From positions 372,001 to 436,000 of the forward strand of contig JAHBXC010000002.1 of assembly GCA_019636675.1 (NCBI GenBank): DNA of 64,000 nt, given 5' to 3'. Every line of letters starts with the position of its first letter. Position 1 is the stretch's first letter. The stretch is from Phycisphaeraceae bacterium (lineage in GTDB: Bacteria > Planctomycetota > Phycisphaerae > Phycisphaerales > UBA1924). The translations under genes were made by a program, and so were the position numbers. The notes under the pieces are model-generated. The model had not been told where the DNA came from. It ran no database searches and was given only the letters and a program-made list of their open reading frames with translations. Positions 1 through 64,000 of this stretch are shown here, piece after piece.

Positions 1-132
1 ATCGGAGAAGTGCACCTCGACGCGGGTCACACGGTCGGCGAACCGCCCGATCTCGGAGTCGAGCGTGTTCTCGACGTGGGCCTCGAGCGGGACGGACGAG
101 TCGACGTTGGCGTAGTTGAACTGGATCTGCAT
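1..132 (-). CDS. Ribosome hibernation factor HPF/RaiA family, N-terminal part
   Basis: Only the first 44 codons are in the window; the gene runs off the left edge. The N-terminus MQIQFNYANVD followed by a helix rich in acidic residues and RFADRVTRVEVHF matches the start of the HPF/YfiA (sigma-54 modulation) fold, in which a beta strand begins at the first residue and leads into a helix and a second strand. Family members bind the 30S decoding centre and stall or dimerise ribosomes in starvation. The start is well supported: AAGGAG lies 7 nt before the ATG. Long or short HPF cannot be told apart because the C-terminus is missing. Confidence 0.75.
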   Translation of the reverse strand, partial: MQIQFNYANVDSSVPLEAHVENTLDSEIGRFADRVTRVEVHFSD

Positions 133-230
133 GTGGGGACTCCTTAGGCCGGTGGGGTCTCGTGCGGCCCCTGCGCGGTGTACGGGAGCGGGGGGATGGG
201 GGTTCGGCGTTTGGAGCGTTGCGAGGCACG

Positions 231-259
231 AAAAAGGCCCGAGACTGGGTCTCGGGCCT
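231..259 (-). terminator. Rho-independent terminator of the large exported dockerin protein
   Basis: A perfect 11-bp stem (235-245 with 249-259) with a 3-nt loop is followed on the minus strand by five T. It sits about 27 nt beyond the stop codon of the gene ending at 287. Confidence 0.85.
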
Positions 260-286
260 GAAGGGTCTGGGATGTGTCCGGGCGGA

Positions 287-3200
287 TCAGTTACACGCCG
301 TGCCGAAGTTGGTCAGCATGATGTTGAGGTCTCCGAAGTCCACGACGCCGTCGGCGTTGAGGTCGGCGGGCATGTTCTCGCCCTTGTTGCCGAAGCAGCT
401 GAGGAGCAGGTTGAGGTCCGCGAAGTCGACGAGGCCGTCGCCGGTGGCGTCTCCGACGCAGCCGGTGGGGTCGAAGGTCTGGAAGGCGATGGAGGCGACG
501 GGCTCGCGTGTGCCGTCGCTGTCGAGATCGGCGAAGATCACGACATCGAAGAGCTGGCCGGGGCGGTACTCATCGAAGGCGACATCGAACCGGCGCGTGG
601 CGGTGTTGCCGGGCGCGACGGTCGCGTAGTTGAGGAAGCCGTTGCCGGGGTCGTTGCCGTTGATGCGCAGGACGCCGCCGCCCTGGACCTCGTAGAAGAG
701 CGCGCCGTCGGCCTCGCCGACATTGGCGACGGTGAAGCCGACGTTGAAGGTTTCGCCGAAGGGGATGCGGATCGGCCCCGTGGGGTCAGCGACTTGCAGG
801 CACCACTGGGGCAGGGGCGAGCCGGGGTTGATGATGGTTGACCTGATCTGCCCGCTCGCGGTGTAGGCCTGGTTCGTGCCCAGGTCGGTGACGATCGCTT
901 CGAGGCAGGTCGTCGAGCCCTGCCCGAGGGTGCCCTCGCAGTCGACGACGATGGGGATGTTCACGCACCCGCCTGGTGGGACGGTGACGGAGCCCATGTT
1001 GGGCGTGATGAACATCGGCAGCACGGCGTTGGGGCATCCGGGTCCGGTGACGCTGCCGATGGTCCATCCGTAGTTCTTGGGCACGGTGGAGTTGTTGCAG
1101 ATGGTCAGCGTCATGGTGACGGACTGATCGATCGGCCAGCAGCAGGTCTCGAACTTGGTGAGATGGACCTCGGTGTCGCGTGGGTCATCGATGCAGGGGT
1201 TCGGATTGCAGGAGGTGTTGTCGCCGAGGTAGGTCCCGTTGAAGATTTCCGTGCAGTCCGCCTGCGTGGTGACGGTGCAGAGCGGTTGCGGCACGCCGGG
1301 TCGTTCGTAGCAGCACGCCCCGCGCGGGTCGGGCTTGTGGTCGCAGATGGGGATGTCGATGCAGATCTCTCGCGTGCAGCACTGATTGAGGTTGATGTCA
1401 TGGATGCTCATCTCGAAGCAGAGCTCTTCGCCCGGCGTCGCGCCGGTGATCATGACCATGATGGGCTGCGAGGTCTGGTTCGGCCCGACTGGCGGGACGA
1501 GCGCGATGTAGTTGGGCGTGATGGTCACGCCGGCGGGTGGGTAGAAGAAGATGTGGTGCAGGGTGTCGGGGGTGAGGTTGTCGAACTGGAAGGTGTAGAG
1601 GTAGGAGCCGGGCACGCCGTCGGGGGAGCAGACGATGTACTCGTTGTCCGCGCGGATCTGGAAGCAGTCGCAGTCGGGCGTGATGCAGACCTCGACGGAG
1701 CAGCAGTTGTTGCCGGTGGCGTCGAGGAGCGTGACGATGAAGCAGAACTCTTCGCCCGAAGTGAGCCCGCTGAAGTTGACCTTGACAGTGGCGGAGCTGC
1801 CGTCGGCGATGAACTGCTGGATGATGTTGGGCGACACGCCGATGGGGTTGCCGGGGGGCATGGGGGTGATGAGGATGGTCTGCGCGTCGACGCCCGAGTT
1901 GTTGTTGATGACGAGCGTGGCGCTGACGCTGCCGCTGCCGTCGAGAGCGCATTCGATCTCGGCGACGTCGACGGTGCAGCTGGCCTTCTTGCAGATCGTG
2001 AGGTCGCAGAGAAGCGCCTCGCCGGTGGGGCGGCAGCAGTCGTCGCCCGCGCTGCTGGAGACGCCCTGCTTGAGCGTGACCTGCACCTGGAGGTACTGGC
2101 CTACCACGCCTGTGAAGGGGACATTGGCCTGCACCATCGTCCAGGGTCCGGAGGGGATGGGCGAATCGCTGGCGCGCACGCGCACCATGACCTGCGCGCC
2201 GCCGACGAGGATCGCGTTCCAGTCGACGGTCTCCCACTCGCAGGCGAGCATGCCGCCGTCGTGGATGAATGTCCAGCTGCCCTGCGGCGCGATGCTCAGG
2301 AGCTGCTCGCCGGTCATGTCGCTGTAGTTGTACGGGAAGCCGCCCGCGCCGAGGTCGACCGCGAGGTCGGCGGTTCCCTGCGGCCCGATGTTGGGGTCGA
2401 TGCGCGTCGCGTTGTTCGAGGAGTTGTTGATCGCCCAGACCTTACCGTTGTGGTCGACGGCGACGCCGTGGGGCGTGGTGGCGTTGACGAAGGGAGGGCC
2501 CGGATAGCTGACATTGACCGTGCCGGACCCGACGGGCGTGCCGGCGGTCGTGAAACGGCTGAGCGTGTTCGTGCCGGAGTTGGCGATCCAGACCTCGCCG
2601 TTGGTGACGACGATGCCGCGGTTGAGCGAAGCGCTGTTGTGGGGGATGGTCGTGACCGGCGTGGCGCTAGTGGGGAAGCGGAACGCGTTGGACTGGAAGG
2701 GTGTGGATGTCCAGATGTTGCAGGTCGCGGGATCGAAGGCGACTCCGTAGTTGTGGATGAGCGGGAACGATTGCGTGTTGGTGTTGGTGTCGTAGCGGAG
2801 CATGATGGGGTTGAACTGCGGCCCCCATGTGGCCGACCAGAGGATGCCGCAGGAGTCGACAAGCCCGCCGTAGCCGCCCGCGAAACTGGTCGCGGTGAAC
2901 GCGCTGAGGGGGACCTGCGTTGCGGTGGTGTTGTCGAGCTTCTCGAAGCGCCGGTTGCCCGTGCCGCCGACCCAGACGTCGTTGTTGCCATCGACGGAGA
3001 CATGCCGGACGCCGGTGCCGTCGGTGCGGGTGTAGGCGGTGATGCACTCGTCGTCCGCGGAGGCGACGCCGCCGTTGTCGTCGATGGCGCCGGGCAGATT
3101 GGTCCAGGGCAGGATGGTGTTGACGTAGTCGGCGTTGAACGCGCCGGTGGTGTGGGGGTAGCCGCGTGAGGTGCGGATAAGCCCGTCACCGTCGCGATCC

Positions 3201-3829
3201 TCGCATGTGCAGTAGTTGAAGGGTCCCTGGAGGTAGTCGCCCAGGGGGTTAGCGACGAAGGAGAAGCCGCCGCCCGCGACCGGGATCTTGTCGCCGCGCA
3301 CGCCGCCCATGACCAACCCGATGCGCGTGACGGAGCCCTTGACGTTGGTTTCTGCGCGGTTGCCGACCCAGATATTGCCGAACGCGTCGATCGTGGTGCG
3401 CGATGGTTCCTTGGCGCGTCCGTCGGGCGCGCTGCGATACTCACCCACGACGTCGCCCTCGTTGATGCCCAGGGAGGGGATGTTGTCGGTTGCGATGCGG
3501 ATGACCGTGCCGCGCCCCGTCATGGCGACGCCGATAAACGGCCAGGGCTTGATGTCTTCGGTCTTGAGCCGGAGACACGCGTCGCCGGTGGCGGGGTCCT
3601 GCACAATCTCAAGGTTGAAGAGCTGGCCCTGGCGGAAGTCGAGCGCCGTCGTGTAGACAGTACATGGCCCGCTGTTGATGGGCTGCGCGAGCGAGGACGC
3701 GCCCATTGCGAGGGAGAGCAGGGCGCCGGACGCTCGCATCGCAAGGTCGCGGAGGCGCGATCGTGCGCTCCCCCTTGTCGAGGCGTGCGTGCTCGGGTGC
3801 CCGACGGGGCGTGAATCCTGCCGCGCCAT
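287..3829 (-). CDS. Giant exported protein with Vgb/NHL-like beta-propeller, Cys-rich repeats and C-terminal dockerin-like pair
   Basis: 1,180 residues. I chose the ATG at 3829 (MARQDSRP) because GAGGAAG lies just upstream; an in-frame start 11 codons earlier has no such site. A twin-Arg-free signal peptide with a long basic n-region ends near ASSLAQ (about residue 55). Residues about 90-480 contain repeated blades such as VRHVSVDGNNDVWVGG, GEVWIANSGTNTLSRF and HGVAVDHNGKVWAI, typical of streptogramin-lyase/NHL propellers. About 600-900 holds at least two copies of a beta-sandwich module, each with CC pairs (NNCCSVEVC, NQCCTREIC). The C-terminus has two calcium-loop motifs, GDATGDGLVDFADLN and ADLNADGVVDFGDLN, separated by about 20 residues. 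In Phycisphaerae such pairs are read as dockerin-like or surface-anchoring modules. A role on the cell surface is inference; no catalytic site was recognised. Confidence 0.8.
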   Translation of the reverse strand: MARQDSRPVGHPSTHASTRGSARSRLRDLAMRASGALLSLAMGASSLAQPINSGPCTVYTTALDFRQGQLFNLEIVQDPATGDACLRLKTEDIKPWPFIGVAMTGRGTVIRIATDNIPSLGINEGDVVGEYRSAPDGRAKEPSRTTIDAFGNIWVGNRAETNVKGSVTRIGLVMGGVRGDKIPVAGGGFSFVANPLGDYLQGPFNYCTCEDRDGDGLIRTSRGYPHTTGAFNADYVNTILPWTNLPGAIDDNGGVASADDECITAYTRTDGTGVRHVSVDGNNDVWVGGTGNRRFEKLDNTTATQVPLSAFTATSFAGGYGGLVDSCGILWSATWGPQFNPIMLRYDTNTNTQSFPLIHNYGVAFDPATCNIWTSTPFQSNAFRFPTSATPVTTIPHNSASLNRGIVVTNGEVWIANSGTNTLSRFTTAGTPVGSGTVNVSYPGPPFVNATTPHGVAVDHNGKVWAINNSSNNATRIDPNIGPQGTADLAVDLGAGGFPYNYSDMTGEQLLSIAPQGSWTFIHDGGMLACEWETVDWNAILVGGAQVMVRVRASDSPIPSGPWTMVQANVPFTGVVGQYLQVQVTLKQGVSSSAGDDCCRPTGEALLCDLTICKKASCTVDVAEIECALDGSGSVSATLVINNNSGVDAQTILITPMPPGNPIGVSPNIIQQFIADGSSATVKVNFSGLTSGEEFCFIVTLLDATGNNCCSVEVCITPDCDCFQIRADNEYIVCSPDGVPGSYLYTFQFDNLTPDTLHHIFFYPPAGVTITPNYIALVPPVGPNQTSQPIMVMITGATPGEELCFEMSIHDINLNQCCTREICIDIPICDHKPDPRGACCYERPGVPQPLCTVTTQADCTEIFNGTYLGDNTSCNPNPCIDDPRDTEVHLTKFETCCWPIDQSVTMTLTICNNSTVPKNYGWTIGSVTGPGCPNAVLPMFITPNMGSVTVPPGGCVNIPIVVDCEGTLGQGSTTCLEAIVTDLGTNQAYTASGQIRSTIINPGSPLPQWCLQVADPTGPIRIPFGETFNVGFTVANVGEADGALFYEVQGGGVLRINGNDPGNGFLNYATVAPGNTATRRFDVAFDEYRPGQLFDVVIFADLDSDGTREPVASIAFQTFDPTGCVGDATGDGLVDFADLNLLLSCFGNKGENMPADLNADGVVDFGDLNIMLTNFGTACN

Positions 3830-4189
3830 GGTGACTTCCTCTTCTGCGCAACGGTGGCGCACGATCTGATGACTGTTGCTGCGATGTCTTTGTGAGTGGG
3901 CCTACGAGATGCTGAATCTCACGGGGCCAGCGGCGCGAGTCGCGTCGTCGCCTTGGAGCAGCGCTCCAGAGTACAGGCAAATCGCGGCGGGCACAATATT
4001 TATCTTTTTTGCTGCAACCGGCCGGGGGCCCGGGACTTCGGACGCCCGGTGCTTTCCCGGGGTGTCTGCTCCCCGCGGGCCGACACTGGACCGGCCGGGG
4101 ACTTGCCGTCCGGGGCGGGTGGCCTATCGTTGGGGCCTGCCCGGGGCCCCGGGCCTGTTTGATCGCACGCCGACCAGTCGAGCCACGCC
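3830..4189. other. Divergent intergenic region with a candidate minus-strand promoter
   Basis: 360 nt between the large exported protein and rpmE. It holds the candidate promoter at 3968-3996 and a 16-bp perfect palindrome GCCCGGGGCCCCGGGC at 4139-4154 in the leader of rpmE. A TATCGT hexamer at 4124-4129 is a possible -10 element for rpmE. I see no gene. Confidence 0.5.
3968..3996 (-). promoter_or_regulatory. Candidate promoter of the large exported protein
   Basis: On the minus strand TTGTGC (3996-3991) and TACTCT (3973-3968) are separated by 17 nt. This would give a leader of about 130 nt. It is a sequence match only and moderately weak. Confidence 0.3.
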
Positions 4190-4420
4190 ATGAAAGACGG
4201 CATCCACCCCAAGTACTACCCGAACTGCAAGGTCTACTACAACGGCGAGGTCGTCATGACGACCGGGGCGACCGTCCCGGAGCTCCACGTCGATGTCTGG
4301 TCGGGTTCGCACCCGTTCTTCACCGGCAAGCAGGCGTTCGTGGACGCCGCGGGCCGCGTCGAGAAGTTCCAGCGCAAGTTCGGCGGGAACTACTTCGCCG
4401 GCGGCAAGAAGAAGGCCTGA
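4190..4420 (+). CDS. rpmE: 50S ribosomal protein L31, cysteine-poor type
   Basis: 76 residues, the usual size. It opens MKDGIHPKYY and has the family signature SGSHPFFTGKQAFVDAAGRV followed by a Lys-rich tail. The zinc-binding L31 form carries CxC and CxxC; here those places read VYYNG and WSGSH, leaving one unrelated Cys (C13), so this is the zinc-independent form. It is followed by its own terminator and then by prfA, the common rpmE-prfA order. No clear Shine-Dalgarno sequence is seen. Confidence 0.93.
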   Translation: MKDGIHPKYYPNCKVYYNGEVVMTTGATVPELHVDVWSGSHPFFTGKQAFVDAAGRVEKFQRKFGGNYFAGGKKKA

Positions 4421-4455
4421 GCGAAGCCATCGCTCTCGAATCTGGACACCCCACG

Positions 4456-4483
4456 ACGCCCGGTCATCCGGGCGTTGTTCTTT
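4456..4483 (+). terminator. Terminator after rpmE
   Basis: 8-bp stem ACGCCCGG/CCGGGCGT with a TCAT loop followed by TGTTCTTT, 36 nt after the rpmE stop. Confidence 0.7.
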
Positions 4484-4532
4484 GAGGGGCTTCGCGCCCG
4501 ATCTCGCGTCGGTGTGAGCCGCGGCGGCTTCA

Positions 4533-4538
4533 TATGCT
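4533..4538 (+). promoter_or_regulatory. -10-like TATGCT of prfA, probably leaderless
   Basis: TATGCT lies 7 nt before the GTG at 4546. No Shine-Dalgarno sequence is present. It belongs to the recurring TANNNT set of this window. Confidence 0.4.
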
Positions 4539-4545
4539 CAGGCCC

Positions 4546-5667
4546 GTGACCGACCAAGCCCACGACCATGAACACCTGACGCCCCGGGTCCGGGCCGCGC
4601 TCGACCGGATGCTGGACGAGGCCTCGCGGATCGAGGAGTCGCTCGCGGCCCCCGAGGTGTCCGGCGACTTTCGCAGGTCGCGCGAGCTTGGCATCCGGAA
4701 GGGGGCGCTCGCGCCGGCTGTTTGGGCCTACCGGGAGGTGCTCGAGGCCGAGCGTGAGGAGGAAGACCTTCGCGCTGCGATCGAGCAGGGGGGGGCGGGG
4801 GCGGACGCCGAGTCGCGTGAGTTCGCCGAGCTGGCCAGGGCCGAATTGCCTGGCGTGCAGCGCCGCATCCGCGACGCGTCGGCGCGCGCGATCGAGGCGC
4901 TGGTGTCCTCCGACGAGGCGAAGGTCGGCGCGGCGATGCTCGAGCTTCGCGCAGGCGTCGGCGGCGACGAGGCGGCCCTGTGGGCCGGAGACCTGCTGCG
5001 CATGTACGAGCAGTTCGCGCAGCGGCGCGGATGGCGCGTCGAGACCATTGACCTCTCAGAAGGTCCGACCGGCGGCGTGAAGTCCGCGGTGCTCGCGGTG
5101 CGCGGCGAGGGCGTGTGGGAGGCCCTCGCGCACGAAGCCGGTACCCATTGCGTCAAACGCGTCCCGGCGACCGAAACGCAGGGGCGCATCCACACCAGCA
5201 CCGCGACGGTCGCGGCACTGCCCGAGCCCGAAGAGGTCGACCTGAAGATCGACCCGGCGGATGTGGTGGAGCATGTCACCACGGCGCAGGGCCCGGGCGG
5301 GCAGAATGTCAACAAGGTCGCGACCGCGGTCCATCTCGTGCATACCCCGACGGGCGTCGAGGTGCGCATGCAGGAGAGCAAGAGCCAGCGCCAGAACCGC
5401 GAGAAGGCGTGGCGCCTTCTGCGCGCGCGCCTCTACGAGATCGAGCTTGAGAAGGCGCGTGCCTCGCGCAACGCCGCACGCGCCTCGCAGATCGGCGGCG
5501 CTGAGCGGTCGGAGCGGATCCGCACCTACCGGTTCAAAGAGAGCATCGTGGTCGATCACCGGCTGGAGCGTCAGTTCAATTTGGGCGAGGTGCTGGACGG
5601 GGGGCTCGACGCGCTCGTGGAGGGGCTGCGCCGGCGCGAGATCGAGCGACGGATTGTCGAGATCTAA
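4546..5667 (+). CDS. prfA: Peptide chain release factor 1
   Basis: 373 residues. Recognises UAA/UAG stop codons and triggers peptide release on the ribosome. The RF1-specific tripeptide PAT is at about 207-209 within RVPATETQGRIHTS, and the catalytic GGQ at about 251-253 within GPGGQNVNKVATAV. The N-terminal coiled segment and the basic QNREKAWRLLRARL helix fit the family. An in-frame ATG at 4534 gives four more residues, but it lies inside the TATGCT element, so I prefer the GTG at 4546. Follows rpmE; the methylase gene prmC often found next is absent here. Confidence 0.92.
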   Translation: MTDQAHDHEHLTPRVRAALDRMLDEASRIEESLAAPEVSGDFRRSRELGIRKGALAPAVWAYREVLEAEREEEDLRAAIEQGGAGADAESREFAELARAELPGVQRRIRDASARAIEALVSSDEAKVGAAMLELRAGVGGDEAALWAGDLLRMYEQFAQRRGWRVETIDLSEGPTGGVKSAVLAVRGEGVWEALAHEAGTHCVKRVPATETQGRIHTSTATVAALPEPEEVDLKIDPADVVEHVTTAQGPGGQNVNKVATAVHLVHTPTGVEVRMQESKSQRQNREKAWRLLRARLYEIELEKARASRNAARASQIGGAERSERIRTYRFKESIVVDHRLERQFNLGEVLDGGLDALVEGLRRREIERRIVEI

Positions 5668-5823
5668 GTCCCTCTGATGCAATGCGTTGGAGCTTTGTGT
5701 CGCGATGGGCGCCTGTTTTGGGTTGCACTCGAGTGCCGCTTCCCTCATACTGGGGCCTCGGGCGACGCTGGGGAATGGATGCGTCGCTCGCGCATCGAAC
5801 CCTGGAAGGGAAGGAGCACTGTC

Positions 5824-6624
5824 ATGAGAAGCACGGCTTTGTGCGCCGCGACGATCGCGGCGGGAATGGGCTGCGCCGCGCACGCGCAGCTCGTCGTCGG
5901 CAACGACCAGTCGGCGGCCACGAACGCGATGTATTACATCGACCTCGGAACCGGAACCGCGACCTCGATCCTCTCGGGCGCGGCGGCGCAGGCGTGGGGT
6001 ATGGCCTACGCCGGAAGCACGAACACGCTGTACTGGAACAACGGCGGCGTCCTTCGCGAAGCGTCGTTCAGCCAGTCCGGCCTCACGCCCTCGGCAGGCG
6101 TGCAGTTGACGTTCAACGGCGCGAGCATGAATGTCACCGGCATGGCGTGGTGGAACAACCGCCTCGTCGGGTATCGCAGCATCACGCTCCCGGGCATCTA
6201 TGAGATCGATCCGCTCACCGGCGTCACGACGCTTCTCGCCGCGACGCCTGCGGCCACGGACTTCGGCGGGCTCGATTCCGACGGCGCGCGCCTCTACGGG
6301 CTCAACGACGGCACGGGCCTCCAGGGGCGCGGGCTGTACAGCATCGATACTGGCAGCAACTCCTACTCGCTGCTCGCGCCCTATCCCGCGGGCGACACCG
6401 ATATCGACGGGCTCGCGATCGGCAACGGTCGCGCGTACTGGGTCAACGATGTCGGCTCGCAGGACATCCTCGTGTACAACCTCACGACGAACATGTTCGA
6501 AGCGTCGATCTCCAGCCCGTTCGGCACCGGAGGCATCTTCTCCGCCGGCGCGTTCATCCCGACCCCCGGTGCCGCGGCGATCCTCGGGCTGGGCGGTGTG
6601 GCGATGCTGCGCAGACGGCGCTGA
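5824..6624 (+). CDS. Exported protein with PEP-CTERM-like sorting signal
   Basis: 266 residues. The ATG at 5824 has AAGGAG 7-8 nt upstream and opens a signal peptide (MRSTALCAATIAAGMG ... AHAQ). The mature part has repeated short beta-rich segments (LYGLNDGTG, GLYSIDTGSNSY, DIDGLAIGNGRAYWV) like a small propeller. The C-terminus, IPTPGAAAILGLGG followed by VAMLRRRR, is the planctomycete version of the PEP-CTERM tripartite tail: Pro-rich motif, hydrophobic span, Arg cluster. This predicts processing and sorting to the cell surface by an exosortase-type system. The binding partner or substrate is unknown. Confidence 0.8.
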   Translation: MRSTALCAATIAAGMGCAAHAQLVVGNDQSAATNAMYYIDLGTGTATSILSGAAAQAWGMAYAGSTNTLYWNNGGVLREASFSQSGLTPSAGVQLTFNGASMNVTGMAWWNNRLVGYRSITLPGIYEIDPLTGVTTLLAATPAATDFGGLDSDGARLYGLNDGTGLQGRGLYSIDTGSNSYSLLAPYPAGDTDIDGLAIGNGRAYWVNDVGSQDILVYNLTTNMFEASISSPFGTGGIFSAGAFIPTPGAAAILGLGGVAMLRRRR

Positions 6625-6666
6625 ACAGAGTCGATCAGCCATCTCCGTTGAGTACTACACCCAGCC

Positions 6667-6690
6667 GCGGCGAGCGATCGCCGCATTTTT
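6667..6690 (+). terminator. Terminator after the PEP-CTERM-like gene
   Basis: 7-bp stem GCGGCGA/TCGCCGC with a GCGA loop, then ATTTTT. A second small inverted repeat CCCGAAG/CTTCGGG follows at 6694-6709. Confidence 0.75.
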
Positions 6691-6903
6691 CATCCCGAAG
6701 TGCTTCGGGAGAACGGGAATATGACAGAGCCCCACAAGTGGGTGAAAAAGTGTTGACAGCTCGGGAGCCGGACGATAGTTTCGATATTCAGGGCGCGTGC
6801 CCATCCACCCCGTTCTGCCACCGGGCGTTCCGGCGAGCGGTATTTCTTGGGGGGGTGGGGGTGCATGCACTTTCGCTGCCGTTGGCGGCGGGAAGGAGCA
6901 GCA

Positions 6904-7581
6904 ATGCTCACACCAAGTCGAATCGTTTCCATAATCGCATCGTGTGCGCTCGCCACCGCGTTCGCGTGCGCTGGCGGCTCGCACTCGCTGCATCAGGAAG
7001 GCGCGCGCGTGCATGAGGCGCGGAGCGCCGATGTCCTGCTGCGCGAGGGATCGAGGTTGTCGCTGCGTGAGGCGTCGCAGCTCACCGCGCACATGGGCGG
7101 CGAGGAGTTCGTGCTTGTCCCTTCCGCGCACGGTGTCAAGGTCGCGGGTGTCGGGGTTGGCGTGGGCGCGAACACCGGGCGATCCCTCGAAGGCACGCTC
7201 TCCGACGGACTCTGGTGGTTCCCCGAGGGCGCCATCCTGCACGACGGCGAGGGTTACCCCACGGTGCTCCCGGCGCGATCGCTCGCGCTCGTCGGTTCGC
7301 AGGGCATGAACGACTTGCTCTTCGGGCAGGTCTCCACCAACGGGGGCGTCACCTGTAAAGACGGCTTCTACGCGTGCTGCGGCCAGAACCAGCACGGCCA
7401 GTGGCGCGCGAAGTGCATCCAGGACAACACGACCACGCTAGGCGGCGCGGACTACCCCACGAGTTGCACGAACGGCGGTCCCGGCTCGACCGCGTGCGAC
7501 AACGGCACATCGCTGATCCCCTTCTCCGTCGTGCCCGAGACGGTGAACCAAGCCGGCGCTGCGCGCCTCACGCCGCACTGA
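6904..7581 (+). CDS. Exported protein of unknown function with a small Cys-rich C-terminal part
   Basis: 225 residues. ATG at 6904 preceded by GGAAGGAG. Signal peptide about residues 1-24 (MLTPSRIVSIIASCALATAF), with a Cys near its end that does not form a clear lipobox. The middle is Gly/Leu-rich beta. The last 80 residues contain six Cys (TCKDGFYACCG, KCIQD, SCTNG, ACDNG), suggesting disulfides. Not recognised as a known family. A strong terminator follows at once, so it is probably monocistronic. Confidence 0.7.
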   Translation: MLTPSRIVSIIASCALATAFACAGGSHSLHQEGARVHEARSADVLLREGSRLSLREASQLTAHMGGEEFVLVPSAHGVKVAGVGVGVGANTGRSLEGTLSDGLWWFPEGAILHDGEGYPTVLPARSLALVGSQGMNDLLFGQVSTNGGVTCKDGFYACCGQNQHGQWRAKCIQDNTTTLGGADYPTSCTNGGPGSTACDNGTSLIPFSVVPETVNQAGAARLTPH

Positions 7582-7606
7582 TCTGATCCGGCTTCATCAC
7601 GCACAC

Positions 7607-7642
7607 AGCCGGGGCCGGGTGATCCGCTCGGCCCCGGTTTTT
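7607..7642 (+). terminator. Strong terminator with seven T
   Basis: 9-bp stem CCGGGGCCG/CGGCCCCGG (7607-7615 with 7627-7635), 11-nt loop, then TTTTTTT. Confidence 0.9.
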
Positions 7643-7723
7643 TTGTCCTCGGGCTTTTTTCAGCGTTCCGATCGAGCGCGCGATTCGGTACAGTGTGCGG
7701 ACCCGAACCGGAAGGAGGGACCC

Positions 7724-8683
7724 ATGTTCCGCATCGCAACCGCCACTGCCTGCACGCTCTGTGTTCTGACGCCCGCCATTGCCGGCGCGCTCCCCGATGT
7801 CGCGATCGTCGCCGCCGCGTCCAACACGACGATGGCCGACACCAACACGCGTTACACGGATGTACGCGACAAGCTCCTCGCGACCGGGAAGTTCAACAGC
7901 GTGTCGATCTACAACGCGACGCGGTTCAATCCCGCGGGCGGAACGCCCTCGCTCGCGACGCTCCAGCAGTGGGACGCGGTGATCGTCTGGAGCAACGATT
8001 CGTTCGAGGACGCGGTCGCGATGGGCGATGTGCTCGCCGACTATGTCGACGCCGGCGGCGGCGTCGTGGTCGCTGTCTTCGCGAACACGAGCACGAACAC
8101 GGCGCGGTTCCTGCAGGGGCGCTGGCAGCAGGGCGACTACATCGCGATCCCCCAGGGCGGGAACTTCGTCCAGGGGGCGGGACAACTCGGGCAGGTGCTC
8201 GACCCCGATCACCCGATCATGGAGGGCGTGACGACCTTCGTGACCCGCTGGGGCGTCAACGCGCAGGGCATGATCTTCGGCGGGTATCGCCCGACCAACC
8301 TCAATGTGACGCCCGGCTCGACGATCATCGCGAGATGGAACACCGGGCACACGCTCGTGGCGCTCTCGCCAAACCCGCGCGTCGTCGAGCTCGGCTTCCA
8401 CCCGGTCTCGAGCGATGTCGTTCCCACCGCCTACTGGGACGCCGACACCGACGGCGACATCCTCATGGCCAACGCGCTGTGCTTCGTCGCGTCGAGCGGT
8501 CCCGCGCCGTGCCCGGGCGACGCGACGGGCGACGGCGTCGTCAACTTCGCCGATCTCAACGCCGTGCTCAGCGACTTCGGCGCGAGCGGCCCCGGCGTCC
8601 CCGGCGATGTGACCGGCGACGGGGTGGTGAACTTCGCCGATCTGAACCTGGTGCTGAGCGTCTTCGGGTCGTCGTGCCGCTGA
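7724..8683 (+). CDS. Exported ThuA/glutamine-amidotransferase-fold-like protein with C-terminal dockerin-like pair
   Basis: 319 residues. ATG at 7724 follows GGAAGGAGGG. Signal peptide MFRIATATACTLCVLTPAIAGA. The body runs DVAIVAAASNT, then a strand-helix pattern with AVIVWSNDSFED and VLADYVDAGGGVVVAVF, which resembles the ThuA-like/class I glutamine amidotransferase fold of Planctomycetes; a catalytic Cys was not found, so this is a fold guess. The tail has two motifs, GDATGDGVVNFADLN and GDVTGDGVVNFADLN, about 34 residues apart. A TACAGT hexamer at 7689-7694 may be the -10 element. AroDE starts 25 nt downstream. Confidence 0.7.
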   Translation: MFRIATATACTLCVLTPAIAGALPDVAIVAAASNTTMADTNTRYTDVRDKLLATGKFNSVSIYNATRFNPAGGTPSLATLQQWDAVIVWSNDSFEDAVAMGDVLADYVDAGGGVVVAVFANTSTNTARFLQGRWQQGDYIAIPQGGNFVQGAGQLGQVLDPDHPIMEGVTTFVTRWGVNAQGMIFGGYRPTNLNVTPGSTIIARWNTGHTLVALSPNPRVVELGFHPVSSDVVPTAYWDADTDGDILMANALCFVASSGPAPCPGDATGDGVVNFADLNAVLSDFGASGPGVPGDVTGDGVVNFADLNLVLSVFGSSCR

Positions 8684-8696
8684 TCGTCCGGGTGGG

Positions 8697-8702
8697 TACG
8701 CT
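8697..8702 (+). promoter_or_regulatory. -10-like TACGCT of aroDE, probably leaderless
   Basis: TACGCT lies 6 nt before the GTG at 8709; no Shine-Dalgarno sequence is seen. Confidence 0.4.
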
Positions 8703-8708
8703 CTGCCC

Positions 8709-10319
8709 GTGACGCTGCTGTGCGTGCCCATCACGGTCGAGGAGTTCCATCGCGCCCACGACGCGGTCGAAGAGGCCCGGCGCGCCGGGGCGGATGCCGT
8801 CGAGTTCCGTTTCGACGGCGTGTTCGAGGCAGACATCGACGCCGACGGGATCGAGCACGCCGTGCGCCTCGTGCGTGAGTGCCCCCTCCCGTGCGTGGCG
8901 ACCTGTCGCGTAGGCGCCGAGGGCGGCGGGTACACGGGGAGCGAGGACGCGCGCGCCGAACTCTTCGAGGCGCTGCTGGGCTGCGAGCGCCCGCCAAGAT
9001 GGATCGATATCGAGGCCGCGTCGTGGGCGGCGGACGCGGGTCTGCGCGAGCGCGTGGGCGCGGCCCTCGGGCGGGCCAACACGGTCTCGGGCGAAACGCG
9101 ATCCACGCTGATCCTCTCGACGCACGATTTCACCGGGCGTCCGGCGGACCTGCTCCGGCGCGTCGGCGCGATGCGCGACGAGCCGCTCGCAGGGGTGCAC
9201 AAGATCGCGTTCCGGGCGCGCTCGCTGCGCGACAACCTCGAGCTGTTCGATCTTCTGACGGATCGCGAGCGCCCGACGATCGCGCTGGCGATGGGGGAGT
9301 TTGGGCTGATGTCGCGCGTGCTCGCGCCCAAGTTCGGCGGGTTTCTGACCTTCGCGGCGCTGCGCGGCGAGGAGATCACAGCGCCCGGTCAGCCCCTCGT
9401 GGACGAGACGCTGAGCCGGTACCGCTTCCGGTCGATCACGAAGCGCACGCGCGTGTATGGCGTCGTGGGCTGGCCGGTCGCGCAGTCGATGTCGCCGCTG
9501 GTCCACAACGCCGGGTTCGCCGGCCTCTCGCCGTCGTTCGACGGCGTGTACCTGCCTCTGCCGATCCCCCCGGAGTGGGAGCACTTCAAGGCGACGGTCT
9601 CGGCGCTGCACGATCACCCGTGGCTCGATCTCGGAGGGCTGAGCGTGACCGCGCCGCACAAGCAACACCTCGTCCGGCTCGCGCAGGAGCGTGGCTGGGC
9701 GATATGCGAGCGGGCCGCCCGGGTGGGCGCTGCGAACACGCTCGTTGTCGACAAGTCGGGCGAGGTGGGCGTCCACGACACCGACGGGCCTGCGGTCGCG
9801 GCGTGCCTTCGCGACGCGCTGGGCGACCTGACGGGCAGACGCGTGCTCCTGCTCGGCGCGGGTGGCGTGGCGAGGACGATCGGTGCGGCGCTCCTCGAAG
9901 AGGGTGCGTCCGTCGAGATCCACGCGCGCAGGCCCGCGCAAGCAGAGGAGCTGGCGGGCGCCCTGGGCGACGGGGCGGGCGTGGCGGCGTCGCCGGACCG
10001 GTCCCCCTGCGACGCGTTGGTGAACTGCACCCCGGTGGGGATGGAGAGCGGCGAGAACGCCGGGCGAAGCGCTCTCCCCGACGTGGCCCTCGACGCGCTC
10101 GCGGAGGCGAACGCGTCCCTGGTCGTGATGGACACCGTCTACCGCCCGATCGAGACGCCCCTGCTCGCGACGGCCCGTGCGAAGGGCCTGAGGGTGGTCG
10201 ACGGCGTCTCGATGTTCGTCCGGCAGGCGGGGGCGCAATTCTCGCTCTGGACCGGGGCCGAGCCACCCACCGAGGGATTCGACCGGATCGTGCGCGAGCG
10301 ACTTGCGCGACCGGGATAA
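8709..10319 (+). CDS. aroDE: Fused 3-dehydroquinate dehydratase (type I) / shikimate dehydrogenase
   Basis: 536 residues; catalyses steps 3 and 4 of the shikimate pathway. The N-terminal domain (about 1-235) is a type I dehydratase barrel: ADAVEFRFDG, LILSTHDF with the His that pairs with the Schiff-base Lys, and HKIAFRA holding that Lys. The C-terminal domain (about 245-530) is AroE: YGVVGWPVAQSMSPLVHN at the shikimate site, LSVTAPHK with the catalytic Lys, and the NADP-binding LLLGAGGVARTIGAAL loop. The final VDGVSMFVRQAGAQFSLW is the AroE C-terminal signature. Dehydratase-dehydrogenase fusions are known from plants, Chlamydiae and Planctomycetes. The GTG start is supported by the TACGCT element. 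Confidence 0.9.
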   Translation: MTLLCVPITVEEFHRAHDAVEEARRAGADAVEFRFDGVFEADIDADGIEHAVRLVRECPLPCVATCRVGAEGGGYTGSEDARAELFEALLGCERPPRWIDIEAASWAADAGLRERVGAALGRANTVSGETRSTLILSTHDFTGRPADLLRRVGAMRDEPLAGVHKIAFRARSLRDNLELFDLLTDRERPTIALAMGEFGLMSRVLAPKFGGFLTFAALRGEEITAPGQPLVDETLSRYRFRSITKRTRVYGVVGWPVAQSMSPLVHNAGFAGLSPSFDGVYLPLPIPPEWEHFKATVSALHDHPWLDLGGLSVTAPHKQHLVRLAQERGWAICERAARVGAANTLVVDKSGEVGVHDTDGPAVAACLRDALGDLTGRRVLLLGAGGVARTIGAALLEEGASVEIHARRPAQAEELAGALGDGAGVAASPDRSPCDALVNCTPVGMESGENAGRSALPDVALDALAEANASLVVMDTVYRPIETPLLATARAKGLRVVDGVSMFVRQAGAQFSLWTGAEPPTEGFDRIVRERLARPG

Positions 10320-10424
10320 TCGGTCGTCCGAGAACCCAGACCCTAGCTGTGCGTCGAACGCGACGCGGCGTTTCGCCGATGGTGGTCTGTGAAACGCCCC
10401 CTTTGCCCCGCTGGAGCCGACGAG

Positions 10425-10730
10425 ATGCGAACCCTGCGCGACGCCCGCCGACCCTTGATGATGCTCACGCTCGCGATCGCGACCGGCGGCGCCCTTTCGG
10501 GCTGCGTCACCTACTACCGCGTCACCGACCGCGAGAGCGGGAAGACCTACTACACGAACAACATGCTGAGCGACTTCCGCCCGGTGAGCAACAGCGTGCA
10601 CCTGGTCGACCCGCGCGACTGGCAGGGCCGCCTGCTGATGTCGCCGGATGTCGAGAAGATCCCCGCGAAGGAATACCGCGCCGCGGTGACCAAGCAGGAC
10701 ATCAAGAACGACATGAACTGGTGGTGGTGA
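10425..10730 (+). CDS. Small lipoprotein of unknown function
   Basis: 101 residues from the ATG at 10425 (GGAG 8 nt upstream); an in-frame GTG 12 codons earlier is less likely. A basic n-region is followed by a hydrophobic stretch and the lipobox ALSGC, so it is predicted to be lipidated. The mature part is polar, with SGKTYYTNNMLSDFRP and a C-terminal WWW. Not recognised. Its neighbours give no clue. Confidence 0.65.
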   Translation: MRTLRDARRPLMMLTLAIATGGALSGCVTYYRVTDRESGKTYYTNNMLSDFRPVSNSVHLVDPRDWQGRLLMSPDVEKIPAKEYRAAVTKQDIKNDMNWWW

Positions 10731-10742
10731 ACACGGCGCGGG

Positions 10743-11267
10743 TCAGTCCCCGTCGTAGAACCCGCTGCCTCGCAGCAGCGCCTTGAAGCCCTCGCTGAAC
10801 ACGAAGTTGTGCTCGGGGAACTCGGCGCCCGCCATGTTCTGATCGAGATGCGAGAACAGCAGGTCGATGCGCCCGATCTCCTCGAACGCGCCGCCGTTTC
10901 GCTGCGGGTCTGAAAGTTCGACGACGCCCTTCGTCGATGCGCCGGCGGCGTCGTAGCGCTCGATCGCGGCGGTGTATCGGATCGTGGCGCCGGGGGAAGC
11001 GTCGCGCGTGATCTCGGCCTTGCCGATCTTCGCGAGGACGACTTTTTCTTTGTAGCCGCTCGCCTCGCACACGAGGATCCCGGCGGTCTGCGCCATGCCC
11101 TCGACGACGAAGCACGCAGGGAACACGGGCTGGGCGCGAAGGCCGCGCTCAGGGTCGGCCGGGAAGTGGTTCTGCAGTGGCTCTTCGCCAGCGGTGATGT
11201 TCTTGATGGCGACCAGACGCTCGCGCGAGCGGAGTTCGAGCACGCGATCGATCCAGATCCATCGCAT
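10743..11267 (-). CDS. Hotdog-fold beta-hydroxyacyl-ACP dehydratase, FabA/FabZ-like
   Basis: 174 residues. NHFPADPERGLRAQPVFP and FVVEGMAQTAGIL carry the His and Glu used by this family to remove water from 3-hydroxyacyl-ACP; the insert between them is longer than in ordinary FabZ and closer to FabA-like relatives. It lies 7 nt after the acyl-carrier gene and is clearly in one transcription unit with it and with the second dehydratase at 11761. The set suggests a dedicated acyl chain-processing step rather than the main FAS II pathway, whose other genes are absent here. Confidence 0.75.
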   Translation of the reverse strand: MRWIWIDRVLELRSRERLVAIKNITAGEEPLQNHFPADPERGLRAQPVFPACFVVEGMAQTAGILVCEASGYKEKVVLAKIGKAEITRDASPGATIRYTAAIERYDAAGASTKGVVELSDPQRNGGAFEEIGRIDLLFSHLDQNMAGAEFPEHNFVFSEGFKALLRGSGFYDGD

Positions 11268-11274
11268 CGGTGGC

Positions 11275-11673
11275 TCAGCCCTGGGCCGCGAGCTTGCGCT
11301 CGACGAACTTCACGAGCGCGTCGACCGTGAAGACCTCGCCAACCTTGGTGAGCTCGGGGTTGGCTTCGAACCGGGAGAAGTCGGCGTGGGGGAGCTTTTC
11401 CTTGAGAGCCGCGATGCCCTCGGGGGTGACCTTGCCGTCCTTCACGTAGCGCGGGTCCTGGGCGACGTTCTCGGGGAAGAGCTCGCCCTGCGCGATCTTG
11501 AAGCCGAAGGCCTGCTCGAGCTTGAAGACGATGTCCAGAAAGTCGATGGACTCGGCGCCCAGGTCGCCGTTGAGCGTCGCTTCGGGGGTGACCTCGTCGT
11601 CGTCGACGCCGAGCGCGTCGATGAGCACTTCCTGAACCTTGGAATAGACTTCTTCGCGGGTCATGGTCGGCAT
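11275..11673 (-). CDS. Acyl carrier protein, long form
   Basis: 132 residues, about 50 more than a typical ACP. The ATG at 11673 (MPTMTREEVYSKV) is preferred over upstream in-frame codons that read through non-coding sequence. The attachment Ser is in GAESIDFLDIV, with helix II following (FKLEQAFGFKI). After the core, the chain continues as GKVTPEGIAALKEKLPHADF and ends KFVERKLAAQG, an added helical segment seen in planctomycete ACP homologues. The carrier is flanked on both sides by dehydratases on the same strand, so it likely presents the substrate to them. A separate housekeeping ACP is expected elsewhere. Confidence 0.85.
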   Translation of the reverse strand: MPTMTREEVYSKVQEVLIDALGVDDDEVTPEATLNGDLGAESIDFLDIVFKLEQAFGFKIAQGELFPENVAQDPRYVKDGKVTPEGIAALKEKLPHADFSRFEANPELTKVGEVFTVDALVKFVERKLAAQG

Positions 11674-11760
11674 GGGTGGTCGCCCTTTGGGTGTATGAGG
11701 GGGAAGGGTAGGGGGGCCCTCGCGTGTGTTCCAGACAGCGGGCTCCCCCACAAGCGGGCT

Positions 11761-12177
11761 TCAGGGACTGACGGGGCGCATCGAGAAGCGCCCGGACACT
11801 TGGCCGCGCGCCGGTTCCTCGGGCGCGCCGCCGGGTCGGAGCACGGTGGCCGTCGCTCGGCAGTCGATCGAGCCGTCCTCCCCTGGCGTGAAATCCGCGA
11901 TGACGACTTCCACGCGCAGTGTTTCCCCCGGGCGGACGAGCGCCCCGTATTTCACGTTCCGCGCCAGGCCCAGCACGTGGCGCGATAGCGCCGGGTCCTT
12001 GGCCGCCAGCAGGCGTCTAGCGGCTTGCACCATCGTCTCGAGCATGAGCACGCCGGGGAGCACGGGGAACCCCGGGAAGTGGTCGAGGAGGTATTCCTCG
12101 GCGTTGGAGACCGTCTTGTGGACGACGATGCGCCCCTCGGTCTGCTCGGCGACGTGATCGATCATGTCGAAGTGCAT
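11761..12177 (-). CDS. Beta-hydroxyacyl-ACP dehydratase, FabZ-like
   Basis: 138 residues. Start at 12177 (MHFDMIDHV); upstream in-frame codons run through the tandem repeat and are rejected. DHFPGFPVLPGVLMLETM contains the FabZ His and Glu. First gene of the triad, 87 nt before the ACP gene. Two dehydratases in a row with intact active sites suggest different chain lengths or one acting as an isomerase; this is inference. Transcribed away from purM. Confidence 0.8.
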   Translation of the reverse strand: MHFDMIDHVAEQTEGRIVVHKTVSNAEEYLLDHFPGFPVLPGVLMLETMVQAARRLLAAKDPALSRHVLGLARNVKYGALVRPGETLRVEVVIADFTPGEDGSIDCRATATVLRPGGAPEEPARGQVSGRFSMRPVSP

Positions 12178-12208
12178 GGCGGCCACAATGTAGGCGGGCC
12201 GGGGCCTC

Positions 12209-12248
12209 CGTGCCCCCGTGCCCCCGTGCCCCCGTGCCCCCGTGCCCC
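12209..12248. repeat. Tandem repeat, five copies of an 8-mer
   Basis: CGTGCCCC is repeated five times without change, followed by a partial sixth copy at 12249. It lies between the divergent FabZ-like gene and purM, about 40 nt before the purM -10-like element. Confidence 0.9.
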
Positions 12249-12287
12249 CGTGCTCTCGCGCCGGCGTCCCGGCCGGCCAGCGGCGAC

Positions 12288-12293
12288 TATCCT
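12288..12293 (+). promoter_or_regulatory. -10-like TATCCT of purM, probably leaderless
   Basis: TATCCT lies 8 nt before the ATG at 12302; no Shine-Dalgarno sequence in between. Confidence 0.4.
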
Positions 12294-12301
12294 CACCACC
12301 T

Positions 12302-13450
<1,149 letters not shown>

Positions 13451-13453
13451 GCG

Positions 13454-13897
13454 TCAGCCGAAGAGCACGTCGGCGATCTCGCCGCGGTTCCCGTCGTCGT
13501 TGAGCAACGACTGCTGGACACTGCCTGCGCCGCGGCCGGCGCGTGACTCCAGGCTGGCTCGCACCTCGCGGGCGATGGCCTTGGCCGCATCGAGGTTAAT
13601 GAGCGCGAAGGTGTTGGCCGCCGCGTTGATGGACAGCAGGTCCTCGGGGGGCGGGAGCTTCCTCGCGTAGTCGGCGACGCGTCGGATCACGTCGGCGGAC
13701 GAGGGGCCCGCCAGCGAGAGCGGGCCGTCGGACGAGCGCTGCTCGGTGCTGAGGCGCGCGTCGCGCTGCTGGTCGGCGGGCTGGATACGCCTCCGTCGCT
13801 GCTCCTGCAGCTCGGCGGCCTGACGGACCTGCGACGCGTTCTGCGACGCGGGTTCGATCCTCCCAGCGGGGTTCGGGATGTCAGGTCCGAGTGTCAT
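13454..13897 (-). CDS. Hypothetical protein, Gln/Arg-rich N-terminal half
   Basis: 147 residues. Starts MTLGPDIPNPAGRI; the first half is low-complexity, rich in Gln, Arg and Ala (QEQRRRRIQPADQQRD). The second half is a plausible helical domain (DVIRRVADYARKLPPPEDLLSINAAANTFALI). No family recognised; no signal peptide. It converges on purM with 3 nt between the stops. Expression is likely given the good codon pattern but unproven. Confidence 0.5.
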   Translation of the reverse strand: MTLGPDIPNPAGRIEPASQNASQVRQAAELQEQRRRRIQPADQQRDARLSTEQRSSDGPLSLAGPSSADVIRRVADYARKLPPPEDLLSINAAANTFALINLDAAKAIAREVRASLESRAGRGAGSVQQSLLNDDGNRGEIADVLFG

Positions 13898-14101
13898 CGC
13901 ATACCTCGACGCGCTGTTGTCGCGTCAGAGGAAGTATGCAAAGCGCAGGGCGCCGGTGGTAGGTGAATGATGCGCGAAGTCGCGCTTGAGGCGTCACGAC
14001 CGTCGCAGACCGCCCGGCTTGACGATCCGATGAGCCGCGACGAGATATTCCCGGGCGTGGCGATGGGGGATCGGCGCGGTTCTCGGGCCCGGACGCCGGG
14101 T

Positions 14102-16699
14102 TCAGTTCGGATCGAATCGCAGGCCGCCGCCGCCGCCGCCAGCGCCTGGGGCCTGGGGCTGCTGCCGGGGCTGCGGCGCGCCGGGTCGCTGCTGCTGCTG
14201 CTGTTGCTGCTGCTGGCGCATGCGCTCGGCGAACTCGGCGGCGACGCGGAGGCGCATTCGCATCGAGGCGGCGAGCGACTTCATCGACTCGGAGGAAGAG
14301 CCCTCCAGGGAGTCAAACAGCGGGTGCGCGGGGTCGCTCACGCGCATCAGCAGCGCCGTGGCTCGGACGAGCTCCGAAGGATCCTGGAACGCGATGGTGT
14401 CGATGGGGGTGACCAGTTCTCGAGGGAAGATGCTCCCGATGAGGATCACGGCGTTGGCGCGCTCGACGGCGTTCATGCGGGGCATGCGCAGGGCGGTCGC
14501 TGCCAGGATCTCGGCGGCGAACTGGTTTGCGGCCTGGCGGTCGGACGCCATCGCGCTGCGCGCGATGAGGTCGCGCCCCACCAGGAGCGTGTCGATGACG
14601 GCGTCGCCCTGCGCGCCCTCGAGCGCGCGCCGGTAACCCTCGGACGACTCGTCGGGGATCGAGATCCGCCTGCGTGTGAGGAGGCGCGTGCTGCCGCTGA
14701 GCGACATGGGGCCCTTGTGGAACTTGCCCTTGTCGTCCACGAGGAAGCCCTGCGCCAGCTGCCAGCGCAGGGTGACGATCTGCGTGGTGGCGTTGTCGAT
14801 CGTCGCGCCGACGGGCCCGAGGTCGGTCTGCACCAGCATCTCGACGGTCTCGCCGGGCATGATGCGCAGCGCGCGGTTGAACTCGATGACCTCGGGAGAG
14901 AGCCGCTGGGCGGACTTCTGCCCCCCGATGGTCGGCTCGGGCGAGAGCAGGAGGCGCGAGTTGATCGGCGAGTTGGGGCCGACGGCCAGCGGGATGCGTC
15001 CGATGTTGCGCACTCTGACGATCAGGGGCAGGCCGTCGAGCACGGAGATTGACTCGGAGGGCCAGACCGCTTCGAGCGACATGAACTGGCTCGGATCGCG
15101 CGTCATGCGATCGAGCCACTCGGGGACGCTCTTGAAGTACTCGTCGAGGCGCACCGCGACGGCGCCGGGGCGGACGGGCTCGCCCAGCAGGACCTCGATC
15201 CGCGAGCGCGCGTACAGGCCAAGCATCGACCCGGTCTGGCCCATCGCGAGGTGCGCCAGGTGGGAGGCGGCGGCGCGCGGGTTGCCCCTCGCCTCTTCGA
15301 GGAGGGCCATGCCGATGCGCGCACGCGGGTCGGCCTCGGCGAGCCCCGACAGGCGGCGCTCCGCTTCGCCGAAGTCTCGCTTCCACAGCGAAATGAAGCC
15401 CTCGTAACGCGTGATGACGCGCGGGTCGGTCAGCAGGTTGTTCTCGCGCATGCTGCGCAGGAGCGTCTCGGCTTCGGCGACCTGCACGCCGCTCCACAGT
15501 CGCATCCAGAGGAGATCGCTGAACAGCGACCGAAGCTGCTCAGACGCCTGCTCGAGCCGGGCGGGATCGGCGCCCTGGCGCTGGTACTCGGCGATGACCT
15601 GCTGGGCCTGTGCGATGTTCTTCGTGAGGAGCGCGGCCGAGGTGCCGACACGGTCGTTGCGCCCCAGCGCGAGGTTCGCGGCGGCACGCAGGATCTCGAG
15701 CTCGGGCTCGAGCGTGACTTCTTCGGCGGGGCTCCCGGCCGGGGGCTGCTGGCCGTAGGACTGGTAGAGCTCGATCTCGCGCGCCCGGGCGCTGCGCACG
15801 GCGCGCTCGCGCTCGTCGAGGAGTCTGACGACGTCCTCGGGCCCGACCATGCCCCAGTAGCTGAGGATTCGTTCGAACGCGAGGCCCACGTCGCCCATCC
15901 GGTTCTCGTAGGTATGGATCGAGTCCGTGTTGAGCTGGAAGCGCAGCGCGGTGCGGAAGGCGCCCCTCGAGCGGAGCTCGCGCGTCAGGTTCGCGTGGCT
16001 CGACGCGTCCATGGGGTCGGCCATGATCACGTTGAGGAGTGCCTCGGCGCGTGCGAGCGGGTCGTCGCTCGATTCCAGGACGATCGTGGCCGCGAGGACG
16101 GCGGCGTCTTTGTTGCTCGAGTCGAGCTGCGTCGCCTGTGTCAGGCGCCGGATGAAACCGGCGTTGTCGCCCTGCTCGCGCGCCAGGAGGGCGGCGTCGA
16201 AGGCGAGGCGGCTGCGGATCGAGGGGTCGAGACGCTCTCCGGCCGGGCCGAGGAGGCGGTCGTACGCGCTCATGCGATCTTCGGCGATCTGGATCGCGCC
16301 GATGCGCGAGGAGATCAGCCGGAGCTGGGCGACACGGTCGTTGGGGTCGCGCTGGACGAGCTGCGCCGTCGCGTTGATCTCTCGATCGCGGTCCCGGGCG
16401 CCGTGCCAGGCGTCGATCTGACGCCGGAGGAGGTCAAGACTGTTCGGGTCGAGCTGGTGCGCCAGTTCGAGCGCATGGGCGGTCAGCCGGTAGTCGTTGG
16501 TCGACGGGTCGCCCGCGCTGCGCAGGGAAAGCACGCCCGTCCGGGCGATCCAGCGGGCGAGGAGTGCCCTGGAGGACGCGCTCGCGGTCTCGAACTCTCG
16601 CGCCGGGATGACCTCGGTCTGGGCGTGGGCGAGCGACGGGATGAACGCGCTCGCGAGCGAGACGACGGCGATGGATCCGAGTAGGCGACGCGACCTCAC
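14102..16699 (-). CDS. Exported TPR-like helical repeat protein with C-terminal Gln/Gly tail
   Basis: 865 residues. The GTG start at 16699 overlaps the stop of the upstream gene (GTGA) and has GGAG 7 nt before it. Signal peptide MRSRRLLGSIAVVSLASAF ending at AHAQ. The body is alpha-helical with repeated ~35-residue units (RLTAHALELAHQLDPNSLDLL, IRRLTQATQLDSSNKDAAV), i.e. TPR-like, then a beta-rich stretch at about 560-680. The tail holds a run of eight Gln encoded by mixed CAG/CAA followed by Pro/Gln and six Gly. Exported TPR proteins often scaffold envelope complexes; no enzyme motif is visible. Confidence 0.75.
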   Translation of the reverse strand: MRSRRLLGSIAVVSLASAFIPSLAHAQTEVIPAREFETASASSRALLARWIARTGVLSLRSAGDPSTNDYRLTAHALELAHQLDPNSLDLLRRQIDAWHGARDRDREINATAQLVQRDPNDRVAQLRLISSRIGAIQIAEDRMSAYDRLLGPAGERLDPSIRSRLAFDAALLAREQGDNAGFIRRLTQATQLDSSNKDAAVLAATIVLESSDDPLARAEALLNVIMADPMDASSHANLTRELRSRGAFRTALRFQLNTDSIHTYENRMGDVGLAFERILSYWGMVGPEDVVRLLDERERAVRSARAREIELYQSYGQQPPAGSPAEEVTLEPELEILRAAANLALGRNDRVGTSAALLTKNIAQAQQVIAEYQRQGADPARLEQASEQLRSLFSDLLWMRLWSGVQVAEAETLLRSMRENNLLTDPRVITRYEGFISLWKRDFGEAERRLSGLAEADPRARIGMALLEEARGNPRAAASHLAHLAMGQTGSMLGLYARSRIEVLLGEPVRPGAVAVRLDEYFKSVPEWLDRMTRDPSQFMSLEAVWPSESISVLDGLPLIVRVRNIGRIPLAVGPNSPINSRLLLSPEPTIGGQKSAQRLSPEVIEFNRALRIMPGETVEMLVQTDLGPVGATIDNATTQIVTLRWQLAQGFLVDDKGKFHKGPMSLSGSTRLLTRRRISIPDESSEGYRRALEGAQGDAVIDTLLVGRDLIARSAMASDRQAANQFAAEILAATALRMPRMNAVERANAVILIGSIFPRELVTPIDTIAFQDPSELVRATALLMRVSDPAHPLFDSLEGSSSESMKSLAASMRMRLRVAAEFAERMRQQQQQQQQQRPGAPQPRQQPQAPGAGGGGGGLRFDPN

Positions 16700-17007
16700 G
16701 ACGAAGCTCCGGCGGCCAGCGCCGCAATAGTCCCAAGAAGCCCGAGGGCGAATGCCGCCCCGGCGATCAACTCGACGGACGCGACGACCGTGCGGTTCGC
16801 GCCCGGGCACAACCTATCGGCCACCGCGACCAGGAACACGAACTGCCCGGCGGCGATTGCGCTCAGCCCGCCCAGCCGGATGCCCGGGCCGACCCCTCCC
16901 CACGCGTGGGGGGGGCTGCTGGCGACGACGGCCCCTCCGATGACGAGAACCATCGCCCAGAGCGACCCAGCGGCCACGAGGACTACCAGGTTGAGTCGAT
17001 GCGTCAT
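16696..17007 (-). CDS. Small membrane protein, probably three transmembrane helices
   Basis: 103 residues from the ATG at 17007 (CGGAG upstream). Hydrophobic spans: about 6-28 (LVVLVAAGSLWAMVLVIGG), 42-60 (GLSAIAAGQFVFLVAVA) and 76-98 (ELIAGAAFALGLLGTIAAL). Its stop overlaps the start of the exported TPR-like protein by 4 nt, so the two are co-translated and may work together. No family recognised. Confidence 0.65.
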   Translation of the reverse strand: MTHRLNLVVLVAAGSLWAMVLVIGGAVVASSPPHAWGGVGPGIRLGGLSAIAAGQFVFLVAVADRLCPGANRTVVASVELIAGAAFALGLLGTIAALAAGASS

Positions 17008-17297
17008 CGTCGTTGGGGCTCCGTAGCACGGATCGAGACGCCCTGGGAGGGAACCCGGCCCGCCCGCGCCGCGAACCGTGCATTCGAAGATATCGGCCCC
17101 GGACACGCATTGCCAACCATCCCCTCGCCCAACTCCCACGAATCCCGCGGTTTGACGCTTTCCGGACCCACCGCTACCGTCCGGCCTGTTTCACCCGAGT
17201 CGGGCTCGGGCCCGGTCTTGTCCTGCGCGCCTGTCCCGTCGCGACACCCCGTCCGACCCTGGGCGTCCGCGACCACGCGATCCCCGCGAGAGCACGA

Positions 17298-18371
17298 ATG
17301 AAGATCTCCGATCTCCGCCTCCCCATCCTCGCGTTGCTGGCTACCTGCTCGCTCGCGCTCGCGGCGCCCCTCCCCGAGGGCGTCTCGACCCGCCCCAACC
17401 TGACCGATGCCGATCGCGGCGCGATCCGCGCGTTCGTCGCCGAGCGTGCTTCGGCCCTCTCGACCGGCGAGCCGGCCCAGCTCCAGCGGGCCCGCTCCGA
17501 GCTTTTCGACACCCTGTCGCGCGAGTCGAGCGTGGTCTTCCGGATCGAGGTCAGCTCCGCGCTCGCGCCCACGCTCGTCGAGCTGGGTCGGGGCCAGGAC
17601 GAGTTCCGCGCGTTCAACGCGGTGCAGCTCGCCGGGGTGCTCGCGACGGACTCGTCGCTGCCGATCATCCGCACCGCGCTCGCCGACACCCGCCCGACGG
17701 TCCGCTACGCCGGCGCGCTGGCGTCGCGGATCCTCTTCCAGGGCGTCATCGACAGCCGCTCCTCGCTCACCGACGACACGGTTCCCCAGCTGATGTCCGA
17801 GCTGGCGCAGCGCCTTCGCGTCGAGCGCGACCCGGTGGTCGCCGAGGGAATGATGAGCGCGTTCACGGTGCAGTTCCCCGGCGCGACCGGGCTCGCGCGT
17901 CGCGCCGCCGCCGTTCGCGCGATGGACGACGCGACGATCGAGCTGGTGCGCGCCGCGCGCGGCTCGTCGCAGGCGTCGGAGTGGACGCGCGTGTTCGTGC
18001 GCGCCGTGGACGCGTCGCGTCGGCTGCTGCTCGACCAGCAGGTCGCGGGGCAGCGCGACGAGGCCTTCGCGCGGGCCGCCGCGACGCTGGCCGGGCATTC
18101 CCTCGCGTTCGGGCTGGCGCGCCTCGAGGGCTCGGCCGACTCCGCGGAGCGAGCCGGCGTGGGCGACTTGCTGAAGGCCTGCGAGGTGACGCTGCTGCTT
18201 TCCTCGGCGCAGCTGCGTCGCGCCGATGCCGGCGCAGAGCAGCCGATCGCCCAGGCCTTCGACCGCGCCAACGACCGCGCCCTGCGCGACGCCGTCAACC
18301 GCTGGATCGGCCAGAACGGCCTGCTCTACCAGGCCCCGTTCAACCTGCCGGCGGGATCGATCGGTCGCTGA
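17298..18371 (+). CDS. Exported protein with HEAT-like helical repeats, function unknown
   Basis: 357 residues. Signal peptide MKISDLRLPILALLATCSLALAAP. The mature chain is helical, with a segment like HEAT/armadillo repeats at about 90-160 (FNAVQLAGVLATDSSLPIIR, RPTVRYAGALASRILF). Divergent from the TPR-like operon; the 290-nt gap between them holds no gene. No motif identifies an enzyme. It precedes OppA by 109 nt on the same strand and might be co-expressed with it. Confidence 0.65.
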   Translation: MKISDLRLPILALLATCSLALAAPLPEGVSTRPNLTDADRGAIRAFVAERASALSTGEPAQLQRARSELFDTLSRESSVVFRIEVSSALAPTLVELGRGQDEFRAFNAVQLAGVLATDSSLPIIRTALADTRPTVRYAGALASRILFQGVIDSRSSLTDDTVPQLMSELAQRLRVERDPVVAEGMMSAFTVQFPGATGLARRAAAVRAMDDATIELVRAARGSSQASEWTRVFVRAVDASRRLLLDQQVAGQRDEAFARAAATLAGHSLAFGLARLEGSADSAERAGVGDLLKACEVTLLLSSAQLRRADAGAEQPIAQAFDRANDRALRDAVNRWIGQNGLLYQAPFNLPAGSIGR

Positions 18372-18480
18372 GGCGCGAACCCGCGAGTTGCGATCCGGTA
18401 CAAGTGACGGGCGTTCCTCCCGAGCGCGACCCTAGCAGGCGCGGCGAACGCCGACGCCAATCCCGGAGACGACTCTCGAC

Positions 18481-20334
18481 GTGTGGAAGCTCGCCGCGCC
18501 ATTTCTGCTCCTGATCCTCGCGATCGTCGGGGCTGTCGCGACGGACAGGCCGCAGCCGCCCGCTGACTACACCTTCATCAACGGCGCCACGGTTTTCACG
18601 CTCGACCCTCAGCGCATGTCGTACGAGCAGGACCTGCGCATCGCGCACGCGATTTACGACGGGCTGGTCCGCTGGAACCCGTACACCTACGACATCATCC
18701 CGGGCGTGGCGGAGCGCTGGGAGGTCTCGCCGGACGGGCTCGTCTACACCTTCCACCTGCGTGACGACGCGCGCTGGTCGACGGGCGAGCGCATCACGCC
18801 CGATGACTTCCGCTACGCGTGGCGGCGCGCCCTCATGCCCGACAGCGCGGCCGACTACACGGGGCTGTTCTTCAAAATCCGCGGCGCCAGAGAGTTCTTC
18901 GATTTCCGCGTCGCGCAGCTCGCCGAGTACGCGAGCCGACCCGCCACGGAGCGCACGCAACGCGCCGCGCTCGAGCTGCGTGAAGCGACCAACCGCGCGT
19001 TCGACGAGCTGGTCGGGTTCGAGACGCCCGACGACCGAACCGTCGTGGTGACCCTCGAGCGACCGACGCCCTACTTCCTCGACCTGTGCGCGTTCCCGAT
19101 CTTCTTCCCGCCGCACCCGCCCACGGTCGAGCGGTACGTCACCGTCGACCCGTCGAGCGGGCGGCTCGACCAGCGCTACGACTGGACCAAGCCCCCCAAG
19201 CTCGTCTCGGGCGGCGCGTACATCGTCACCTCGTGGCGGTTCAAGCGCGACATGCGCCTCGAGAAGAACCCGTTCTACTGGGACAGGGACAACGTCGTGT
19301 CGGAGAGCGTGCTGTCGCTCGAGATTGAAGATGTGAACACCCGCGCGCTGACCTTCGAGACCCGCGGCGCCGACTGGGACACCAACATCCTCACCGACTA
19401 CCTGCCCGACCTGATCCGCCTGCGCGCCAAGGGACTGCGAGACGACGCGCACCCGTACTCGCGCTTCGGGACCTATTTCTGGTCGTTCAACTGCACCCCG
19501 ACGCTCACCGACGGGCGCGACAACCCGTTCCACGACCCGCGAGTGCGGCGCGCGTTCGCCATGAGCGTCGAGAAGCGCGACATCACCGACAAGGTGCGTC
19601 AGCTCGGCGAGCCGCCGACCAGCGTCTTCATCCCGCCGGGCAGCATCCCCGGGTTCGACGAGACGGGGTCGATCCGCGGCGTCGGGTTCGACCCGGTCGG
19701 CGCCAGGGCGCTGCTGCGCGACGCCGGCTGGGAGTTCCGCGACGGCGCGCTGCGCGACCCGAACGGCTCGGTCTTCCCCACGGTCGAGATGCTCTGCTCA
19801 TCCGGCTCGTACCACGAGAAGGTCGCCCTCGCGATGGGCGACATGTGGGAGCGCCACCTCGGCGCACGCACCCGGCTCGTCGTGAAGGAAGCCAAGACCT
19901 ACAAGGACGACCTCAAGCGTCAGGACTTCATGCTCGCGCGCGGCGGCTGGTACGGGGACTACGGCGATCCGACCACCTTCCTCCTGCTCCACCGCACAGG
20001 CGACGGCAACAACGATCGCGGCTACAGCGATCCCCACTTCGACGCGCTCATGGACGCCGCGGACAACGAGCGCGATCCCGACAAACGCATGCGCCTCCTC
20101 GAGGAGGCCGAACGCTACACGATGGAGGTCTCGCTGCCGATCCTCCCGATCTGGACCTACACGCACTTCTACTACTTCCGCCCCGACGAGCTCTTCGGCA
20201 TCAGCGACCACCCCCGGCTTGTGCAGTACATCCACTGGATCGGCAAGCGCGAGCCGGGCGAGCCGCCGCGCTGGAACAGGTATCAGCGCGAGTATTTCGG
20301 CGCGCGGAGCGACGAAGGGGGCGGCGCGCCATGA
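18481..20334 (+). CDS. oppA: Peptide-type ABC transporter substrate-binding protein
   Basis: 617 residues, family 5 solute-binding protein. A GTG start opens a membrane anchor or signal peptide (MWKLAAPFLLLILAIVGAVA) with no lipobox Cys. The family's N-terminal signature is clear: LDPQRMSYEQDLRIAHAIYDGLVRW and PGVAERWEVSPDGLVYTFHLR. Later motifs (FNCTPTLTDGRDNPFHDPRVRRAF) also fit. Expected to bind oligopeptides in the periplasm and pass them to the permease, whose gene overlaps by 4 nt. Symbol by family, not by proven substrate. Confidence 0.88.
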   Translation: MWKLAAPFLLLILAIVGAVATDRPQPPADYTFINGATVFTLDPQRMSYEQDLRIAHAIYDGLVRWNPYTYDIIPGVAERWEVSPDGLVYTFHLRDDARWSTGERITPDDFRYAWRRALMPDSAADYTGLFFKIRGAREFFDFRVAQLAEYASRPATERTQRAALELREATNRAFDELVGFETPDDRTVVVTLERPTPYFLDLCAFPIFFPPHPPTVERYVTVDPSSGRLDQRYDWTKPPKLVSGGAYIVTSWRFKRDMRLEKNPFYWDRDNVVSESVLSLEIEDVNTRALTFETRGADWDTNILTDYLPDLIRLRAKGLRDDAHPYSRFGTYFWSFNCTPTLTDGRDNPFHDPRVRRAFAMSVEKRDITDKVRQLGEPPTSVFIPPGSIPGFDETGSIRGVGFDPVGARALLRDAGWEFRDGALRDPNGSVFPTVEMLCSSGSYHEKVALAMGDMWERHLGARTRLVVKEAKTYKDDLKRQDFMLARGGWYGDYGDPTTFLLLHRTGDGNNDRGYSDPHFDALMDAADNERDPDKRMRLLEEAERYTMEVSLPILPIWTYTHFYYFRPDELFGISDHPRLVQYIHWIGKREPGEPPRWNRYQREYFGARSDEGGGAP

Positions 20335-21251
20335 TCGCGATGATCGTCCGACGGCTCCTCCAGCTCCCGCTCATCCTGCTGGCGATCTACACCGTGACCT
20401 TCCTGCTGGCGTGGGCGCTGCCGGGCAGCGCCGTCGTGAGCGACGAGGGGCGCGCCCCGCCGCCCGAGGTCCTCGCCGCGATCGAGGCGCGCTACGGGCT
20501 CGACGATCCCGTCCGCTTCTACTTCACCTATCTGGGTGACGTGCTCTTCCGGCTCGACTTCGGCCCGTCGCTGCGATACCCCGACTGGACGGTGAATCAG
20601 ATCGTCGCGAGCGCGCTGCCCGTCTCCGTCGCGCTGGGGCTGACCGCGATCCTCATCGCGACCTTCATCGGGCTGGCGGCGGGGGTGATCGGCGCGCTGC
20701 GCCCCAACTCCGTCGCCGACATCGCCACCCTCGCGCTCGCGCTCATCGGCATCAGTCTGCCCACCTTTGTCATCGGCGCGGTTCTGCTCATTGTCTTCCC
20801 GGTCTGGATCGGGATCGGCAGCGTCGGTGGGTGGGGGACCGTGGGCGACATCGCGCTGCCTGCATTCACGCTCTCGCTCCCGTTCGCGGCGTACATCGCG
20901 CGGCTCACGCGCATGGGGATGATCGAGACGCTCGGCGCAGACTACATCCGCACGGCGCGCGCAAAGGGCCTCCCGGCGCGCACCGTCGTGCTCAAGCACG
21001 CGCTCAAGAACGCCTTTCTCCCGGTGCTGTCGTACCTCGGGCCCGCCGCCGCCGCGGCCATGACGGGGTCCTTTGTCATCGAGAAGGTCTTCAACGTCCC
21101 GGGCATCGGGCAGCACTTCGTCAACGGCGTGCTGAACAAGGACCTCTTCCTCATCATGGGAGTGGTCCTGATCTACGCCACCATCCTGATTCTCTTTAAT
21201 CTGGCCGTCGATGTCCTGTACCGCTGGATAGACCCGCGCATCGAGCAGTGA
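20331..21251 (+). CDS. oppB: Peptide-type ABC transporter permease, OppB/DppB type
   Basis: 306 residues. MIVRRLLQLPLILLAIYTVTFLL at the N-terminus and the family DPVRFYFTYLGDVLFRLDFGPS loop identify the DppB/OppB permease. Six transmembrane spans; the EAA-type loop that contacts the ATPase reads ADYIRTARAKGLPARTVVLKHALKNAFLP. The end VLYRWIDPRIEQ is typical. ATGA overlap with oppA. The partner permease OppC and the ATPases OppD/F do not follow: the next gene is on the opposite strand. Confidence 0.9.
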   Translation: MIAMIVRRLLQLPLILLAIYTVTFLLAWALPGSAVVSDEGRAPPPEVLAAIEARYGLDDPVRFYFTYLGDVLFRLDFGPSLRYPDWTVNQIVASALPVSVALGLTAILIATFIGLAAGVIGALRPNSVADIATLALALIGISLPTFVIGAVLLIVFPVWIGIGSVGGWGTVGDIALPAFTLSLPFAAYIARLTRMGMIETLGADYIRTARAKGLPARTVVLKHALKNAFLPVLSYLGPAAAAAMTGSFVIEKVFNVPGIGQHFVNGVLNKDLFLIMGVVLIYATILILFNLAVDVLYRWIDPRIEQ

Positions 21252-21266
21252 TCGCGACGTTCAGGT

Positions 21267-21602
21267 TTAGCCCCGGCCCTCGTCTCCCCGGAGGAGCGTG
21301 TCGGGCGGGGGCGTCGTCGGCGCGAACGGGTCGCTGGTCCTGCCGGCGTCCCGGTCGACCGGCCGGTGGGCGTGGGGGGGCAGCTCGATCCCGGAGGGCG
21401 CCGCGGGCGACACCCCGTCCCTGGCTTCCTCTCGGGTGTCCGCCTTCTGGGAGAGTGCGTTTTCTGCGCGATCGAGCCGAACCGAGAGCGCTTCCACCCG
21501 CCGGTGGAGGGCGATGATCTCGCCGTGCATCTGTTCCACCGCCCGCTCGTTGAACGCGAGCGCTTCTTCGAGCCGGGTCAGTCGGTCGTCCGATGGGTTC
21601 AT
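21267..21602 (-). CDS. slyX: SlyX family protein
   Basis: 111 residues. The N-terminal coiled coil, RLTRLEEALAFNERAVEQM followed by HGEIIALHRRVEALSVRL, matches SlyX, a small protein of unknown molecular role first seen beside the slyD isomerase gene in E. coli. The C-terminal half is longer than in E. coli SlyX, Pro-rich and probably disordered, ending in the family's usual aromatic-poor PP-rich region (APTTPPPDTLLRG). It converges on oppB with 15 nt between stops. Confidence 0.7.
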   Translation of the reverse strand: MNPSDDRLTRLEEALAFNERAVEQMHGEIIALHRRVEALSVRLDRAENALSQKADTREEARDGVSPAAPSGIELPPHAHRPVDRDAGRTSDPFAPTTPPPDTLLRGDEGRG

Positions 21603-21680
21603 GCTCGCTCGCTCTCTCCGCTGGTGCGGACGATCGGGTTCATGTTTGGGCGGGCGCTCGCCGACGGCGCGTCCCAGACC

Positions 21681-21686
21681 TATTCT
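21681..21686 (+). promoter_or_regulatory. -10-like TATTCT of the PagL-like gene, probably leaderless
   Basis: TATTCT lies 6 nt before the GTG at 21693; no Shine-Dalgarno sequence. Confidence 0.4.
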
Positions 21687-21692
21687 CGCCGC

Positions 21693-22382
21693 GTGACTAT
21701 GCCAGGACCTCTCAGCGCCAGCATTGTTGTGACGACCGCCCTGTGCGTCTTGTGCCGGGTCGTCGCGGCGTCCCCGGACAACCCGCCTGCGCCGGGCGAT
21801 GCCCCACTGAAGCTCGACGCGGACGAGATCCGCTGGAACGATGCCGCGCGATCGTCCTCCGATGAATCGCTCGGGAAGCCCGCGCCGGTTCCCTACGGGA
21901 TGCCCGGCCAGTGGTGGCTCTCGGTCGGGGCCGGCGTCGCCGCGGCGCAGACCGACGGAGACTTCGCCGCCGACGGTCGCCTCAACCTCACCACCTCGAC
22001 CTTCCTCGTCGAGGACTTCGAGTTTCTGATGGAGTGGGACTTCTGGGGCTTCATGCAGGACGGCCCAGACGCCGTCGGCCTCTCCTGGTCTTTCCTCCTG
22101 CGCGTGCACTTCCCGCTCGACGACGAGCGCAACACCACCTTCTTTCTCGACGGCGGCGTGGGCGTGCTTGGCTCGACCGAGCGCGTGCCCGAAGACGGCA
22201 CCTTCGTCAACCTGATCCCGAAGCTCGGCTTCGGCTGGTCGCATCGCCTGGGCGATTCCGCCGACCGCCTGGTCGGTGGCGTCCGCTGGCATCACATCTC
22301 GAATGCGCGCATCAGCGGCGAAGAAAGCAACCCCTCGCGCGACGGCGTGATGTTCTACCTCGGGTACACCTTCCCGCTCTGA
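21693..22382 (+). CDS. Acyloxyacyl hydrolase / PagL-like lipid A 3-O-deacylase
   Basis: 229 residues. GTG at 21693 (TATTCT spacing) or ATG at 21699 (two residues shorter). Signal peptide about 1-28 (SASIVVTTALCVLCRVVA). The mature part alternates beta strands of an outer-membrane barrel (FLVEDFEFLMEWDFWG, TTFFLDGGVGVLG). Near the end GGVRWHHISNARISGEESNP contains the HxSNA motif whose His and Ser form the PagL active site, and the chain ends in a strand finishing with an aromatic-Leu pair (GYTFPL). Predicted to trim acyl chains from lipid A. The overlap of 28 nt with galE is tail to tail. Confidence 0.75.
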   Translation: MTMPGPLSASIVVTTALCVLCRVVAASPDNPPAPGDAPLKLDADEIRWNDAARSSSDESLGKPAPVPYGMPGQWWLSVGAGVAAAQTDGDFAADGRLNLTTSTFLVEDFEFLMEWDFWGFMQDGPDAVGLSWSFLLRVHFPLDDERNTTFFLDGGVGVLGSTERVPEDGTFVNLIPKLGFGWSHRLGDSADRLVGGVRWHHISNARISGEESNPSRDGVMFYLGYTFPL

Positions 22383-23425
22383 CCCTTCGCGCCGTACCCG
22401 TCGGGGTGTGACGCGAACCAGCGCCACGCGGTCTCCACGATCGCGTCGAGCTCGACGAAGCGCGGCGACCACCCGAGTTCACGCCGCGCTTTCTCGCCGC
22501 TCGCGTAGAGCGCCGCCGCGTCCCCTGCGCGGCGCGCCGACTCGCGCACCTCGAAGTCACGCCCCGTGACCCTGCGCACGCTGGCGATGACCTCGCGCAC
22601 GCTCGCGGGCCGGCCCGTGCCCAGGTTGTACGCGCGGAATTCATGGGAAGCGGGCTCGAGCGCCGCGAGCAGACGCATGTGCGCGTCGACGAGATCGTCG
22701 ACGTGGACGTAATCGCGCACACACGAGCCGTCTGGCGTTGGGTAGTCCGTGCCGCGGACTTCGACGAAGGCGCGACCGGCGCGCGCCGCTTCGAGGCAGA
22801 TCGGGATCAGATGGGTCTCCGGGCGATGGTCCTCGCCCAGCAGGCCGTGCTCGTCGCACCCGGCGACGTTGAAGTATCGCAGCGCGCCGCACGCGAACGG
22901 GCGCCCGTCGGCGGCGCACCACGACGCGTAGTCGCGCATCACGCGCTCGGCGCAGCGTTTCGACCAGCCGTAGGGGTGGATCGGCTCGGTCGGGCAGTCC
23001 TCGCGGATGGGCAGCAGCGCCGCGCCCGGCTCGCCGTAATAGGTGCAGGTCGACGACAGCACGAACCGCTGGACGCCGGCGTCGCGGCAGGCGGTCAGTG
23101 TCGAGGTCGTGCCGCCGACATTCACCGCGTGGTACTCGAGGGGCATGCGGGTCGATTCCTCGACATACGCCTTGGCCGCGAAGTGCAGGGCGCTGCCGAT
23201 CGAGTGCTCACGCAGCAGCGCCGTGAGGGCGCCGGTGTCGCGGACATCCAGAACGGCGAAGGCGAGCCGATCCTTCGCGCCAGGGAGCGTTCGCAGGGCG
23301 TCGATCGCCCCGGGGTTGCCGCGAGACAGGTCGTCGACCCCCAGCACGAAAAGCCCGTCCTCGAGGAGTCTCCTCGCGGCGTGCGAGCCGATATACCCTG
23401 CAGCACCCGTCACGAGCGTTCGCAT
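22355..23425 (-). CDS. galE: UDP-glucose 4-epimerase
   Basis: 356 residues. Interconverts UDP-glucose and UDP-galactose with bound NAD. LVTGAAGYIGSH is the NAD-binding loop; FAAKAYVEEST and VLSSTCTYYGEP follow the family; HPYGWSKRCAE supplies the catalytic Tyr-xxx-Lys pair; LRYFNVAGCDEHG and YVHVDDLVDAH are the later signatures. The C-terminus is slightly extended. The ATG at 23425 is preferred because TACCTT lies 7 nt before it. Its UDP-sugar product could feed surface polysaccharide. Confidence 0.92.
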   Translation of the reverse strand: MRTLVTGAAGYIGSHAARRLLEDGLFVLGVDDLSRGNPGAIDALRTLPGAKDRLAFAVLDVRDTGALTALLREHSIGSALHFAAKAYVEESTRMPLEYHAVNVGGTTSTLTACRDAGVQRFVLSSTCTYYGEPGAALLPIREDCPTEPIHPYGWSKRCAERVMRDYASWCAADGRPFACGALRYFNVAGCDEHGLLGEDHRPETHLIPICLEAARAGRAFVEVRGTDYPTPDGSCVRDYVHVDDLVDAHMRLLAALEPASHEFRAYNLGTGRPASVREVIASVRRVTGRDFEVRESARRAGDAAALYASGEKARRELGWSPRFVELDAIVETAWRWFASHPDGYGAKGQSGKVYPR

Positions 23426-23432
23426 CACGCCC

Positions 23433-23438
23433 AAGGTA
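23433..23438 (-). promoter_or_regulatory. -10-like TACCTT of galE, probably leaderless
   Basis: On the minus strand TACCTT lies 7 nt before the ATG at 23425. Confidence 0.4.
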
Positions 23439-23487
23439 TCGGCACATCCGCCCCCACGCTCGCGAGCACCCCCAGAGAGATCAAACC

Positions 23488-24543
23488 GTGCGCACGAACG
23501 ACGAGCAGCACCAGCCGGCCACCCCCACGCCGTCGCACGACGCGCCGCTGTCGACGCCCGAGCCCTCGCATGCGTCGCTCGCGTTCCGGGGTGTTTTCGG
23601 CGGCGCGATGATGGGCATGGCGAACCTCGTCCCGGGCATTTCCGGGGGGACGATGCTCCTCGCCGCCGGCATCTATCCCCGGTTCGTCAGCGCCGTCGCC
23701 GAGGTGACCACGCTCAAGCTGCGTGTGCGATCCATCCTGCTGCTGGTCTGCGTCGCGCTCGCGGCCGGGCTCACGATCGTTCTGCTGGCCGCCCCGACGA
23801 AACACCTGGTGGTCAACCACCGGTGGGTGATGTACTCGCTGTTCATCGGGCTCACGCTGGGGGGCCTGCCCCTCGTGCACCGGCTCGTGAAGCCGATGAA
23901 CGCGTCGGCGTGGACCGGCGCGATCATCGCCTTCGCGCTGATGGCGGCCATGGCGTTCATCAAACCGGCCGGCGCCGGCGCGTCGTCCACCATGATCATG
24001 CTGTTCTTCGGGGGCGTCGCGGGCGCGAGCGCGATGATCCTGCCCGGCGTCAGCGGCGCCTATCTGCTCCTGCTGCTGGGCCAGTATGTGCCCATCCTCG
24101 ACGCGATCTCGCAGGCCAAGGCGGGCCTGCTCGGCTCGGGCGACCAGCCGCGCGACCTGGCGCTGTTCTTCGGCGCGATGCGATCGATCATCCCCGTGGG
24201 GATCGGCGTGGTCATCGGCATAGCGGGGGTGAGCAACCTGCTGCGTGTGCTGCTGGACCGTTTCCCCAAGCCCACGCTCGGCGTGCTCATCGGGCTTCTG
24301 CTGGGCGCGGTGGTGGGGCTCTGGCCCTTCGCCGAGTTCGTGCGCCCGGGCGAGGGGTTTGTCTTCAAGGGGCAGGCGCTGAGCGCCGAGCAGATCGACG
24401 CGCTCGCCGTCGAGGATTACCCGGTTCGCCTGCGCGCCCCGAGCACGGCCGAGGCCTTCGGGGGTCTGGCGCTGATCGGGGTCGGCTTCGGCGTCACGCT
24501 GCTCGTGGATCGGCTGGGACGAGCGAAGCCGTCTCGACGCTGA
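23488..24543 (+). CDS. DUF368 (PopT-type) membrane protein, candidate polyprenyl-phosphate translocase
   Basis: 351 residues, about nine transmembrane helices. FRGVFGGAMMGMANLVPGISGGTML near the start and GASAMILPGVSGAYLLLLLGQY in the middle are the two internally related PGxSG motifs of DUF368. Members of this family (PopT) and DedA proteins were reported to recycle undecaprenyl phosphate across the cytoplasmic membrane for cell-wall synthesis. A polar N-terminal extension of about 30 residues is unusual but probably cytoplasmic. Start is a GTG. Its 3' end overlaps the opposite gene by 50 nt. Confidence 0.85.
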   Translation: MRTNDEQHQPATPTPSHDAPLSTPEPSHASLAFRGVFGGAMMGMANLVPGISGGTMLLAAGIYPRFVSAVAEVTTLKLRVRSILLLVCVALAAGLTIVLLAAPTKHLVVNHRWVMYSLFIGLTLGGLPLVHRLVKPMNASAWTGAIIAFALMAAMAFIKPAGAGASSTMIMLFFGGVAGASAMILPGVSGAYLLLLLGQYVPILDAISQAKAGLLGSGDQPRDLALFFGAMRSIIPVGIGVVIGIAGVSNLLRVLLDRFPKPTLGVLIGLLLGAVVGLWPFAEFVRPGEGFVFKGQALSAEQIDALAVEDYPVRLRAPSTAEAFGGLALIGVGFGVTLLVDRLGRAKPSRR

Positions 24544-24907
24544 GCTGACGCTCCTCATCGCCGGCTTGTGGGTCCGCGTCATACACCGCGCCGCATTCGG
24601 GGCAGATCCCCGTGATATTCCCGCGCAGGTCGTAGTGGCAGCGCGCGCAGTGCTGCGGCTTCGCGCGCCGCGGCGCGCACGCTAATACAAGGCCCCCCAG
24701 TGCCAGCGACAGCGCGAACGAGCCGTACAGGACCAGCCACCACGACTGCATCGCCAGCTTGGCCTGCGGCATCAGGAGCCCGATCAGCCACGCCGACGCC
24801 ATCACCGGGGCGGGCCCGAGCAGGGCGATCAGAAAGCCCATGGGCCTCCTCCGGTGGAGGTACGCCGGGATCCAGATCGCCGCGATGTACACAGGGAACA
24901 GGATCAA
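24494..24907 (-). CDS. Membrane protein with C-terminal zinc ribbon
   Basis: 137 residues from a TTG at 24907; an internal ATG at 24841 would remove the first membrane span. Three hydrophobic spans (about 1-16, 24-45, 57-81) are followed by a CxxC...CxxC ribbon, CARCHYDLRG and CPECG, the pattern of many planctomycete membrane proteins with a small zinc-ribbon tail. Function unknown. Converges on the DUF368 gene with a 50-nt overlap. Confidence 0.6.
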   Translation of the reverse strand: MILFPVYIAAIWIPAYLHRRRPMGFLIALLGPAPVMASAWLIGLLMPQAKLAMQSWWLVLYGSFALSLALGGLVLACAPRRAKPQHCARCHYDLRGNITGICPECGAVYDADPQAGDEERQLSVETASLVPADPRAA

Positions 24908-25105
24908 CCACGAACTCCGCGCCGCCCGGTCACCATTCGCACCCGGGATGCTAGCGGGCGCATGGCGCGGGCGGAGGGGGCGAAAAACAACGAAGCGGCT
25001 GCGCTTTCACGCGGCCGCTCGGAGGGAGAAAGAGAGAGAGGTCCAGAATCCGGCGGCGTCCCTCGGGCATGGCCCGGGGCGTATCCGGCCGGAGTGAGTG
25101 TCGTT

Positions 25106-25993
25106 TCAGCCCAGCAGGCGCTGCACGTCCTGCAGCTGCTCGGGAAGGGCCGCGATGATCTCGTTGAGGTCGGCCTCGGTCAGGTCGAGCGCCGCGAGGG
25201 CCTCGGGGCTGATCGAGTCATCGGAGATGTCGAGGCGGAAGCCCTCCTCGTCGAGTCGTGCGACCAGTCGGTCGGCGACGTGCACGATGAGCGCCAGCGT
25301 GCGCTCCTCCTCCGGCAGGCCGAAGGGGTCGTGGTGGTGCCCGGTGACGAGCCCGAGGGCGCGCGGGAACTTCCACTTGCGGCACAGCCCGCTGCCGAAC
25401 GCCTGGTGATCGGCGCCGAACACCTGCACCTCGGCCTCGAGCATGTCGTTGGCCGGCACGCCGGCCTCGTCGATGTCGAGCTGCTCGAGCACGGTGATGA
25501 GCTTGTGGCGGTCGAACTGCATCTCGACCATCACGCCGATGTCGTGGATCAGCCCGCCAAGGAACGCCTCGTCGGGCATGCCGAGACGGATCCGGTCGGC
25601 GATCATCTTCGCCGCCGTCGCGGTCGCGGCCGAGTGCGTCCAGAGCCGGCGTGCCGAGAAATGCGCGTTGACCTCGCCGCCGCGAAACAGCTTCGCGAGG
25701 CTGGCGGCGATCGCGATGTTCTTCACCGCGTTCAGGCCGAGCAGCACGATCGCCCGGTTGATCGAGCCGACCTGGCCGGGCAGGCCGTAGAACGCCGAGT
25801 TGACCACCTTCAGCACGCGGCTGCACAGCGCGGGGTCATTGCTGATCACCGCGTGCAGGTCCTGGGCCGTGCTGGTGGGGTCTTCGACCAGCTCCACGAT
25901 CTTGAGCGTGATCTCCGGGAGCGTCGCGATGTGCGAGATCTCCTGGATCGCGCTGTCGACGATCTTCTCACGCTGGGCGGTCTGGTCGGCCAT
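25106..25993 (-). CDS. HDOD domain signalling protein
   Basis: 295 residues. The HDOD core spans about 15-210: LPEITLKIVELVEDPTSTA, ISNDPALCSRVLKVVNSAFYG, INRAIVLLGLNAVKNI, SAATATAAKMIADR and FLGGLIHDIGVMVEM. HDOD proteins are HD-like helical domains, mostly catalytically dead, that take part in two-component and motility regulation. GAGGAATCG precedes the ATG. No receiver domain is attached. The 112 nt before the next plus-strand feature hold nothing recognised. Confidence 0.88.
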   Translation of the reverse strand: MADQTAQREKIVDSAIQEISHIATLPEITLKIVELVEDPTSTAQDLHAVISNDPALCSRVLKVVNSAFYGLPGQVGSINRAIVLLGLNAVKNIAIAASLAKLFRGGEVNAHFSARRLWTHSAATATAAKMIADRIRLGMPDEAFLGGLIHDIGVMVEMQFDRHKLITVLEQLDIDEAGVPANDMLEAEVQVFGADHQAFGSGLCRKWKFPRALGLVTGHHHDPFGLPEEERTLALIVHVADRLVARLDEEGFRLDISDDSISPEALAALDLTEADLNEIIAALPEQLQDVQRLLG

Positions 25994-26153
25994 GACGATT
26001 CCTCGTGTGATCTTGCGGCTGTCGGCGGGAATTCCGAAGGAAAGCCCGGCGCGTTGCTACTCGGACCCGTCCGAGATCGGCTCGCCAAACAGACAACTTT
26101 GGTGCAGGTGATCCCGGCGCCGCGATTTCTTGCGAGGGCGACGACGCCCGGCG

Positions 26154-27299
26154 TCAGTACGCGTTGTGTTTCCGGACCAACAGGGGGTCTGCGAGGTCGA
26201 TCGACGCGATCGCGTCGGCGATCCGCTCGCCCGCGCGCCCGTCTCCGTAGGGGTGAGGGTGGCTCGCGCCCGACAATCGCGCCGCCCGTCCCATCGCCTC
26301 GGAGAGGGCGTCGGCCTGCATCTCGGGGCAATCCACCACGCTCGCCGGTCGTTCCCGCCCGGCCTGTCGGGGCCCGATGTTCACGCACGCCAGCGCGTCC
26401 GGCAACGCCGCGCATTCGATCAGCCCGGCAGACGAGTTCCCCACGATCACCCCGCCCGCCTGTGCGACGCGCAGGCACAGCGCGACGAATCGCGTGCGGG
26501 GCAGGTGCTCGACGAGCGTGAGCGTGCCCCGTTCCGCGCCGCCGCGGAACGCGCGCGCGATGCCCTCGCGCCCGGGGTCGTGGTTTGGCATGAGCGCGAG
26601 CGTCGCGCGCCCCCGGAGCAGAGAGAGCAGGACCTCGGCGTCGACGCGCTCCTCGGCGTCGCTCCTGCCGATGGGGTGCAGCGAGACGATCACCGAGGGC
26701 GAACCGAGGGCCGCGTACTCGTCGTCGCCCATGGGCGTCGCGTCGCGGAGCCCGTCGATCGCGGGCGAACCGACCACGCGCACGCGCGATGGGTCTTCGC
26801 CCATGCGCACGAGGCGCTCGCCGGATGAGGGAGTCGCCGGGAAGTGCAGGTGGGCGAGCTTGGAGAGCGCGTGGCGCATCGCCTCGTCGGCGACGCCTTC
26901 GGCGCGATCGCCGCCGTGGATATGGGCCAGCGGGACGCCCATGACGCTCGCGGCCGCCCCTGCGGCGAAGGCCTCGATCCGGTCGCCCAGCGCGACCACG
27001 CACGCTGGACGGATCTCGGCGAAGGCCCTCGAGAATCCCTCGACGCCCCGGCCCAGCGCGAGGGCGTCGTGCGCGCGGTCGCGCGGCTCGTCGTCGCGCT
27101 GCATCGCGACGGTCGCGGAGACAGTGAACGCGGCTTCGACCTCTCGGATGGTGCGCGCCGGCTCGAGCAGATGCGATCCGCCTGCGACGACACGAAGCGA
27201 TAGCGACGGGTGCGCGTCGATCGCGCGCATGACCGGGGCGAGCAGGCCGAACTCGGCGCGCGATCCGGTGACGACGCAGACGGTCGCTCGGGCGCTCAC
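26154..27299 (-). CDS. neuC: UDP-GlcNAc 2-epimerase, hydrolysing (NeuC/LegG type)
   Basis: 381 residues. Makes the N-acetylmannosamine-type precursor of a nonulosonic acid from a UDP-HexNAc. VVTGSRAEFGLLAPVMRAI is the family N-terminus; ALGDRIEAFAAGAAASVMGVPLAHIHGGD and IVGNSSAGLIE-type motif (VIVGNSSAGLIECA) give the UDP-binding site. GTG start overlaps the stop of neuB (GTGA). Last gene of a four-gene operon. Whether the product is ManNAc or its 2,4-diacetamido relative cannot be told from sequence, so neuC versus legG is open. Confidence 0.88.
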   Translation of the reverse strand: MSARATVCVVTGSRAEFGLLAPVMRAIDAHPSLSLRVVAGGSHLLEPARTIREVEAAFTVSATVAMQRDDEPRDRAHDALALGRGVEGFSRAFAEIRPACVVALGDRIEAFAAGAAASVMGVPLAHIHGGDRAEGVADEAMRHALSKLAHLHFPATPSSGERLVRMGEDPSRVRVVGSPAIDGLRDATPMGDDEYAALGSPSVIVSLHPIGRSDAEERVDAEVLLSLLRGRATLALMPNHDPGREGIARAFRGGAERGTLTLVEHLPRTRFVALCLRVAQAGGVIVGNSSAGLIECAALPDALACVNIGPRQAGRERPASVVDCPEMQADALSEAMGRAARLSGASHPHPYGDGRAGERIADAIASIDLADPLLVRKHNAY

Positions 27300-28351
27300 A
27301 CGAGATCCTCGTCGCGAATGGGCGCGTCGGCGCGGACCGCGCGCGCGAGGGTTCGCCCCACCGTCTCGGTCAGTCGCCACGGCGCGACGCCCACGCCGGG
27401 GCGTTTCACGGTCAGGTCGGCGCGCTCGATCACGGCGCCGGCGCGCAGGTCGCGCGTCGCGACGAGCGACTGGCGCGAGACGCGCCGGACATCCGCCTCG
27501 CATCCCAGCGCTCTCTTCTCGCGCCCCCCGAGCAACGCGTGCGCGCGCCGGGCCAGACGGACATACTCGTCGAACTGCGCGCCGTCGAGCGAGGCGCGAT
27601 GGTCGGGGCCCTGCGCGGAACGGTCGTAGGTCAGGTGCTTCTCGAGCATGCACGCGCCGGCGCACACGGCGAGGGCGCCGGTGTCCGTCGAGGGCGTGTG
27701 GTCGCTATAGCCCACCGGCGCGCCCAGAGCGTCGCGCATCGACGCGATCGCGCCGAGCGACGCGTCGGCGTCGGCGGCGGGGTAGCTGCTCACGCACTGA
27801 AAGAACGCGCAGCGCTCCCGGGCGCCCGCCTCGCGGACCCAGCCGGCGGCGCGCTCGACTTCTGCCAGATCCGCGGCGCCCGTGCTGAGCAGCAGGGGGG
27901 CGCCCAGCGCGGCGACGGCGTCAAGCAGCGGTCTGTTCACGATGTCCGGCGAGGCGAGCTTGTACGCGTCCCACCCCATCGTCCCGGTCGTCTGGACGAG
28001 TTCCAGCGAGAAGATCGTCACGATCGCGTGCACGCCGCGGGCGTGGGCCCGGTCCACCACGGCGCGCATCGCGTCGTCGTCGAGTTCGAGACGGCGGAGC
28101 ATCTCGCGAGGGTCGCGCTCGCCGGCGTCTTCCTGGTACTTCGCGAGCGACGAGGCGCCGCTCATCAGCAGGTCGGCGCGGAAGCACTGCGTCTTGACCG
28201 CGTCGGCGCCGGCGTCCGCGGCGGCGTCGACCATCGCGATCGCGCGGCTCGGGTCGCCGTCATGGTTCACACCAAGCTCGGCGATGATGTAGGGCGGCTG
28301 GCCCGGGCCGACGCGCCGGCGCCCGATGTCGATCGTGGAAATCTCGGTCAC
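27296..28351 (-). CDS. neuB: Nonulosonic acid (sialic/legionaminic acid) synthase
   Basis: 351 residues. Condenses phosphoenolpyruvate with a 6-carbon HexNAc to form a nine-carbon acid. The barrel domain carries IIAELGVNHDGDP, AVKTQCFRADLL, DAYKLASPDIVN, LLLSTGAADLAEV and GYSDHTPSTDTGALAV with the metal-binding His. The C-terminal SAF/antifreeze-like domain begins near RQSLVATRDLRAGAVI. ATGA overlap with neuA upstream and GTGA overlap with neuC downstream, so all are translationally coupled. Confidence 0.9.
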   Translation of the reverse strand: MTEISTIDIGRRRVGPGQPPYIIAELGVNHDGDPSRAIAMVDAAADAGADAVKTQCFRADLLMSGASSLAKYQEDAGERDPREMLRRLELDDDAMRAVVDRAHARGVHAIVTIFSLELVQTTGTMGWDAYKLASPDIVNRPLLDAVAALGAPLLLSTGAADLAEVERAAGWVREAGARERCAFFQCVSSYPAADADASLGAIASMRDALGAPVGYSDHTPSTDTGALAVCAGACMLEKHLTYDRSAQGPDHRASLDGAQFDEYVRLARRAHALLGGREKRALGCEADVRRVSRQSLVATRDLRAGAVIERADLTVKRPGVGVAPWRLTETVGRTLARAVRADAPIRDEDLV

Positions 28352-29106
28352 GCGCGGGCCCTTTCGCGCTCTCCCCGCTCGCGAAGCAGCGCGTCGGCGA
28401 CGATCGCGTCGATCGGCGAGTCGATGTCGACCACCTCGCCCTCACGGGTCATCACGCCGCCGCGCCGCGCACCGAAGAACGCGTGCGGCCCGGGCTCAAC
28501 GCCCGCGATTCGAAGGAAGAGCGCGTCCGGCGTTACGACGAGCACGCCCCCGTCGGGGATGTGTGCAGGGGGGAGATCCTGTCGCCGGTAGCAGTTGTGG
28601 TTGAGCACCTCGCCCTCCCACGGTCGCACGCCGCCCTGATCGTCGACGACCGCGGTCCACCACGGGTGGTGCTTCCCGACCGGGGCGTAGCTCTGCACGC
28701 TGTCGTACCGGCCCTCTCGCAGGGTCTTGATCGCTCGATCGATAAGCCCGGCGGGGCGGACGGGCGCGTTCGCGTAGAGCAGGACGATCGCGTCAAAGTG
28801 CTTGCCTGTCTCCGACGCGTCGCCGCAGACGCGCGACGCGCAGTCCCGCGCCGCGTCGTCGACGCGCGCCGTGTCGTTCGCGAGCGCCGGCGGTCGAGCG
28901 GCGACCTCGACCCCCATCGCTCGGGCGCACGCGCCGACGCGCTCGCAGTCGGTCGAGACGATCACGCGCGACACGTGCGCCGACGCGAGAGCGTCATCGA
29001 CCGTCCACGCGACGCACGGACGCCCGGCGATGGGCATCGCGTTCTTGCCGGGCACGCCGCGGCTGCCAGCTCTCGCCAGAATGATCGCGAGCGTGCTCTG
29101 GCTCAT
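28348..29106 (-). CDS. neuA: CMP-nonulosonic acid cytidylyltransferase
   Basis: 252 residues. Activates the sugar acid with CTP. LAIILARAGSRGVPGKNAMPIAGRP is the CTP-binding loop; VIVSTDCERVGACAR, LLYANAPVRPAGLIDRAI and the late VDIDSPIDAIVADALL are typical of NeuA/PtmB/PseF relatives. No attached O-acetylesterase domain. Starts in the ATGA overlap with the large Maf gene and ends in that with neuB. The exact sugar is not determined by sequence. Confidence 0.88.
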   Translation of the reverse strand: MSQSTLAIILARAGSRGVPGKNAMPIAGRPCVAWTVDDALASAHVSRVIVSTDCERVGACARAMGVEVAARPPALANDTARVDDAARDCASRVCGDASETGKHFDAIVLLYANAPVRPAGLIDRAIKTLREGRYDSVQSYAPVGKHHPWWTAVVDDQGGVRPWEGEVLNHNCYRRQDLPPAHIPDGGVLVVTPDALFLRIAGVEPGPHAFFGARRGGVMTREGEVVDIDSPIDAIVADALLRERGERERARA

Positions 29107-32100
29107 TGGGGCGATCTCCCGCGCAGATCGACGGCGCGATCGGTGCGCGCGAAGCGAGCCGCAGCCGAGGCAGGGAGGGGGAGCGGCCGCACCCGCTCGT
29201 CGGGCGCGGGGTGGGGCATCGGGTCGATCGCGGCGTGCCCGAACACGAGGGTCCACTTGTCGACGAAGCTCTCGATCTCGTCGTGCGTCGCGTCGCGCTT
29301 GGTCATCCGCGGCACGATCCAGGGAAGCCGGGCCCAGGCGACGGGCGTAGACGCGTTCGCGAGCGCTTCGAGGCCGGCGAGCGCGCCCGCGAAGCCGTCG
29401 ACGCCGGTGATCGCCTCGTACGCGCTCGCCGAATCGGCGTGCATCTCGACGCTGAGGATGTCGGGCGACGCGTCGAGCAGCGCGGGCGCATCGCTCGCGC
29501 CGTTGGTGATGTCGGCCCGCACATGCAGGCCCGTTGCGCCAGCGGCACGCGCCGCCCCGGCGAGGCGCCCGAGCGCGGAAAGGTCGCGCATCCCCCTCGC
29601 GTCGAGCGTGACGCCGAGGGCGGTGTTGCCCGAGCCGAGCGCGCGGACCTCGCGGGCGACGGAGTCGGCGCTCGTTCCCTCATCGACGAGCAGCGTGAGC
29701 GTGTGCGCCGACGCCGCCGACGAGGCGACATCGTTCCAGGCGTCGACGACTTGCGCGGCGTCGGCGTGCGTCGGGTCCACGCCGCGAGCCGAGAGTGCCC
29801 GCGAGATCGCGCCTGCCCGGGAGACGCCGGCCGCGTCATCGGCGATGAAACGGGTCTGCGCGTCGCGCACGCGCGTCGGGACGCCGACGCAGATCGGCTT
29901 GGCGATCGGGTCGGGGCGCGGCTTGCGCGGGTTGTAGGCGAGCAGCGAGCCGATGCTGGCGTGGATCGCGCCCGGCGTGCGTTTCTCGCCGATCTCGCGC
30001 AGGAGCGCCGCGTCGATGACGCAGCCGCAGAGCCCCGGCGACGACTGCGTGAAGACGAGGCGGTGGCTCTCGGGCGACTCCTCGTGGCGTGCGATCAGCG
30101 CGTCGCAGAGATCCGGGTCGACGAAGGGCCAGTCGGCGCCGACGAGCAGCGCGGCGCGGAGCCCGAGCGAGTCGAGCGTGCGCGCCGCGAGCGCCGGGTC
30201 GGCGAGTTCGTCGAACACGCTTAGCCCGGCGAGGCCGGCTCGCCAGCAGTCGCGCGCCCAGAGTCGCCCGGCGAGGATCGCGCGCCGACCGGCGTCCGAG
30301 TCGTCCGTGTCGATGCGCTCGATCGCGATGGTGTATGGGGCGTTGACGCCCTTGATCGCGGCGCGGACCGAATCGGGGTTATCGGTGAGGATGGCCAGCC
30401 CCTCGAGACGCTCGCACCGGGCGAGGCGCCTGACGGTCATGCGCAGGGCGTTGTCGTCTCCGATGGGCGACACGAGATCGCGGTCGAGACCGAAGACGCC
30501 GCGCCGCGTGTCGGCGAAAAGGATCGCGCCCACGCCGGAGGCGCGTGCGTTGGCGGCCGATCGTGCGGCGCGGTGGGAGTCGCTGGGCGCGGAGAGGTCG
30601 CGTGTGATCTTCTCGCCGCCGCGCAGGGCCTTGCACGCCGCATCGAGCGTGCTCCCGAGGCGGTCGGTCGCTTCGGCCAGCCAGCGGACATTGCGCTGGT
30701 CGCGCTCGATCTGGCGGCGCTGTCGATCGAGGGGCGACAAGTCCTCGAGCATGATGGCGCGATCGTCGCGTGAGCGGTTGAAGACGCCCATCTGGTTGTA
30801 CCGCTGCGCGAGCGCGTAGGCGGGCTGGATCTTCGCGATGTCCTTCGCGATCTGCTCGGTCTGTGCGATGAGCCGGTTCACGCGCGCCTGGTCCTGCAGG
30901 TGCTCGCTCATCTGAGCGAGGATCGTCTCGGTCTGGCGGCACAGACGCGCGACATTCCAGACGCCCTGGCGCACGTCGCGCAGGCGCTCGAGCGCGGCGG
31001 CGAGGTTCACGCGAGAGCCCGGCCTCGAGGGCGAGGCCGAAGGAAGCGCCGGGGCGCGATCGCTCGCGTAGATCCGGAGGAACTCCGCCAGCGGCATAGG
31101 CGAGGTGTTGGCCTTGCGAACGCCCCCCTCGGTCGCGTCGACGACCATCAGCCCGTTCTGCACATCGGCGAGGAAGTCGCGCTCGAACTGCGCGAGGTAG
31201 GTGGCCATCTGGTCGTCGGTGTAGATGTCACGCCCCTGCTGGTCCTTCGCCTTGCGCAGGATCCCCTTGGATCGCGCGATGCGTTGCCACTCCAGCAGCT
31301 CGAGCGAGACGAACTCGTTCAGGTCGCCCGCCCAGACCTCGTGGATCGCGGCGCCGGCGGCGTAGTACTGGTGGTCGGTGAAGCCCAGGTCCTGCCCGAC
31401 GAGCGCGATCGGGTCGCAGCCCATGTGACGCGCGAGATAGTGCGCCAGGTGCGCGACCGTGGCGCCGGCGCGGATGTGGCCGCGGTTCTTGTCGGCAAGG
31501 TCGGCGCCCAGCACGGCGTCGAGGAAGGTGTCGGTGGGCATGCGCACCTCGCCCGGCCACGCGTCGAGAATCGCGGGGTTCGCCTTGGGCTCGACGACGA
31601 GCGTCACGCCGGCGACATCCTCGGCGGTGAGCCCTTCGTAGAACCGCCGGCTGATCTCGTGGTGGTCGAGCGCGACGACGAAGTGGGGGCGGATGCCGGC
31701 GCGCAGGAGGGGCTTGAGCACGGTCTGCACCGCGACGATGCAGCAGCGATCGCGCACGCCGGGCGCCGCGAGCAGGCGCATGTTGCGCTCGAGACTCGGC
31801 CCGGCGGCGACGACGACCGCCGGGCGGTTCTCGTAGAGGTTTCGCAGGTCGGCGATGCCGGGCGAGCCTACGTACCGGTCGGCGTTCATCAGCAGGTTGC
31901 GCACCGTGGTCTCGGTCTGCACGAGCGTGGTGACGACGTTCGTGCGGATGGCGCTCACGACATCGGTCAGCGTCTGGCCGAACTTCGCGGAGGTCTCGCC
32001 CAGCCGAGCAGAGCTTGGCGGGTGCTCGACGAGGCGCACGCCCATCGCGACGAGGCCCTCGACGCCCTGGAGGATCGTCGAGACGGTCGCGGCGTCGTCG

Positions 32101-32588
32101 GGCGAGGCGACGAAGGCGAAGTTGGTTTTCGAGATCCACTCGGAGTGGTCGACGCGCTCGAGCACGGAACGCAGCAGCGCGAGGTCGGGCTCGTAGCACA
32201 GGATCACGCCGGTGCGCCCCAGCTTGGCCGCGAGTCGCTCGAGGTGATAGCCCATGCCGAAGCCCATGACGGCGATGATCGCCGCTTCGCGCACATCGAC
32301 GGTGTCGATCAGGCGGTCGGCTTCTTCGAGGGGGCGTCGCTTGCTCGCGAGGGCGCGCCCCTCGACCACGCCGGAGAGCGCGCCGTCTGGCGCCTGCGTG
32401 AACTCGACGCTTGGGTGGGGCTCGATCTGGCGCAGCCGCAGCGCGAGTTCGGGGCTGGCCTTCGAGAGCGCCGCGAGATTACGGTCCAGCGCGCCGGCGG
32501 GCGTACGGGTTCCGGGTCCGGGGCCGCGCGCTGGGGCCGGGTGCGCGTGGTCTCCGAGGACGAACGGGGTGTTGGCGTGCTGCGTCAT
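29103..32588 (-). CDS. maf: Maf-type (DUF115) flagellin glycosyltransferase fused to SpsF-like and further C-terminal domains
   Basis: 1,161 residues. About 90-420 is the motility-associated-factor core: IIAVMGFGMGYHLERLA, CYEPDLALLRS, then PAVVVAAGPSLERN (MptE/DUF115 motif), PHFVVALDHHEISRRFY and IALVGQDLGFTDHQYYA. Maf proteins attach nonulosonic acids to flagellin Ser/Thr from CMP-sugars, matching the neuABC genes in the same overlapping operon. About 530-660 is helical linker. About 690-880 resembles a worn SpsF-like nucleotidyltransferase (VGAILFADTRRGVF, GLAILTDNPDS, VGADWPFVDPDLCDAL). About 950-1120 resembles a TIM-barrel/radical-SAM-like sheet-helix repeat without a CxxxCxxC cluster. 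The C-terminal half is therefore probably non-catalytic or altered. It heads the operon; flagellin itself is not in the window. Confidence 0.82.
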   Translation of the reverse strand: MTQHANTPFVLGDHAHPAPARGPGPGTRTPAGALDRNLAALSKASPELALRLRQIEPHPSVEFTQAPDGALSGVVEGRALASKRRPLEEADRLIDTVDVREAAIIAVMGFGMGYHLERLAAKLGRTGVILCYEPDLALLRSVLERVDHSEWISKTNFAFVASPDDAATVSTILQGVEGLVAMGVRLVEHPPSSARLGETSAKFGQTLTDVVSAIRTNVVTTLVQTETTVRNLLMNADRYVGSPGIADLRNLYENRPAVVVAAGPSLERNMRLLAAPGVRDRCCIVAVQTVLKPLLRAGIRPHFVVALDHHEISRRFYEGLTAEDVAGVTLVVEPKANPAILDAWPGEVRMPTDTFLDAVLGADLADKNRGHIRAGATVAHLAHYLARHMGCDPIALVGQDLGFTDHQYYAAGAAIHEVWAGDLNEFVSLELLEWQRIARSKGILRKAKDQQGRDIYTDDQMATYLAQFERDFLADVQNGLMVVDATEGGVRKANTSPMPLAEFLRIYASDRAPALPSASPSRPGSRVNLAAALERLRDVRQGVWNVARLCRQTETILAQMSEHLQDQARVNRLIAQTEQIAKDIAKIQPAYALAQRYNQMGVFNRSRDDRAIMLEDLSPLDRQRRQIERDQRNVRWLAEATDRLGSTLDAACKALRGGEKITRDLSAPSDSHRAARSAANARASGVGAILFADTRRGVFGLDRDLVSPIGDDNALRMTVRRLARCERLEGLAILTDNPDSVRAAIKGVNAPYTIAIERIDTDDSDAGRRAILAGRLWARDCWRAGLAGLSVFDELADPALAARTLDSLGLRAALLVGADWPFVDPDLCDALIARHEESPESHRLVFTQSSPGLCGCVIDAALLREIGEKRTPGAIHASIGSLLAYNPRKPRPDPIAKPICVGVPTRVRDAQTRFIADDAAGVSRAGAISRALSARGVDPTHADAAQVVDAWNDVASSAASAHTLTLLVDEGTSADSVAREVRALGSGNTALGVTLDARGMRDLSALGRLAGAARAAGATGLHVRADITNGASDAPALLDASPDILSVEMHADSASAYEAITGVDGFAGALAGLEALANASTPVAWARLPWIVPRMTKRDATHDEIESFVDKWTLVFGHAAIDPMPHPAPDERVRPLPLPASAAARFARTDRAVDLRGRSPQ

Positions 32589-32677
32589 GAATGCCCCGGC
32601 CCCGGCGCAGACCGGAACCGCGACGCGCGCGATGCGATACAGTGTTTATCGGAACACTCCAACGGGGCGCTGAACCC

Positions 32678-33349
32678 ATGCTGACAGAGATTTTCGGACT
32701 TCCCTCGATTCTCCTCGCCGCGGCTCCGCCTTCGTTGCCGCAGCCCCCGGCCCTGGAGCACTGGCTGTTCGAGCGTCCGCTGGTGGTGGGGCCCGCGGCG
32801 ATCGCGATCGGGTTCGCCTTCTTTCTCGTGCTGAATCGCCGGAATCAGGCGAAGCAGGGCATCCTCGTCGGCGGCGGGCTGGCCGTGCTGGGGGCGGCTT
32901 TGCTGCTCGTCGGCACACTCGTGGAGACCACGCGTGAGCGTCTGATCCGGGAGTCGCGAGCGCTGGTCGACGCCGTCCTCGCCGGGGAGCAGGGGAGGGT
33001 CGACGCGCTGCTGAGCCAGGAGCTGATCCTGAGCGCCGGGGGGCCGGGGGGCGTGCCGATCCGGAGCAAGGCCCTCGCGATGCGCGCTGTCGAGGAGTTC
33101 CAGAGCCGGGTCCGCGTGACCGAGCACGGGTTCGGCGCCGCCCAGGCGATGGTCACCAGCGCCGGGGACAGCGCGTCGAGCCAGTTTCGCGTCCGGGCGG
33201 TCACCAACTTCGGGCCCGGCGTCGCCTGGGTGCGTCTGAGCTGGCGGAAGGAACCGGACGGCCAGTGGCGTATTCACCTCATCGAGTTGCTGCGGATCAA
33301 CGGGCGCGAGCCGGGGCAGGCGGGCGGGCTGGAGCGTCTGTCGCTCTGA
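32678..33349 (+). CDS. Membrane-anchored protein of unknown function, NTF2-like C-terminal part
   Basis: 223 residues. Two membrane spans near 38-55 (VVGPAAIAIGFAFFLVL) and 65-85 (GILVGGGLAVLGAALLLVGT), then a soluble part: ESRALVDAVLAGEQGRVDALLSQEL, a beta-rich region, and GQWRIHLIELL at the end, which resembles NTF2/SnoaL-like folds. That fold call is inference. A TACAGT hexamer and an inverted repeat AGTGTT-N6-AACACT (32641-32658) lie upstream in the divergent promoter region shared with maf. The downstream genes at 33380, 33655 and 34128 follow on the same strand. Confidence 0.6.
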   Translation: MLTEIFGLPSILLAAAPPSLPQPPALEHWLFERPLVVGPAAIAIGFAFFLVLNRRNQAKQGILVGGGLAVLGAALLLVGTLVETTRERLIRESRALVDAVLAGEQGRVDALLSQELILSAGGPGGVPIRSKALAMRAVEEFQSRVRVTEHGFGAAQAMVTSAGDSASSQFRVRAVTNFGPGVAWVRLSWRKEPDGQWRIHLIELLRINGREPGQAGGLERLSL

Positions 33350-33366
33350 GCGGGGCGCCGGGGAGC

Positions 33367-33372
33367 TATCCT
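33367..33372 (+). promoter_or_regulatory. -10-like TATCCT of the small membrane gene, probably leaderless
   Basis: TATCCT lies 7 nt before the ATG at 33380; it heads the three-gene unit 33380-34970. Confidence 0.4.
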
Positions 33373-33379
33373 CCCTGCG

Positions 33380-33658
33380 ATGCCAGGCGAACACGACACC
33401 ACGACCGGCGCGAAGTCCCCGATGGGGCTCACCTGCAACATCGACCGTCGCGGGCGCAAGGCGAGGGCGTTCGTCGGGGTCGGGCTGCTCGCGTTGGCGC
33501 TGGCGTCGTTCGCCTTCGTGGCGATCACGGAGGGCGGCGCGAGAACCGGGGCGATCATCGCCGGTGTTTCGCTCGTGATCGGCGGCGCGTTCTGCCTGTT
33601 CGAAGCGGCCAACGCGTGGTGCGCAGTCCGGGCCATGGGGTTCAGGACCAAGCTGTGA
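33380..33658 (+). CDS. Small membrane protein, DUF2892-like
   Basis: 92 residues. CNIDRRGRKARAFVGVGLL followed by two hydrophobic spans (about 30-50 and 56-76) looks like the DUF2892/YgaP C-terminal membrane hairpin. Its stop overlaps the GTG of the acetyltransferase gene (GTGA), so the two are coupled. No function is known for such stand-alone hairpins. Confidence 0.6.
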   Translation: MPGEHDTTTGAKSPMGLTCNIDRRGRKARAFVGVGLLALALASFAFVAITEGGARTGAIIAGVSLVIGGAFCLFEAANAWCAVRAMGFRTKL

Positions 33659-34131
33659 GCGACCGGCGCGCCTCGATCGTCGTGCCCGTGGGCGAGGCGC
33701 AGTGGGGCGCGTACATCGATTGTCGCGTGAGAAACCTGTACACGCCGTACGGGCTGCCGGCGTCGTGCGCCGACAGCGAGCTCGACACGCCGCGCGATCG
33801 CGAGGGGATCTTCCATCGCGCCGCGATGACGCAGGACGGGCGGATCGTGGGCGTGGGCCGGCTCGACCTGCAGCCGGACCGTGGGGGCGTTCCGTCGGCG
33901 CAGCTGCGATTCTTCGCGGTCGATGCGTCGGCGCGTGGGACGGGCGTGGGGCGCTTGCTGCTCAGCGAGTTCGAGCGCCTCGCGCGCGAGCGAGGGGTCG
34001 TGCGCCTGTGGATGGAGGCCCGGCAGGAAGCGCTGGGTTTCTACGAGCGCTGCAGCTACACGGACGCTGGCGAGGGCCCGACGAAGTGGGGGCTCATCCC
34101 GCATCGCATCCTCGAGAAGATTCTCGCGTGA
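33655..34131 (+). CDS. GNAT family N-acetyltransferase
   Basis: 158 residues. The acetyl-CoA pocket reads RFFAVDASARGTGVGRLLLSEFE (pattern V-x3-x-RGxGxG), preceded by VGVGRLDLQP and followed by LWMEARQEALGFYERCSY, the usual last strand and helix. Substrate unknown. Starts at a GTG inside the preceding stop and ends in a GTGA overlap with the HAD gene, so three genes are translated in series. Confidence 0.85.
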   Translation: MSDRRASIVVPVGEAQWGAYIDCRVRNLYTPYGLPASCADSELDTPRDREGIFHRAAMTQDGRIVGVGRLDLQPDRGGVPSAQLRFFAVDASARGTGVGRLLLSEFERLARERGVVRLWMEARQEALGFYERCSYTDAGEGPTKWGLIPHRILEKILA

Positions 34132-34970
34132 GCCCGGCGCCCTTCGACCTGATCGCGATCGACCTCGACGGCACGCTGCTGACGAGCGACAAGCGCGTCT
34201 CGGAGGAGGACGCGTCGGCCCTGCGCGAGGCGATGCGTCGCGGCGTGCGCGTGGTGCTCGCGACGGCCCGCCCGCCGCGAGGCGTGCGATGGATCCTCGA
34301 AGAACTCGGCGCGCTGGGCGGGGGCGCCCACGCCGACGCGGTGACGATCAACTACAACGGCGCTCTGGTCTGGGACGCGCGGGAACGCGCGCCGATCGAG
34401 CACACGCCCCTCGCCGGCGAGGTCGCGCGAGAGGTCGTGCGCGAGGCGCGAGAGATGATGCCCGACACGCTCGTCTCGGTCGAGGTGGTCGATGTCTGGC
34501 ACACGGATCGCCACGACCCGGAGCTGTCGATGGAGACGGGCAAGCTCTTCCCGCCCGACAGGGTCGGCCCGCTCGACGAGACGCTCTCGATGGGCGTGAC
34601 GAAACTGATGCTCCTGGCGCGTCCGGCGCGACTGCCGGCGCTGCGAGATCGCGTCGAGTCCTCGTTCCTGCGCACCGAGCGCGCGAGCGTGTTCGTGACG
34701 GACCCGCACATCGTGCAGATCGCGGCGCACGGCGTGGACAAGGGCGCGGCGCTGGTGCGCCACGCGCAGCGGCTGGGTGTCGACCCCACGCGGGTCTTCG
34801 CGATGGGCGACGCGAGCAACGACGTCGAGATGCTGCGGGTCGCCGGGCTGGGAGTCGCGATGGCGAACGCAGAAGACGCCGCCAAGCGGGCGGCGGACGA
34901 GGTGATCGCGCGCAGCAACGATGAGGGCGGCGTCGGGCACGCGCTCCGTCGGTTCGGCTTTCTCGATTGA
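34128..34970 (+). CDS. HAD superfamily sugar phosphatase, Cof type (IIB cap)
   Basis: 280 residues. AIDLDGTLLTSDKRVS holds the nucleophile and acid/base Asp of motif I; LATARPPRGV is motif II; KGAALVRHAQRLGV carries the Lys of motif III; FAMGDASNDVEMLRVAG is motif IV. The cap between about 85 and 190 is the Cof/YbiV type. Likely acts on phosphosugars or flavin/pyridoxal phosphates; the substrate is not predictable. GTG start overlapping the GNAT stop. Confidence 0.9.
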   Translation: MSPAPFDLIAIDLDGTLLTSDKRVSEEDASALREAMRRGVRVVLATARPPRGVRWILEELGALGGGAHADAVTINYNGALVWDARERAPIEHTPLAGEVAREVVREAREMMPDTLVSVEVVDVWHTDRHDPELSMETGKLFPPDRVGPLDETLSMGVTKLMLLARPARLPALRDRVESSFLRTERASVFVTDPHIVQIAAHGVDKGAALVRHAQRLGVDPTRVFAMGDASNDVEMLRVAGLGVAMANAEDAAKRAADEVIARSNDEGGVGHALRRFGFLD

Positions 34971-34985
34971 CGAGTCTGCTCGCGT

Positions 34986-35753
34986 TCAGGCGAGGTAGAG
35001 CGGGCCGCCCGGGGCGCGGGCGACATTGAGCAGGGGCTGCAGGTTGCGCCCCGGGCAGTCGGTCTTCGCGAGCTCTTTGTGGGTGTGGAGGCGACCCACG
35101 GGCACTCGGTGCTGGAGCATGAGCGACGAGACGAAGCGATCGACGGCTTCGATCTGCGCTCCGGTGGGGCGCTGTTCCTCGAAGTTGCCCATGACGAGGA
35201 CGCCGATGTTGCCCTCGTTCTGGCCTCCGACGTGCGCGCCCTGCCAGGCGAGCGGGCGTCCTTCCCAGACGTTGCCGGCCGGGTCGACGACGTAGTGGTA
35301 GCCGATGTCGCCCCAGCCGCGGTTGGTGTGGGAGAGGCGGATCTGATCGATGCGGGCCGCGATGTCGCCGCGAGACCGCAGCGCGACGGGGGTGAGCCCG
35401 TCGTGGTGCAGCGTGATGCGCCGGACCGGCAGCATGCGGTTCATGCGCGCCGGGATGACCCCGGCGCTGGCCCACGCGGTGCGCGGCAGGACATCAGACG
35501 ACGGCGCGGGATGGGTGGGCAGCGGCGTCGGACGGTGGGCGTGCGCGTCTGGCCGGACCGGGCTGCTCGGCCGGGGGGCCGGCGCCTTCGGGTCGACCGT
35601 GGGCCAGCGGACGCTGGGCAGCGAGGAGGTCGAACTCCCCGAAGACGCGCACGCGCTGAGGATCGACCCCGCGCCGCCGAGGGCGAGGAGGCCAGCGGCG
35701 CCGCGCAGGACGGCGTCACGACGAGTCAGGTTGTCACGATCGCGTTGCGACAT
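34986..35753 (-). CDS. Exported N-acetylmuramoyl-L-alanine amidase (PGRP/Amidase_2)
   Basis: 255 residues. The N-terminus has a twin-Arg-like motif (NLTRRDAVLRG) and then LSAC, a lipobox, so it may be a Tat-exported lipoprotein. A Pro-rich linker (about 45-85) is followed by the amidase domain: ITLHHDGLTP with the first zinc His, GDIGYHYVVDPAGNVWEGR with the catalytic Tyr, NIGVLVMGNFE, and HTHKELAKTDCPGRNL with the second His and the Cys/Asp ligand position. Cuts the peptide stem from peptidoglycan. Convergent with the HAD gene. An in-frame GTG three codons upstream is less likely. Confidence 0.88.
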   Translation of the reverse strand: MSQRDRDNLTRRDAVLRGAAGLLALGGAGSILSACASSGSSTSSLPSVRWPTVDPKAPAPRPSSPVRPDAHAHRPTPLPTHPAPSSDVLPRTAWASAGVIPARMNRMLPVRRITLHHDGLTPVALRSRGDIAARIDQIRLSHTNRGWGDIGYHYVVDPAGNVWEGRPLAWQGAHVGGQNEGNIGVLVMGNFEEQRPTGAQIEAVDRFVSSLMLQHRVPVGRLHTHKELAKTDCPGRNLQPLLNVARAPGGPLYLA

Positions 35754-35912
35754 AGTGCCCACTGTTTACCCATCGGACCGTGCGAGGGAACAACTGAAAA
35801 GGTGCGCTCTGTTCGCAGGAAGTCTACAGGCGCAGACGGGTGTGGAGCCCTTGGAAGGTCCGAGAACATGTGATTTTTGAGCCCGGTGTCTTCCGGTACG
35901 GGGTTTGGTCGA

Positions 35913-36677
35913 TCACCGGCGCGTCTTGGCGGTCGCCAGCCCGCCGTCGACGCCGAAGACCTGCCCGGTCACGAACGCGGCCTCTGGCGAGAGCAGCCAG
36001 GCGATGACGGGGGCGACGTCGCCCGGCGCGCCGATCCGCCCCAGCGGGTGCATCGCGATGGAGGCCTGAAGGGCGACCTCGTTCCCGGTGATCCGCGACG
36101 CCAGGGGCGTGTCGATCAGCCCGGGCGCGACGGCGTTCACTCGCAGGCCCATCGTCGAGTAGGTGGCCGCGGCGGACTGCGCCAGCCCGATGACGCCCGC
36201 TTTGGCGGCGGCGATCGCTTCGTGGTTGGCCAGCCCGATGCGCGCCGCGCACGAGCTCATGAGCACGACCGACCCGCCGCGCTCCCCGTTGGAGCGCATC
36301 TGCGCCGCAGACGCACGCACGACCCCGAACGCGGAGGTCAGGTTGAGCCGGATCGTCTCTTCCCACTCGGCGCTGGTGGTGAGGTGCGCGGGCTTGAGGA
36401 TGATCGAGCCGACGAGATTGACCGCGCCGTCGATGCGCCCGAACCGCTCCTTCGCGGCCTTGAACAGCGCGTCGATGGCCTCGAACGAGACCGCGTCGCA
36501 CTCGAAGGCGGCCGTCTCGGGCGCGTCGAGCGAGGCGCTCAGTTCCTCGAGCCGGTCCATCCGGCGCGCCGCGAGGGCGAGCCGCGCGCCCCTCGCGCCG
36601 AGTCGTGCGCAGACTTCGCGTCCGATGCCTCCTGTCGCGCCGAGAACCACATAGACCGGGGATTCTGCGTTCGTCAT
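35913..36677 (-). CDS. SDR-family oxidoreductase-like protein with altered catalytic motif
   Basis: 254 residues. The cofactor loop [18 protein letters not shown] and the NLVGS segment (in place of NNAG) fit a short-chain dehydrogenase. The catalytic site is unusual: after [18 protein letters not shown] the chain reads IAAAK, so the position four before the Lys that is Tyr in SDRs is Ile. C-terminal [13 protein letters not shown] and [12 protein letters not shown] are normal. The same NHEAIAAAK pattern occurs in an SDR subgroup as I recall it, so it is probably not damage. Function unknown. Start chosen at 36677, directly after GTGAGG. Confidence 0.78.
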
Positions 36678-36718
36678 CCTCACGGGTTCGCCGGGGCATG
36701 TCGTCTGGATGAGGGCGA

Positions 36719-38155
36719 TCAGGGCGCGAGCGCGTCGAGGTCGCGCTCGCCCACGAGACCGAGTTCCCACCGCAGCGCCTCGTCGAGGGTCGGGGTGAGA
36801 AAGCCGAAACCGGCTCGTTCGAGCGTCGCGGGCCTCACGCGCTGGTCGCTCAGGAGCGCCTCGTCGGCGATGCCCCCCAGCGCGAGGCGCAGCGCCCAGG
36901 CCGGGTAGACGCCCAGCGCCGGTCGGCGAAGCGCACGCGCCAGCGAGCGGGCGAAATCCCTGTTTGTTACCGGCTGGGGCGCGACGAGGTTGACGGGGCC
37001 GACGAGCGATGGGGTGTGGAGGACGAACTCGGTCGCACCGACGAAATCATCGAGCCCGATCCACGGGAAGCCCTGCGCGCCTGCGCCGAAGGCGCCGCCC
37101 AGCCCGAACTTCCAGGGCGTGAGCAGGCGCGCGAGCAGGGGGGTCTTCGTCCCGACGACGTTCCCGATGCGCAGCAGCGCGACGCGCGCGCCGGCGTCGC
37201 GAGCGCTGGACGTCGCGCGTTCCCACGCGACGCACACGCGGGCGCGGAAGTCATCGCCCGCGCGTGACGTCTCGTCGAGCGTCTCGCCCGGGCGATGCCC
37301 GTAGAACCCGACTGCCGAGGCGCTCAGGAGGGCGCGCCCCTTCGCGTCGGCGCGCTCGGCGCGCGCCAGCGCGTCGGCGATATGTGCTGTTCCTTCGCTG
37401 CGGCTGCGCTCGATCGCGTCGCGCTTCGACGCGGTCCACCTGCCCGGTATGGGCTCGCCGGCGAGGTGGATGAGCGCGTCGCACTCCTCGACGCTGCGCT
37501 GGTCGATGACCCCGGCGCGCGGATCCCAGAACGCCTCGCGCCCGAGGGCCGCCGCGTCCTCGCGCGGTTCGCGCCGCACGAAGCGGATCATCGAGTGCCC
37601 CGCGCTCGCCAGATAGCCGACCAGCGACGAACCGAGCGAACCGGACGCGCCGGTGACGCCGATGGTCAGGCGCGGCTCGCGGGCGAATCGTTCGTGACGG
37701 GCGAGGTCGCGCGCCGTGCGCAGATGCCGGAACGCGAACATGCGAACGAGCTGCTTTCGCGCCAGCCCGCCCCCGATCGCGTTCCCGAGCGTCCCCCCGG
37801 GCAGCGCGTACTCGATCCGGTCGTGCAGGACGCTGCGCGCGTCGTCGCCCGAGGGGTGCTCCTCGAAGGCGTGGGTGTGGACCCACGACGCGAACGGCCC
37901 GCGGACCTGCTCGTCGCGGAAGCGTTCTCCCTCGACGAACCCGAAGTGGCGAGCCTCCCATGGGAGCGAGAGCGGGCCCTTCTTCAGGCGCATGACTAGG
38001 CGGTCGCCCTCTCGGATTGACCCGGTGCGCTCGACGACGCGGATCGTCTCCCAGGGCGGCGCCAGACGCTCGAACGCGCCCGGGCTCGCGTGGAAATCGA
38101 ACAACGCTCGCCGGGGGGCAGGCATGGTCGAGCGAAGGTCGAGAACGCTGCTCAT
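36719..38155 (-). CDS. TIGR01777-type epimerase with N-terminal SRPBCC domain
   Basis: 478 residues. The first 150 are an SRPBCC/polyketide-cyclase-like domain ([46 protein letters not shown]). From about 165 an NAD-binding epimerase follows: [40 protein letters not shown] and [13 protein letters not shown], the YfcH/SulA-like TIGR01777 signature; [16 protein letters not shown] and the C-terminal DUF1731 ([15 protein letters not shown] ... [16 protein letters not shown]) complete it. This fusion is common in several phyla; the substrate is unknown. The SDR gene follows 41 nt downstream. Confidence 0.88.
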
Positions 38156-38206
38156 GCGTGGTCGTTTCGACGAGCGCGAGTGAGCCGATTCAGCGACACG
38201 CCGCGT

Positions 38207-38773
38207 TCACCTGCGCCGGGCGGCGGTGTAGCTCGTCGAGGTGAGCGCGTTGCTGGGCGCTCTGCCCGAAGAACTGACCATCGCGCCGGTGCGTCGGTTG
38301 ACGCGCATGGAGGGAGTTCCACCCGGGATCGTGCCGCGCTGCACCATCGTGGGCGTCTCCAGCGCGCTGTAGGTGGGCACGCGGAGGGGGTCTGAGCGAC
38401 CGCCGCCGGCGCGTCCGGTCGTGAAGGTTCCCGAGCCCGTCTCGATCGTGAAGGCCCGCCCGCCCGAGAGGCGCGTGTCGACGCCGCCGGATGTCGAGCG
38501 CCCGGGGCGGTACACCCCGGAGCTGAGCCCGGCCTGCCCACCTCCGAAGCTGGGCGTCAGGTTGTACGACTGGCTCTGAAGGCCGGGTGCACGGTTGCGC
38601 GAGGTGGAAGTGTTGAAGCCGCTGCCGTCGACGCGCAGGTTCGCGTCGAGCGCGTGCCCGCCCACGACCTGGACCTGCAACGCGACGGCCAGAGTCCCGA
38701 GGGCGCACAGCGCGCCCAGGGCGACCGCCAGAACCGCGGCGCGGCGTCGATCGCTTTGTTGAGTGGTTCGCAT
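38207..38773 (-). CDS. Hypothetical membrane-anchored Ser/Gly/Thr-rich protein
   Basis: 188 residues. One N-terminal membrane span (about 10-33, AAVLAVALGALCALGTLAVAL), then a low-complexity exterior rich in Ser, Gly, Thr and Arg with many TxxT/GxxS stretches (SGGRAFTIETGSGTFTTGRAGG). Probably disordered. GGAG precedes the ATG. The FKBP-like gene is 21 nt upstream on the same strand, so the two may be one unit. Not recognised. Confidence 0.55.
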   Translation of the reverse strand: MRTTQQSDRRRAAVLAVALGALCALGTLAVALQVQVVGGHALDANLRVDGSGFNTSTSRNRAPGLQSQSYNLTPSFGGGQAGLSSGVYRPGRSTSGGVDTRLSGGRAFTIETGSGTFTTGRAGGGRSDPLRVPTYSALETPTMVQRGTIPGGTPSMRVNRRTGAMVSSSGRAPSNALTSTSYTAARRR

Positions 38774-38794
38774 GAGAAGTGGTGCTCCGCCTGT

Positions 38795-39553
38795 TCAGTT
38801 CTTGACGGAGACAAGCTCGAGATCGACCACGACCGTCTCGTTGGGGCCGATGTCCGGGTCGCGACCGGCCAGCCCGTACGCGCGATCGGGGGGGACCGCG
38901 ACATACACGCGCTCGCCGACGCGCATTTTGCGCACAAACTCCTGCACGCCGGGCAGCATGGTGTCGAGGCGGAACTCCGTGCCGCGCCCTCGCGCGACCT
39001 CGTGCCCGCTGGGCAGCATGCTGACGAAGTTGACGACGACCGTCCTGGCGTTGGTCGCTTCGGGCCCTTCACCGGGGCGCACAACCGAGAAGATCACGCC
39101 GGTGGGCAGCGTCGTGGCGCCTTCGCGCTTGGCGAAGGACTGCCGGAACGACGAGCCGACTTCCTCGTTGTGGCGCGCGAGGGCTGCGAAGACCGGGTCG
39201 CTGGCCAAGCGGGCCCGCGCGCCGCGCTCGGCGACCTCGTGGTGCAGGGCGGTCAGCACGGTTTCCATCTTCGCGGGATCGATGGACGGGTTCGCGTTCT
39301 TGAGCCCGTCGCCGAAGCCCTTGATGAGCGCCTCGATATCCGTCGAGACGCCGTCGGACGCGAGGCGCTCCGCGACATCGCGACCCAGGTCGTACCCGAT
39401 GCTGTATCCGGATTCGGCCGGCGTCGCGGCCGGGGCCCGACCCATCTGACCGATCGCCACGAGGGGCGTCAGCGCGAACAGCGCGATCGCGCCCGTGACG
39501 AAGAGCGTGGAGCGGGAGGGACGAGAGCGCAACGGCGCAACCATGGATGGCAT
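38795..39553 (-). CDS. Exported FKBP-type peptidyl-prolyl isomerase
   Basis: 252 residues. Signal peptide or anchor about 18-36. About 50-130 is the helical FkpA/Mip-type dimerisation part (YSIGYDLGRDVAERLASDGV, IEALIKGFGDGL). The FKBP domain is about 150-252: TGVIFSVVRPGEG, VVVNFVSMLPSGHEV, FRLDTMLPGVQEFVRKMRVG, VYVAVPPDRAYG, and the last strand VVVDLELVSVKN. Likely a periplasmic folding factor. Start: ATG with AGGA 8 nt upstream. Overlap with a longer in-frame reading is not needed. Confidence 0.85.
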   Translation of the reverse strand: MPSMVAPLRSRPSRSTLFVTGAIALFALTPLVAIGQMGRAPAATPAESGYSIGYDLGRDVAERLASDGVSTDIEALIKGFGDGLKNANPSIDPAKMETVLTALHHEVAERGARARLASDPVFAALARHNEEVGSSFRQSFAKREGATTLPTGVIFSVVRPGEGPEATNARTVVVNFVSMLPSGHEVARGRGTEFRLDTMLPGVQEFVRKMRVGERVYVAVPPDRAYGLAGRDPDIGPNETVVVDLELVSVKN

Positions 39554-39632
39554 CGGCGAGTTCCTGCTGGGAGGCGGGTCGTTCTGGACGCGAAGTGTAT
39601 CACCGGTTCCCGGGTGGTTCGCCTGCAACTCC

Positions 39633-40343
39633 TCAGCCCCACAGGATCACCGGCAGCCCGTGCTCTTCGCTCAGGGTCAGCATCCGCTCCATCTCGTGCA
39701 GGGTCCAGCAGATGGCGCCTTGCGGCCAGCCGTGTGCCTCCCCCTTGTACCCGGCCGGGATGCCCAGCTCCTCGCGCAGGGCCCGGACATCGCGGAGCAC
39801 CGCCGGTGCGCTGCTCGCCAGACTGTACATCTCCCTCCCGTTCACGACTCTCGGGTCCACCTTCACCGGGAGGTCGAACTCGCAGGGAAGCAGATACCCG
39901 ACATCGACCCGCAGCGTGATGAGATTCCGGTGCCGAATCGGTCGTGGGTTCTGGCTGAACGCCCGCCACGCAGGGTGGGCGTAGGGGTGCTGATTCTCGG
40001 GGATGGTCACCGGCCCGAGCACGTCCTCGTACTGGATAGCCATCGCGTAGGTCGCCAGCGTGAGCACCCCGTTGGCCTGCTCGGCGTACTGGGTCGGGCC
40101 GTCGTCGTTCCAGTCGATCGTCGACCCGGGGCGGGCCCGCGCGACCTCACGCTTCATCCGCTCGACCCAGAGCCGACACCGGCGCTCTTCGAGCTTATCG
40201 ATGGGCTTGCCCTCGCCGATCTGCACCGCGCGCCCGTCCGGGGTGATGACCCCGGCCTTTTCCCCGAAGAGGCGCTGCATCGCCGTGGACACATCTCCGG
40301 CGCGAAAACGCCACAGCGGCATCACATACGCATCGACACCCAT
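39633..40343 (-). CDS. Hypothetical cytoplasmic protein
   Basis: 236 residues, start MGVDAYVMPLWRFRAGD with AAAGGA about 10 nt upstream. No signal peptide or membrane span. Contains WNDDGPTQYAEQANGVLTLATYAMAIQYED and a C-terminal segment HGWPQGAICWTLHEMERML. The pattern of a short N-terminal strand followed by an acidic tryptophan-rich body recalls uncharacterised bacterial proteins of the immunity-protein type, but I cannot assign a family. Confidence 0.55.
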   Translation of the reverse strand: MGVDAYVMPLWRFRAGDVSTAMQRLFGEKAGVITPDGRAVQIGEGKPIDKLEERRCRLWVERMKREVARARPGSTIDWNDDGPTQYAEQANGVLTLATYAMAIQYEDVLGPVTIPENQHPYAHPAWRAFSQNPRPIRHRNLITLRVDVGYLLPCEFDLPVKVDPRVVNGREMYSLASSAPAVLRDVRALREELGIPAGYKGEAHGWPQGAICWTLHEMERMLTLSEEHGLPVILWG

Positions 40344-40494
40344 AGATCGCGATTCCTTTCCCGGCGATAGCCCCCGAGCCCCGTGCCCGGGGGGCATCCC
40401 CTCCGTCGGCGCCAAGGATTGCAGAATCCGGGGGAAGAGTCCAGCGTGGGTCGTCCGGGCCGGCCCGTCTCAGACGCCGGGCTCACCGGGCGAC

Positions 40495-41442
40495 TCAGCC
40501 GATCGCCTTGGCCGCGATGCGCTCGGGCGAGGGGGTGCGGATGTTCCGCGCCAGCCCGACCGCCTTCATGGCCTTGATCACCAGGTAGCTGGTGTCGATC
40601 TCCCACCAGCTCAGCCCGTGCCGGGCCGAGGCGGGGAAGGCGTGGTGGTTGTTGTGCCAGCCCTCGCCGAACGCGAGGATTGCGCAAAGAAAGTTGTTGC
40701 GGCTCTCGTCGTGGCTCTGGAAGCGCTGGCGCCCCCAGATGTGGCAGATCGAGTTCACGCTCCAGGTGACATGGTGCACCAGGAAGATGCGCACGAACCC
40801 GCCCCACAGGAGCCCGAGCAGAACGCCGAACCAGCTCATGGTGAGCAGCCCGCCAAGCGCGGCCGGGATGATCAGCCCCAGCGCAACCCAAATCGGGAAG
40901 GTCTTGCTCAGGAACCGGACGAGCCCGTCTTTCATGAGGTCGGGGGCGTAGCGGGACTCATCGACGACGCGACCACGGAACAGCCAGCCCATATGCGCGT
41001 GCCACGCGCCGCGGAGCAGCCCGAAGAACGTGCCGCCGTGCGCGTGGGGCGAGTGCGGGTCTTCCTCATCATCGCTGTGCTGGTGATGCTGGCGATGGGT
41101 GGCGACCCAGGTGATGATCGGCCCTTCGGCGGCCATCGAGCCGAGCACGCCGATGATGAACGTCATCACGCGCCCGGTCTCAAAGGACTTATGCGTGAAC
41201 AGCCGGTGGTAACCCACCGTGACGCCAAGCCCGGTGAGGACATACATCACCAGCAGCAGGACAAGGTGCGTCCAGTTGAATCCCAGGGGCCACAGCAGCC
41301 CGATCGCCGTCAACAGACCAGCGAAGGGCAGGATCACCGCGAGCAGATACATGATCCGCGTCGCGAGCGGCGCCTTGCGCGGGGCATGGGGAGCGGTCGG
41401 GATGTCGGTATGGAGAGCGGAGGCGGCGTCGTTCACGGGCAC
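40495..41442 (-). CDS. Membrane fatty-acid (acyl-CoA/acyl-lipid delta-9) desaturase
   Basis: 315 residues. Adds a double bond to an acyl chain with a di-iron centre. The three His boxes are present: GYHRLFTH (HxxxxH), ATHRQHHQHSD (HxxHH) and FGEGWHNNHHAFP (HxxHH), with the extra NxxxH-type ligands of the stearoyl-CoA class. Four membrane spans (about 28-50, 52-70, 160-180, 185-205). GTG start. Works in membrane-fluidity adjustment; the electron donor is not in the window. Confidence 0.9.
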   Translation of the reverse strand: MPVNDAASALHTDIPTAPHAPRKAPLATRIMYLLAVILPFAGLLTAIGLLWPLGFNWTHLVLLLVMYVLTGLGVTVGYHRLFTHKSFETGRVMTFIIGVLGSMAAEGPIITWVATHRQHHQHSDDEEDPHSPHAHGGTFFGLLRGAWHAHMGWLFRGRVVDESRYAPDLMKDGLVRFLSKTFPIWVALGLIIPAALGGLLTMSWFGVLLGLLWGGFVRIFLVHHVTWSVNSICHIWGRQRFQSHDESRNNFLCAILAFGEGWHNNHHAFPASARHGLSWWEIDTSYLVIKAMKAVGLARNIRTPSPERIAAKAIG

Positions 41443-41541
41443 CTACATCGTACACTTGGGCGCCGACGGATCACTTCCGCATGACCGGAGGAACGGCGCT
41501 CGGTTCAGCGTGGATGATACGCCAGAGTCGCTCGCTTTGTT

Positions 41542-44208
41542 TCAGGGCGCGGGGGATCCGGAGGCCGACCCGACGCCGTTTGCGCCCGTCGTCGGCCGCG
41601 CCGATTCCAGCCGATCGATGGAGCGAAGCGCCACCTCTCGCGAGGGCGCGTAGGGCCCTGCGTTCGGCCCGTCGAGGATCGCGGCGCATTCGCGATACGC
41701 CTCGATCGCCTCGCCCGTCATGCCCGCCAGCTCGAGAGCCCCCCCGTGGGTCTCGAGGAACATTCCCAAAAACGGGTGGTTCTCGGGGAGCGACCCGCGC
41801 GCCAACTCGATCTGCTCGCCGGACTGCGCGATCAGCCCCTCGCCGTCTCCCATCGCCACCCGGCACCGGATCAGCTCGTTCATGATGACCAGCGTGCGCA
41901 TGTGCGACGGGCCGTACACCCGCGCAGCAGCGCTGTGCGTCTCTTCGAACAGCGCCCTCGCCTCGCGCTTCTCGTCCAACCCCCGGTGCGATTTCGCGAG
42001 ATTGAACGAGGCGAGGATCGTGCCGGGGTGATCTTCCCCCAGTATCCGGCGCGAACGCTCGAGACAGTCGACGAGCAGGTCGCGCGCCTCGGCGAAGCGT
42101 CGCTGGTTGTTCCGGAGCGACGCCAGGTTCGATTGCGAGACCAGCGTGTGCGGGTGATCCGGCCCCAGCACGCGGCGCTGCCCCTCGAGCACCCTCAGGT
42201 ACATCGCGTCGGCCTCGTCGTCCCGGTGCAGCAATCCGTACACGATCGCGAGCGCGTTCATCGCCCGAAACAGCCGGGGGTGATCGGGTCCGTAGATCTG
42301 CTCCGTCTGTCGGATCTCAGACTCGTAGAGCGATGCCGCGTCGTCGAGCCGGCCCACCTCCCGATACACGCCGGCGAGCGTGCTCATCGCGGTCAGCAGG
42401 TTGCCGTCTCCGGGAGACAACTCACGCATCGCGAGCGCGTACGCCTCTTCGTGCAGCACGAGCGATTCCGACAGCAAACCCTGCTCGCGTCGCAGCGAAG
42501 CGATGTTCGTCATCGCCACCACGATCAGCCCCGGCTCCGCCGACGGGTTCCGCCGACGCAGCTCCAGCACCCGCTCATACTGCGGCGCCGCCTCCGCGTA
42601 CCGCCCCGCGGCGCGATGGAGGTGACCGAGCGTGTTGCGCATCCGCAGCGTGCGCTCGTCGGCTTCCCCGAACGCGACGACGCCCAGCTCCACCGCGCGC
42701 TCCGCGAAGGGCAGCGCGACCGCGTGTTCTCCGACATCGAAATAGGTCCGCGCGATGGTGTGACGCAGCTCCGCCTCCACCGCCGGGTGCTCGAAATCCC
42801 GTTGCTCCATCCTGTCGCCCGCCGCACGCAGCAGGTCGAGCAGGGTGACCGAGCGGTCCTGCGTGCGCTCCGGGCTGACCGCGGCGATGAGGTCGTCGAC
42901 GAGGAACGCGTTGATCTCCTCGGCGATCGACGCCTGCAGAGCCGCCTCGTTGCGGTCTCGCACCGCGATTCGCTCCGCGTTCAGCGTGCGCAGCAGAAGC
43001 CCGGTGATCACCGCCAGCGACGCGACCAGCACCGCGAACGCCGCGCCGACGCCGGCCACCAGCGGCTTGTTGCGCTTCGCGAACTTCGAGAGCTGGTAGG
43101 TCGCGCTCGGGCGGCGCGCCAGGATCGGCTCGTTCGCCAGATACCGGCGCAGGTCCACCCCGAACTCCGAGGCCGATTGATACCGACGCGACCGATCCTT
43201 CTCCAGCGCCTTGCCGACGATCGTTTCGACATCGCCGCGCAGCGAACGGTCGTTCGTGCTCAGCGAGGTGGGGTCCACCTCACGGATCACGCGAACCGCC
43301 TCGTTGATCGCGCGCGAACGAACCTCGTAGGGCAGCCGACCGGTGAGCAGCTCGTACGCGACGACCCCCAGCGAGTACACATCGCTGCGCGTGTCGATCG
43401 CATCGGTCTCGCCCCCCGCCTGCTCGGGGCTCATGTAGGGCAGCGTGCCGACGAGCAGCCCCGATTCGGTCCGGTAGGTCGGGGTGTCCGCGGGCGACTC
43501 GATCGCGCGAGCGACGCCGAAGTCGAGGATCTTCGGCTGGCCGGACTCCTCGACCAGGATGTTGGCGGGCTTGAGGTCGCGATGAATCACCCCGTGCTGG
43601 TGCGCGTGGTGGACCGCGTCACAGATCCGCGCGAGCAGCGCGAGTCGATCGCGCGTCGTCAACGATCGGTTCGTCGCGTACTCCAGCAGCGGGAGCCCCT
43701 CGACGAGCTCCATCGTGAAGTAGGGCTGCGATACGCCGGCGTGGTCCGACATGCCCGCGTCGAAGATCCGCGCGATGCCCGGATCGGTGAGGCGCCCCAG
43801 CGCTTCGATCTCGTAGCGGAAGCGACGGAGGGTCCCCTCCGAGATCGCTCCGGGGCGCAGCACCTTGAGCGCCACCCGCCGGCGTGGCTCGTCCTGCTCC
43901 GCTTCGTACACCGTCCCCATCCCGCCGCGACCGAGGCAACGCAGCAGCCGGTAGCGACCGACCCGCTCCGGCATCGGCGCCTCCGCGACGCCGCGCTCGA
44001 GCGCGTCGAGGTCCGGCGCGCCGACGATCGCGCGGTCGAGCACGCCCCGGGTCGCGTCGTCCTCGCGCAGGAGCGCCGCCACTTCTGAGCGGAGCGAGTC
44101 GTCCCCGGCGCAGCGCTCATCGAGGTACGCCTCCCGCTCGGGGCCGCGCAGCCGGCTGGCGGCCAGAAACACCTCCTCGACGCGTTTGAAGCGCTCTGGT
44201 GTGTTCAA
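41542..44208 (-). CDS. Serine/threonine protein kinase with C-terminal TPR repeats
   Basis: 888 residues. The first 80 are a small helical segment typical of planctomycete kinases. Kinase domain about 86-360: GRGGMGTVY (93-101), VALK Lys115, HRDLKPAN (209-216), DFGV (229-232), GTLPYMSPEQAGG. One membrane span at about 383-406, then tetratricopeptide repeats to the end (HTLVSQSNLASLRNNQRRF, HPGTILASFNLAKSHRGL). Start is TTG at 44208, overlapping the TGA of the sigma factor (TTGA); no other start lies before the kinase core. Expected to respond to an outside or periplasmic signal sensed by the repeats; target unknown. Confidence 0.88.
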   Translation of the reverse strand: MNTPERFKRVEEVFLAASRLRGPEREAYLDERCAGDDSLRSEVAALLREDDATRGVLDRAIVGAPDLDALERGVAEAPMPERVGRYRLLRCLGRGGMGTVYEAEQDEPRRRVALKVLRPGAISEGTLRRFRYEIEALGRLTDPGIARIFDAGMSDHAGVSQPYFTMELVEGLPLLEYATNRSLTTRDRLALLARICDAVHHAHQHGVIHRDLKPANILVEESGQPKILDFGVARAIESPADTPTYRTESGLLVGTLPYMSPEQAGGETDAIDTRSDVYSLGVVAYELLTGRLPYEVRSRAINEAVRVIREVDPTSLSTNDRSLRGDVETIVGKALEKDRSRRYQSASEFGVDLRRYLANEPILARRPSATYQLSKFAKRNKPLVAGVGAAFAVLVASLAVITGLLLRTLNAERIAVRDRNEAALQASIAEEINAFLVDDLIAAVSPERTQDRSVTLLDLLRAAGDRMEQRDFEHPAVEAELRHTIARTYFDVGEHAVALPFAERAVELGVVAFGEADERTLRMRNTLGHLHRAAGRYAEAAPQYERVLELRRRNPSAEPGLIVVAMTNIASLRREQGLLSESLVLHEEAYALAMRELSPGDGNLLTAMSTLAGVYREVGRLDDAASLYESEIRQTEQIYGPDHPRLFRAMNALAIVYGLLHRDDEADAMYLRVLEGQRRVLGPDHPHTLVSQSNLASLRNNQRRFAEARDLLVDCLERSRRILGEDHPGTILASFNLAKSHRGLDEKREARALFEETHSAAARVYGPSHMRTLVIMNELIRCRVAMGDGEGLIAQSGEQIELARGSLPENHPFLGMFLETHGGALELAGMTGEAIEAYRECAAILDGPNAGPYAPSREVALRSIDRLESARPTTGANGVGSASGSPAP

Positions 44209-44780
44209 CGGTTCTCGCCCTTCAGCTCGTTATGCAGCCACGCACGGGCCATGCGCCACTCCTCCGACGCCGTGCTGCGCGCGATCCCCATGAGTTCCGC
44301 CGCGTCGGCCTCGTTCAGCCCTGCGAAGAACCGCAGCTCCACGAGGCGTGCCTTGCGCTCGTCGAGGCGCGACAGACGGTCGAGGGCCTCGCTAACCGCG
44401 ATCAAGTCGATGGGGTCCGTTTCTGTCCCGCCCAGATCGGCTTCGACCGCGTCGAGGGTGACCTCGCGCCAGTCGCCGCCTCGCTTCAGGCGCCCGCGCG
44501 AGCGCGCGTGGTCGACGAGGATGTTGCGCATCGCCTTGGCCGCGATCACGAAGAATTGGTTGCGGCTCTTCCACTCGATGGAGGTCTGGTCCACCAGGCG
44601 CAGATACGCCTCGTGGACGAGCGCCGTGGGCTGCAGCGTGTGCTCTTGGCGCTCGCGCCGGAAGAACGCCTCCGCGAGGCTGTGCAGTTCGGCGTAGACA
44701 AGCGGGAGCAGGTCCGCCGCCGCGGCGATCTCTCCCTCGGAAGCTCTATTCAGCAACCGCGTCGCTTCCTGCTGTTTCAT
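44205..44780 (-). CDS. ECF-type RNA polymerase sigma factor (planctomycete TIGR02999-like)
   Basis: 191 residues from the ATG at 44780 (MKQQEATRLL); starts at 44822/44825 add 14-15 residues. Sigma-70 region 2: LLPLVYAELHSLAEAFFRRER and ALVHEAYLRLVDQ, AAKAMRNILVDHAR; region 4: LSRLDERKARLVELRFFAGL followed by NEADAAELMGIARSTASEEW. Matches the ECF group found next to kinases in Planctomycetes. The overlap of its stop with the kinase start predicts coupled translation, and the kinase probably controls this sigma factor by phosphorylation; no anti-sigma factor is present. Confidence 0.88.
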   Translation of the reverse strand: MKQQEATRLLNRASEGEIAAAADLLPLVYAELHSLAEAFFRRERQEHTLQPTALVHEAYLRLVDQTSIEWKSRNQFFVIAAKAMRNILVDHARSRGRLKRGGDWREVTLDAVEADLGGTETDPIDLIAVSEALDRLSRLDERKARLVELRFFAGLNEADAAELMGIARSTASEEWRMARAWLHNELKGENR

Positions 44781-44954
44781 AGTGGGCTGAGCGCCTGGGC
44801 TTCGTGAGGTGACGCGTTCCATCATAACGGAATCTCTGAGAGTCTGGCCCCGGAATAACCATCCCGGACTGGCCGCCGGCCGTCGATACGGATCACAGAG
44901 ACAGGCGACGCGGGGCGACCACGCGCCCGGTGATTCCACGGGATATGCGCGGCA

Positions 44955-44960
44955 TACCCT
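44955..44960 (+). promoter_or_regulatory. -10-like TACCCT of the ABC-F gene, probably leaderless
   Basis: TACCCT lies 6 nt before the GTG at 44967, in the divergent gap with the sigma gene. Confidence 0.4.
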
Positions 44961-44966
44961 CTCCCC

Positions 44967-46817
44967 GTGCTGCTCTCTGCCCGCGAGATCGCGAAGACCC
45001 ACGGCCTGCGAACCCTGTTCCACGGGGTGTCGCTTTCCGTCGCCCAGGGCGACCGGGTCGGGCTCATCGGCCCCAACGGCGCAGGCAAGAGCACCCTGCT
45101 CAAGCTGCTCGCCGGGCAGGACACGCCCGACGAGGGCTCGATCGTCGTTGCGAAGGGCGTCCGCGCGGTGTACGTGCCGCAGCAGGACCTGTTCCCCGAC
45201 GACCAGCCGGCCCGCGAGGCGGTGATCGGAGCGTCGCTGCGCTCGGGGGGCGCGCACGAGCGCCACGAGGCGGAAGTGCTCGCCGACATGATCCTCGACC
45301 GGCTCTCCTTCGACGAGAAGCACGCGAGCGCCAAGGCGGGCGCGCTCTCGGGCGGGTGGCGCAAACGCCTCTCGATCGCCTGCGCGCTGGGCGCGAGCGG
45401 GGGGGAGCCCGACGTGCTCCTGCTCGACGAGCCGACGAACCACCTCGACCTCGACGGGATCCGCTGGCTCGAAGACCTGCTCATGCGCCCCGCCGGGGGC
45501 ACGCAGGGCTTCGCCTCGGTGTTCGTGACGCACGACCGCGCGTTCCTCGAGCGAGTCGCGACGCGGATTGTCGAGCTCAGCGCGGCGTACCCGCAGGGCA
45601 CCTTCAGCGCGGAAGGCAACTACACCGAGTTCCTCCGCCGCAAGAGCGATTTCCTCGACGGGCAGGCCAAGGCGCAGCAGACCCTCGCGAATCAGGTGCG
45701 CCAGGACCTGGCGTGGCTCTCTCGCGGGCCCAAGGCGCGCGGGACGAAAGCGAAGGGGCGGATCAACGCGAGTTATGAGCGCATCGACGAGCTCTCGGAA
45801 CTGCGCACGCGCAACCAGGTCGCCGCCGGCGCCGCGGCAAAGGTTGACTTCAACTCGACGGACCGGCGCACGAAGAAGCTCATCGTGGCGAAAGGCGTGT
45901 CGAAGGCGCTCGGTGGGCGCACGCTCTTCCGCGACGTGGATCTCACGCTGGGCGTGGGCGACTGTCTTGGCCTGCTCGGCCCCAACGGGAGCGGGAAGAC
46001 GACCCTCATCCGCGTGCTGACCGGGGAGCTGGCGCCCGACACGGGCGCCGTGACTCGCTGCGAGCCGGCGCCGAAGGTCGCGGTGTTCAGCCAGCACCGG
46101 CGCGAGTTCGCGCCCGAGACGCTGCTTCGCGACGCGCTGAGCCCCGACAGCGACCGCGTCTATTTCCGCGGGTTGCCGATGCACATCACCGCGTGGTCTC
46201 GCCGGTTCCTCTTCCGCGACGAACAGCTCGCCCAGCCGGTCAAGACGCTCAGCGGGGGCGAGCTCGCGCGCATCCACATCGCGCGCATCATGCTCGAACC
46301 CGCGGATGTGCTCGTGCTCGATGAGCCGACCAACGACCTCGACATCCCCACGCTCGAAACCCTCGAGGAGGCCCTCGAGGACTTCCCCGGCGCGATCATC
46401 CTCGTCACCCACGACCGCGCGATGCTGGACCGCCTCGCCACCGACATCGTCGCACTCGACGGGGAGGGCGGGTCGGGGATCTTTGCCACACTGGAGCAGG
46501 CGCTCGCGGCGCAGGCGGCACGAGAGCAGGCAACCAGGGCGATCGCCGAGCCGTCCCGCGCGCCGGCCGCCCCGCAGCGCGCCGCGCCGACGAAGAAGAA
46601 GCTCTCGTACAACGAGCAGCGCGAGTACGACTCGATCGAGCAGCGCATCGCACAGGCAGAGGCCGAGGCCGCGAAGGCCGAGGCGCGACTCGCGGAGCCC
46701 GCGATCCTGGCGAGCCGCGAGAAGATGGAAGCGGCGTGCGCCGCGCTGGACGAGGCGCAGTCGCGCGTCGCGGCGCTGTACGCGCGATGGGAAGAGCTGG
46801 AAGCCAAGCGCGCGTGA
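44967..46817 (+). CDS. uup: ABC-F family ATPase, Uup-like
   Basis: 616 residues, no membrane span. Two ABC cassettes: GPNGAGKST / LSGGWRKRLSIA / DVLLLDEPTNHLD and GPNGSGKTT / LSGGELARIHIA / DVLVLDEPTNDLD, joined by an ABC-F linker that is Lys/Arg-rich (about 245-300). The C-terminal tail (about 540-616) is a coiled coil with KKKLSYNEQREYDSIEQRI, as in Uup, where it contacts DNA or the ribosome. ABC-F proteins act on ribosomes, not in transport. GTG start with TACCCT 6 nt before it. Confidence 0.92.
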   Translation: MLLSAREIAKTHGLRTLFHGVSLSVAQGDRVGLIGPNGAGKSTLLKLLAGQDTPDEGSIVVAKGVRAVYVPQQDLFPDDQPAREAVIGASLRSGGAHERHEAEVLADMILDRLSFDEKHASAKAGALSGGWRKRLSIACALGASGGEPDVLLLDEPTNHLDLDGIRWLEDLLMRPAGGTQGFASVFVTHDRAFLERVATRIVELSAAYPQGTFSAEGNYTEFLRRKSDFLDGQAKAQQTLANQVRQDLAWLSRGPKARGTKAKGRINASYERIDELSELRTRNQVAAGAAAKVDFNSTDRRTKKLIVAKGVSKALGGRTLFRDVDLTLGVGDCLGLLGPNGSGKTTLIRVLTGELAPDTGAVTRCEPAPKVAVFSQHRREFAPETLLRDALSPDSDRVYFRGLPMHITAWSRRFLFRDEQLAQPVKTLSGGELARIHIARIMLEPADVLVLDEPTNDLDIPTLETLEEALEDFPGAIILVTHDRAMLDRLATDIVALDGEGGSGIFATLEQALAAQAAREQATRAIAEPSRAPAAPQRAAPTKKKLSYNEQREYDSIEQRIAQAEAEAAKAEARLAEPAILASREKMEAACAALDEAQSRVAALYARWEELEAKRA

Positions 46818-46827
46818 GCGGCGACAG

Positions 46828-46856
46828 AAAAAGGGCCGGCGATCGCTCGCCGGCCC
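46828..46856 (-). terminator. Terminator of the C39-like dockerin gene
   Basis: 10-bp stem GGGCCGGCGA/TCGCCGGCCC with a 4-nt loop; on the minus strand it is followed by five T. It also sits just after the uup stop and may serve both. Confidence 0.85.
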
Positions 46857-46892
46857 CTGTAGACCATCGTGTCGAGAAGCGATCCGGGACGC

Positions 46893-48752
46893 TCAGAGGC
46901 AGTCGTCGGCCCCGAAGGCGGTGAGGACCGCGTTGAGGTCGATGAAGTTGATCACGCCGTCGCCGTTCGTGTCGCCGGGGATGTTGGCGCCCGACTGGCC
47001 GAAGGAAGTCAGCACGATGTTGAGGTCGGCGAAGTTGACGAGCCCGTCGGCGTTCACGTCCGCCGGGCAGGTGAAGTCGACCGTCATGCCGCTGAAGTCG
47101 GTGGGGAGGATGTCGGCGTTGCTTGGATCGCCGATCTTCGTGTAGTCGATGTCGAGCCGCGAGCGCGGCATGGTCGGCACGCCGGTGGTCGCCACGCCAT
47201 CGAAGGGCGAGTCGGGATCGAAGATGTAGCGGTTGTTCTCGTCGAGCTTGAAGCTGCGCAGCACGCCCCCGGCGACGAGGATAAGGCCATCGTCGGTGAA
47301 GTTGCCCCCGGTGATCGGCATCGTGTTGCCGGGGATCTGGATCTCGGTGGAGCCGAACCCCGCGCCGGCGAGCGGCGTCAGGATGAAGGCGGACGAACTG
47401 GCAGGTGTAGCGATGAGCACGCTGCCGTCGCCGAAGCGCACATCGATGTTGCCTCCGGCGCCGACCGGAACCGGGGTCGGGATGGACGCGAAGGTCGCGG
47501 TCGAGCCCGGCGCGAAGGACCCGGGGATGCGCACGATCTGCCTCGTGGGCACGCGCAGGCCCACCAGTTCGTCGGTGTTGTCGTCGTAGGCGAAGACGCT
47601 GGCGCCGCCCGTCAGGAAGAAGTTCCCGACCGGCGTGGCGGGGTTGTAGGGGTCGATCTTGATGAAGTTGTTGCCGCTCGCGAGGTAGATGAACTGGTGG
47701 CGTGACGCGGCGACGGCGTCTCCCGGTGCGCGCATCCCGGCGATCTCGGAGTGCGTTTCCGCGGCGCGGTCGTAGCGGAACAGCGTCGCGGTCGACTGCC
47801 CGGGGTTGCGCGCGACGTAGAAGACATCGTTGACATCGAGCCCGGTGAAGACGCGCACGACCTCGCCCCCGTTGGCGCTGGGGATGTCCTGGGTCTCTGC
47901 GCGCCCGAGCAGGTTGCTGAAGTTCAGGCCCGTGATGCGGAAGCCGAAGTTCACCGGACCGAAGACGACGAGGGGGTAAATGTAGTATGACCCGTAGAGA
48001 TAGCCCTGACTGTTGCCGCCGTACCCCGTGATGCGCGCCATCAGGAGCGGGAGGCCGGATCCGTCGGGGAAGACCAGCCGGTCCTCGACCGCGTAGTTGT
48101 TGGTCGCGAACGCGGACTGCGTCGACAGGTTCTGCACGCTCTCCCACGCAGGGTCGCGGATGCCGAAGATCTGCGACGAGCCGGCGCGCTGCGCACGCAC
48201 GAGCGAGACCGCGTGGCCGCCGGTGCGGTTGATGATGGGGAAGTTCGATTCGTTGTACCAGCCGACGCGCGGCACGACGAGCGCGCCGTTGACCGCCTGG
48301 GCGGCCAAGTTGTTCAGGCGCGGGTAGCCATTCGAATTGTTGCCGGTCGTGACGACCACGAACGCGCGACCTCCGAAGAACGAATTCGCTGCCGGGGTGG
48401 CGGTGGCGGGCCCCGTGCCGCCGTCCGGATCGGTCTGCATGGCGGCGCCGAGCAGGAACAGGTTGAGCGAAATCGTGGTGTAGTTCCAGGGCGGAGACCC
48501 GGGCAGCTGGTTGGGGAACCCGCGTCTGGCCACGTACCCGCCCCAGTTCAGGAAGGAGGTCGGCACGCAGTAGTTGCTCCCGTTCGAGGGCAGCGTGTTG
48601 CGGCGCTGATCGAAGTCCGGGACGTACTCGATGCGGTAGACGAACTGCGTCGACGAAATCCACGCCGACTGGGTGACCGTGGCGCTGGCGGGGTTCGGCA
48701 AACACATCGCCAGGCCGCCAACGGCGGCGAGACAAGCGGCAGATCTGAGCAT
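46893..48752 (-). CDS. Exported protein with C39-peptidase-like N-terminal domain and C-terminal dockerin-like pair
   Basis: 619 residues. ATG at 48752 has AAGGAGAGG upstream. Signal peptide MLRSAACLAAVGGLAMCLP. About 40-190: SNYCVPTSFLNWGGYVARR with a Cys-Val-Pro-Thr-Ser block, and later TGGHAVSLVRAQ and IRDPA, i.e. Cys, His and Asp in the order of papain-like C39 peptidases. This assignment is inference. About 300-540 is beta-propeller-like (RHQFIYLASGNNFIKID, DDGLILVAGGVLRSFKL). The tail carries ADVNADGLVNFADLN and GDTNGDGVINFIDLN. No anchoring PEP-CTERM motif. Function: possibly a surface peptidase or a binding protein with a dead peptidase fold. Confidence 0.75.
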   Translation of the reverse strand: MLRSAACLAAVGGLAMCLPNPASATVTQSAWISSTQFVYRIEYVPDFDQRRNTLPSNGSNYCVPTSFLNWGGYVARRGFPNQLPGSPPWNYTTISLNLFLLGAAMQTDPDGGTGPATATPAANSFFGGRAFVVVTTGNNSNGYPRLNNLAAQAVNGALVVPRVGWYNESNFPIINRTGGHAVSLVRAQRAGSSQIFGIRDPAWESVQNLSTQSAFATNNYAVEDRLVFPDGSGLPLLMARITGYGGNSQGYLYGSYYIYPLVVFGPVNFGFRITGLNFSNLLGRAETQDIPSANGGEVVRVFTGLDVNDVFYVARNPGQSTATLFRYDRAAETHSEIAGMRAPGDAVAASRHQFIYLASGNNFIKIDPYNPATPVGNFFLTGGASVFAYDDNTDELVGLRVPTRQIVRIPGSFAPGSTATFASIPTPVPVGAGGNIDVRFGDGSVLIATPASSSAFILTPLAGAGFGSTEIQIPGNTMPITGGNFTDDGLILVAGGVLRSFKLDENNRYIFDPDSPFDGVATTGVPTMPRSRLDIDYTKIGDPSNADILPTDFSGMTVDFTCPADVNADGLVNFADLNIVLTSFGQSGANIPGDTNGDGVINFIDLNAVLTAFGADDCL

Positions 48753-49106
48753 CGGGTCCCTCTCCTTGCTGATGACGCCGGCGAACGAGAGTCGCCGGAA
48801 CTGGGCCCAGTATGGCAGTAGCGAAGCCCCAACACAAGGGGAAAGTGGCGCGAGGGCGCCCAACCCGGGACTGGGGTCGGAGGCGTTCGGCACAGACCCG
48901 AACGCTGGGCGTGGGCCATCATGGACGCGTCCTGGCGTGCGCGACCCGCCGGGAATCATCCGGTCGTGTTGTTGTCCCAGGCCCGAAAGCGCTTCCCCAA
49001 CCCGCATGGCCTGACGCGCCGAAGGAGAAACTCTCGAAAGCTGCAAGTATTTACGGCACAGTTTCTCGTGGTTTGCTATACTACCTATTCGTACACTGCT
49101 CACCGC
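48753..49106. other. Divergent intergenic region, 354 nt
   Basis: Lies between the C39-like dockerin gene and the HTH-like protein gene. It contains an extended -10 element for the plus-strand gene at 49074-49082 and an AT-richer stretch at about 49040-49095. No gene recognised. Confidence 0.5.
49074..49082 (+). promoter_or_regulatory. Extended -10 promoter element
   Basis: TGCTATACT, an extended -10 sequence, ends 24 nt before the ATG at 49107. A -35 element at normal spacing is not evident; TTTACG is 21 nt upstream, too far. Confidence 0.4.
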
Positions 49107-50330
49107 ATGCTCGAATCCACCTCGCTGTCAACCCGGGCTCCTCACGCAAGCGATCGGATGGACGCCCGGATTCGGCCCGTCGCCGAGGGGTTATCCCGGG
49201 CGATGCGCCGATTGATGGACTCGATCCCCGGCGCGCCGCTGGGGCCCACGCCACTGTCGAGGCGGCTTGGCATCAACCGCGTGATCGCGAGCCGGCTGCA
49301 GAACGCGCTGGCGTGCGAGGACGCGTACGAGGTGCTGCACCGGGTTCCCGGACCCGAATCCCTGCGGGTTGTGATGCAGGCCGCCGGGCGCCTGGGCGTT
49401 CGCGACGACATCCTCGAGGACGCGAACCAGGCGATCGAGGACTTCTCGCAGCTGATCCGCGCGGACTTCGGCACGCGAGGCGCCCTGAACGCCGCGATCA
49501 GCCCGCACAACGAGGGCCTGCAGCGCCAGTTCGAGCACGCGAGCCGGTACCACATCTTCAAGGGCATGCGACAGGTGCTGGGCGTCGAAGCGGATACCTG
49601 GCTGACCTCGATGATCTTCACGCCCTCTCCCAGGGACGACTCCCGATTGTCGGTGACGACGATCCAGGGCGCGATCGGCATGCGCCGGCTCCGGCCCGAC
49701 GCGCAGGCGTACTTCACCTTCGGACCGCCTTTCCAGGGACCGGACGAGGAGCACGACCTCTCGCGCAGCCCGGTCGGGCTCGAGGAGTTCTACACGCACG
49801 CGCCGGCGGACCTGGAGAGCCATGTCGCGGGCGGCCAGCTCGTGCACCGGCTGGCGGGACGCTCGCTGGGCAAGCGCGCCGTCGTCGACATGCTCGCTGT
49901 CAGCCACGACGCGCTCGGCCCGCTTCGCTACGCGACGCCCAAGCGCCCGCGCGGCGGCATCGTCGTCTTCACCGACATCCCGGCGAAGACCCTGATCTGC
50001 GACGCGATCCTGCACGAGAGCGTCTTCCCCGGCGCAGATCCCCTCCTCAAGTTCTACAAGCCCGGCACACGCGGGCCCGCCGATCCCAACGACCCACTAC
50101 GCGACATCGATCGCATCGAGTTCCCCGAGCGCGTCGACGCGCTCGGAACCCGCGCGGATCGCTTCGGCGTTCCCGAGATCCCACGCTACGACGAGATGGT
50201 CCGGCGCGTGTTCGGTCAGATCGGCCATGCCCCCGACGGGTTCCGCGTGTATCGCCTCCGGATGGCGTACCCGGTGCCGGGCTTCCAGAGCGTGATGGCC
50301 TTTGATGCGCCGCCGACACCGGGCGTGTGA
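49107..50330 (+). CDS. Predicted DNA-binding protein with N-terminal helix-turn-helix, function unknown
   Basis: 407 residues. ATG at 49107; a second in-frame Met at 49158 gives a protein 17 residues shorter. Residues about 50-75 (GPTPLSRRLGINRVIASRLQNAL) look like a helix-turn-helix. The rest is globular, with FKGMRQVLGVEADTWLTSMIF and RPRGGIVVFTDIPAKTLI, and shows no catalytic motif I know. Probably a regulator with an unknown ligand-binding part; homologues in Planctomycetes are likely but were not checked. Stands alone between a divergent promoter and a convergent esterase. Confidence 0.55.
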   Translation: MLESTSLSTRAPHASDRMDARIRPVAEGLSRAMRRLMDSIPGAPLGPTPLSRRLGINRVIASRLQNALACEDAYEVLHRVPGPESLRVVMQAAGRLGVRDDILEDANQAIEDFSQLIRADFGTRGALNAAISPHNEGLQRQFEHASRYHIFKGMRQVLGVEADTWLTSMIFTPSPRDDSRLSVTTIQGAIGMRRLRPDAQAYFTFGPPFQGPDEEHDLSRSPVGLEEFYTHAPADLESHVAGGQLVHRLAGRSLGKRAVVDMLAVSHDALGPLRYATPKRPRGGIVVFTDIPAKTLICDAILHESVFPGADPLLKFYKPGTRGPADPNDPLRDIDRIEFPERVDALGTRADRFGVPEIPRYDEMVRRVFGQIGHAPDGFRVYRLRMAYPVPGFQSVMAFDAPPTPGV

Positions 50331-50342
50331 GCAGCAACCCCA

Positions 50343-51029
50343 TCATCGGCCCGAGCCGTCGCCGTAGGCGCCGTCGAGCATGTCGCGCACCGCGCGCAGG
50401 TGATCTCGCAAGATCGTGTGCGGCGTGTCGGGGTAGCGCTCGAGACGCACGCCCGCTCCCAGCGACTCCATGACACGCGCGGTCTCCTCGATGCGCGACC
50501 ACGGCACATGCGAGTCCGGATCGCTCGCGCCCAGGAACACCGGCGTGCCGGCCAGCGAGCCGCCGAGTTCGTACCGCGTCCCCGGAGGCCCGATCAGCCC
50601 GCCGGTCATCGCGCAGACGCCCCCGTATCGACGGGGGTGCGTCGCCGCGTGGTGCGAGGCCAGGCACGCGCCCTGCGAGAATCCCGCGAGCACGACGCGC
50701 GACGCGTCAAGGCCCCGTGAGGCGAGCGCGTCGAGAATCGTCGAGATGACCGCGTGCGACGACTCGAGGTGCGCACGGTTCTGCTCGATCGGCGCGAGGA
50801 ACGACGACGGGTACCACGAGTTGCCGATCGCCTGCGGCGCCAGCGCGGCGAGCCCGTCGAAGTCGCTCAGCCCGAGCGGCCCGGCGAGCGAGAGCATCGT
50901 GCGCGCCTCGCCGCCGCGGCCATGCAGGAAGACGACCGCGCCGCGGGCGTTCTCGAGCGGGGCGCCGCTGGAGAGGATCTCGCAGCCAGCGTGCGGGCCC
51001 GGCACGCGCGATGTGTCGATCGCGCCCAT
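50343..51029 (-). CDS. Alpha/beta-hydrolase, phospholipase/carboxylesterase family
   Basis: 228 residues. VVFLHGRGGEARTML gives the oxyanion loop; VVLAGFSQGACLASHHAA holds the nucleophile Ser in GFSQG; VFLGASDPDSHVPW has the Asp; YPDTPHTIL has the His. This is the YpfH/EstB-type carboxylesterase group. Its ATG overlaps the stop of the dioxygenase gene by one base (TGATG), so the two are coupled. The pairing of a VOC dioxygenase with this esterase is a common bacterial arrangement. Confidence 0.9.
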   Translation of the reverse strand: MGAIDTSRVPGPHAGCEILSSGAPLENARGAVVFLHGRGGEARTMLSLAGPLGLSDFDGLAALAPQAIGNSWYPSSFLAPIEQNRAHLESSHAVISTILDALASRGLDASRVVLAGFSQGACLASHHAATHPRRYGGVCAMTGGLIGPPGTRYELGGSLAGTPVFLGASDPDSHVPWSRIEETARVMESLGAGVRLERYPDTPHTILRDHLRAVRDMLDGAYGDGSGR

Positions 51030-51973
51030 CAGGTATCCGTCGTGTCGAGGGGGATGAGGTGGCGTTCGATCTCGGTGCGCAGGTGTTCGTGCATGGGGGG
51101 GACGCGGAGCGAGGTCCCCAGCGCGTCCATCGGCTCGTCGACATCGAAGCCGGGCCCGTCGGTGGCGACCTCGAAGATCACCCCGCCGGGCACGCGGAAG
51201 TAGATCGAGCGGAAATAGAGCCGGTTCTTGATCTCGGTGACGCCGACGCGTGCGCGCATGATCGCGTCCTGCACACGGAGCTGCGCGTCGTCGTCGGGCA
51301 CGCGCCACGCGACGTGGTGCACCGTGCCGGCCCCCATGGGGAAGTGGGGTGTTGTCGGGTCGTGAACCACTTCGAGGCGCTGGCCCGGACGCCCTTCGCC
51401 GATGTGCAGCAGGTGCGAGTTCCCATCGGTTCGCGCGACGCCGAAGCCTAGGGCGCTCTCGAGGAAGGCGATGGTCTGGCGCGCGTCGGGGACGCGGATG
51501 ACCGCGCGTTCGACGCCGGTGATCGCGTGCGCGGCGTCGACGCCGTGGGACTCGTGGCCCGGCGCGCCCGTCGGGCTGTCGTCTTCGAGGAGGGCGAAGC
51601 GCATGCCGTCGGGGTCTTCGAAACGCAGCGCGTCGCGCCCGGTGAACGTGTCTCGCTCGCTCGCGATGTTTGCGAGGGCGAGCCGCTCGCTCCAGAAGCC
51701 CATGGCGCCGCGCGGGACGGCGAGGGCCGTGTCTGTGATCTCGGAAGACCCGTGGCGGGCACGAGACGCCATCGGGTGGGGGAAGTGGGTCAGCACCGTC
51801 CCCGGCCGCCCGAGCGAATCGGCGTAGTAGAGGTGGTAGGTGAAGGGGTCGTCGAAGTTGACGGTCTTCTTGATGAAGCGCAGCCCGAGCACGCGCGTGT
51901 AGAAGTCGAGGTTCGCCTTGGGGTGCTTGGCGAGGGCGGTGACATGATGGATGCCGGTGATCTCGGTGGGCAT
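51029..51973 (-). CDS. Ring-cleaving dioxygenase, VOC family (MhqO/LinE-like)
   Basis: 314 residues, two VOC domains. First: ITGIHHVTALAKHPKANLDFYTRVLGLRFIKKTVNFDDP; second: VERAVIRVPDARQTIAFLESALGFG, with metal ligands expected at HHVT His, HHVAWRV His and the Glu of GVIFEVATDGPGF. The family cleaves hydroquinones or catechols and includes stress-induced MhqO. First gene of the pair with the esterase. ATG at 51973 used; the gap to the next gene upstream is 343 nt. Confidence 0.88.
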   Translation of the reverse strand: MPTEITGIHHVTALAKHPKANLDFYTRVLGLRFIKKTVNFDDPFTYHLYYADSLGRPGTVLTHFPHPMASRARHGSSEITDTALAVPRGAMGFWSERLALANIASERDTFTGRDALRFEDPDGMRFALLEDDSPTGAPGHESHGVDAAHAITGVERAVIRVPDARQTIAFLESALGFGVARTDGNSHLLHIGEGRPGQRLEVVHDPTTPHFPMGAGTVHHVAWRVPDDDAQLRVQDAIMRARVGVTEIKNRLYFRSIYFRVPGGVIFEVATDGPGFDVDEPMDALGTSLRVPPMHEHLRTEIERHLIPLDTTDT

Positions 51974-52316
51974 AGGGCGTGCTCCAGACGGCGGGCTCAC
52001 CCGCCTCTCGGAGCGTAGCGCCCTCCGACGCCGCGCAATCTGTGAACAGCGGGCCGTAGTTGCGCCGAAGGCGCTCTTGCGCGCTCCGGGAAGCTTCGAT
52101 CAGCGGCCCGAGAAAGGGGTGCGCTCGATTCGTGCTCAAGCCGGCGCCACGCGCCGCGGGTCAGAGCGTGAAGTTGGCGTGTGGGTTCGTGGCGCCGGGG
52201 GAGGAGCCGCCGGCGTTGCCGGAGATCGCGCCGGCCAGTGTCGCCGCGACCACCAGACAAATCCACGATACTGCTACAGAAATGTTTACACTCCCGATCA
52301 GCCTACCGATGCTGCG
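51974..52316. other. Intergenic region of 343 nt at the boundary of the accessory segment
   Basis: No convincing gene. The minus strand has a short open frame at about 52145-52290 reading a hydrophobic ICLVVAATLAGAISGNAGG with no ATG start, perhaps a gene fragment. From about 52250 the base composition becomes visibly richer in A and T, which marks the start of the foreign-looking NTPase gene. Confidence 0.4.
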
Positions 52317-55300
52317 CTATCGCTCAACTCGTCCAAGTTCGTCGGATAACCCGTAGAAGTTGGCATGCTCCATCGTGTCGATAGTGTTCAGGCACCGGGT
52401 TTTGAGCGCATCATCATCCGATTGCGTATAAAGTCGGATCACAATCTTCGAAAGGTCGCTCGCTACCATCGCTCCGCGCGTGCGAATATCGCCGGCATTG
52501 GTCTTGAACTGCTCGACACCTGCTTCGGCCAAGCGGCAAACGAGGTCCGGAAGACGGACGGGAGAGTCTTCGAGCGCATGGATTACAGGCTCGAGAGCCG
52601 TGGCACTAGGATTGGAGTCGAGAAACGCCCCCAACAGATCTGCTTGTTTTCTGGTTGCAAGCTCGGCGATGCGACGGAACGCGGTTGCGGCCTTTGCTCG
52701 GACATTGTCTGAAGGGTCGGCAAAGAACGGCAGCAGGAGTTCGCGACACGATGCGCCTACCTCTTTATTGGCAATGTTCGTCGCGTAGATCGTTGCCGAA
52801 GCCTCGCGCATCGCCGGCGTTCCTATGCGGACTTGTGCTGCATCCTCCTTTGCCATGTCGATGTTTAAGGCGAGCAAGCAGCATAACTTCGAACCCACCT
52901 TGACCGTCTTCGCGTCATCACTCGCTATCATGTTTTGAATAATAGGTCTGAGCGCCGCGTAGTCGCGATGGCCCGCGTAATGCACGAAGTGCTCAACCAA
53001 AGGAGTCTTAAGGAGCACTGCGTCAAGGCTGATGCACTCGACAAACCACGGGATAGCGAGGTCCGGTCGTTTGCTGAGCAATGCGAGCAAAGCGCGAACG
53101 GCTTGCGCACGCACTGCAATCGATGGATCGTGGGCGAGTCGGTCAATCGCCTTGATGAGAACATCGGTGGGTGGGTGGGTGGCGAACAGCAACGCCGAAA
53201 TCGCATAGGCCGCGATACCACGCGTCGAATTCAAGCCAGCCATGTCTGGATCGCCGCCGTAGTAGACCTGGCCGCTGGGCGTGGGCTTACGCCACGCCTC
53301 TTCGCTCGGATCGGGGTCTTCTGTCGCATACCACGCGACGATGTCGACAATAGATTCGGGCCAACCGAGTTGGGTCCACTTTTCGACGAGGTGGGTGATT
53401 GAACGACCGCACGGCCGACCTGGCAGCGCGTGGATCCGAACTATAAGCGAGACGGCATCCGACAGAGTCACGCCGTTGCCGCTCGCTTCGACGGATGATT
53501 CGGTCGCGGCAAGGCCTTGGAGGATCGCGTCGAAGTAGCTCGCCGGGAGGCCCACAGACATTCGCTGTGTGAGTGCCGCGAAGCGTTTGGGTTGGGCCTT
53601 TGTCATCGACTCTAATGACTGCGCTAGTTGGCGTTCACCGCCCGAGGCTTCGATGTCTCTGTCACGGCGGTGCTCAACGCCAGCGTACTTCGCCATCGCC
53701 GAGAGCCACTGATCGTCCGTCATCTTTTCCATCGCTTCGGCGGGGACCGGCGATCCGACGCACACGAACTTGCTCGGTCTGGGACGCTCATATGTGGCAT
53801 CCGGGAACTTGGCCCGTAGCTCGGCGAGTTTCGCACGGCCGACTGCTCCCAGCCGGCTCTGGTCCATGGCTGCCAAGAGCTGCAATTGCCGCAGTCCTCG
53901 CAGCGGAGGATTGCGCGACTCCCACTCGTCCCGAAGATCTACGATGGTGCTCTCCAAGCTCGAAAATGCTTCCTGCGAGCAGGCCTGAGACGCCGCCCGA
54001 ACAGCCTCAATCGATCGGTAGTCGGAGGCCATACCCGCTCCTGCTCCCCAAGAGGCGTACCCGACTTTCAGCCGACGAGGATCCTCAACCAGATATCGCG
54101 CTAAGCGATCCGCGTATCTTGCTGACGCCGCTGACCACGCGCGGAGGACAAGGTAAGCGATAGTGTCATTGGAGCGCGTCATGTACGGACTGAACATCCG
54201 ATCCAAATCATCTGGCGCCGAAACAGCCAGTGCCTCAAGCGCACGGGCTAAACATGTCAAGAGGGAAACATGGACTTGGTGCGCGTCGTCACCGTATGAA
54301 CGGAAGCACCAGAGCGGATCAGAATCGAGATGGTCACGGCAGGGTTTCGAGTGCGTCGACACGATTTCTGCGACGCGTGGCAGGAGTTGCTCCACGAAGG
54401 CCATCGGCGACCCAGTTGCAGTCTTCACGATGACTCCGTGGTCGTCACCATCTTGGTCAAAGTGCTGCGACAGAGATGTTCTCGATTCGGATTCCCTGAT
54501 GTTGGTCCTTCTGACCTCGCTCTCGCGGCACTCCGTACCCAGGCCAGACGGAATCGGTGCCGCATGCGTCTGCTGCCACACCTGAAGCTTTCGGTCAACC
54601 CAGGCGGCGATCGCCTCGGCGGCCATCGTCGGTGCCTTATCGCACATTGAATACAGCGTGCTCCACCAGTTGTCGTTTACCGCGACCCCGGGGCGTGTGT
54701 CATCAAGTGTACCATCGCGGATGAGGGACAGGAACAGGTTGAAGATCTCGCGGCTGTGGAAAACATCGCCACCCCGGCAGATGTACCGAAGGTAGTGTGT
54801 CCATGCCTCGTCGTTACACCGGTACTGCCGCAACAGCGCTGCCACGCGAGTCGATCGATGCTTAAGCACCTCCGGCATCGCGCAGAGCCAGACGACCCGC
54901 TCTCCCCTTTGCGACCCGCGGCTGGACAGCCCCGACTCCAGGAAACCGACCTCATCGAGCCTGTCGAACCAACCAACATGGTTCGAAATGACGCGGTTCA
55001 CATGATGCAGCAAGTCTGGATTAGCGGCTTCAAGTTCACGCAGCACAGTCCATTCCGCGTGCGTCGGGTCTGGCGTGGTCGATATGAACTGCAACACGAC
55101 ACGCTTGATGTGGAATCGAACCCGAGTCTCGGTGAGGACAGACCGAAGCTCCGTCCCGTATCGCGCAGAATCAGTTGATCTCAGGAAGGAGAGCACTTGA
55201 CGAACTTGAGCGCGGCGGAACAGGTGTTGCTCGCTGCTCAGCAGCAGATTGAGAAGACTTCCGCCCTTCTGCACAAAGCGGCGAGCGAAAGCGTAATCGA

Positions 55301-56957
55301 AGAATGTCTCGTGGAAAAAGCGGTAGCGGCCATCGGCCAGCACGAGGACATTCTCGGAGGCCAATGCGTCTGCGTCCGGGCGGAACTCATCAGGGAGCAT
55401 GCTCGCTGGCGCTGAAAGCTCCTGCTGGTCGCTGAGCCATTGAGTGAGCCAATCTACGACAGCGGCAAGATTGCAACTTCGGCCCAGCCGCTGTGTGCAT
55501 TGTTGCTGTTTCTCCGTCCAAAACGCCGCGAACAGCTGGTCTCGCGTTTCGAGGCGCTCGCTCTCGCCGTGCTCGAGCGACAGGAACATGGCGAGGTGCA
55601 GCGGGACGATCAGCACGGGCCTCAACTTGGGGTGAACCTTTCGCTCATCCAAGATCTCGTCCACTGTCTCAGTCGGAAACGATTGGATAGTGACGACTTC
55701 AAAGGTCGAAGTCTCGGCCTTGAGCGAACGCATCCGGTGATCGTGTTCAAGGTCGAATGCTCGGCACGCGACAATCACCCGAAGGTTTGGATACCCGTCG
55801 GCCTCGACCAATATCCGTTCGAAGAGTGACCAAACATCTGCTCGGCGGCCGGATGCGAGGCTCACGGCGTCGAGTTGATCAATGACCAGCACGCAATGTC
55901 CGCCGTCGGCCAGGCCGGCAAGCACTGCTGCAGGCGATGCGGGGAGGGAAAGTTCCTCGCCGAGCCGTTGCGGTGTGAGGATGCTTTCGTGGATGCTATC
56001 CATTCGGACAGGCAACACCGGGACGCCAGCCGCCCGAAGACGCTCGATGACACATGCCAACTCGCTGCTCTTCCCGGCACCGGCTCCGCCTGAGATCAGT
56101 GTGCGCCAGGCTACAGGGAGGTCGTCAGGACCGAGTAGTTTGTCGGCTCCGGGCAACTTCTGCAATGTTCCACCGATCAGTTGGTCGCAAAGCGGGCGCG
56201 TGTACGCATCGCATAGTGCGTCGACCTTCTCCCGGATGGTGGGGTCGACCTTCCAATCTCTGCGGCGGAGCCCATGCGTTGCCAGGTGATCAAGAAGCAT
56301 CTTCCGATCAATCTGCTGGTGCATCTGGTCGATCAGGTACTCGGCCAGAAGTCTGCGGATGTGTCTCGCGTCAACCGAGCCGCCGATCTCCGGATAGAAC
56401 AAGAGCGCGATTCTCGATTCGATCTGCGTTCGCAGCGATGTCTCGTCTGCGGTGCGGATCTGAAGACGCGTCAAAAATTGTCGTGTACATTCGCGGTCAC
56501 CGCGGAACAGAGGGAGGAGGTACTTGTCGTGCTGGGCCTTGAGTTCCGCTGACTGGTCGAGCCGCTGTTGCAGTGAGTCTGCGGTTGCAGCGACCGATCG
56601 CATCTCTTCCAGATTCGCCGCGCCGAGTGTTGACGCAAACACGCCAACATAGCGAGCGTCACGGTCAACATGCGCTGCCAGATCGCCGAGGATTGATCTT
56701 CCGTGCTCGTCGCGGCGCGTCAGTGTCGCGAGCGTCCAGCCCGCAGCACTCGTCGTCTGGCGTTTCAACGACCAAAACTCGACTTTCCTCGTCGCAGTCT
56801 CGACCTTGAACTCGACTCCGCGGGACTGCTCTGGGGCGAGCGATTCGTAAGTTACATGCTCGGCGTAACCTTCGATCACGCGCAGCGCGGCATCGACTGT
56901 CCACAAGGCTTCGTACTGATCGCCGGCTTTGCCAGCCGCCCCACCTCTAGAAGGCAT
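52317..56957 (-). CDS. STAND-type P-loop NTPase with nuclease-like N-terminus and HEAT-like C-terminus, candidate anti-phage protein
   Basis: 1,546 residues from the ATG at 56957 (MPSRGGAAGKAGDQYEALW); an in-frame start 25 codons upstream is less likely. About 1-110 resembles the DUF4297/Cap4-type PD-(D/E)xK-like nuclease domain: GDQYEALWTVDAALRVI, VEF with Glu49, then VEFWSLKRQ with Lys65 and GWTLATL. The NTPase is about 275-560: Walker A ISGGAGAGKSSE (Lys296), Walker B CVLVIDQLDAV (Asp360), sensor VIVACRAFD. About 600-1546 is helical, with HEAT-like units (IAVRAQAVRALLALLSKRP, DNVRAKAATAFRRIAEL) that would serve as the ligand sensor. It stands alone with weaker third-codon G/C than the flanks, a sign of transfer. 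STAND NTPases of this layout (Avs, NACHT-type) detect phage proteins and then cut DNA; that role is inference here. Confidence 0.78.
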   Translation of the reverse strand: MPSRGGAAGKAGDQYEALWTVDAALRVIEGYAEHVTYESLAPEQSRGVEFKVETATRKVEFWSLKRQTTSAAGWTLATLTRRDEHGRSILGDLAAHVDRDARYVGVFASTLGAANLEEMRSVAATADSLQQRLDQSAELKAQHDKYLLPLFRGDRECTRQFLTRLQIRTADETSLRTQIESRIALLFYPEIGGSVDARHIRRLLAEYLIDQMHQQIDRKMLLDHLATHGLRRRDWKVDPTIREKVDALCDAYTRPLCDQLIGGTLQKLPGADKLLGPDDLPVAWRTLISGGAGAGKSSELACVIERLRAAGVPVLPVRMDSIHESILTPQRLGEELSLPASPAAVLAGLADGGHCVLVIDQLDAVSLASGRRADVWSLFERILVEADGYPNLRVIVACRAFDLEHDHRMRSLKAETSTFEVVTIQSFPTETVDEILDERKVHPKLRPVLIVPLHLAMFLSLEHGESERLETRDQLFAAFWTEKQQQCTQRLGRSCNLAAVVDWLTQWLSDQQELSAPASMLPDEFRPDADALASENVLVLADGRYRFFHETFFDYAFARRFVQKGGSLLNLLLSSEQHLFRRAQVRQVLSFLRSTDSARYGTELRSVLTETRVRFHIKRVVLQFISTTPDPTHAEWTVLRELEAANPDLLHHVNRVISNHVGWFDRLDEVGFLESGLSSRGSQRGERVVWLCAMPEVLKHRSTRVAALLRQYRCNDEAWTHYLRYICRGGDVFHSREIFNLFLSLIRDGTLDDTRPGVAVNDNWWSTLYSMCDKAPTMAAEAIAAWVDRKLQVWQQTHAAPIPSGLGTECRESEVRRTNIRESESRTSLSQHFDQDGDDHGVIVKTATGSPMAFVEQLLPRVAEIVSTHSKPCRDHLDSDPLWCFRSYGDDAHQVHVSLLTCLARALEALAVSAPDDLDRMFSPYMTRSNDTIAYLVLRAWSAASARYADRLARYLVEDPRRLKVGYASWGAGAGMASDYRSIEAVRAASQACSQEAFSSLESTIVDLRDEWESRNPPLRGLRQLQLLAAMDQSRLGAVGRAKLAELRAKFPDATYERPRPSKFVCVGSPVPAEAMEKMTDDQWLSAMAKYAGVEHRRDRDIEASGGERQLAQSLESMTKAQPKRFAALTQRMSVGLPASYFDAILQGLAATESSVEASGNGVTLSDAVSLIVRIHALPGRPCGRSITHLVEKWTQLGWPESIVDIVAWYATEDPDPSEEAWRKPTPSGQVYYGGDPDMAGLNSTRGIAAYAISALLFATHPPTDVLIKAIDRLAHDPSIAVRAQAVRALLALLSKRPDLAIPWFVECISLDAVLLKTPLVEHFVHYAGHRDYAALRPIIQNMIASDDAKTVKVGSKLCCLLALNIDMAKEDAAQVRIGTPAMREASATIYATNIANKEVGASCRELLLPFFADPSDNVRAKAATAFRRIAELATRKQADLLGAFLDSNPSATALEPVIHALEDSPVRLPDLVCRLAEAGVEQFKTNAGDIRTRGAMVASDLSKIVIRLYTQSDDDALKTRCLNTIDTMEHANFYGLSDELGRVER

Positions 56958-57421
56958 ATGTAATACTCTATCCTGCGGAGCAGCCTGACGCGCGTGTGCT
57001 GACTGATGGCACACTGCCGCTGAGTTCCGCATGGCCCTGAATCTGGCCAGAAGCGGCTCTGGTCGTCTTGGGCGTGTACTTGATCGAAGGCATCACGCCG
57101 AACAGAAAAGTGGAGCCGGGGGGAATCGAACGCTGGGGAAATCGCAACTGGCGATCTCTCAGGTGGTTGTGACGCACAAACCGTCACACAGAAATCGCAT
57201 CATCAACTGACAGAGATTGTCGCGGTATGGCCCGACCTGCCCCAATCGGTGCGCGATGCAGTATACACGCTGATTCGTCACTCGCAAGCAGATCGGGACA
57301 AACCGTGACATGCCGAGAGGCGTGGTGTCCGACGCTGCCATGACGGCGCGGTCCATGGACATCGAAACTCTTGCAGCAACGGTGAGGCCGGTGGTAGGAT
57401 GGCGAGACGGAGGTGCAAAGC
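56958..57421. other. Divergent intergenic region, 464 nt, with a tRNA/tmRNA 3' remnant
   Basis: Between the NTPase gene and the next plus-strand gene. Holds the remnant at 57111-57131. Otherwise no gene; short open frames have no start or Shine-Dalgarno sequence. GGAGG at about 57409 belongs to the gene at 57422. Confidence 0.6.
57111..57131 (-). repeat. Truncated 3' end of a tRNA-Ala or tmRNA gene, probable attachment-site scar
   Basis: On the minus strand 57131-57111 reads GTTCGATTCCCCCC then GGCTCCA: a T-loop TTCGATT, T-stem 3' strand CCCCC and acceptor end CGGCTCC plus discriminator A, as in tRNA-Ala or tmRNA. The sequence 5' to it cannot form the T-stem (only one base pair), so the gene is not complete here. 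Such 3' remnants are left at one end of elements that integrate into tRNA or tmRNA genes. No integrase is in the window. Confidence 0.6.
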
Positions 57422-57859
57422 ATGCATGACGAGGAATCCATCGGTCCACCCTTTCACATCGTGATCGGGGTAACTCGCTGCTACCGGTGCGGTGGCGCAT
57501 TCGAGGTCGCGGCGATCGCAGGGAGCGATCCCGAGGGCCACGCCTGCTTCTCGACCCACATCGAATCGATGCCAGAGGCGCTTCTCGACGCCGTCCGTGC
57601 GCAGATCGCTGTCTACCGCAAGGTGTTCTCGAGGTCGGTCGGGCATCAGTACTATGCCAACATCTGCCCGCACTGCGATGCCCTCTCGGGCGACTTCTTC
57701 CTGCACCAGCCCGGCGAGCTCTTCGGGGTGATGGAGCCCGAAGACGCGCACGGGCTGCGAGTCATCTCTGTCGGACCCAATGTCAACGGATCGATCGTCG
57801 GCAGCGCTCTCTTCGGCTCGTCCCTCGATCTAATCTTCGAGGCTGCCACCAAGGCTTGA
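57422..57859 (+). CDS. Hypothetical protein with two zinc-binding CxxC motifs
   Basis: 145 residues. ATG at 57422 with GGAGG 8 nt upstream. Two CxxC pairs, CYRCGG (about residue 20) and CPHCDA (about 82), are 60 residues apart and could form one zinc site. Between them is FSTHIESMPEALLDAVRAQIAVYRKVFSR, a helix. No family recognised. First gene right of the tRNA remnant; the next gene is 37 nt downstream on the same strand. Confidence 0.55.
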   Translation: MHDEESIGPPFHIVIGVTRCYRCGGAFEVAAIAGSDPEGHACFSTHIESMPEALLDAVRAQIAVYRKVFSRSVGHQYYANICPHCDALSGDFFLHQPGELFGVMEPEDAHGLRVISVGPNVNGSIVGSALFGSSLDLIFEAATKA

Positions 57860-57896
57860 CAAGCGTTGGAGCACGCGAGGCGGCGCGGAGACGAGC

Positions 57897-58628
57897 ATGT
57901 TCACGGTCGAGATCGATCTGCATCTGACATTCTCACCGCCGATGCGCGACAACGACCGTGGCATCACCCTGACGAGGAGCGTCTCCCTGCCCTTTCCACC
58001 GTACGACGGGCTTCGGGTTTTCAGCGCCGAGATTGACACCTGCCCCGAGCCCGAGGGCCTGGCGCTCCGCGGCATCGTTTGGGACATCGACCGCGGCGTC
58101 TTCTACGCGTCGACCTACGCCAACAGCATGCTCGTACCGTTTGATGTGATACCCGCCGAGATCGCGGAGTGGCTCGATAGAGGATGGCGTTTCGGCAGCC
58201 ATCGGGATCGCTACCGGCAGGAAAAGCCCGCAGAAGATGAGGCCGGCGACGAAGTCGAGCTCCCGGGCGATGAGTTCGCCGCGCTCGATGAAGCCACGAA
58301 CGAAGAGCTGGAATACGAGAAACCGAAGCGGAAGCGATCAGCCGAGTTCAATCGCGTCTTCAAGGCGATGGCGAGGCAACTCGCGGAAGGGTTCAGCGAC
58401 TTGCCTTCGGCGTACGCGATGCACAAGACGGGCGTCTATTTCGATGAGCGAGAGGGAGCACGCTGCAGCCGCCACGAAATGGGAGCCGCCGAAGCCAGGT
58501 TCTTCGCGGCGAAAGACGAGTTCGCCAAGTGGCCCTATGGGGAGCAGCACGCGTTTCGGGAGAAGATGCTGCGCACTCGACCGAGCTTGGAGCGGCTGGC
58601 AATCGATCGAGCGACAACCGCGGCGTGA
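57897..58628 (+). CDS. Hypothetical protein, cytoplasmic
   Basis: 243 residues, ATG at 57897. The N-terminal 100 residues are beta-rich (TVEIDLHLTFSPPM, RGVFYASTYANSMLVPFDVIP). An acidic linker (about 105-135) leads to a helical C-terminal half with Lys/Arg (EYEKPKRKRSAEFNRVFKAMARQL). No membrane span, signal peptide or catalytic motif. Probably co-transcribed with the zinc-motif gene upstream. Not recognised. Confidence 0.5.
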   Translation: MFTVEIDLHLTFSPPMRDNDRGITLTRSVSLPFPPYDGLRVFSAEIDTCPEPEGLALRGIVWDIDRGVFYASTYANSMLVPFDVIPAEIAEWLDRGWRFGSHRDRYRQEKPAEDEAGDEVELPGDEFAALDEATNEELEYEKPKRKRSAEFNRVFKAMARQLAEGFSDLPSAYAMHKTGVYFDEREGARCSRHEMGAAEARFFAAKDEFAKWPYGEQHAFREKMLRTRPSLERLAIDRATTAA

Positions 58629-58953
58629 CTCCCCCAATTCATGTGGGTATCGCCCGACGCAGTTCTGGCAACCACCGGATCGACAGTCGAAAGGATACCG
58701 AACAAAACCGGCCGTCAGATGCTCAGAAACCGCCTTCAGAGGGTCGGGAAGGCGGGTCGCCCGGGTGAGTGGGGGGCCAGTCCACTGCGTCTCGGGCCCT
58801 CGTCAGGACGCAATGGAGGACGCAAGAGAGCGACCACCGGACTCGGGATCACGGAATCCGGTGGTGAGTGCACGGAACATCTCAACCGTGATATCGGACG
58901 CTCACGGAACACAATCGCGCTATCGTGCGTTGATCCGACATCGGACCGTCTTC
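58629..58953. other. Intergenic region of 325 nt
   Basis: Contains an inverted repeat CCACCGGA/TCCGGTGG (58834-58841 and 58857-58864, 15-nt loop). The open frames crossing it have no start site or signal and look non-coding. Possibly the promoter region of the exported protein at 58954. Confidence 0.45.
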
Positions 58954-59391
58954 ATGATCCTCAGACTGATCGTGATCTTGACCCTGCTCTCGCCCGCCCT
59001 GGCGGGATTGGGTCGCACATGGACGCCGGGGCGTTCGTGCTGCGAGTCGGCTGTTGTCGTCGCGACTGCATCGGACCACTGCGCAACGCTTCAGCCTGCC
59101 GCGCCATGCGACAGCCCGCGCGATCGTCAGCACGAATGCTGCACAGGTGCAGCGGAGTGTGTTTGCGGCATCGGACAGGCTCCAGAACGCCAGCGGGCTC
59201 CGATGGCCCCGCTCCCCAGCCGCGGTGAGCACAAGGCGCCCGCGACACTTCCACGAGATTCCAACGAGAATTTCGGTGAGTTCGATCTGCGGGCGGGTCT
59301 GGCGGCCGTGCGCCCCGCGGTGCTCGTGATCTTCACGGCGTTACGGACCAAGAACGATGCCTTGGCGTTCCTGAGCGTCTGGCGAACCTAG
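58954..59391 (+). CDS. Small exported Cys-rich protein near the metal-resistance genes
   Basis: 145 residues from the ATG at 58954 (MILRLIVILTLLSPALAGLG), a short signal peptide. The mature part has Cys pairs and spaced Cys (RSCCES, DHCATL, APCDSP, HECCTGAAECVCGIG), suited to metal binding or disulfides. About 115-130 is a second hydrophobic segment (LAAVRPAVLVIFTAL). Its place before the TRASH-domain gene suggests a role in metal handling, but that is by context only. Confidence 0.55.
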   Translation: MILRLIVILTLLSPALAGLGRTWTPGRSCCESAVVVATASDHCATLQPAAPCDSPRDRQHECCTGAAECVCGIGQAPERQRAPMAPLPSRGEHKAPATLPRDSNENFGEFDLRAGLAAVRPAVLVIFTALRTKNDALAFLSVWRT

Positions 59392-59591
59392 AGCGCCCGA
59401 TACGCAGGGACACTCTGCGCGGAGGGTCACGGTTCACTTGGCCCACGCGCGCCCCGTCGCGTATTCCGCGTTCGCCGCCGACGATCCCCACTCACATTCC
59501 CAGTGCATTGACATCACCGCGGTCGTTCGCGCTTGCTGCTCGGCGCGCGCAGACCCGTTGACGCACCCCCGTACTTGATAAGGACATGTTC

Positions 59592-60473
59592 ATGCCCAGG
59601 TTTATGTCGCGTCGTTTCCCGCTCGCCCTTCTTGGTCTCGTTTCGTCGGCCGCATTCGCAGGTGACCCCGTCAACGCCATGTGCCCGATCGGCAAAGAGA
59701 CGATCGTCGCTTCGGCGGGAACCGTCGAGTACAAGGGCAGGACCATCGGCCTCTGTTGCCCAGGATGCGGCAAGGAGTTCCTCGCGTGGGACGGCCCACG
59801 GAAGGATGAGTTCGTGGCCCTGGCGCTCGCCAAGCGTGAGCCCGGTCGCGAGCACGCGGTCGCTCCGGCCGCCGTCGGATGGAGCGACCCCTACCCGCTC
59901 GACACATGCCCCGTCTCAGGCGGCAAACTCGGCTCGATGGGGGATCCGGTCGTGAAGACCTACGACGGGCGCGAGGTCCGCTTCTGCTGCGACGGATGCG
60001 TCGGCAAGTTCGACGCCGACAAGGCCGGATACTTCGCGAAGATCGACCCGCGGATCGTGCGCGACCAAGCGCCCTTCTACCCTCTTGCCGAATGCGTTGT
60101 CTCGGGCGAGCCCCTCGCCGCAGGCGCCGTCAACCTCGTCTACGGAAACCGCCTTGTGCGACTCTGCTGCGAGATGTGCGCCGGCGAGTTCAAGGCGGAT
60201 CCCGCTGCCCACATCGCCAAGATCGACAAGGCCGCCTCTGACGCGCAGCGCCCGAACTACCCGCTCGACACCTGCATCGTCGCCAACAGCAAGCTCGGTT
60301 CGATGGGCGAGCCGGCCGAGATTATTGTCGCCGGACGCCTCTTCCGGTTCTGCTGCGCCGGGTGCAAGGACGAAGTCCGCGCGCATCCTGCCAAGCACAT
60401 CGCGACCCTCGACGCGGCCTGGCGCGGATCGGGCAAGGCAATCCCGGGCGCGTCCCCGGCGCCTCGCCGGTGA
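59592..60473 (+). CDS. Exported protein with four TRASH/YHS-like metal-binding domains
   Basis: 293 residues. The ATG at 59592 has AAGGA 7 nt upstream and is preferred over 59586. Signal peptide ends near SAAFAG. Four modules of ~60 residues each contain a CPxx start and a CCxxC: CPIGKETI ... LCCPGCGKEF, CPVSGGKL ... FCCDGCVGKF, CVVSGEPL ... LCCEMCAGEF and CIVANSKL ... FCCAGCKDEV. TRASH domains bind copper or other soft metals. Probably a periplasmic metal sponge or sensor. Four in a row is unusual; most known proteins carry one or two. Confidence 0.82.
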   Translation: MPRFMSRRFPLALLGLVSSAAFAGDPVNAMCPIGKETIVASAGTVEYKGRTIGLCCPGCGKEFLAWDGPRKDEFVALALAKREPGREHAVAPAAVGWSDPYPLDTCPVSGGKLGSMGDPVVKTYDGREVRFCCDGCVGKFDADKAGYFAKIDPRIVRDQAPFYPLAECVVSGEPLAAGAVNLVYGNRLVRLCCEMCAGEFKADPAAHIAKIDKAASDAQRPNYPLDTCIVANSKLGSMGEPAEIIVAGRLFRFCCAGCKDEVRAHPAKHIATLDAAWRGSGKAIPGASPAPRR

Positions 60474-60525
60474 GCACGGGCTGTGGACAACCTGTTCGGA
60501 TGGTTGGAGAGTACAGAACGGCATG

Positions 60526-60555
60526 TTGACACACGACTCGCGAGGATGCGACAAT
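60526..60555 (+). promoter_or_regulatory. Promoter for the HMBD-TolC-oxidase operon
   Basis: A consensus -35 TTGACA (60526-60531) and a -10-like GACAAT (60550-60555) are separated by 18 nt, about 72 nt before the ATG at 60628. This is the best sigma-70-type match in the accessory part. Confidence 0.5.
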
Positions 60556-60627
60556 GCCTCAAACACACAATCGGCGATCTCGTATGAAATCAGTTCGATC
60601 CCTCGCAGGGCCCTCGGAGGGAACGTC

Positions 60628-61005
60628 ATGAGTCGCGGCGCCTTTGTGGTGTTGCTCTCGCTCGCTTCTCTCGCGGGTTGCGTGCACACCCGCGATGTGC
60701 CCGGACCTGCACCGGGCCACCCGGCGTCCGCGGAGAGCGCCGCTGCGCCGTACACACCGCCCCCCAATCCGTTCGCGCGAGGCGCCGTTGGATCGAACGG
60801 GCCCGACGGCGCACACGGCAAGCACGCGGACCCTGGGCGGGATTCCGACGGTCCGATGACGCTGTATGTCTGCCCCATGCATCCGGAGGTGCGCGCCGAC
60901 CGGCCCGGCGCGTGCCCAAAGTGCGGGATGCGTCTCGTCCCGCAGCGCGGCGTGGATGACCCCAATGCCCATCATGCACACCCGGACGAGGAGGCGCGCC
61001 CGTGA
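60628..61005 (+). CDS. Lipoprotein with heavy-metal-binding domain (HMBD)
   Basis: 125 residues. ATG at 60628 with GGAGG 7 nt upstream. Lipobox LAGC at residue 18. A Pro/Ala/Gly-rich spacer (about 25-70) precedes LYVCPMHPEVRADRPGACPKCGMRLVPQ, the YHxCPMHPxV...PGxCPxCGM HMBD signature found beside CopA ATPases and CusB adaptors. His-rich end (NAHHAHPDEE). Probably binds copper or silver at the membrane. GTGA overlap with the TolC-like gene. Confidence 0.85.
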   Translation: MSRGAFVVLLSLASLAGCVHTRDVPGPAPGHPASAESAAAPYTPPPNPFARGAVGSNGPDGAHGKHADPGRDSDGPMTLYVCPMHPEVRADRPGACPKCGMRLVPQRGVDDPNAHHAHPDEEARP

Positions 61006-62432
61006 CGCCGCGATTTTCCGTTATCGCTTTCCTCGTCGGGGCTCTGACGCTCGTCGGCTGCGCCGTTCCGGACATCGACGGATCGTTCGGGAGCGTGGGC
61101 GACCTCACTCGCGAGCGCATCGGGGCGGAGGTCGCGTGGCCCGTCACCCCCGAAGCGGCCACCGCCATCGACGAGCGGGTCGCAGTTCTGCTCGCGGAGC
61201 CGCTCGACGCGGAACGAGTCGTGGCGATCGCGCTGCTCAATAACCGACGACTCCGAGCCCGCTACGCCACACTCGGAATGGCTCAGGCCGATTTCATCGA
61301 GTCCGGCCTCCTCGACAATCCCATGCTGAGCGCTGGTGTCGCGTTCCCCGATCGGCCACCCAGCAAGACGGAACTCGACTTCGGCCTCACCCTGAACCTC
61401 CTGCGTGTGCTCGTGACGCCCGCGCGGCGAGAGATCGCCTCGCTGGGTGTGACCGCGACAACGCTCTTAGTCGCGTCAGATGTGCTCGATACCGCGACCG
61501 AGGCTCGCAGGGCATTTCTGGATCTCCAGGCGGCGACCCACACCAGCGAGATGTTGGGTGAGATCGCGCGCGCCGCCGAGGCGTCTGCGGAGTTCGCCCG
61601 TCGTGTCCACGCGGCGGGCAATCTCAGCGACCTTGCGCTGGCAAACCAGGAAGCGCTCTGGGAGCAGACGCGCGTGACCCACGCTCGGAGCCTCGCCGAG
61701 GTTCTTGACCGTCGCGAGCGCCTGAATGTTCACCTCGGTCTGTGGGGCGAGCGGACCGGCTGGACCATCGTTGGACGCTTGCCGGAACTTCCCCGGGCGG
61801 AACCCGACCTTGCCGATCTCGAATCGCTCGCGGTGAGACAGCGCCTCGATCTCGCGGCGGCCGCCGCAGAGGTTCAGGCCATCGCGAAAGCAGCAGGCCT
61901 CCAGCGCGACTGGCGCTACCTGCTCACCACGGAGGTCGGCGCGATAGCGTCACGCGGCTCGGACGGTCAATGGGTGTACGGGCCGGAGATCGCGCTCGAA
62001 CTCCCCGTCTTCGACCAGCGACAAGGCCAGATCGTGCGGCTAGATGCGGAGCTGCTCGCGTCCGAGAGCCGGCTCGAAGCCCTCGCGATCGAAGTTCGAT
62101 CAGAGGTGCGTCGCCTGCGTGACCGGCTCTACGCGATCCGGCACGAAGTGCAGCACTACCGGGATGTCCTGATCCCCCAGCGTGAGCGGATCACCCGTCT
62201 CACGCAGGAGCAATACAACTTCATGCTGGCGGACACCTTCGACCTCCTTGCCGCCAAGCGGGAGGAGTTCGCGTCGTACCGCGAGTACCTCGAACGAATC
62301 CACGAGTACTGGTCGACGCGCGCCGAACTGGAACGCGCTGTTGGTGGACGCCTGCCCATGCCCGAGCCCTCACCGCGCGAGTCGCCGCCCGCCGAAATTC
62401 CCGTCAACCATCACGATCACGGAGACCACTGA
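61002..62432 (+). CDS. TolC-family outer-membrane efflux protein
   Basis: 476 residues. GTG at 61002. A signal peptide with a lipobox-like LVGC precedes the channel. Two repeats of helical hairpin and strands: ALLNNRRLRARYATLGMAQADF and AQADFIESGLLDNPML, then VRQRLDLAAAAAEVQAIAKAAGL, as in CusC/TolC-type proteins. Ends with His-rich HHDHGDH. Probably exports metal with an RND partner that is not in the window, or acts with the periplasmic proteins here. Starts in the GTGA overlap, ends 1 nt into the next ATG. Confidence 0.85.
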   Translation: MTPRFSVIAFLVGALTLVGCAVPDIDGSFGSVGDLTRERIGAEVAWPVTPEAATAIDERVAVLLAEPLDAERVVAIALLNNRRLRARYATLGMAQADFIESGLLDNPMLSAGVAFPDRPPSKTELDFGLTLNLLRVLVTPARREIASLGVTATTLLVASDVLDTATEARRAFLDLQAATHTSEMLGEIARAAEASAEFARRVHAAGNLSDLALANQEALWEQTRVTHARSLAEVLDRRERLNVHLGLWGERTGWTIVGRLPELPRAEPDLADLESLAVRQRLDLAAAAAEVQAIAKAAGLQRDWRYLLTTEVGAIASRGSDGQWVYGPEIALELPVFDQRQGQIVRLDAELLASESRLEALAIEVRSEVRRLRDRLYAIRHEVQHYRDVLIPQRERITRLTQEQYNFMLADTFDLLAAKREEFASYREYLERIHEYWSTRAELERAVGGRLPMPEPSPRESPPAEIPVNHHDHGDH

Positions 62433-63703
62433 TGCTCGACCGACGCTCATTTCTCGCGGGCAGTCTCGCCGCCGGGGCGGGTGTGATGCTCGTACGGCGC
62501 GCCAGCGCCGATGAAACCCCGCCGATCGCGCGGCCCAAGCCTGGCGCCGCGCCGCTGTCGAACCCGGACTACACCCCGGTGGTTACGCCCAACGGCACGA
62601 CGATGCCCTATCGACTGCGCGAGGGGGCGAAGGAGTTTCACATCGTTGCGGAGCCGGTCGAGCGCGAGTTCGCCGACGGCATGACGGTGAAGTGCTGGGG
62701 ATACAACGGGCAGACGCCTGGCCCGACGATCGAGGTGGTGCAGGGCGATCGCGTGCGCCTCTTTGTGACCAACCGGCTCAGGGAGCACACCAGCATCCAC
62801 TGGCACGGGCTGTTCATCCCCTGCGGGATGGACGGCGTGACCGGGCTCACCCAGCCGGGCATCCAGCCCGGCGAGACCTGGGTGTACGAGTTCACCATCC
62901 CCGAGCAGCACGGGACATTCATGTATCACCCCCACGCCGACGAGATGACCCAGATGGCGTTCGGCATGATGGGCTTCTTCATCGTCCACCCGCGCGAGCC
63001 CCGGCGCGACCCCATCGACCGCGACTTCGCGATCATGCTCCACAACTGGGCCGTCCATCCGGGGACATACCGGCCCGATCCGGCGGTGATGGTCGACTTC
63101 AACATGTGGACCTTCAACAGCAGGGTGTTCCCGGGCACGGAGCACCTCGTCGCACGGTTAGGTGACCGCGTGCGCGTCCGGCTGGGCAACCTCAGTATGT
63201 GGAACCACCCGATCCATGTCCATGGGCACGCGTGGAAGGTCGTTGCCACCGACGGCGGACAGATTCCTGAGGCCGGGCAATGGCCCGAGACGACCGTGCT
63301 CGTGCCCGTCGGGACCACGCGCGATGTGGAGTTCATCGCCGACAACCCGGGCGACTGGGCGCTCCATTGTCATATGGCTCATCACACCATGAACGCGATG
63401 GCCCACGACATCGCCAACACCGCCGGCGTCGATCAATCGGGTCTCGAAGCGAAGATCCGCTCGATGCTCCCGGGCTACATGGCGATGGGCGAGCACGGCA
63501 TGGCGGAGATGCAAGACATGGCCGAGCACATGCCCGGCCCGCGCAACACGCTCCCGATGATGTCGGGCAAGGGACAGTTCGGGAATATCGAGATGGGGGG
63601 GATGTTTACGGTGCTCAAGGTCCGGGAGGCCCTGTCGTCGTACGAAGATCCCGGCTGGTACCGGTTCCCGGAGGGATCGGTCGCGCGAAAGACTGAACCG
63701 TGA
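62432..63703 (+). CDS. Tat-exported multicopper oxidase
   Basis: 423 residues. The Tat signal is DRRSFLAGS with a hydrophobic core. Copper sites: HWHG (123-126), HPH (166-168), HPIHVHG (259-265) and HCHMAHH (312-318), giving the type 1, 2 and 3 centres of a two- or three-domain oxidase. The Met-rich segment after about 345 (YMAMGEHGMAEMQDMAEHM) resembles the Cu(I)-binding methionine loops of CueO and CopA. Likely oxidises Cu(I) in the periplasm and protects the cell. TGATG overlap with the TolC-like gene. Confidence 0.92.
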   Translation: MLDRRSFLAGSLAAGAGVMLVRRASADETPPIARPKPGAAPLSNPDYTPVVTPNGTTMPYRLREGAKEFHIVAEPVEREFADGMTVKCWGYNGQTPGPTIEVVQGDRVRLFVTNRLREHTSIHWHGLFIPCGMDGVTGLTQPGIQPGETWVYEFTIPEQHGTFMYHPHADEMTQMAFGMMGFFIVHPREPRRDPIDRDFAIMLHNWAVHPGTYRPDPAVMVDFNMWTFNSRVFPGTEHLVARLGDRVRVRLGNLSMWNHPIHVHGHAWKVVATDGGQIPEAGQWPETTVLVPVGTTRDVEFIADNPGDWALHCHMAHHTMNAMAHDIANTAGVDQSGLEAKIRSMLPGYMAMGEHGMAEMQDMAEHMPGPRNTLPMMSGKGQFGNIEMGGMFTVLKVREALSSYEDPGWYRFPEGSVARKTEP

Positions 63704-63731
63704 CGACATGATCGCGCGGAAAGGACAGACC

Positions 63732-64000
63732 ATGAGTACAGCGGAATAGAAGAAGAACAGCCGGAGTCTGGCCGGTTCGGTCGCCATTGGCACAGGTGTG
63801 ATGATCAGCGCTGGGATCTTCGCGCTCACCGGACAGGTCGCCGAGCTGACCGGCGGGCTGTTCCCGCTGGCGTTCCTCGCCGCCGCCGTGGTCGTCGCGT
63901 TCAGCGCGTACTCCTGCGTCAAGGTATCCAACACCTACCCCTGCGCGGGCGGCCTCGCGATGATCCTCCAGCAAGCGTACGGGCCCGGCGTCGTCACGGC
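63732..64000 (+). pseudogene. APC-family amino-acid permease, N-terminal part, interrupted by an early TAG
   Basis: Continues past the right edge. From the ATG at 63732 the frame reads M-S-T-A-E, then TAG at 63747-63749, then KKNSRSLAGSVAIGTGVMI to the end of the window without another stop. The following sequence (SAGIFALTGQVAELTGG, SNTYPCAGGLAMILQQ) is the first two spans of an amino-acid/polyamine permease. CAG to TAG is the simplest change. No other good start lies before the first span. Either a nonsense mutation, a sequencing error, or an unusual start further down. Confidence 0.6.

Follow-up and report, generated by a model that had tools for sequence, protein, structure and literature searches.

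A predicted nuclease-NACHT-HEAT protein of a Phycisphaeraceae bacterium as a candidate self-contained, Avs-like receptor

A solitary gene on a contig of a Phycisphaeraceae bacterium probably encodes a self-contained bacterial NLR of the STAND/NACHT type, an Avs-like nuclease receptor that would be triggered by phage and cut DNA; on sequence, structural models and analogy to characterized systems, we assign this reading a probability of about 0.7. The gene lies in a stretch of 64,000 nucleotides that was analysed as a whole (the window). A three-part fold is predicted for the product, with a Cap4-type nuclease head, a NACHT switch and a long HEAT tail, and from this architecture we infer an anti-phage activity.

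The preliminary description had reported a gene of 1,546 residues and given no strand. A single open frame for a nuclease-NACHT-HEAT protein of 1,546 aa was found on the minus strand (52317..56957, stop codon included) and agreed with the alignment of homologues; all features below are on this strand. The plus strand has many stops and no open frame at 52317-56957, and a plus-strand reading was rejected for these stops throughout the interval. An in-frame ATG further upstream at 57032 would yield an alternative product of 1,571 aa, 25 residues longer; the ATG at 56957 was taken as start because the homologues align from there. The genome carries one copy of the gene. A GC content weaker than that of the neighbours had been noted before and was confirmed: the gene has a GC of 0.594 and a GC3 of 0.669, compared with 0.893 +/- 0.028 in 29 likely genes that we picked as reference from window positions 290-52000 (z -8.0). 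Base composition and codon use of the gene are foreign. A GC3 shift is likewise seen in the four genes at 57413-62429 (z -2.3 to -4.3), thus the foreign stretch may reach past the STAND gene; the next gene after this block, for a multicopper oxidase, is hardly shifted (z -0.7). ARAGORN detected no tRNA in the 64-kb window.

On the 3' side, the STAND gene is followed by one gene each of the glyoxalase and esterase families, and this pair occurs without the STAND gene in two relatives of the window's genome (G023 and G025). Two genes lacking a Pfam match come first on the opposite flank, and beyond them a YHS-domain protein, an efflux protein of the outer membrane and a multicopper oxidase are encoded. 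The block at 57413-63703 resembles metal (copper) handling. Relatives of the gene at 57897 occur in three of the 60 related genomes. In a search for empty sites, four stretches (L138-L141) were inspected, and the genes of this opposite flank were retained in none of them.

The central part of the chain is assigned to the STAND/NACHT NTPases on Walker A and B motifs, a winged helix and a predicted NACHT fold, all of them present. The predicted structure of residues 236-670 matched the NACHT switches of NLRP9, NLRP3 and NLRC4, and the top match in Foldseek was Avs4. The putative NTPase (residues 236-470, 55548..56252) contains Walker A as GGAGAGKS (residues 290-297, 56067..56090), with Lys296 in all 69 rows of an alignment drawn from many phyla, and Walker B as CVLVIDQLD (residues 355-363, 55869..55895), with Asp360 in 68 of the 69 rows (Glu in one) and Asp363 in 69. 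A lid and winged-helix part with the motif FFHE..FD follows (residues 471-565, 55263..55547; approximate boundary), lying within the NACHT structural match, and His549 and Asp554 of this part occur in every one of the 69 rows. Each feature singled out in the preliminary description, namely Glu49, WSLKRQ (Lys65), Walker A (Lys296) and Walker B, here VLVIDQLD (Asp360), was located in the protein and is conserved in the alignment.

Residues 566-1546 (52320..55262) are modelled as a HEAT-type solenoid, the presumed sensor, and have structural matches to CAND1, importin-beta and the PP2A A-subunit. The model of residues 545-1546 reached a pLDDT of 91.3 and consists of helix nearly throughout, which bears out the helical C-terminal region proposed earlier. 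A Pfam HEAT match lies just above its cut-off, and NCBIfam gave nothing above its cut-offs in the protein. Among close relatives the tail has 60-66 % identity, the NTPase 74 %. A fast-evolving sensor had been expected, and the conservation of the tail counts against a sensor role; the C-terminal region of PaAvs5 is called poorly conserved in a passage of PMC12931631. Conservation of this unusual degree would point to a trigger that is hard for phages to alter. One tail loop is variable (residues 796-850, 54408..54572), with low model confidence and an identity of 29 % in nine close relatives versus 60-66 % in the other tail segments. Length and sequence of this loop vary even among close relatives, and it is an obvious candidate region for trigger specificity.

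The family has a patchy distribution. A protein search yielded 278 relatives, and the best 120 of these 278 include a partial relative at 70 % identity from a gammaproteobacterial MAG. Genome contigs provided 79 loci in cyanobacteria, planctomycetes, actinobacteria, proteobacteria and others. Only one of 60 relatives of the window's genome, G014, has a near full-length homologue, a single frame matched in two segments (28 % and 26 %). The family profile matched 22 of 392 genomes of the phylum, and a full-length protein with head was present in four of the 392: the window's own genome, G435, G455 and G385, the last again with two matched segments in a single frame. Seven loci (L024, L033, L037, L056, L060, L063 and L069) have the homologue broken into two separate frames, thus some copies may be decaying or mis-sequenced. 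Phage records and viral contigs contained no homologue: 72 stretches matched a pattern, and none of the 72 encoded a relative; presence in phages was rejected on these searches.

Among 72,556 plasmid records 12 matched, three of them over 80 % of the length. A homologue on a conjugative plasmid of Sinorhizobium numidicum (L136, 6857-9712) adjoins an integrase of the tyrosine recombinase type and lies near a cluster of multiubiquitin, ThiF and DUF6527 genes that resembles a bacterial ubiquitin-like system. Another plasmid homologue is located among transport and metabolic genes. On plasmid pHAU01 of Herpetosiphon aurantiacus (L134, 5140-9717), a giant relative is encoded between integrase and helicase genes, with a DUF262 gene beyond. 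It matches the profile from position 114 on, has neither a match to the nuclease core nor a Pfam head, and possibly carries an unnamed effector type.

Homologues on plasmids and beside integrases look like genes of mobile-element conflict, and a conserved tail would fit a constant, perhaps cellular, ligand. A STAND receptor with the same nuclease head could accordingly answer plasmids, other incoming DNA or DNA damage instead of phage proteins; we consider this unlikely, as the triggers of Avs1-4 are phage terminase, portal or another phage protein in the sections of PMC12931631 on these systems.

The claim of the preliminary description that the gene has no cassette partner held, as no neighbour gene recurs. 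No recurrent neighbour family was found in the 47 of 79 loci with at least three called genes on both sides, and over all flanks the most widespread family occurred in four loci, directly adjacent in one; a two-gene cassette was rejected on these numbers. Homologues confined to housekeeping neighbourhoods would have spoken against defence, but the neighbourhoods are mixed, some with integrases or defence-type genes. The neighbour scan with PADLOC and Pfam covered 139 of 154 chosen neighbour genes; of the remaining 15, ten were scanned with PADLOC, two of them with matches. Among the 25 commonest families listed for the 139 genes were three phage integrases and two resolvases. Models for methylase, cyclase, type IV restriction and Druantia were matched by single neighbour genes, and those for MADS by up to three; the neighbours also comprised ordinary genes such as transporters and multicopper oxidases. 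Little weight is placed on the PADLOC counts, since in a rough control the 40 genes of the window matched PADLOC models at 1e-10 too, mostly those of PD-T4-6, which we take to be kinases.

For the protein itself, a PADLOC run as proposed in the preliminary description returned no Avs model and, at E <= 1, only two PDC-M54A models, the better one at 2.5e-12; each of the two also matched 27 of 32 relatives. These matches would suit a distant PDC-M54 member, one component of that PADLOC candidate system; the letter M presumably stands for multi-gene, and a search of the open-licence PMC literature found no paper naming PDC-M54. The best match is limited to residues 287-563 (277 of 1,546), the NTPase and winged-helix part, and to positions 321-611 of a model with 1,621 positions. 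Together with the lack of a recurrent partner in the 47 loci, this makes membership quite improbable.

The third part of the proposed receptor is the head. A nuclease-like head at residues 1-110 had been proposed earlier; the structure search placed it inside nuclease folds, whereas its extent had to be revised, as the matches run to about residue 230. The predicted structure of residues 1-232 matched Cap4/DUF4297 PD-(D/E)xK nucleases, with 9c1m, 9hr5, 8zue, 7yib and Avs3 8dgc as fold matches in VIA-align. The predicted nuclease core of the Cap4/DUF4297 type (residues 6-121, 56595..56942) is followed by a helical part (residues 122-235, 56253..56594), which the structure search still covers, since its matches to the head extend as far as residues 229-232. 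The alignment revealed a predicted active-site signature Glu49 ... Ser63-x-Lys65 (residues 49-65, 56763..56813). All 69 aligned members have an acidic residue 49 and Lys65, position 63 is Gln in 60 and Ser in nine, and the spacing acid-x13-[Q/S]-x-K is the same in Cap4 proteins. A profile of the head aligned to six Cap4 proteins with a probability of 92.9 and an E-value of 3.6e-7, placing Glu49 on Asp and WSLKRQ on HQVKTR. These six loci were five of ten candidates from one search and one from another; among the ten, L104 and L105 were family members, and L106-L108 were left out. Cap4_nuclease (PF14130) matched 18 of the 69 family heads at E <= 1, as the only Pfam family matched by more than three of them, and two homologues exceeded its curated cut-off; the head of the target itself had no Pfam recognition at E <= 1. 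With a single Cap4-family protein of a relative as query, a sequence search gave no match to a solved chain at E <= 0.01. Fold, conserved residues and profile match lead to the assignment of the head as a predicted Cap4/DUF4297-type PD-(D/E)xK domain, with DNA cutting as predicted activity. Ser63, at a position where Cap4 proteins have Gln, and the missing Pfam recognition could also reflect a nuclease fold with lost or changed activity, a regulator or binding domain in a protein that signals by another route. We regard this as highly improbable: the acidic residue and Lys65 in every row across many phyla are hard to explain without catalysis, and Ser63 is found in nine of the 69 rows, the target included.

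The same switch and tail occur behind other heads. In the profile survey, some matches in the phylum start only from about residue 260. The N-termini of such partially matching proteins are an Mrr-type nuclease in L128 and phosphorylase-superfamily domains in L129 and L130; a caspase head was found on a cyanobacterial conjugative plasmid (L135). A search with the chassis of L129 yielded 249 proteins. All of the best 120 of these 249 match the target-family profile over the STAND part and past position 900, 63 of the same 120 also beyond profile position 1400, and five in the head, hence sharing is clear for the first half of the tail and less so for its far end. Precomputed Pfam heads among the 120 include PF01048 (phosphorylase), PF04471 (Mrr), PF13676 (TIR), PF13289 (SIR2), PF13271, PF12770, PF08357 and PF12697; we take PF13271 as DUF4062, PF12770 as CHAT and PF08357 as SEFIR. 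A tree of the NACHT core was calculated by a quick method without bootstrap from 55 rows of our choice, 19 of the 32 rows of the family alignment and 36 of the 120 sister rows. The 19 Cap4-headed rows, labelled by family and not singly, form one side of a branch with an SH-aLRT of 100, and no fewer than 13 changes are required to explain the nine head labels, the minimum possible being 8. By sequence comparison, switch and tail are common to the sister clade and the heads are swapped at about residue 260, which is a new result. In two loci, a second giant gene was present a few genes from the homologue (L005, 17843-22108, 1,422 aa; L074, 20731-24513, 1,261 aa). Both products have their N-terminal part in common with P0170, a sister-clade protein with a head without Pfam name, and this part is a possible unnamed effector domain on several chassis.

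These exchanges may indicate an undescribed, widespread class of giant NLRs, in which a common NACHT-HEAT chassis (about 1,300 residues) takes plug-in effectors (Cap4, Mrr, phosphorylase, TIR, SIR2, DUF4062, CHAT, caspase) at a constant position close to residue 260, the Cap4 branch being stable, self-contained nuclease receptors that would read a conserved phage feature via the conserved HEAT tail. We see even odds for this wider reading; its probability is lowered by a solved homologue outside the clade, 9n00, with a head related to that of the target. A housekeeping ATPase with HEAT repeats is hardly tenable, although many housekeeping proteins contain HEAT solenoids, the genes next downstream have metabolic functions and one plasmid homologue lies among metabolic genes: it was rejected for the patchy distribution (near full length in one of 60 relatives, four of 392 phylum genomes including the own) and the foreign GC3 (z -8), and the heads are exchanged for other effectors in the sister clade.

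For the phage-triggered nuclease receptor, the mechanism can be sketched from Avs systems. Avs proteins follow a modular plan of N-terminal effector, central NTPase and C-terminal sensor, their triggers are conserved phage proteins, and the nucleases of Avs1-4 cut phage and host genomes, as described in the respective parts of PMC12931631. SeAvs3 tetramerises and thereby brings its nuclease heads into pairs, and DUF4297-HerA cuts dsDNA with Mg2+ (both from passages of PMC11291478). Since each Avs part is present in the one chain of the target, an Avs-like mechanism is suggested, with activation by oligomerisation and dsDNA cleavage by analogy to the Avs3 and DUF4297 precedents. The HEAT tail would keep the switch closed until it binds a phage protein as trigger, the NACHT domain would open and oligomerise with ATP, the predicted Cap4-type heads would come together in pairs to cut DNA, and stalling or death of the infected cell would follow. 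Heads swapped on one chassis fit the modular Avs plan and support the receptor reading, and the foreign GC3, the patchiness, the plasmid copies and the lack of a recurrent partner also speak for it. Against it stand the head without Pfam match, Ser63, the ordinary neighbours and the lack of a homologue in phage and viral records. Taken together, the preliminary description was partly supported: its nuclease-type head, STAND switch, solitary gene and Avs-like logic were upheld by predicted fold, profiles, conservation and phylogeny. If the receptor reading is right, a widespread single-gene nuclease receptor lineage with a HEAT-type tail, uncalled by Avs models, would be added to the bacterial NLRs, and a nuclease, NADase or protease head on the same chassis would couple the same trigger to a different output. 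The joint of head and chassis near residue 260 is clean, so that a direct test by head exchange is possible.

The description of the protein as undescribed needs qualification, given the PDC-M54A match to its NTPase part and a deposited distant relative. This one solved homologue found (PDB 9n00 / 9n01 / 9yix, 'AAA family ATPase', 1,523 aa) is a full-length relative with a profile E-value of 6.7e-51, and its head is related to the target head (E 1.7e-8). It groups with a caspase-headed protein outside the clade of the target (SH-aLRT 100), thus Cap4-type heads are not confined to this clade; the Cap4-type head is either old or was acquired more than once. 9n00 was absent among the best 50 listed matches of Foldseek and of VIA-align, with a structure library up to 2026-04-08. 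The open-licence PMC literature yielded no paper with the codes 9n00, 9n01 or 9yix, and the ATPase in the relevant passage of PMC12724215 is a different, ParA-like one. Nor was a description of the target's clade found in open-licence PMC papers; one elsewhere may exist.

Among the closest known systems is Avs (AVAST), Avs3 and Avs4 above all. The plan of Avs1-4, nuclease head, STAND and helical-repeat tail in one chain, is present in the target by structural prediction. Its tail is HEAT-type, unlike the TPR-like tails of Avs. At E <= 1 the target has no match among the PADLOC models for Avs, and membership of Avs1-4 by model was rejected on this ground; one Avs2 model matches 12 of 32 relatives weakly (best 4.5e-7). 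With the Cap4 / DUF4297 / LmuA nuclease domain (PF14130), the target has fold, signature and spacing in common, but its Cap4-type head is fused to a NACHT-HEAT chassis instead of SAVED and has no recurrent partner. SAVED had no match in the target at E <= 1, a NACHT fold being predicted at that place, and a CBASS Cap4 effector was rejected as no SAVED domain stands behind the nuclease. Animal NLRs carry leucine-rich repeats and death-fold heads; from NLRP3, NLRP9 and NLRC4, the target differs by its predicted nuclease head and HEAT tail.
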